Positions 1 through 22,056 of a stretch of 22,056 nucleotides of DNA are shown in pieces. Position 1 is the first letter of the stretch. Every line of letters begins with the position of its first letter. Origin of the DNA: a virus; the IMG/VR virus record IMGVR_UViG_3300005918_000153, positions 1-22,056 of that record; one strand, written 5' to 3'. The notes beneath the pieces are model-generated. The model was not told where the DNA came from and searched no databases. It worked only from the letters and a program-made list of their open reading frames with translations. Position numbers and translations under genes: made by a program.

Positions 1-2
1 CG

Positions 3-59
3 GCAATCGTGGTGTATCTAGGATGCATGGGGATTTGGCTTATTCGGAGGGGTAGGTGA
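3..59 (+). CDS. C-terminus of a small, probably membrane protein (5' end outside window)
   Basis: An open frame runs from the window edge and stops at TGA 57-59. The visible 18 residues are hydrophobic and end in a basic tail (IWLIRRGR), as at the end of a transmembrane helix with a positively charged cytoplasmic side. The stop overlaps the next start as TGATG, an arrangement typical of translationally coupled phage genes. Function cannot be told from so short a piece. Confidence 0.4.
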   Translation, partial: AIVVYLGCMGIWLIRRGR

Positions 60-382
60 TGGGTGGGCCACTCATGGGGCATGATAGGGAACTGCTCGCA
101 TGGCTGAAGACTCTACTGGGCGATGATGCCGGGAACTTATGCCGGGTCATCATAGACATTCCAGTCAACGGCCTTGTAACGGTTTACACTGAGCAATACC
201 CGGACAAGGATATACTGAGCGAACCAATCCCGCAGGCGATATTGCAAGCGGGTCTTTTAAGCGCAAAGGAGTTAGACAATGGGAAACCCAAAATACGTGA
301 AGCCGTATGCCGCACCGTCGAAGGACAAGAAGATAGCGAAGAAAGACACCAAGAAGAAAGCGGCCAAGAAATAGGAGCATAG
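59..382 (+). CDS. Small hypothetical protein upstream of portal
   Basis: This 107-residue protein is not recognised. I chose ATG 59 over the adjacent GTG 56 because the SD GGAGGGG (46-52) sits 6 nt before it and the previous stop overlaps it as TGATG. The N-terminal 75 residues look like an ordinary small soluble protein. The last 35 are highly charged and overlap a second ORF (279-374) in another frame that has its own strong SD, so the charged tail may partly be a by-product of that overlap. It lies directly before the portal gene, where phages often carry small accessory head genes. Confidence 0.55.
   Translation: MGGPLMGHDRELLAWLKTLLGDDAGNLCRVIIDIPVNGLVTVYTEQYPDKDILSEPIPQAILQAGLLSAKELDNGKPKIREAVCRTVEGQEDSEERHQEESGQEIGA
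279..374 (+). CDS. Lysine-rich 31-residue small protein, overlapping frame
   Basis: The ATG at 279 is preceded by AAAGGAG (265-271) with 7 nt spacing, one of the best ribosome sites in this region. The frame encodes MGNPKYVKPYAAPSKDKK followed by a run dominated by Lys, ending at TAG 372-374. It lies wholly inside the 3' part of the 59-382 frame. The SD for the portal gene follows at 375-378. A basic peptide just before the portal could bind DNA or act in head assembly, but that is a guess. A similar basic mini-gene is found at 6082-6198. Confidence 0.5.
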   Translation: MGNPKYVKPYAAPSKDKKIAKKDTKKKAAKK

Positions 383-383
383 C

Positions 384-2597
384 ATGGGGTTACTCAACTC
401 TATCGCTGGGATGTTCGGTTACTCATGGGGGGATCCTTCTGTGGGTGGCAAGGCCGGAAGTCCAGCAGACGTTGACACGGCAGGCGCGTTTGGCGTCTGG
501 CTTCAGCGTATAGCCGCTGGGATGGATAAGGGCAAGTCGGCGGCGAACTACAGCACGATGATGGATAGCTACACAAGCTACGTCTATGCCTGCGCAAGCC
601 GTAATGCCAGTGCCGCGGCGAAGGTGCCCTTGCGGCTGTATGTCGCCAAGCCTACACGCGGCGCGCGGATGTCCGTGCCTACCATGTCTGTCGGCTATCA
701 CCGTGAGAAGCATCTACGAGGCAAGGCATCGTTGCGCAAATGGACGATGAAAGCCGAGCCGGGCGCGGTTGAGGAGGTCACAGAACACCCCCTGCTGCGA
801 TTGCTCGATATTGTCAATGACATCGAAGACCACTTTACCTTGTTCGAGTTGACGCACATCTGCGAGGAAATGACAGGTAACGGCTACTGGCATACCCCCA
901 AGAACGGCCTCGGCCTACCGGAAGAGATTATCCCGATATTACCGCAATATATGTGGGCCTTGACCAATAAGGCTGGCACGCGGATTACTGGCTATCGATA
1001 CAAGCGCGGCATGGTAAAGATCGATTACTCGGTTGATGACATTATCCATTTCCGATACCCGAATCCCCAGAGTCGCATATACGGGCTTGGGAAGTTCGCA
1101 GCGGCATCAGAGGCGTTCGACATCTTCAGTGGGTATAATGAATACGAGCGTGCGTTGCTCGATAATCAGGGTAGGCCCGATACGATACTGAGCACAAAGG
1201 GCAGCGTGGGTGAGGACGAACGCAAGCGCATGGCGAAAGCCTGGAAGAAACAATTCGGCGGGGCAAGCAAAGCCGGCGGTGTCTTCGTTGCAGAGGGCGG
1301 GCTGGAGCCTAAGCCAATGGCCTATCCTCCTAAGGACATGGCACCGCTCCAGAGTCGCAAGCTGTCAAGAGAAGAGATCGCCGCAGTGTTCGGTGTGCCT
1401 CTTTCCAAGCTCACGGTTGAGGCGGTGAATCTTGCAAATGCGGAGGCTGGTAACTACTCGCATCTTGCGGACACCGTAGAGCCGATGTTGCTAAGGAACG
1501 AGCAGACCTTGAACGCACGCTTGACCCCGCTTTATGGAGAGAATCTGTTCTTGGCGTATGATGATTGTGTCCCGGAGAATGTAGAGATAGCACTGAAAGA
1601 GCGCGGGGAGAACATCAAGAACGGTTACAGTTCGATTAACGAGGAACGAGAACAGGCTGGACGCGACCCGGCAGGGTGGGGCGATGAACCGATACTGCCG
1701 GTCAATGTTGCGCCTATCAGCATGTCGAGAGAGATCACACAGGACGCCCCGGTAGTGCCGGAAGCACCGAAGGCCGTAAAGCAGACAGCATGCGACCATG
1801 AGCACCCTGGCGAGAAGAGAGTCAACCCCCGAGCCGACGCTGATGAAGAGTTCCGGCGTCCGTATCGCAGGGATATGGAGATGGCGTTGCGTGATTTCTG
1901 GACAGAGCAGGAACGCGCCATACTTCGATTGCTCCGGAAGTCAAAGGCCCCGTCTGATGTATCCGAGATGGTGTCTATCGGGCTGAACACTTGGAATGAG
2001 AGATTCACGCAAGATGTTGGGCCGGTCTATAAGGCGTTGGCGTTTGCATCAGGCGAGCGTGAACTGAGCAAGCTGAACGTCACCGGTATTACGTTTGACG
2101 TAGAGACGCCGGAACTGTCGCGACACTTCGACGAATACGGCATGAAGCTGGCACATGGCGTCAATGAGAAGACCGCTAACGAACTCGGCGAGGCGATGAA
2201 GGCCGGTATAGCTGAAGGTGAGAACACCCGCGAATTGAGCAAACGCATACAAAAGGTATTTGCAAACAAGCGACTATGGGAAGCAACAACGATAGCCAGA
2301 ACCGAGACATGCCGGGCGCAGATGTTTGCAGCCGAGCAGGGCATGATTCAATCCGGAGTTGTCAAGGCTAAGGTGTGGTCAGTCGCCGGTGCCCCGTGTC
2401 CGTGGTGTGACGAAATGGATGGGCGCGAGATTGCACTCGGCACCGCATATTTCAGCGAACTGGACAGCATGAACATAGAGACAGTCGGGGCAGACGGAGA
2501 ACCCAAGACACGCACGCTATCCTTTGACTTCGGCGCGATTAACGGGCCACCGTTGCATCCGAATTGTCGATGCACTCTTATTGAGGTGATGAAATAA
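384..2597 (+). CDS. Portal protein fused to MuF-type minor head protein
   Basis: This 737-residue protein combines two head proteins. Residues about 60-440 read as an HK97-type phage portal, the dodecameric DNA channel at the capsid vertex: HPLLRLL near 135, the segment around FGVPLSKL (336-343), and the INEEREQAGRDP motif (418-429) that typically closes the portal core. Residues about 490-737 match the SPP1 gp7/Mu gpF minor head family: an ARTET motif (638-642), CPWCDEMDG (672-680) and the diagnostic HPNCRCTL near the C-terminus (725-732). The SD GGAG (375-378) is 5 nt before ATG 384. The stop overlaps the protease start by 1 nt. Portals and MuF proteins are usually separate genes; no frameshift is needed to read through here, so it is a genuine fusion ORF. 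Confidence 0.93.
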   Translation: MGLLNSIAGMFGYSWGDPSVGGKAGSPADVDTAGAFGVWLQRIAAGMDKGKSAANYSTMMDSYTSYVYACASRNASAAAKVPLRLYVAKPTRGARMSVPTMSVGYHREKHLRGKASLRKWTMKAEPGAVEEVTEHPLLRLLDIVNDIEDHFTLFELTHICEEMTGNGYWHTPKNGLGLPEEIIPILPQYMWALTNKAGTRITGYRYKRGMVKIDYSVDDIIHFRYPNPQSRIYGLGKFAAASEAFDIFSGYNEYERALLDNQGRPDTILSTKGSVGEDERKRMAKAWKKQFGGASKAGGVFVAEGGLEPKPMAYPPKDMAPLQSRKLSREEIAAVFGVPLSKLTVEAVNLANAEAGNYSHLADTVEPMLLRNEQTLNARLTPLYGENLFLAYDDCVPENVEIALKERGENIKNGYSSINEEREQAGRDPAGWGDEPILPVNVAPISMSREITQDAPVVPEAPKAVKQTACDHEHPGEKRVNPRADADEEFRRPYRRDMEMALRDFWTEQERAILRLLRKSKAPSDVSEMVSIGLNTWNERFTQDVGPVYKALAFASGERELSKLNVTGITFDVETPELSRHFDEYGMKLAHGVNEKTANELGEAMKAGIAEGENTRELSKRIQKVFANKRLWEATTIARTETCRAQMFAAEQGMIQSGVVKAKVWSVAGAPCPWCDEMDGREIALGTAYFSELDSMNIETVGADGEPKTRTLSFDFGAINGPPLHPNCRCTLIEVMK

Positions 2598-3682
2598 TGA
2601 ACGTGGAAATCGTAACAGAACGGATGCCGTTGGTTGAGATATACCCCGACGTGGCTAAGGCACTCGACAAGCCCGATGCGGAGTTCGTGCGGAAGTATTA
2701 CGCCGGCAAGGCACCCGAACTTCAGAAAGACGAACGGTCGCTGATAGCCTACGTGACAACCGAGGACATCGACCGCGATATGGAAGTCATCTTGACTCGC
2801 GGGATTGACCTGAAGCATTTCAAGAAGAATCCCGTCGTGCTCTGGGGGCATGACTATGACGGCCTGCCGGTAGCGAAGGCCGACTGGATTAAGCGTGGCA
2901 CCACCGGGGACAGTAACGCCCTGATAGCAAAGGCCACATTCGCAGAGCACGCACTGGCTGACGAGGTCTGGAATCTCTACAAGGGCGGGTTCTTGAAGGC
3001 GTTCAGTATTGGCTTCATCGTCACCAGCTACCGTGCGGCGAACAAGGATGAATTCGGTGACAAGACAGAAAGTGTGCGCGGCGTAATCGAGAAATGTCAG
3101 CTATTGGAGTTCTCGTGTGTAAACGTCCCGGCTAACCAGGCCGCATTAGTCGCGGCGGTTGCCAAGTCGCTTATCGTCCTGAGTGATGATACACAGAAGC
3201 AGTTGGGGTTAGAAGACCATGAAGCCGAGGAAGTCGCTGAGGATGCGGCTGATGATGTCACGGGCGGCGTCAAGGCAGACGATGACTTGATATGCAAGAT
3301 GGAGGCCGTGATCGACGAGCTTGGCCTTGCGACTGATGCGATAATGAGCGTGGCGCGAGACTTCCACAAGGTGTATCTGCCGAAGTCCGAGCCGGTGCCG
3401 ACTGTCGAGATAGTCGCGGATGATGTCAAAGAGGTATTCGCTTGCGAGTGCATCGAATGCGGCCACAAGCTAGACTCAGAGAAGCACTGCAAAGACATCA
3501 AGTGTCCGAAGTGTGGGGCACAGATGCGCCGAGCCGAGAGGCCGGGTCCGGGGCAGGCGGATGCGAGTGAGAACGTCGAGCAACTTATCGCAGAGGGCGT
3601 TGAGAAGCACATGAAAACGCTGACAGAAACGATAGATGCACAGTTGACACAGATTACGGGGCGCGTAACCCCGACTGGATAG
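2597..3682 (+). CDS. HK97-type prohead protease with C-terminal zinc ribbon
   Basis: This 361-residue protein has a U35-family maturation protease core at about residues 45-190. Visible motifs are WGHD with the likely catalytic His85, FSIGF with the likely nucleophile Ser137, and LLEFSCVNVPAN (169-180), which may carry the third catalytic residue. The family cleaves the capsid scaffold (delta) domain during prohead maturation. After an acidic linker (about 205-230), a C-terminal extension holds a treble of cysteines fitting a zinc ribbon (C285-x2-C288 and C303-x2-C306, with C283 and C298 nearby) and then a helical tail. The protease family is usually about 200 residues, so this extension is unusual. 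The start overlaps the portal stop (TAATG). Confidence 0.93.
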   Translation: MNVEIVTERMPLVEIYPDVAKALDKPDAEFVRKYYAGKAPELQKDERSLIAYVTTEDIDRDMEVILTRGIDLKHFKKNPVVLWGHDYDGLPVAKADWIKRGTTGDSNALIAKATFAEHALADEVWNLYKGGFLKAFSIGFIVTSYRAANKDEFGDKTESVRGVIEKCQLLEFSCVNVPANQAALVAAVAKSLIVLSDDTQKQLGLEDHEAEEVAEDAADDVTGGVKADDDLICKMEAVIDELGLATDAIMSVARDFHKVYLPKSEPVPTVEIVADDVKEVFACECIECGHKLDSEKHCKDIKCPKCGAQMRRAERPGPGQADASENVEQLIAEGVEKHMKTLTETIDAQLTQITGRVTPTG

Positions 3683-3685
3683 CGG

Positions 3686-3724
3686 TGGAGATATCAGGCT
3701 TGCTGAGCAAGCTGGAGATATTAG
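3686..3724 (+). repeat. Hairpin flanked by 12-bp direct repeat, protease-capsid gap
   Basis: In the 70-nt gap between protease and capsid genes, a GCTTGC-TGA-GCAAGC hairpin (3698-3712) sits between two near-identical 12-mers: TGGAGATATCAG (3686-3697) and TGGAGATATTAG (3713-3724). There is no T-run, so it is not a normal terminator. It could be an RNA-processing or stability element that raises capsid expression relative to protease, which is inference. Confidence 0.45.
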
Positions 3725-3752
3725 CTGCAAGTATCAACAGAGGAGTGAAGCT

Positions 3753-5003
3753 ATGCCAGATGAAGAAGGCACCAAGCTCACACAATCGCAACTGCAAGAT
3801 CAGATCGACGAGGGGGTTGCTAAAGCAATGGCCCCGCTTGCCGATACTGTCGCGGCTAAGGTTGAGGAAGCCCTGAAGGGTCTTCAGGCTGAGAAGTCTG
3901 AGCCGACAGGTGATGAAGCCGATCCTGTGCTGGACGCAGAAGCGAAAGAGCATGATGGGAAGTTTGGCTTCAAGAGTATGGGCGGGTTTTTGAAGGCTGT
4001 TCATGCCGCAGGTGGCGGTATTATGGACAACCGACTCGCCGCGATGAAAGCCGCAAGCGGAATGGGCGAGAACGTAGGGTCTGATGGTGGGTTCCTGGTT
4101 CCCGGCGAGTTTTCTACGGTGTTGTGGCAGAGGTCAGTCGATTCACCCGAGAGCCTGATAGCACGCACAGACAGCTATCCGATTGTGGGCAACCGAATGA
4201 CCTTCCCGCAGAGCGCGGAAACCAGTCGTAAAGACGGTGCCCGTGCTGGTGGTGTGCAGGGTTATTGGCTTGATGAAGGGACAGAGAAAACCGCCTCGAA
4301 GCCGACGGTCGGGAAGTTGGAACTGAATCTGCACAAACACGCAGTTTTGATTCCCGTCACCGATGAGCTGCTTGAGGATTCATCATTCGCCCTTGAGAGC
4401 TACGTTGGAAAGGTTGGGTCGGAAGAGCTTACCTTTATGACCAACAACTCGCTCATCAGAGGCACTGGTGCGGGTATGCCGCTTGGCATTCTCAACGCGC
4501 CGGTTCTCATTACCGTTGATGCCGAGCCGGGGCAGGCTGTGACTACTATCGTGGCTGAGAATATCAGCAAGATGTGGTCTCGCATGTATGCTCCGAGCCG
4601 ACGTAACGCCATATGGCTTATCAACCAGGACATCGAGCCTGAGATGGATAACATGGCGATCAATGTCGGCACTGGTGGTTTGCCTGTCTATCTGCCTGCT
4701 GGTGGATATTCGGCGTCGCCGTATTCGACGCTCAAGGGTCGCCCGGTTATCCCGGTTGAATGGTGCTCGACTCTCGGCACCGTTGGCGATATCATCCTTT
4801 GTGACTGGTCGCAGTATGTGACTCTCACGAAGGCCGGCGGTATCAAGACTGATGTATCCATGCACGTGCGCTTTGTGTATGACGAGCAAGTTTTCCGTCT
4901 GGTCGCCCGTGTGGACGGCCAACCGTGGTGGGCTGCACCGCTGACTCCCTATCAGGGAACAGTCACGCAGTCGCCGTTTGTCGCTCTCGCGTCCCGACCT
5001 TAA
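3753..5003 (+). CDS. Major capsid protein, HK97 fold
   Basis: This 416-residue protein has the layout of the phage major capsid family. An N-terminal helical, charged segment (about 1-70) fits the delta scaffold domain removed by the upstream protease. It is followed by the shell domain, which begins around GSDGGFLVP (109-117) and includes LIPVTDELLEDS and the GTGAGMPLGIL loop typical of HK97-like coat proteins. The SD AGGAG (3741-3745) is 7 nt before ATG 3753. The order portal, protease, capsid supports the call. The mature protein should start somewhere between residues 70 and 110, but the cleavage site cannot be fixed by eye. Confidence 0.95.
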   Translation: MPDEEGTKLTQSQLQDQIDEGVAKAMAPLADTVAAKVEEALKGLQAEKSEPTGDEADPVLDAEAKEHDGKFGFKSMGGFLKAVHAAGGGIMDNRLAAMKAASGMGENVGSDGGFLVPGEFSTVLWQRSVDSPESLIARTDSYPIVGNRMTFPQSAETSRKDGARAGGVQGYWLDEGTEKTASKPTVGKLELNLHKHAVLIPVTDELLEDSSFALESYVGKVGSEELTFMTNNSLIRGTGAGMPLGILNAPVLITVDAEPGQAVTTIVAENISKMWSRMYAPSRRNAIWLINQDIEPEMDNMAINVGTGGLPVYLPAGGYSASPYSTLKGRPVIPVEWCSTLGTVGDIILCDWSQYVTLTKAGGIKTDVSMHVRFVYDEQVFRLVARVDGQPWWAAPLTPYQGTVTQSPFVALASRP

Positions 5004-5018
5004 TTAGGAGATGATGAC

Positions 5019-5510
5019 ATGGCTGGACGAAAGCTCATCGAAGAAGCACTCCCGATATGGTCAACCGCTCCGCAGAACTGGACTAGTGCGGCATCGACGG
5101 GAGATTACATCAGCATGAAGGGTTATCAGTCTGTGATGTTTATCATCCAGACAGGCGCGTGGGCTGCTGGCACTGCCGCGGTAACTGTGAATGAGGCTAC
5201 CGATGTGGGCGCTACTGGTGCTCAGGCGTTGACGTTCCTCGAATACTGGACTAACTCCGCTACTGCGGCTTCGGCCAATATGGTAAGGACAGTCTGCGCT
5301 TCCACGTTCAACATCATCAACCAGGCGAATACCTTGTATGCGATAGAGATCACTGCTGATACTCTAACGACCAATACAAACTACGATTGCATCAGTCTTG
5401 CAATCGCAACGCCCGGCGCAAACGCTGACTTCTATAGCGCGGTAGCTCTTGGCTTCCGCACTCGATACCAGCGCGACACCGCAACAATGATTGACGCGAT
5501 TGCTGATTAA
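5019..5510 (+). CDS. Capsid-proximal structural protein, paralog 1
   Basis: This 163-residue protein, just after the capsid gene, is rich in Thr, Ala and beta-prone stretches and has no signal peptide or membrane segment. It shares a strong core with the next gene (MKGY.S.MFIIQTGA, VNEATDV, LTFLEYWTN, ASANM, RTVCASTF, ADTLTTN, YDCIS), so the two are tandem paralogs. Similar small proteins directly downstream of HK97-type capsid genes are common in phages and are mostly uncharacterised; a capsid decoration role is plausible but inferred. An SD (AGGAGATG) precedes ATG 5019. Confidence 0.85.
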   Translation: MAGRKLIEEALPIWSTAPQNWTSAASTGDYISMKGYQSVMFIIQTGAWAAGTAAVTVNEATDVGATGAQALTFLEYWTNSATAASANMVRTVCASTFNIINQANTLYAIEITADTLTTNTNYDCISLAIATPGANADFYSAVALGFRTRYQRDTATMIDAIAD

Positions 5511-5524
5511 GTTCTCACCCCTCC

Positions 5525-5558
5525 GGGCGGTAGCGGGGCTTCGGCTTCGTTGCCGCCC
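5525..5558 (+). promoter_or_regulatory. 15-bp hairpin with UUCG tetraloop between paralogs
   Basis: Positions 5525-5539 pair with 5544-5558 over 15 consecutive base pairs (11 Watson-Crick, 4 G-U) and close on C(UUCG)G, the most stable RNA tetraloop context. It begins 14 nt after the stop of the first paralog and ends 13 nt before the SD of the second. No T-run follows, so read-through is expected. Likely roles are attenuation, transcript-end protection or RNase processing that sets the ratio of the two products; these are inferences from the structure. Confidence 0.75.
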
Positions 5559-5580
5559 AGACGGGCTTAACGAGGTGGAA

Positions 5581-6066
5581 ATGGCACCACGCAAGCTAAT
5601 CCAGAACCGGCTTCCCATGTTTGGGATTGCCCCCGCCGATTACAGGGGGCTTGCACCATCTACCCCGTATGTGAGCATGAAGGGCTACGATAGCCTCATG
5701 TTCATAATTCAGACAGGGGCGTCCGATGGGTTTCCGGCAGTTATCGTCAACGAGGCGACAGACGTTGCCGGGACAGGTGCTCAACAGTTGACGTTCTTGG
5801 AGTATTGGACGAACGAGGCGAACATCGCATCGGCCAACATGACGCGCACAGTTTGCGCTTCGACGTTTGCCATGAACGCCGCGAACGCCTTGTATGTGGT
5901 TGAGATTATCGCCGACACGTTGACAACGAACAGCGGCTATGATTGCATCTCAATGCAGATAGGCCCGTCTGGGAAGTTTGGGCTGTTCTTCAGCGTTGCG
6001 ATTGTCGGCAATCAAGTGCGCTATCAACTGGATACAGCCTCGATGATTGACGCGATGATAGACTGA
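5581..6066 (+). CDS. Capsid-proximal structural protein, paralog 2
   Basis: This 161-residue paralog of the gene at 5019 arose by tandem duplication and then diverged: the N-terminus (MAPRKLIQNRLP versus MAGRKLIEEALP) and the core blocks MKGYDSLMFIIQTGA, VNEATDV, LTFLEYWTN and ADTLTTN align without large gaps. The frame is open further upstream to 5491, but that part crosses the UUCG hairpin. ATG 5581, with SD GAGGTGG (5572-5578), gives the N-terminus that matches the paralog, so it is the start. Function is unknown; a minor capsid or decoration protein is likely from position. Confidence 0.85.
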   Translation: MAPRKLIQNRLPMFGIAPADYRGLAPSTPYVSMKGYDSLMFIIQTGASDGFPAVIVNEATDVAGTGAQQLTFLEYWTNEANIASANMTRTVCASTFAMNAANALYVVEIIADTLTTNSGYDCISMQIGPSGKFGLFFSVAIVGNQVRYQLDTASMIDAMID

Positions 6067-6081
6067 AAGGGGGCTTGACAG

Positions 6082-6198
6082 GTGTCATACGGAAATAACG
6101 CGACGCGCAAGTTAGCACGACGCAAGAGACGCGAAAGAAGCAAGAAGAAAGTCAACAATTCTTCGGATAAAATGATGCGTGCATACAGCACAAAATAG
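6082..6198 (+). CDS. Arg/Lys-rich 38-residue small protein
   Basis: A short frame begins at GTG 6082, preceded by AAGGGGG (6067-6073) with 8 nt spacing, and ends at TAG 6196-6198. The product starts MSYGNNATRKLARRKRRE and continues basic (SKKKVNN). It fills the gap between a structural paralog and the beta-helix gene. Its composition suggests nucleic-acid binding or packing inside the capsid, but no family is recognised. It resembles in size and charge the 279-374 frame before the portal gene. Confidence 0.45.
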   Translation: MSYGNNATRKLARRKRRERSKKKVNNSSDKMMRAYSTK

Positions 6199-6249
6199 CA
6201 TGGCGACCTACGCCTACCCGGATAAACCCGAAAAGTGAGGAGTTGAATC

Positions 6250-7164
6250 ATGGCAAACCCAGCAAAGTCAGAAGTATTCGCGCAATGGCGCGGCGGTCAG
6301 ACCCTGCATATGATGGAGCAGATGGTAACAACCGGTAAGTATTTCTTCGTCGGCTCGGCAGTAACCGGCGCGAGCGACACCGTGGGCTACGGCAATACAC
6401 CGCTGGCCCCTTATGCGACGCTTGACTATGCGATTGGTCAATGCACCGCCGAGCAGGATGACGTTATCATCGTCATGGAGAATCACGCCGAGACTCTTGC
6501 GGCTGCAGCTGCGGTGGTCTGCGACGTGCAGGGAATCACAATTCAGGGCGTTGGCAATGGCTCGGACAGACCGACGTTCACTTTTGCCACAGACGTAAAC
6601 GCAGACTGGGACATCGACGCGGCTAACGTGGTTATTCGGAATATCAAGTTCATCAACACGATGGATGCGCTTGTTGCGGCTATCGACGTGAACGCCGGGT
6701 ATTGCACCATCGAGGATTGCGAGTTCATCGATGACGGCGCCGACAACACACTTCTCTGGATTTCCGGAGACGCTAACGCCGATGCGTTGGTGGTCAAGAA
6801 TTGCCTGAATCGCGGGACAGACACCGCAGGCAACACCGCCTTTATCAGCATGGGCGCGGCATCCAACTATCAGATACTCGGCCTGATTAGCAATGGCGAC
6901 TTCGCTGCGGCCAACATCGACATGAGCGCGGCTTCGGTTGACTGTGTTATCGAGGGTTGCCGACTCGAAAACGCCAACGCGGTTGATGTGAACATCGAGG
7001 GATTCGCGGCTGCGACAGGTTGGGTGTCTTTGAACTTCTGCCGCAACGCAACCGACACGATACTCACTTGGATCAACACCGTGGGCGCACTCCAGCTGTT
7101 CGAGAACTACGGGGTGAACGCTGATGGCGAGACCGGCCTCCTGATCGGAACTCCTTCTGCTTAG
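6250..7164 (+). CDS. Right-handed beta-helix (pectate-lyase-like) structural protein
   Basis: This 304-residue protein opens with the typical entrance of phage and bacterial parallel beta-helices: YFFVGS (31-36), a Gly/Asn turn, NTPLAPYATLDYAI (49-62), then DDVIIVMENHAETL (70-83). About eight to nine short strand-turn rungs follow (ITIQGVGNG, VVIRNIKFIN, CTIEDCEFID, LVVKNCLNRG, CVIEGCRLEN and so on). Such folds serve as spikes, fibres or glycan-active surface proteins. No catalytic residues can be assigned. The SD GAGGAG (6237-6242) is 7 nt before ATG 6250. Its place between capsid and connector genes hints that it decorates the head rather than the tail, which is inference. Confidence 0.8.
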   Translation: MANPAKSEVFAQWRGGQTLHMMEQMVTTGKYFFVGSAVTGASDTVGYGNTPLAPYATLDYAIGQCTAEQDDVIIVMENHAETLAAAAAVVCDVQGITIQGVGNGSDRPTFTFATDVNADWDIDAANVVIRNIKFINTMDALVAAIDVNAGYCTIEDCEFIDDGADNTLLWISGDANADALVVKNCLNRGTDTAGNTAFISMGAASNYQILGLISNGDFAAANIDMSAASVDCVIEGCRLENANAVDVNIEGFAAATGWVSLNFCRNATDTILTWINTVGALQLFENYGVNADGETGLLIGTPSA

Positions 7165-7173
7165 AGGTGACGT

Positions 7174-7506
7174 GTGGCAAACTCAATTTTCAGACAGTTC
7201 GACACGGGAGCGGCGGCGATGGCAGTCACCGTCGCTCCTGGTGGGGCATGGCAGCTTATCGAGGTGCGATTGCATCTGGACATTGTAGGTGGCGCGGCTG
7301 AGAACTTTACCATCGCTATGGACGCGGTTACAGGGGCGGTTTACGACCATCTACTGTTCACGCAGGCTATGGCGGCGGTGACTGATGTTCAGTGGTTCCC
7401 CACAAGGCCCATAACGATGCTTAGAGGCGACGAAATCGATATGGCCTATGCTAACACTAATAACCGCACGTGGGGCTTAGAAGTCGTCTGGCAGGGGGGT
7501 ATCTGA
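7174..7506 (+). CDS. Small beta-rich structural protein
   Basis: This 110-residue protein starts at GTG 7174 with SD AGAGGTGA (7163-7170). It alternates hydrophobic and small residues (AMAVTVAPGGAWQLIEVRLHLD) in a way that fits a single beta-sandwich domain, with no membrane segment. Its stop overlaps the next start (TGATG). No family is recognised with confidence. Position in the surface-protein cassette suggests a virion component. Confidence 0.7.
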   Translation: MANSIFRQFDTGAAAMAVTVAPGGAWQLIEVRLHLDIVGGAAENFTIAMDAVTGAVYDHLLFTQAMAAVTDVQWFPTRPITMLRGDEIDMAYANTNNRTWGLEVVWQGGI

Positions 7507-7790
7507 TGCCGACAATAGTAAACGGTATCGAGGGGGCGGTAGTGGCCTCTCTGGATATTCAAGAGCATCTGCGGCTATTCAACGGGAACGTGTGGTATGT
7601 TGATGCCGCTATGGCAGATGACACGCAGGATGGGCAAACCCCCAACGAGGCCAAGAAGACTATTGGCGCGGCGATAACCGCTGCTGCGGGTGGCGATGCT
7701 GTCAGCAGTTTAGCAAGTGACCGGATTAACATAGGAGTAGAACGATGGCAGGCACATCAACAATACTGGAATATCGGGCTGAGTCGTTAA
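7506..7790 (+). CDS. Short protein with truncated beta-helix entrance motif
   Basis: This 94-residue protein carries the start signature of a parallel beta-helix, WYVDAAMADDTQDGQTPNEAKKTIGAAITAAAGGD (from residue 30), but ends soon after instead of going on into rungs. The last 16 codons overlap the next gene (start 7745), which has its own good SD. The simplest reading is a gene whose beta-helix body was lost by deletion, leaving a vestigial or capped N-terminal domain. It could still be expressed: TGATG coupling with the upstream gene is intact. ATG 7506 was chosen because of that overlap; the frame is open to 7470 but that part lies inside the previous gene. Confidence 0.6.
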   Translation: MPTIVNGIEGAVVASLDIQEHLRLFNGNVWYVDAAMADDTQDGQTPNEAKKTIGAAITAAAGGDAVSSLASDRINIGVERWQAHQQYWNIGLSR

Positions 7791-8152
7791 GCCCCGCTGG
7801 TGGGTTCGACCGGATTCAATGGACGTGGGTTGCCGATGGCGCGGGGGTTGTCTCGGGCGCGAATGGGATCACCGCCGGTAGTTACACGGGGCTTGTCGTG
7901 GGGTTGGTTACAATACCCTCAATCGTCACCGTGCCTACAAACCTGTATGACATTACGATTCTCGACACCGACGGCGCGGATGTTATGGTGGGGGCCGGGG
8001 CGAACAGGTCAGATACCGCTATCGAGCAGACAGCCGGTCTCATGGCGGCGGGTGTGCCTCGCACTGTGTGGAACAGCACATTGACCTTGACAATCGCGGC
8101 GTCCGGTGCAGCTGGTAAGGGCATTGCAATACTCTATATCTTGCGGAGATAG
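7745..8152 (+). CDS. Small structural protein of capsid cassette
   Basis: This 135-residue protein is beta-rich and has the layout of a small phage structural protein often found near head genes: an ILEYRAES opening, RIQWTWVADGAGV, a central YDITILDTDGADVMVGAGANR block, and a TLTLTIAASGAAGKGIAILYIL end. AGGAG (7733-7737) precedes ATG 7745 by 7 nt. It overlaps the 3' end of the truncated beta-helix gene by 46 nt. Function is unknown; virion decoration is the best guess from position and composition. Confidence 0.75.
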   Translation: MAGTSTILEYRAESLSPAGGFDRIQWTWVADGAGVVSGANGITAGSYTGLVVGLVTIPSIVTVPTNLYDITILDTDGADVMVGAGANRSDTAIEQTAGLMAAGVPRTVWNSTLTLTIAASGAAGKGIAILYILRR

Positions 8153-8155
8153 CAG

Positions 8156-8812
8156 ATGCCGATTAAAACATTTCAGAGGGGGGTATCCCCAACGGCGGAT
8201 TACCACGGGGGGCGGGACGCATTCCTATACAAGAACGGCGCCACCAATAACTATGGGATAACCGGCACCATAGACCTGTATATATCAAGTGGATTCGAGC
8301 GGCGGGGGCTACTGTTCTTCTCTATTGGTGAAATTCCTACCGGTGCCACGGTTAGCTCTGCAAGCGTCTTTGTCAGGACTTCGGCGGGGTGCATCGCGGG
8401 ATGCGTGCTTGCGGTCCACAAGGGGCTTGTGCGTTGGGTAGAGGGCACCAAATCAAACGCCCAGGCTGATGCGGGGGAGCCGTGCTGGAACGCGCGCGAG
8501 GCAGACGGCGCGGGGGGTGTAACAACAGCATGGGGCGCGGCAGGCGGCCTGGCAGGCACCGACTATGTAGCAGTTGCCGAGGGCTCTGTGGGGATAGTTG
8601 CTAACGCTACATGGTATTCAGTTGACATTACGGCGTTGGTGCAAACGTGGGTAGATAACCCGGCATCAAATTGCGGTGTGTGGCTCTTGCGGCCAGACGC
8701 CACGGGGTCTGTAACTACGCTGGTGTCGCAGAATAATGGAACCACCGCCAACCGGCCGTATTTGACAGCCGCATATACAACGACTATGGCACCGAGTATT
8801 ATGATGCTCTAG
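8156..8812 (+). CDS. DNRLRE-type (disaggregatase-like) surface protein
   Basis: This 218-residue protein has the marks of the DNRLRE domain, a jelly-roll module of carbohydrate-associated surface proteins: GLLFFSIGEIPTGATVSSA (51-69), the strand LVRWVEGT (91-98), a Trp-containing segment (CWNAREADG), the WYSVDITALVQTWV helix-strand (153-166), GVWLLR (174-179) and RPYLTAAY near the end (200-207). Such domains bind or shape extracellular polymers. In a phage it may bind host polysaccharide. GGAG (8145-8148) is 7 nt before ATG 8156. It closes the cassette before the connector genes. Confidence 0.75.
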   Translation: MPIKTFQRGVSPTADYHGGRDAFLYKNGATNNYGITGTIDLYISSGFERRGLLFFSIGEIPTGATVSSASVFVRTSAGCIAGCVLAVHKGLVRWVEGTKSNAQADAGEPCWNAREADGAGGVTTAWGAAGGLAGTDYVAVAEGSVGIVANATWYSVDITALVQTWVDNPASNCGVWLLRPDATGSVTTLVSQNNGTTANRPYLTAAYTTTMAPSIMML

Positions 8813-8824
8813 GAGACACATACA

Positions 8825-9970
8825 ATGGCTATTGACGCTTATGCCTTGACAACGCTTGCGAAAGCAAAGCAGTTTCTCGGACGCAGCGACTTCCAGAATC
8901 GAGAGGTCGGTGTGGACGTTTACTGCGATGCGCTTGACGCAACATCGTCAACAGTCCAAGTGACAGATACAACTATGGTCTTGACAATCGTAGGCGGCTT
9001 GTCTGCGGCGGTTACGACGTTGACCTTTACCGATGTGGATAGCGATACACTATCTGAGATTATGATTAAGGTAAACGGGACGGCCGGCTGGACTGCGAAC
9101 CTTGCGGGATACGGCGCGGAGAATAGCAGCAACCTAATCGTCATGCCAGCAACCTCATGCCTGCTTGAAGCTAACAGTCTCGCGCTGATGTATACGCCGG
9201 ACGAACTGATTACAGAGTTTGTCAACAGGGCAAGCGACATCATCGAGAACGTCTGCGATAGGAAGTTCATGGCGCGGGATTTCTCAGAGCGATACGACGG
9301 CGACGGGACCGACTGTCTGATATTAAGAAATTACCCGGTGAATAATATCACGCGCATGACCATCGGGCAGCTATCGGTTATGTCGGTGCGGAATACCTCA
9401 ACCGACGCGATGTATGCCACCGTGCTTGTAACATCAACCGGCATGACATTGACAATCGTCGGCGGCGCAAATGCAGGGGCAGACACAGAGACATTCGCGG
9501 CGAACGCAACTATCGGCACAATGGTAACGGCAATCAACGCACTCGGCAAGGGCTGGGTGGCGCAATCATCGTCCACCATCTATGACGGATACCCGTCTGA
9601 TGAGCTTATCGAGAACGGCGCACAGTCAAGCCTCCTATCGTGGGGCAATCACCAAGTGTCGGCAGATCCGGTTAGCGGGTATCGCATCAATAACTCGAAT
9701 GGCATGGTGTCTATGCCGTCGGGGATTAGTTGCGGGTGGCAAAATGTGTTCGTCGTCTACAACGCCGGGTATGCAACCGTGCCGGATGATCTGGAGCAAG
9801 CGTGCCTGGGACTCGTTGCGCACCTCTACGGACTTGCTGGTGAGGACACAGGGCTTGCAGAGGTAGAGAGCGACAACTGGAAGTATAAGCGACAGGAATA
9901 CGTCGATGGGATTCCTAAGTCGGTTCAGCAGACAGTGTATCGATACAAGGGTTGGAGTAATTCCGGATGA
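8825..9970 (+). CDS. Head-tail connector (gp6-like adaptor) with two inserted domains
   Basis: This 381-residue protein is an adaptor that is about twice the usual length. The recognisable helices of a gp6-like connector are split: YALTTLAKAKQFLG (6-19), ITEFVNRASDIIENVCDRKF (129-148) with the following ERYDGDGTDCLILRNYPV strand region, and VFVVYNAGYATVPDDLEQA (308-326) leading to a C-terminal helix. Between them lie two related beta inserts, about 43-121 and 192-275, each with TMxLTIVGG, a TxTF strand, a helix-like block and GW(T/V)A. The adaptor ring normally joins the portal to the head-closure protein. SD AGGAGA (8811-8816). The stop overlaps the next gene as ATGA. Confidence 0.85.
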   Translation: MAIDAYALTTLAKAKQFLGRSDFQNREVGVDVYCDALDATSSTVQVTDTTMVLTIVGGLSAAVTTLTFTDVDSDTLSEIMIKVNGTAGWTANLAGYGAENSSNLIVMPATSCLLEANSLALMYTPDELITEFVNRASDIIENVCDRKFMARDFSERYDGDGTDCLILRNYPVNNITRMTIGQLSVMSVRNTSTDAMYATVLVTSTGMTLTIVGGANAGADTETFAANATIGTMVTAINALGKGWVAQSSSTIYDGYPSDELIENGAQSSLLSWGNHQVSADPVSGYRINNSNGMVSMPSGISCGWQNVFVVYNAGYATVPDDLEQACLGLVAHLYGLAGEDTGLAEVESDNWKYKRQEYVDGIPKSVQQTVYRYKGWSNSG

Positions 9971-10305
9971 GGTTTGATTATCCAGATCGGGTAAACGTCG
10001 AGCGTGGCGTGATAACAACGGGCGACTACGGCTCCGGGCAGATACGCACGTGGGCGGTTGTGCATCGGCATCTACCATGTCGGGTAACGACTCTATCTGG
10101 TAGCGAGGCGGCGGCATATAACACGGTCCAGGCTAAGGCCAGTCATGTTATGTCGTGCGCGTTTGTGCAAATCAAGACAACGGACCGTATCATCTGGGGT
10201 GGTAAGAAGTTGAACATCGAAGCGGTGATCGACAATAAGGGCGTGCGCGGGGCAGGGCGTCGGCTGAAGGTAATTTTGGCAGAAGTAGAGGGGCGTGGAG
10301 AATGA
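9967..10305 (+). CDS. Head-closure / head-tail adaptor protein
   Basis: This 112-residue protein fits the SPP1 gp16/HK97 gp7-like head-tail joining family: a YPDRVNVER opening, a central beta-barrel pattern, and the TTDRIIWGGKKLNIEAV strand pair (71-87) that is characteristic of these small stoppers. It follows the adaptor with an ATGA overlap and is followed by the gp10-like protein with another ATGA overlap, the canonical connector order. It is expected to plug the portal channel and dock the tail. Confidence 0.8.
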   Translation: MRFDYPDRVNVERGVITTGDYGSGQIRTWAVVHRHLPCRVTTLSGSEAAAYNTVQAKASHVMSCAFVQIKTTDRIIWGGKKLNIEAVIDNKGVRGAGRRLKVILAEVEGRGE

Positions 10306-10709
10306 GTGTCAAGAGTTGGTTCAATCCGAATGAAGCATTGACAAACATCGCGCGAGACCAGAAGCGACGCATGAGAAAGGCGGCGCATGTGCTTGCGGCG
10401 GATGTCAAAATGAACTTTACGAAGGGTGGGAAGACGGGCAAGAAGTCGCCGAGATACATTGCGAGTAAAGACGGCGAGGCACCCTCGATTCAGACGGGCA
10501 CATTACGTCGGTCGATTATCGCAGAGGTGCATGACGAGGGCGGGGAGAATATCGGGCTTGTCGGGCCGATGGCAACCGTGGGCGGCGTGAGTTTGAAGTA
10601 TGCGAAATGGCTGGAGTTTGGCACAAGCAAGATGAAGGCGCGTCCTTATTTGAGACCAGCACTGGCACGCAAGCGCAACGAGATATACGGGATACTCGCG
10701 AATGGATAA
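10302..10709 (+). CDS. HK97-gp10-like neck/tail protein
   Basis: This 135-residue protein carries the family signature YAKWLEFGTSKMKARPYLRP near the C-terminus (100-119), a basic helical N-terminus, and GTLRRSI (66-72), which is also typical. The HK97 gp10 family works at the head-tail interface or in tail completion. The gene is coupled to both neighbours: ATGA overlap upstream, and an 8-nt overlap downstream where ATGGATAA contains both the next start and this stop. Confidence 0.92.
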   Translation: MSVKSWFNPNEALTNIARDQKRRMRKAAHVLAADVKMNFTKGGKTGKKSPRYIASKDGEAPSIQTGTLRRSIIAEVHDEGGENIGLVGPMATVGGVSLKYAKWLEFGTSKMKARPYLRPALARKRNEIYGILANG

Positions 10710-11097
10710 TGTTCTGCAAGCTATGGCGGACGCATGGGAGGCGAACGCGGCTCTGGTTGCTGTCCTACCTAGATGGTATACGACCGAGGCACCGCCTAAT
10801 CACGCGTTCCCGTATGCTGTATGCTTCACGCTTATCGAGGTGCCGGATTACACGTTCGACACATCGAAGCCGATTGAAACATTGCCATTGCAGATTAGCG
10901 TATTTGAGCAGAGCTTAAACCCAACGACGATTATGGACATCGCTACAAAGTGCAAGGCGGTATTCGATTACGGCGTGCTGGCTGTCGCGGGATATACACA
11001 CGTTAGAACAAGACGGGTTGGCGATTCGTTAATGCGCGAGGAGGATGGAGTCAATCATTGGTGGGTGCAATACGACATAATAACTGAGAAAGACTAA
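10702..11097 (+). CDS. Tail terminator / tail completion protein
   Basis: This 131-residue protein has the size, position and pattern of tail-terminator proteins (gpU or HK97 gp11 type): an N-terminal helix, a central block with PLQISVFEQSLN, a helix TTIMDIATKCKAVFDYG, and a final strand WWVQYDIITEKD. Such proteins form a hexamer that stops tail-tube growth and binds the head. It overlaps the gp10-like gene by 8 nt. Confidence 0.75.
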   Translation: MDNVLQAMADAWEANAALVAVLPRWYTTEAPPNHAFPYAVCFTLIEVPDYTFDTSKPIETLPLQISVFEQSLNPTTIMDIATKCKAVFDYGVLAVAGYTHVRTRRVGDSLMREEDGVNHWWVQYDIITEKD

Positions 11098-11109
11098 CGG
11101 AGACGAGAC

Positions 11110-11358
11110 ATGGCAAGCACTACCGACTGCACTACGAAGCACATGAAGATTATCACTATTATTGTGGTGCTGGTTTTGGCGATAGTCGGGGCGGCATCCA
11201 GCCTTGCGTCAAGCACAACGGACGCACATGACACGCGACTGAGGCAGGTCGAACAAGATCAGGCGGCGGTTATGGCCAGGCTAGACGGCCTTCAACGCAC
11301 GTGTGATTCCATCGCTCGCAAGATAGACTCACGGCAATCATTTAATGACTCGAAGTAG
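11110..11358 (+). CDS. Membrane-anchored coiled-coil small protein
   Basis: This 82-residue protein has one clear transmembrane helix (residues about 13-33, IITIIVVLVLAIVGAASSLA) and then a heptad-like helix (RLRQVEQDQAAVMARLDGLQRTCDSIARKI). The topology resembles an inner-membrane spanin or a haemolysin-XhlA-like accessory, yet the gene sits between the tail terminator and the tail tube, not in the lysis block. No family is claimed. It has a modest SD (ACGGAGACGAG) before ATG 11110. Confidence 0.65.
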   Translation: MASTTDCTTKHMKIITIIVVLVLAIVGAASSLASSTTDAHDTRLRQVEQDQAAVMARLDGLQRTCDSIARKIDSRQSFNDSK

Positions 11359-11381
11359 GACATTAGTTTAGGAGATTCATC

Positions 11382-11750
11382 ATGGCGGTTTTTACTGGAC
11401 AAGCTGGAGATGTGGCGGTTGCTGGTGGTTACGTTGCGAACGTCAAAGAGTGGAACATGACCATCGATGTGGACATACACGATAGCACCGTGTTTATCCC
11501 CCCGGCGGTATGGCGCACGAAAGAGGGCGGGTTGCTCACGGCTAGTGGCTCGTTCAGTTGCTATGCCGATACCGCCGTGGACCTTGTGCTACCTGGCATA
11601 ACCGGCGCGGCGACATTTACGCTGACTGGGGCGCAAACGATCACGGGAGACATCATACTTACGAACTTCACAATCGGGGTTGATGTCGGCGGGGGTTTAT
11701 CCGAGGTGACGTATACCTACGAATCGACCGGCGTGATAGCAATTAACTAA
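11382..11750 (+). CDS. Tail tube-like protein (short form)
   Basis: This 122-residue, all-beta protein begins MAVFTGQAGDVAV and contains KEWNMTIDVDIHDSTVF (22-38), followed by alternating strands and a Gly-rich end. The position after the tail terminator and before the chaperones, and the Ig/beta-barrel pattern, fit a major tail protein. Its opening (MAVFTG) and the EW-core match the N- and C-terminal parts of the next gene, so the two are paralogs. SD AGGAG (11370-11374) is 7 nt from ATG 11382. Confidence 0.7.
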   Translation: MAVFTGQAGDVAVAGGYVANVKEWNMTIDVDIHDSTVFIPPAVWRTKEGGLLTASGSFSCYADTAVDLVLPGITGAATFTLTGAQTITGDIILTNFTIGVDVGGGLSEVTYTYESTGVIAIN

Positions 11751-11761
11751 CGAGGTGACGC

Positions 11762-12991
11762 ATGGCTGTATTTACAGGCGACGTAGGGGCTTTCTACGCA
11801 CCCCGGCGATGCTGCGTCTTGTGCGACGGGGCGAATGAGGTTATCCGGGTTGCAGACGCTGCCCCTCTGGATTTGATTCTCAACCAGAGCATGAGTTGGC
11901 AGATTATGTTTCGGATGACGGCGACGCCGGGGGTGCAATCTCTCATCTTGAACAAGGTCACCGTCGTTACTGAGGGCTATAGAGTTTATATGGATAATGC
12001 GGGGTTGATAGTGTTCGAGACGTTGGCAGGGGGTGTCCCCCAAGCCACCGTAACGACCGTCAACAACTATGACGATGGTGCTTGGCACTTGCTACAGGTC
12101 ATCCGCGATGTCCCGAATACAAGGCTTTGGATTTACGTTGATGGGATAGCCGACCCGGTAGGCGGTGCGGCAGGGGATAATGCTGCGAGAATCAACGCAG
12201 AGCCTGTCAATATTGGCGGTGACGGCGCGGGGCTGAACACCGTAGCAACCTACATTGGCGAGACGCATTTCTGGCAAGACAAGGCACTCACCGCGGCCGA
12301 ATGTCTCGCGGCATGGAATGCAGGAACCCCCCCGTGGACTGAAGGCGAAAGCGACTCGACGGCGTTCTGGCACTTCCGAGAGAATACCGGCGTAACCGTG
12401 CGAGACCTCACAGGCAATGGCTACGACGCAACGCTGACAAACGCGCCAACGTGGGTATCTGCGGGTATCGCGGTAGCAGCTGAAGCGGTAGGCGCACTTG
12501 GTGGCACTGTATATGCGCTCGACCATCCCAACGTGGACGATGTAATCATGTATGTCGGCGGCGTGGCAGAGCGATCATACAGCGTAACGGTCAACGGAGA
12601 TGTGGTATTCGAGGACGCCACCGGTGGCGCAGTTACGGCGGACTACACCTATTACATCGTAAGCCAGACTGGTGGCTTCCATAAGTGGGAGTTGTCAGTC
12701 GAAGCGGATATATACGACAAGACGGACTTCCGAAGTGTGTCGGGTTGGAGAGAAAAGGGCGCGGCTCTGAAGACGTGGACTGCCAGCGCGGACCGTCACT
12801 GGATACATCCAGGATTCTCCCGCGAGACGGGCGACAAGATGATTGTCAAGTTCTTTGAAGTCGAAGCCACCGACCGACGCTGGGAGGGTTGGGCGTTGCC
12901 TAACAGCATCAGCGAGACGGTAGCGGTTGACACGCTAATCGCAGAGGGGATATCGTTTGAAGGCACCGATACACTTTCGTTTGAGACGTAA
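11762..12991 (+). CDS. Tail tube-like protein with inserted LamG/lectin-like domain
   Basis: This 409-residue protein starts with the same MAVFTG as the upstream tube protein. Residues about 25-232 read as a concanavalin-A-like/LamG domain: SWQIMFRM, WHLLQVIRDVPNTRLWIYVDG (108-128) and IGETHFWQDKALTAAE (165-180), all classic LamG strands. A second small beta region follows (about 240-303). The C-terminal 104 residues resume the tube fold: HKWELSVEADIYDKTDF (307-323) aligns with KEWNMTIDVDIHDSTVF of the neighbour. The lectin-like module therefore looks inserted near the N-terminus of a tube subunit and would project from the tail. SD GAGGTGA (11752-11758). Confidence 0.75.
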   Translation: MAVFTGDVGAFYAPRRCCVLCDGANEVIRVADAAPLDLILNQSMSWQIMFRMTATPGVQSLILNKVTVVTEGYRVYMDNAGLIVFETLAGGVPQATVTTVNNYDDGAWHLLQVIRDVPNTRLWIYVDGIADPVGGAAGDNAARINAEPVNIGGDGAGLNTVATYIGETHFWQDKALTAAECLAAWNAGTPPWTEGESDSTAFWHFRENTGVTVRDLTGNGYDATLTNAPTWVSAGIAVAAEAVGALGGTVYALDHPNVDDVIMYVGGVAERSYSVTVNGDVVFEDATGGAVTADYTYYIVSQTGGFHKWELSVEADIYDKTDFRSVSGWREKGAALKTWTASADRHWIHPGFSRETGDKMIVKFFEVEATDRRWEGWALPNSISETVAVDTLIAEGISFEGTDTLSFET

Positions 12992-13015
12992 TCATACTAT
13001 AACCGGAGGGTGAAA

Positions 13016-13411
13016 ATGACTGACCAGATAGCAGACCTGATAGGCCCGATTGATTTATTGCTCGATGCCGCAACGGTAGCTTTGCGGCTTAACGGCAAAG
13101 TCTACAACGTGCGCAAGATGACAATGCTGGACCTGGCCGAGCTTCAAGCCAGCATGAAGAGCAAGTTCAAGAGGCCAATGGCCCCGCAGGAGATTTTCAA
13201 CGAACTGACAACCCCCGAAGGCATTACGTTCGTGCTATGGAACCGCCTGAAGGAAACGGAGCCGACGCTGACCCTCAAAGATGTTCAGAAACTAATACCG
13301 GCAACGCAAGACGCGCTCCTGAAACTACTCACGATGCTCGGCATTGAACTGCAGGGGGGTGCCGGAAACCCTCCGATAATACCGCCGACGAAGGAGAGCC
13401 CATCAGCTTAG
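13016..13411 (+). CDS. Tail assembly chaperone (gpG-like)
   Basis: This 131-residue protein lies between tail tube and tape measure, where phages encode the chaperone that coats the tape measure protein. It has a small beta start (TVALRLNGKVYNVRKMT) followed by helices (MLDLAELQASMKSKF, TLKDVQKLIPATQDALLKLL). I prefer ATG 13016 over GTG 13010 because the SD CGGAGGG (13004-13010) is 5 nt before it and would overlap the GTG. Near its 3' end is the slippery heptamer GGGGGGT, from which a longer product is predicted. Confidence 0.8.
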   Translation: MTDQIADLIGPIDLLLDAATVALRLNGKVYNVRKMTMLDLAELQASMKSKFKRPMAPQEIFNELTTPEGITFVLWNRLKETEPTLTLKDVQKLIPATQDALLKLLTMLGIELQGGAGNPPIIPPTKESPSA

Positions 13412-13632
13412 CGATTGCGGTTGCGGCGTTATGCAATAATCAAGGCTTTGGGTTCAGTCGTGCGGAAGTGTTCGACATGACGCTTGAATCGGTGCAAGCG
13501 TGGATCATGGTAGGCGGCGAACTTATCCGGCGAATGATGCCAGACGATAAGGGAAAAGACAAGCGGACGCCGGAAGAGCAGATAACAGAGGCGGGGCAGA
13601 ACGTAGGCATTAAGACTCCGAGGATATTCTAA
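13016..13632 (+). CDS. Frameshifted tail assembly chaperone (gpGT-like fusion)
   Basis: A -1 ribosomal slip at GGGGGGT (13354-13360; zero-frame codons GGG and GGT) would carry translation from the gpG frame into an open -1 frame ending at TAA 13630-13632. This gives a product of about 205 residues instead of 131. The -1 frame is free of stops across the junction and continues with a sensible helical domain (ISLAIAVAALCNNQGFGFSR, then TLESVQAWIMVGGELI). There is no convincing independent start for it at the junction. This mirrors the G/GT system of lambda and many long-tailed phages, where the minor fusion recruits tail tube to tape measure. The site and frame relation are seen; the slippage itself is inferred. 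Confidence 0.8.
13354..13360 (+). promoter_or_regulatory. Slippery heptamer GGGGGGT for -1 frameshift
   Basis: The heptamer fits X-XXY-YYZ in the correct register: zero-frame codons are GGG (13355-13357) and GGT (13358-13360), and both tRNAs can re-pair with GGG after slipping back one base. It lies 51 nt before the gpG stop codon and inside the overlap with the open -1 frame. I did not find a clear downstream stimulatory hairpin by eye. Confidence 0.78.
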
Positions 13633-13633
13633 C

Positions 13634-15151
13634 ATGGCGACAGGCACAAAAATAGGCGACTTGTTTGTGCAAGTCAGAACGCAAGGCATGAAGACTTCGA
13701 CCAAGCAGGTCGCGGGGTTTGGTGTCGGGTTCGGTGCCGCCGCAGGTCTAGCGGGCATGGCGGTCACTGCAATAATTGGATCTGTCAAGGCGATGGGTCG
13801 TGCGGTCACTTCTGCATTTACCGATTCGATATCGGCGGCAATGGACTTCGAGACGCAGCTCGCTAAAGTGTCCACGATGCTATCGTCGGAAACAATGCCG
13901 ATGATGGCTAGGTTCAAAACCGAACTCAAAGGCGCGGCGGCTGCGTGGGGACAATCGACAGAGACGTTATCGGACGGCTTGTATAACATTCTGTCTGCAT
14001 CAATCCCGGCGGAAGAGGCCATGAAGGTGCTGAACATAGCGGCGGGGGCGGCGGTTGGTGGCTTCACGGATACCAATACCGCGGCGGACGCATTGACCAC
14101 TGTGCTCAACTCATACCAGATAGCGGCGTCCGAAGCTGCCGACATCAGCGATTGGATGTTCAGTATCGTTAAGCGCGGTAAGTTGACATACGCTGAACTG
14201 GCTCAGAATATCGGCACCGTTGCGGCGACGGCATCTGTCGCGGGTCTGAAGCTCAACGAACTCGGCGCGATGATGTCAACCCTAACCCGTAATGGTATTA
14301 AGGCGTCTAATGCTACGGTTGCAATACAGGGCGTCCTTCAAGCGTTCTTGAAGCCTGCTGACGATGCGAAGAAAGCAGCGGAGGCATACGGGATAGAACT
14401 CTCGACAGAGACGCTTAGAACCGAAGGGCTTATCGGTGTGCTGAAACGTCTGCAAGGTGTGCGTGCGGAAGACCTTGCTAAGATGTTCCCGAACATCCGA
14501 GGGCTAAAAGGTATCGCGGCAGCGTTGCAAGATGTGACCGGCTTCGAGACTGACCTAGCCGGGCAGATGGAACGCACCGGCGAGGCTATGACGGCACAGG
14601 AAAAGGTCACTGCGACGCTTGCATTCCAGTGGAGTCAGATGAAAGAGCAGTTGAATAATGTCTGGAAGATGATCGGGGAGAAGTTGAAGCCGGTGTTCGT
14701 TAAATTCCTCGATTGGTTCATGGGCGAAATGCCAGCGATTACTGCGTGGATTGAAAGCACATTGATACCTATAATGAAGACAATGCTTCAGGTAACGGCG
14801 TGGGTTGTCAGAAGTATAATGACGCTGCTTAAGCCTGTGCTGTGGGTCATTACAAAGGTGACAGAAGGTCTTCAGGCAGTCGGGATTATGGATAAAACTA
14901 GCATCGGGGTCAACGGGGCGGAGCGAACACCGGGCATTCAAACGGTCTACGAGCCGGAAGAAGGCATGACAAGCAGACCGACGAGCAGCTACTCAGACAC
15001 CCCGGCTCCAGCGGGTATTGCTCCGGCTCGAGCAGGGGGCCAACAGAAAACGTATGACAAAGAAGTCGCGGGGCGGCTTGACAAGTTGATAGACCTGTGG
15101 ACGAACTCAGGCACAGACAGAACCTTAGACTACGGGCCAACGAGGGCATAG
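13634..15151 (+). CDS. Tape measure protein, TP901-core type, short
   Basis: This 505-residue protein begins 1 nt after the chaperone stop. Residues about 70-290 match the TP901/PhageMin tail core: MDFETQLAKVSTML (70-83), LYNILSASIPAEEAM, TVLNSYQIAASEAADISDW and AELAQNIGTVAATASVAGL. A Gly/Ala hydrophobic stretch (28-50) and a long hydrophobic helical region (about 364-418) fit membrane or tail-lumen segments. The C-terminus is low complexity and polar. Tape measure length sets tail length at roughly 0.15 nm per residue, so a tail of about 75 nm is predicted, short for a siphovirus. No lytic or peptidase domain is visible. Confidence 0.9.
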   Translation: MATGTKIGDLFVQVRTQGMKTSTKQVAGFGVGFGAAAGLAGMAVTAIIGSVKAMGRAVTSAFTDSISAAMDFETQLAKVSTMLSSETMPMMARFKTELKGAAAAWGQSTETLSDGLYNILSASIPAEEAMKVLNIAAGAAVGGFTDTNTAADALTTVLNSYQIAASEAADISDWMFSIVKRGKLTYAELAQNIGTVAATASVAGLKLNELGAMMSTLTRNGIKASNATVAIQGVLQAFLKPADDAKKAAEAYGIELSTETLRTEGLIGVLKRLQGVRAEDLAKMFPNIRGLKGIAAALQDVTGFETDLAGQMERTGEAMTAQEKVTATLAFQWSQMKEQLNNVWKMIGEKLKPVFVKFLDWFMGEMPAITAWIESTLIPIMKTMLQVTAWVVRSIMTLLKPVLWVITKVTEGLQAVGIMDKTSIGVNGAERTPGIQTVYEPEEGMTSRPTSSYSDTPAPAGIAPARAGGQQKTYDKEVAGRLDKLIDLWTNSGTDRTLDYGPTRA

Positions 15152-15152
15152 C

Positions 15153-15821
15153 ATGGGTGCGAATGATGACAGGTGGATTAGCAGAGCATTCGAGACAACC
15201 GCTGGCGCAGATGGCAAGGTTGAATCGGAGGAGCGCGTATACGAAGTCACCGACGCGCAAGCTCTCGCGTGGCGGGACAAGATAGGCGACCAGCACCCCG
15301 ACGATGATATGTCTGACTTGCGGATTACCCGTGTGGGAATCGGGCGGCATCTGCTTGGTAAGAATGCGAAGATCACTGTCATATATTCAACCGGTGGCGT
15401 GGAAGACCCGAATGATTATGAGTTGCGCATTAGCCCGGCTGGGAATAGAGACCGCAAGATATTCTATTGCCCGGAGGACCAGGAGCCGTTAGAGTTTGAC
15501 GTTCCGGGGTCATTGCTTAATATAACCGCCACGAACTGGCGCACGTCCCTGCCTCTTGGAACTATTGTGCCGTGGACAAATTGCACGAACATGAACGCGC
15601 ACAGGATTCAGGGCTACTTGTTCCCAGAGAATACACTGCTATTTCAAGGGGCACCGGGCGAACGGGTAGGGCAAGCTCGATGGCGCGTAACTTGGTCATG
15701 GCTCTATAACCCTGACGCATGGCAAGGGTTGTGTCGCACACACAAGAAGGTGATATACCTCTACCCACGCCAAAACATGACATCAGAGCTTGGCAAAATC
15801 GCGGAGAAATACGATGTCTAA
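15153..15821 (+). CDS. Tail tip-region protein of unknown fold
   Basis: This 222-residue protein starts 1 nt after the tape measure stop, with GAGGG (15142-15146) as SD. The N-terminal third is charged and probably helical (ESEERVYEVTDAQALAWRD). The C-terminal two thirds are beta-rich and contain many aromatic residues, including RWRVTWSWLYNPDAW (176-190). The position directly after the tape measure is that of distal-tail proteins, but I recognise no distal-tail signature, so the role is inferred from gene order only. Confidence 0.6.
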   Translation: MGANDDRWISRAFETTAGADGKVESEERVYEVTDAQALAWRDKIGDQHPDDDMSDLRITRVGIGRHLLGKNAKITVIYSTGGVEDPNDYELRISPAGNRDRKIFYCPEDQEPLEFDVPGSLLNITATNWRTSLPLGTIVPWTNCTNMNAHRIQGYLFPENTLLFQGAPGERVGQARWRVTWSWLYNPDAWQGLCRTHKKVIYLYPRQNMTSELGKIAEKYDV

Positions 15822-16839
15822 AATCAGCCCAACGGGGCGCATGGTTGAGACGAACCCTACAGAGAGGGTTGCGCAGACGATTGATAAGACCTCGCGCCGG
15901 ATATCCGGTGAAGGTCTGGCGGTTACAGACAGCCCGCATGGCACGGCGACGGGGCTGACGGAACTGCCGGTGCGTATGGTTCAGGTGGTGACAAACAAAA
16001 CCGGCGGGATTTATTCGGTGAAGCAAATCAATCAGGGTGGCGACGACATGGAACGTCCTCTGTTTTGGGCCGAGCACGTCAACGGCGACGATGGCCTTGC
16101 AGTAGACACGAAGGGCTTTGCAGTCTACGGGACGGAGGGCCGGTGGGGTTTTTTTACTGAACAACGGCAGCTCGTGAGGTTTGCGGGGTCTTGTATGCTC
16201 GACAAAGCAAACGATGCTGCCCCGACCCCAGACGTCGTGTCTTTTACGAACACTGCGAACGCGGGGCCGGGTAACCCCTTGACTCCGGTTGCTGCATCAG
16301 AGCAGAGATTGGCTATCAAGTTTGACGCACCAGTAACCCCGGCGGGGGGTTCTACTTGGACTTTCCCGGTGGGGCTGCAAGACATAATAAAATGGGAAGT
16401 CCAGAATGACCCTACTAGCGCAGACCTTACATGGGGGGGTTACATCTGGTTTATCACCGTTGATTTTGATTACACGGGGGTTGGTTGCGCTACCTGGAAC
16501 TCGCTTAACTGTGTATCGCAAGGGGTCGCTGGGTATCCATCAGCGGACACAATGGCCCCGGGTGATGCCGTTAGCGGATGGTATCATCACCAGACGAATG
16601 GAGATGGCTTAACTGGGAACTTGGTTCTACGACTCAAGACAGCACCCGCGACGGCGGGAGACAATCCACACGCCATAGCGATTAGAGAGCCGCTTACTGC
16701 GGATACAGAGGTCTTCGGCCTTATGGTGTATGCTGATGATTGGTCGGCTCCGGGAGGAGTGAATCTTATTTCTGCCAACCACACAACTACGTATACAGGC
16801 ATAAGCCCTGACGGGCTTATCGGGGTGCATAGCGGTTAA
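15814..16839 (+). CDS. Tail tip/fibre-like structural protein
   Basis: ATG 15814 has GGAG (15803-15806) 7 nt upstream and overlaps the previous gene by 8 nt; it is preferred to a TTG 24 nt earlier. The product is 341 residues. Residues about 53-125 follow a pattern common in phage structural proteins that attach tail-tip or head fibres (VRMVQVVTNKTGGIYSVKQI, then a turn-rich section ending in RWGFFTEQRQLVRF). The rest is beta-rich and probably a jelly roll with many Trp and Gly residues. Host-binding is plausible; no catalytic motif is seen. Confidence 0.6.
   Translation: MSKISPTGRMVETNPTERVAQTIDKTSRRISGEGLAVTDSPHGTATGLTELPVRMVQVVTNKTGGIYSVKQINQGGDDMERPLFWAEHVNGDDGLAVDTKGFAVYGTEGRWGFFTEQRQLVRFAGSCMLDKANDAAPTPDVVSFTNTANAGPGNPLTPVAASEQRLAIKFDAPVTPAGGSTWTFPVGLQDIIKWEVQNDPTSADLTWGGYIWFITVDFDYTGVGCATWNSLNCVSQGVAGYPSADTMAPGDAVSGWYHHQTNGDGLTGNLVLRLKTAPATAGDNPHAIAIREPLTADTEVFGLMVYADDWSAPGGVNLISANHTTTYTGISPDGLIGVHSG
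16801..16820 (+). repeat. Perfect 8-bp hairpin near gene end
   Basis: ATAAGCCC (16801-16808) and GGGCTTAT (16813-16820) pair perfectly around the four-base loop TGAC. It lies 17 nt before the stop codon of the upstream gene and about 40 nt before the next SD. No T-run follows. It may protect or punctuate the transcript. Confidence 0.4.
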
Positions 16840-16867
16840 CCAGAGCTGAATCCTAAGAGGTGACACA

Positions 16868-17686
16868 ATGGCAACACGAAGATGGGTAGGGACGGCGGGT
16901 TTGGCAGGCAGCTTTGCTGATGCGGCCAACTGGGACCCCGCGACGATTCCGGTAGCTAACGACGAGGTGTATTTCGATAGCGGCAGCGAAGACCTCGACC
17001 TAACGCTAGACCAGAGCGCAATCACTCTAGATATTCTCTGCATCACGGAAGGCTTCACCGGGAATATTGCCGATGGATTCAAGATCAATGCGACCAACTT
17101 CTACGAGCGGGGCAGCGAGGGTGAACACTACTTCGAGGGGACGTATACCACGGCCATCATCAACAACTCATCGCCAGAGGCAGACGGCGTGCACCTCGAT
17201 GGGACCATTACGAACCTGTTATTGTTCAAGGGCAACGTGACTCTCGAAGCCGCGGCCACGGCGACCACAATACAATGCGGATATGCCGGCAATCAAGTCG
17301 GCGATGTGGACTTGACGATTGAAGTAGGCGCAACAGTTACAACCATCTGGCAAAACGGCGGGGATATTACTTGCGGGGCAGCGTGGACGAATCTGTATCT
17401 TGTGGCAGGCAGCTTCACGCATACGGACACGAACGCAACTAACATCTATGTATTCGACGGATCGTTTGACTACCAGGCTGCGGGGCATACGCTTACAAGC
17501 GCGGTCATCTATGGGGGGCGGTTTGACACAACTGGGCAATATGAAGCGTTGACAGTCACCGACCTCGAAATGTGGCCCGGCTCTGTCGTTGACTTGCGCA
17601 ACCAGAGCAACACGGTTGTCATTACCAACGGAGTGTTGAAACACGGCGGGCGTCTGCTTGTCGAGGAAGGCACTAACTTAACATAG
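16868..17686 (+). CDS. Beta-solenoid fibre-like protein
   Basis: This 272-residue protein opens RRWVGTAGLAGSFADAANWD (4-23) and then PVANDEVYFDSGS, which resembles the W...NW...P..ND.V.F entry of autotransporter-type beta-solenoids. The remainder is a run of short strands with Gly/Asn/Asp turns (LEMWPGSVVDL, NTVVITNGVL, HGGRLLVEEG), fitting a solenoid or fibre. It is the last virion-like gene before the lysis-like block, a usual place for receptor-binding proteins. SD GAGGTGA (16857-16863). Confidence 0.65.
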   Translation: MATRRWVGTAGLAGSFADAANWDPATIPVANDEVYFDSGSEDLDLTLDQSAITLDILCITEGFTGNIADGFKINATNFYERGSEGEHYFEGTYTTAIINNSSPEADGVHLDGTITNLLLFKGNVTLEAAATATTIQCGYAGNQVGDVDLTIEVGATVTTIWQNGGDITCGAAWTNLYLVAGSFTHTDTNATNIYVFDGSFDYQAAGHTLTSAVIYGGRFDTTGQYEALTVTDLEMWPGSVVDLRNQSNTVVITNGVLKHGGRLLVEEGTNLT

Positions 17687-17696
17687 GGAGGAAGTG

Positions 17697-17897
17697 ATGA
17701 GTAAGGTATTGGCGTTTCTCAAGGGCAAGAAAACATACGTGGTGGGCTTGCTGATTATCGTCGGTGTGATTCTCGAAATGCAGTTCGGCATCGAGATCCC
17801 GGAAGTCGCATACGTCGTGCTTGCCGGTCTCGGATTCGTAACTGTCCGCGCCGGCATTGCCGACATGAAAAAGAATCTACCCCCGGCGAAGAAATGA
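17697..17897 (+). CDS. Two-helix membrane protein, holin-like
   Basis: This 66-residue protein has a basic N-terminus (SKVLAFLKGKK), two hydrophobic segments (about 14-28 and 36-53) and a Lys-rich C-terminus, with a conserved-looking VRAGIADM motif after helix 2. Size and topology fit a small holin or holin accessory that permeabilises the inner membrane. ATG 17697 is chosen over GTG 17694 because the SD GGAGG (17687-17691) is 5 nt from the ATG but only 2 nt from the GTG. It is coupled to the next gene by an ATGA overlap. No endolysin gene adjoins it, so the holin role remains tentative. Confidence 0.6.
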   Translation: MSKVLAFLKGKKTYVVGLLIIVGVILEMQFGIEIPEVAYVVLAGLGFVTVRAGIADMKKNLPPAKK

Positions 17898-18112
17898 TAA
17901 GCGTAATCCTCGAGCTTGCGTTGATCGTCTACAAGTGGTGGACGAACCCTAATCGAATGAAGCGCGAACTGATACGTGCAACGGAGGCTGCCCATGTTAA
18001 AGCCGTGGCTGCATTCTCAAAGAAAGTTGACGCGAAAGACGAGGACGGCGTTAATGCTGATATTGACGCTATGCTTGATCGTGTCGATAGGATGCACAAC
18101 GACGCCGACTGA
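17894..18112 (+). CDS. Small membrane-anchored helical protein, inner-spanin candidate
   Basis: This 72-residue protein has one N-terminal hydrophobic helix (ISVILELALIVYKWW, 2-16) followed by a charged, probably helical segment (about 20-72). A lipoprotein-like ORF begins inside its 3' end in another frame (18054). That arrangement, an anchored helical protein with an overlapping lipoprotein gene, is the known layout of Rz/Rz1-type spanins. It is shorter than most inner spanins, so the call is inference from topology and gene layout. Confidence 0.5.
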   Translation: MISVILELALIVYKWWTNPNRMKRELIRATEAAHVKAVAAFSKKVDAKDEDGVNADIDAMLDRVDRMHNDAD

Positions 18113-18257
18113 GCATGTCGTTATCATCGACAAGACGGAACGCATCGTGCATCTAGAGGATGGGGAGCTTGCCCCGTTTACCGGTTGGCTGATGGCTCCT
18201 GAACGTCTGAAGGAAATCTTCGATGCGCTGGACCGGAAGTATCCACCGACCCCTTGA
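18054..18257 (+). CDS. Small lipoprotein, outer-spanin candidate (nested start)
   Basis: The frame is open from further upstream, but the first sensible start giving a signal peptide is ATG 18054, with GAGGA (18041-18045) as SD. The product is 67 residues: MLILTLCLIVSIGC forms a short lipoprotein signal with Cys14 as the lipid-anchored residue (the -3 position is Ser rather than Leu, a weak lipobox). A charged region and a short Pro-containing tail (KYPPTP) follow. It overlaps the membrane-anchored gene by 59 nt. Outer spanins bridge to the inner partner and disrupt the outer membrane, implying a Gram-negative host. Confidence 0.5.
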   Translation: MLILTLCLIVSIGCTTTPTEHVVIIDKTERIVHLEDGELAPFTGWLMAPERLKEIFDALDRKYPPTP

Positions 18258-18283
18258 CCCCCGTTGATAGTACCGACGGGACC

Positions 18284-18315
18284 GACGCCCTGCGGCTTTC
18301 GAGTCGTGGGGCGTT
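18284..18315 (+). terminator. Terminator-like hairpin with UUCG loop
   Basis: Positions 18284-18297 pair with 18302-18315 (14 pairs, including G-U pairs) around a TTCG loop, followed by the T-rich TCTTCAGTTCT. It is 27 nt after the last lysis-like gene and before the promoter candidate at 18446, so it probably ends the late transcript. The U-tract is imperfect, so termination may be partial. Confidence 0.65.
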
Positions 18316-18445
18316 CTTCAGTTCTGGCCCACCGTATATGCCCCATTTCCAGCGAATCGCAAACTTTCTCAAAAGAATGTGTAACCGTAACCCTTTGCCA
18401 CACTACGGCTTATATCGTATCTACGAATCCGTGTTCAGAATTAGG

Positions 18446-18473
18446 TTCACATTAGCCGATAGTGGGGTATAGT
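18446..18473 (+). promoter_or_regulatory. Sigma70-like promoter candidate
   Basis: TTCACA (18446-18451) and TATAGT (18468-18473) are each one base off the consensus boxes, with a 16-nt spacer. They lie between the terminator-like hairpin and the strong SD of the next gene, leaving a leader of about 40 nt. The rest of the 18258-18519 gap shows no gene. Confidence 0.6.
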
Positions 18474-18519
18474 TCTGGTAGATTCATTAAGCGATTCTCT
18501 TTCCAGGAGGGTGCGAACA

Positions 18520-18957
18520 ATGACACAATCGACAGATACCGTAGCTATGCTGCACAATGCGAGGATAGCCCTAAGATTCTACCGTGAGCGTATGGCGGAC
18601 TCCTGTCCGGGCGTAGACTACCCCCATCGGGAAGTTTACGGTTCGATAACACAAACCACATTTCAGGAGGATGTGACAATGGCGACATATATCATCTGTA
18701 AGTATGCTGATAATGGGTGTAATCAGGCGCATGGCATCGACGAGGATGAAATCTGCGGGGTGCGGTATTTCTGGGAGCTGTCCGGGGCTGATGGGGCGTG
18801 GTATCTGCTGTTCCGGGAGCCCAAGCACTCCGACGAAGATATTAGGCAGGCTAAAGAGGCGTTGAGGCGTTCGCAGGACGTTACAGGTATCGCGGTGTTC
18901 CGGATCACAGAGGCGGCTTTGCTTGACAGCGCACGCAAGGCGGAGGTGCCAGAATGA
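18520..18957 (+). CDS. Hypothetical accessory protein with a possible second start
   Basis: This 145-residue protein from ATG 18520 (SD AGGAGG at 18505-18510) is not recognised. A second in-frame ATG at 18679 has its own AGGAGG (18665-18670) 8 nt upstream, in a sequence context closely copying the first (both read TT-CAGGAGG-TG-ACAATG). The C-terminal 92 residues (MATYIICKYADNGCNQ onward) look like a compact domain and could be made separately. The N-terminal 53 residues may be a former separate peptide fused in frame. It begins the region downstream of the promoter candidate. Confidence 0.65.
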   Translation: MTQSTDTVAMLHNARIALRFYRERMADSCPGVDYPHREVYGSITQTTFQEDVTMATYIICKYADNGCNQAHGIDEDEICGVRYFWELSGADGAWYLLFREPKHSDEDIRQAKEALRRSQDVTGIAVFRITEAALLDSARKAEVPE

Positions 18958-19187
18958 TACGAGAGCTATTGAAATCGCTCGGTATGGGAATTGCGGTTGT
19001 GCTGGCCATCTTGGCCATTCCTGCGGGGGCGGTGTTGATTCTTGGGGCGGGGTTAATCGTGGCCGAGGGGCTGGCGTGGGCTTTCGGCATGACCGCAGAA
19101 CAACACAATGCCACCCTAATCGTTTGCGTAGCGGCGCAGATGCTGGTCATGCTTACGATTGCTGGTTATATCACCCGAAAGGACTAG
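18954..19187 (+). CDS. Small two-helix membrane protein
   Basis: This 77-residue protein contains two strong hydrophobic segments (about 11-41, IAVVLAILAIPAGAVLILGA onward, and 54-71, ATLIVCVAAQMLVMLTIAGY) and a basic end (TRKD). Its start overlaps the previous stop as ATGA. It is not recognised; a membrane function is all the sequence supports. A second holin-like role is possible but it lies outside the lysis block. Confidence 0.65.
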   Translation: MIRELLKSLGMGIAVVLAILAIPAGAVLILGAGLIVAEGLAWAFGMTAEQHNATLIVCVAAQMLVMLTIAGYITRKD

Positions 19188-19190
19188 ACA

Positions 19191-19301
19191 ATGTGGCTAC
19201 CTGAACCATCAGCAAGCAATTTTGCAATCGTGGGTTTGGCGTGCATCGTCATACCGTGGGCAATAGCGCAGTATTTACACTATCGTCGGAGGGTGAAATG
19301 A
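19191..19301 (+). CDS. 36-residue single-helix membrane peptide
   Basis: ATG 19191 follows AAAGGA (19178-19183) at 7 nt and the frame ends at TGA 19299-19301. The product starts MWLPEPSASNFAIVGLACIV, has one hydrophobic helix, and ends in the basic HYRRRVK. Its stop overlaps the start of the next gene (ATGA), so it is part of the same coupled series. Function is unknown. Confidence 0.6.
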   Translation: MWLPEPSASNFAIVGLACIVIPWAIAQYLHYRRRVK

Positions 19302-19996
19302 TGGCGAAGTCAAAGACGAAACAGGTTGCGGTTGAGGTGCATGAGGCGAAGCTGGAGACGCTGAAGTTGACGGTTGTTGGGACATCGGCTCTGCTGGTGC
19401 ATAACTTCTCGATGAAGGCTCGGGGGCAGATGCTTGCGAAACAGTGTAAGGTCACTTGGCCGAAAGAGGCGAAAGACCCGGTAGCGCAATTCAACGGGGC
19501 GACGTACTTCATCGACGCGGATGGACGAGAGATTCCAAACCCCGCAGATCTGTCCCTTGTCTACGAGGGGAAGGTCAAAGACTTCATCGACCTGTTCAAC
19601 AAGCACGTTAAGACGATGGCTGGCAACAAGAAGGCCCGGTTTGGCTTCCCGAGTGTCGGACTCAAGGCGTGTGCAATCCGTGGCGCGAAGTCGTTGGGGC
19701 TGGTGATGGCCGATATGAAGGGCGCGATGTTCATTCCCCGCGAGTTTATCGAGATCAAGGGCAAGCGGGTCATGCGCTCGGATATGGTGCGAATTTCGCA
19801 TAGCACCTCGGACATCCGGTTTCGCCCGGAGTTCCTGCCGTGGGAAATGAGCTTCGATGTGGTCTATAACACGGCCATCATCACGGCTGACCTCGTTGTC
19901 AATATGTTCAATGCAGGTGGCTTCAGTTGCGGTATTGGCGAATGGCGACCAGAGAAGGGCGGCAGTAAGGGCATGTTTGCAGTCAAGCGTAGCTAA
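19298..19996 (+). CDS. Conserved-type phage protein with Gly-rich C-terminal loop
   Basis: This protein is 232 residues from ATG 19298; a second ATG at 19301 is equally possible, as the SD GGAGGG (19288-19293) is 4 or 7 nt away. Visible blocks are LKLTVVGTSALLVHNFSMKA (22-41), FGFPSVGLKACAIRGAKSLG (115-134), DIRFRPEFLPWEMSFDV (172-188) and a Gly-rich end GGFSCGIGEWRPEKGG (207-222). I recall phage proteins with the same GxGEWRPxKGG ending, all uncharacterised. The alternation of strands and helices with a late Gly-rich loop is reminiscent of RAMP/Cas7-like RNA-binding folds, but this is only a resemblance. It sits directly before the GGYNN array. Confidence 0.8.
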   Translation: MMAKSKTKQVAVEVHEAKLETLKLTVVGTSALLVHNFSMKARGQMLAKQCKVTWPKEAKDPVAQFNGATYFIDADGREIPNPADLSLVYEGKVKDFIDLFNKHVKTMAGNKKARFGFPSVGLKACAIRGAKSLGLVMADMKGAMFIPREFIEIKGKRVMRSDMVRISHSTSDIRFRPEFLPWEMSFDVVYNTAIITADLVVNMFNAGGFSCGIGEWRPEKGGSKGMFAVKRS

Positions 19997-20000
19997 TTCT

Positions 20001-20161
20001 GGCAGGCACGGCATGTCGAGGACAGGTTAGGCACGTCCAGGCATGGTCGGGCAGGGCAGGTTTGGCCCCTCGGGGTCTGGATAGGCTAGGCCAGGTATGG
20101 CGTGGCAGGTAAGGTACGGCGGGGCGTGGTGCGGTCAGGTATGGTGGGGCTGGTTTGGTTT
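20001..20161 (+). repeat. Pentamer-phased GGYNN array, 33 units, non-coding
   Basis: Immediately after the stop at 19996, the sequence can be split without remainder into 33 units, 29 of five bases and 4 of four bases. Thirty units start with GG (the exceptions are units 4, 8 and 15) and 31 have a pyrimidine at the third position; positions 4 and 5 vary freely. The four-base units are numbers 1, 12, 22 and 31 (GGCA three times, GGCT once), about every ten units. A five-base period is incompatible with coding, and no credible gene lies on either strand. The array ends 16 nt before the SD of the next gene, so it probably lies in an mRNA leader or acts as a DNA site. Confidence 0.9.
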
Positions 20162-20190
20162 TACACATTTTCTCTTTGGAGGGTGGATAA

Positions 20191-20652
20191 GTGACGAACG
20201 CAGAACGACGTAGAGAGCTTGAGAAGATACGCAAGGCGCACGGAGGGCAACTGGTGCCGGCAGATGTTTTGTCGGTAGCAGAAAGCCCCAAACACCCGCT
20301 CCATGACGATTTCGAGTGGGATGATACAAAGGCGGCGCACCAACACCGGCTATGGCAAGCCCGACACATGATTAGCGTGGTCGTTATTTTCTCTGACACA
20401 GAGAGCGAAGAACCGACCCGGGCATACGTTAGCTTGCTTCAGGACAGAAAGACCGGCGGCGGGTATCGTGCCGCGGTCGAGGTAATGTGTGATGCAGGGA
20501 TGCGCAACCAGCTACTTGCAGAGGCGGAGAAAGACATGGAGGGCTTCCAGGTGAAGTATCGGCGGCTTACAGAGCTTGCCGATGTGTTCAAGGCCATGCG
20601 GGTGGCCAAGCGCGCAAAGGCGGCAACGGCGGTAATGGGGCGGAGGATCTGA
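20191..20652 (+). CDS. Conserved-type hypothetical phage protein
   Basis: This 153-residue protein starts at GTG 20191 with SD GGAGGG (20178-20183) 7 nt upstream. The N-terminus is basic and helical (TNAERRRELEKIRKAHGG). The middle has HPLHDDFEWDDTKAAHQHRL (51-70), a block I associate with a recurring phage family of unknown function. The C-terminal half (AEKDMEGFQVKYRRLTELADVFKAM) is helical. The highly polar DDFEWDDTKAAHQHR motif could contribute to binding or catalysis but cannot be assigned. It follows the GGYNN array, which therefore occupies its leader. Confidence 0.75.
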   Translation: MTNAERRRELEKIRKAHGGQLVPADVLSVAESPKHPLHDDFEWDDTKAAHQHRLWQARHMISVVVIFSDTESEEPTRAYVSLLQDRKTGGGYRAAVEVMCDAGMRNQLLAEAEKDMEGFQVKYRRLTELADVFKAMRVAKRAKAATAVMGRRI

Positions 20653-20682
20653 TCGCCAGCGGGGGTGGCATATTAGATGTTC

Positions 20683-20723
20683 AAACTGTAAGGTTTTACT
20701 GTGACACCATGCTGTGACAGTTT
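20683..20723 (+). promoter_or_regulatory. Candidate operator: inverted and direct repeats
   Basis: In the 94-nt gap before the zinc-ribbon gene, AAACTGT (20683-20689) and ACAGTTT (20717-20723) form a perfect inverted repeat, and CTGTGACA occurs twice (20699-20706 and 20712-20719), 13 nt apart. Such a cluster of related half-sites is typical of regulator binding. No good promoter was found with it: a TATAAT at 20743 overlaps the start codon. Confidence 0.4.
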
Positions 20724-20746
20724 AGCACTTAACTAGGGGTCTTATA

Positions 20747-21088
20747 ATGGGGCGCAACAAGGGACCAGAATCATGCGGGAACTGCGGACGCGAGATCAAT
20801 ACACGGCTTGGCTGGAAATGCCCACGATGCGGATATGACAACATTCGCGGCCAGGAATTCGCTCGCAACATGAACGTCGGCAAGCACATGACAACCGCGC
20901 AATTCAGCGCATATTCCGACGCGGCAAGCGAAATGAACAGAGAAGCCAGTAGGGCGATTCTAAGCGGCCAATGGGATAACGCCTACTCGTTAGACGCATT
21001 AGCCGACGAAGACGCACAGGGGCCATTCTCGGACGATGTAGAGGACGTGGCGGCAGAGTTGACCTTGCAAGGCATGATGCGCCGATGA
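20747..21088 (+). CDS. Small zinc-ribbon protein
   Basis: This 113-residue protein has an N-terminal zinc ribbon with C10-x2-C13 and C25-x2-C28 (SCGNCGRE and WKCPRCGYD), then a polar helical part and an acidic C-terminus. Such ribbons bind nucleic acid or protein partners; the acidic tail hints at a protein-binding or transcription-related role. AGGGG (20735-20739) is 7 nt before ATG 20747. It precedes the structured non-coding region. Confidence 0.75.
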   Translation: MGRNKGPESCGNCGREINTRLGWKCPRCGYDNIRGQEFARNMNVGKHMTTAQFSAYSDAASEMNREASRAILSGQWDNAYSLDALADEDAQGPFSDDVEDVAAELTLQGMMRR

Positions 21089-21163
21089 ATCTTTGCAATC
21101 GGTTACGGATTTATGTTGACATTGCGCGATGGGTTGTTAGGGTTGGGACCAGCATTGTTCTTT

Positions 21164-21625
21164 GACATTTTGGGTGGGTGGGAAGCCCAGTGCCGCGCTG
21201 ACGGAGTCGCCTAACCACATGGCGGTTACGCGGATATAAAGGCCTGAGGGGAACTAGACGAGTGGTCCTTGCGAGAAATTGCGAGTAGGTCTAGGGATGT
21301 GAAGGCAATAGCCCGTGTTCGGCGACCCACCACCCAGACATTAGCTCTCTCATGCGGCGTGCGACGCCGGGTAAGATTGTTCGCGGAGGAACGCGCATCG
21401 TGCAGAAGGGTGCGACCACGGCCTGAGTTATCCGGTCAAGAGCGTGTTCCATCAAAGAGGCAACGTGGCAGGGAGCCGAGTGGGAATCCGGCCATGAGGG
21501 AGCGACATTGACTGCCCCGTGCAGCGTGGTGAGACACGCCTAAGCAGTCTACGTGCGAGAGCCCTTCGAGAGTAGACTAGGGGGGAAGCCGGTATCGAAT
21601 CCGGTCACGGGGTAGTCTTGACATT
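21164..21625 (+). ncRNA. Candidate structured RNA of three domains separated by GACATT
   Basis: No believable gene occupies 21089-21663 (575 nt); the only open frame gives an Arg-rich artefact. Three consecutive domains are each closed by a long-range helix: 21172-21182 with 21326-21335 (10 bp, one bulge), 21344-21354 with 21493-21503 (11 bp, one G-U), and 21510-21521 with 21606-21617 (12 bp, one G-U). GACATT occurs before, between and after them (21164, 21337, 21504, 21620) and once more upstream (21118). Internal hairpins are consistent: 21207-21233, CTAGAC/GTCTAG (21254-21294), CGGCGT/ACGCCG (21355-21369), CCACGGCCT/AGGC-aa-CGTGG (21416-21468) and GCCG/CGGC (21475-21492). TTGACA boxes (21116) and a T5 run after a weak hairpin (21646-21650) could delimit it. 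Large phage RNAs such as GOLLD or ROOL are possible relatives, not verified. Confidence 0.65.
21510..21617 (+). ncRNA. tRNA-like 3' domain of the structured RNA
   Basis: The third domain has four arms like a cloverleaf. A closing stem contains CCCCGTG (21515-21521) and CACGGGG (21606-21612). Then come the bases CA and a 5-bp arm GCGTG/CACGC (21524-21539, six-base loop). A longer arm AGTCTAC/GTAGACT follows (21546-21578), then a variable G-run, then a 5-bp arm with a T-loop-like TATCGAAT (21588-21605) stacked directly on the closing stem. It lacks the conserved D-loop GG, a normal anticodon loop and a CCA end, so it is not a functional tRNA by sequence. Confidence 0.5.
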
Positions 21626-21663
21626 TTGATTTAGCGAGGATAGCCTTTTTGAGAGGACTAGAA

Positions 21664-22056
21664 ATGTGTAGATTTGCCTCCGCGGTGTTTAACCCGAAAA
21701 CAATGGAGGTTCGGGTTGCCGACCTAAGCTCGCACTCAGAAACCTATAAGAAGCTAGGTTTGGCAGACGGGCCAAAACCCAACCAATGGCGAGAGATGCA
21801 CTACACATCTGATGGCGAGGTAGAATGTCGTGTCTTGGACGTGGACAGCCGGACCGCTCCCGAGTGTGTCGAGGCCATTACTGCTCGTTGGCCCTCATTT
21901 GTGCAATTTATTTCGTGGGCCATTAACAACCCGGAGAGCGTTGGCGGTTATCTCGATCTTGGAGGCCTCACTAGCGCCGAAGGTCTGAAGCTTCCGGAGA
22001 GCGTTGGCGGCTATCTCGATCTTAGCGGCCTCACTAGCGCCGAAGGTCTGAAGCTT
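21664..22056 (+). CDS. Repeat protein, leucine-rich-like, 3' end outside window
   Basis: The frame runs from ATG 21664 (SD AGAGGA, 21652-21657) to the window end: 131 codons with no stop. Residues 1-89 form a unique N-terminal domain (MCRFASAVFNPKTMEVRVAD onward). From residue 90 a 21-residue unit repeats, PESVGGYLDL(G/S)GLTSAEGLKL, with regularly spaced Leu/Ile and Gly as in short leucine-rich solenoids. The two copies are nearly identical in DNA as well, pointing to recent expansion. Phage proteins with many such degenerate repeats are known but of unclear role; binding of a host protein or surface is a guess. Confidence 0.75.
   Translation, partial: MCRFASAVFNPKTMEVRVADLSSHSETYKKLGLADGPKPNQWREMHYTSDGEVECRVLDVDSRTAPECVEAITARWPSFVQFISWAINNPESVGGYLDLGGLTSAEGLKLPESVGGYLDLSGLTSAEGLKL
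21931..22056 (+). repeat. 63-bp tandem repeat, two copies, continuing past window
   Basis: Copies at 21931-21993 and 21994-22056 differ at only a few bases (GGT/GGC and GGA/AGC codons), and each encodes one 21-residue solenoid unit. The window ends exactly at a unit boundary, so more copies probably follow. Confidence 0.9.

Follow-up and report, generated by a model that had tools for sequence, protein, structure and literature searches.

Three separately closed RNA domains on GACATT linkers in a tailed-phage genome and an RNA domain family spanning three phages

RESULTS

Three closed RNA domains are bordered by GACATT copies.

Analysis of an environmental phage contig revealed that positions 21164 to 21625 encode three separately closed, multi-branched RNA domains (D1, D2, and D3) strung on GACATT linkers (Table 1). 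D2 and D3, together with one domain from each of two other phages (L184 and L212), are a real RNA domain family that is absent from Rfam. The window, i.e., the whole analyzed stretch of 22,056 nucleotides (IMG/VR record IMGVR_UViG_3300005918_000153), was identified as a tailed-phage contig by its portal, HK97-type capsid, and tape measure. The same virus continues beyond the window end in IMGVR_UViG_3300025697_000125 (L001), with 100% identity across 7310 bp.

Table 1. Location of the RNA domains, their linkers, neighboring ORFs, and homologues
Feature	Position	Strand	Description
Zinc-ribbon-like ORF, 113 aa	20747-21088	+	Immediately 5' of the array; Pfam match below cut-off
GACATT copy 1	21118-21123	+	Upstream copy; step to copy 2 has no closing helix
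GACATT copy 2	21164-21169	+	Border 5' of D1
D1	21170-21336	+	Closed by TTGGGTGGGTGGG / CCCACCACCCA, 11 bp with one bulge, -20.1 kcal/mol
GACATT copy 3	21337-21342	+	D1-D2 linker
D2	21343-21503	+	Helix 21344-21354 with 21493-21503, 11 bp, -20.7 kcal/mol; homologue L212 (167-302, -)
D2 conserved 3' hairpin	21475-21492	+	GCCGAGTGGGAATCCGGC, identical in L212
GACATT copy 4	21504-21509	+	D2-D3 linker
D3	21510-21617	+	Four-way junction; helix 21510-21521 with 21606-21617, 12 bp, -25.2 kcal/mol; homologue L184
D3 conserved 3' hairpin	21588-21605	+	T-arm-like; GCCGGTATCGAATCCGGT
38-bp stretch	21588-21625	+	3' hairpin, 3' closing strand, and TTGACATT; exact repeat at L001 7454-7491
GACATT copy 5	21620-21625	+	3' of D3
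LRR-type ORF with 63-bp repeats	21664-22056	+	Truncated at the window end; extends to L001 7448
L184 domain	IMGVR_UViG_3300005663_000099 6841-6984	+	D3-like; helix extends to 14 bp
L212 domain	IMGVR_UViG_3300045391_002924 167-302	-	D2-like; 12-bp helix
B' domain	L331 2608-2559	-	GCGACCGG..CCGGTCGC; then linker GAATTTT
C' domain	L331 2551-2471	-	CTCGTCGCCCTG..CAGGGCGGCGAG; then CTTTTTAAGGAGAGA and start codon

The original prediction, made by eye, had described a region without a credible gene that resolves into three consecutive domains with long-range closing helices. It had placed GACATT before the first domain, in both linkers, after the last domain, and once further upstream. Inside the region, ORFs of at least 50 aa were limited to an 80-aa ORF with a TTG start on the + strand and a 54-aa ORF on the - strand, in agreement with the lack of a credible gene. 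The predicted helices were recovered, at 11 to 12 bp each, and proved rare: among 20,000 random intervals of equal length from the window, the fraction closing as well was 3.5e-4 for D1, 2.5e-4 for D2, and <5e-5 for D3. A blind scan for chains of the same hexamer with strong closing helices covered both strands of 1.41 Mb from the window's phage, related phages, and prophages. It found three consecutive closed intervals at this site only, and all other chains had two. The folding z score was -3.8 for D3, about -2 (borderline) for D1 and D2, and an unremarkable -1.1 for the entire 508 nt.

GACATT occurs five times within 508 nt, compared to nine times across the remaining + strand. When the region was dinucleotide-shuffled 2000 times, 27 of the shuffles contained some hexamer in five or more copies; thus, the count alone is moderately rare, and the clustering by itself is not decisive. 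The position of the copies is decisive because they border three intervals with pairing ends, and the coordinates of the five predicted copies coincide with the domain borders. The step from copy 1 to copy 2 measures 46 nt. No promoter was called at TTGACATT.

D2 and D3 have homologues in two other phages.

Comparison of the 3' parts of D2 and D3 revealed that the two domains are paralogues, with 38 of 64 positions identical in an ungapped alignment (next best window placement, 30 of 64). Their closing helices differ by four double compensating changes and a single one. A pattern derived from the 3' hairpin common to both domains was used as the search key in IMG/VR and matched 114 stretches. 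Application of the upstream closing-helix test left two clear homologues, the L184 and the L212 domains. The L184 domain carries GTGCAGCGTGG around the end of the 5' strand and the hairpin GCCGGTGTCGAATCCGGT; the L212 domain carries CGGCGTG..GGGTAAGA. By chance, a contiguous 12-bp helix arises at 0.4% of random anchors in the pattern loci.

The four domains follow a common plan. The closing helix comprises 11 to 14 bp, and a C-R-GCGTG signature located right after its 5' strand opens a short hairpin. The central part varies in size, and a 3' hairpin of the form GCCGR-nnnn-GAATCCGGY abuts the 3' closing strand. C-R-GCGTG and the abutting GCCGR-nnnn-GAATCCGGYCA hairpin were present in four of four full members, two of which (D2 and D3) are paralogues of one genome. 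Conservation of the 3' hairpin is partly imposed by the search because the members were found through it; the closing helix and the C-R-GCGTG signature are independent of the search key. The central parts align unreliably, and the inner arms are predictions from single sequences. No homologue of D1 was detected, including in comparison with the extra domains of L212 and L184, and the evidence for D1 consists of its closing helix and its position.

The GACATT linkers are confined to the window's phage, and the strict pattern including GACATT had matches in this phage alone. The phage of L212 has instead ACAATTT and GAATT-type linkers, and the linkers are AT-rich in both L212 and L331, a further stretch of this phage.

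The closing helix covaries among the four domains.

Covariation in homologues, the check that the original prediction had set for itself, was analyzed in a four-domain alignment (A6). In the closing helix, 9 of 12 pairs changed on both sides while pairing was kept. The helix cells were 97.9% paired, none of 500 shuffles was comparable, and slid controls were far below. RNAalifold, unprompted, recovered the same two helices. Sequence conservation is highest in the 3' hairpin, which contributes little covariation. These results support the predicted multi-domain structured RNA with repeated linkers. Covariance model R2 found all members and, hairpin-only noise aside, two informative further copies. 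Its matches to the four training members occur by construction and therefore add no further proof of homology. Low-scoring R2 matches in other pattern loci were mostly hairpin-only, as imposed by the search key, and were not accepted. A fold seen by eye in an environmental phage contig has thereby become an RNA domain family with covariation and a covariance model, and its members span three phages with no protein in common among the parts compared.

The conserved hairpin bears on the idea that host tRNA-processing enzymes recognize the D3-type cloverleaf and cut a polycistronic RNA at the linkers. By eye, D3 is cloverleaf-like: the long closing helix is followed after 2 nt by a 5-bp arm, a central arm, and a second arm, also of 5 bp, which has a TCGAAT-type loop and directly adjoins the 3' closing strand. 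The L184 domain shares this topology and the T-arm-like 3' hairpin, the most conserved part of the domain. However, neither ARAGORN nor Rfam sees a tRNA. The closing helix has 12 bp in D3 (12 to 14 bp across D3 and the L184 domain), the T-like loop has 8 nt, the central arm is unfit as an anticodon arm, and CCA is absent. Such punctuation by tRNA mimicry is very improbable.

Searches for further relatives.

A blastn search with the region found nothing in phages and plasmids. Relatives sought through the zinc-ribbon ORF, the LRR ORF, a 231-aa ORF, and RecT were either the same virus or matched the LRR repeat part alone. In relatives of the terminase and the capsid, the array was absent as judged by blastn and model R1, and neither the phrog_15946 ORF nor RecT had relatives in these records. 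Model R2, with few candidates scored per genome, found nothing in the 392 genomes searched from the phylum to which a Planctomycetia MAG belongs. A search of 1087 genomes of three phyla with the 3'-hairpin pattern gave matches, and a closing helix followed by C-R-GCGTG was present in none of the 74 loci examined; the same was true of L329 and L330, which were read by hand. These negative results from isolates, plasmids, and sampled genomes apply to those collections only.

Genomic surroundings of the RNA.

Small Cys-rich, zinc-ribbon-like ORFs adjoin the RNA in all three phages (window, 20747-21088; L184, 7003-7323; L212/L331, the ORF following array 1). Their products could be an RNA-binding partner, or the arrangement could be due to chance. 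In the LRR ORF (21664-22056, then L001 6918-7448), near-identical 63-bp tandem repeats code for LPESVGGYLDLxGLTSAEGLK, and the window stops inside these repeats. Relatives of this ORF are restricted to the repeat part (EBPR podovirus 1, L003). In L003, a different phage from that of the window, a tandem pair of LRR-type ORFs (2838-3845) lies immediately 5' of a terminase-like gene, so LRR proteins are recurring modules.

Elsewhere in the window, two neighboring paralogous ORFs (5019-5510 and 5491-6066) with ~67% DNA identity over 282 bp are located 3' of the capsid gene and perhaps encode capsid decoration proteins. Across the whole phage, local folding is strongest (z, -4.4) at L009 841-960, between a RusA-like region and the next ORF, where no clear + strand gene is present.

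Parts of the array are repeated within phage genomes.

The exact repeat of the 38-bp stretch is positioned 612 bp further downstream, past the LRR ORF and directly 5' of an ORF starting at L001 7510, so that the LRR ORF sits between both copies. The 5' closing strand of D3 is absent from the downstream copy. This arrangement looks like an ORF module that was inserted or duplicated, the RNA end serving as the joint.

A 69-bp direct repeat is present at both ends of the L212 contig, which is circular or terminally redundant. A second array (L331, - strand) is located in this phage past the ORF that follows array 1. Domains C and C' of the two arrays retain both helix strands and the ribosome-binding leader CTTTTTAAGGAGAGA ahead of two ORFs, whereas their interiors are unlike in sequence and size (136 versus 81 nt overall). 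The closing strands of domain B in array 1 are TCGACCGG/CCGGTCGA, compared to GCGACCGG/CCGGTCGC in B', which constitutes one further compensating change. Arrays 1 and 2 indicate that in the L212 phage, too, closed domains are strung together by short AT-rich linkers.

A stretch resembling a tRNA 3' end (GCCGGTTCAATTCCGGCCCGCACCA) is located just 5' of array 1 on the - strand of L212 (about rc 2050-2080), with an excisionase-like ORF nearby. It is possibly a temperate-phage attachment site.

These repeats raise the alternative of a mainly DNA-level role, in which the elements would be recombination or cassette sites and their folded or repeated ends would be joints for ORF insertion, like attachment sites or integron attC hairpins. 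The exact 38-bp repeat lies on both sides of a 574-bp ORF segment, the duplicated helix-plus-leader of the L212 phage encloses different interiors, and the window's phage has RecT and an exonuclease. However, the + strand G-U pairs in the closing helices (D2 pair 7 and D3 pair 8) would be A-C mismatches on the opposite strand and therefore fit RNA better than DNA. Between phages, the closing helices keep pairing and lose sequence, unlike a recombinase core, and an integrase was not noticed among the proteins scanned, which covered part of the genome. We consider a mainly DNA-level role unlikely.

Terminal domains end close to a start codon.

All terminal domains finish 16 to 46 nt ahead of an ORF start. 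The last domain is separated from the start codon by 17 nt in L212, as is C' in L331, by 16 to 18 nt in L184, and by 31 to 46 nt in the window; the displaced 38-bp copy ends 26 nt from a start codon. Because every terminal domain lies within this range and the helix-plus-leader unit is duplicated in the L212 phage, a role as a leader or intercistronic element is suggested.

DISCUSSION

From the structure, the modularity, and the sharing among phages demonstrated above, we infer that the array acts as a modular intercistronic (5'-leader) RNA, a reading favored over a free GOLLD-like RNA and given a probability of roughly 45%. The chain would be cotranscribed with the surrounding genes and act in cis between them, with the last domain immediately ahead of a small accessory gene's ribosome-binding site. 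There, this domain would shield the mRNA end, insulate the message from the preceding gene, and set ribosome access to the start site. The flexible linkers would space the domains and may be targets of cleavage or binding. In addition, the arrays may be joints where recombination adds or duplicates gene-plus-RNA modules. Several points speak against a leader. RNA between genes tends to fall near the next start codon in compact phage genomes, the downstream ORFs are unrelated across the three phages, and three domains over 500 nt make a large leader for cis control. The full members also number only four, with two in one genome.

The modular build and the duplicated helix-plus-ribosome-binding-site unit pose a testable question, namely, whether the arrays are exchangeable leader strings or free GOLLD-type RNAs. 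More broadly, and rather tentatively, the array RNA may represent a new class of phage RNA in which beads-on-a-string domains from a shared repertoire serve as exchangeable modules, either punctuating operons or building larger particles. In this reading, different phages would keep the interior of a domain, whereas copies inside a single phage would keep closing helix and leader and exchange the interior.

GOLLD and ROOL are abundant RNAs during lysis and form multimeric cages. The original prediction had suggested that the region may belong to or resemble these RNAs. Covariance-model searches of the window and the homologous regions did not support membership or any other Rfam match. At the gathering score, Rfam gave nothing over the window, L001, and L009, and GOLLD and ROOL gave nothing at E values up to 10 for positions 20650 to 21800. 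The L212 and L184 regions contained no Rfam family, and GOLLD and ROOL gave nothing there at E values up to 5. A free, stable, trans-acting phage RNA that is merely built like GOLLD or ROOL is nonetheless a possibility to be taken seriously. Its domains would fold separately, be joined or released, and serve as a scaffold, multimer, or decoy in infection. The large size without a gene, the recurrence of the domain family in unrelated phages ahead of unrelated genes, and the start of the L212 array beside the tRNA 3'-end-like stretch are consistent with this possibility. On the other hand, a simple scan called neither a promoter nor a terminator around the array, and the second array of the L212 phage has only ~140 nt and is located between two ORFs, directly 5' of the ribosome-binding site. 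Both GOLLD and ROOL are frequently found near tRNA genes (PMC12286853), whereas no tRNA was found in the window, L001, and L009, and the stretch in L212 was not called as a tRNA. The general likeness, which also speaks for a free RNA, lies in a large, multi-branched, geneless RNA in phage genomes (PMC12286853). GOLLD and ROOL are far more complex than the array, a string of individually closed domains that are joined by identical short linkers and adjoin small ORFs.

A comparable layout has been described in cluster K mycobacteriophages, whose ESAS comprises 17-bp repeats with a 4- to 13-bp spacer in addition to the 13-bp SAS (PMC3203893). The SAS consensus GGGATAGGAGCCC, which precedes the start codon in those phages, had no match anywhere in the window with up to two mismatches. 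SAS and ESAS are also far smaller than the elements described here, in which helices of 11 to 14 bp enclose 57 to 137 nt of branched RNA. Nevertheless, both systems place phage-specific inverted repeats right 5' of the ribosome-binding site before several unrelated genes, and in both the start-proximal half is partly conserved (PMC3203893). SAS/ESAS is the nearest described layout found (PMC3203893).
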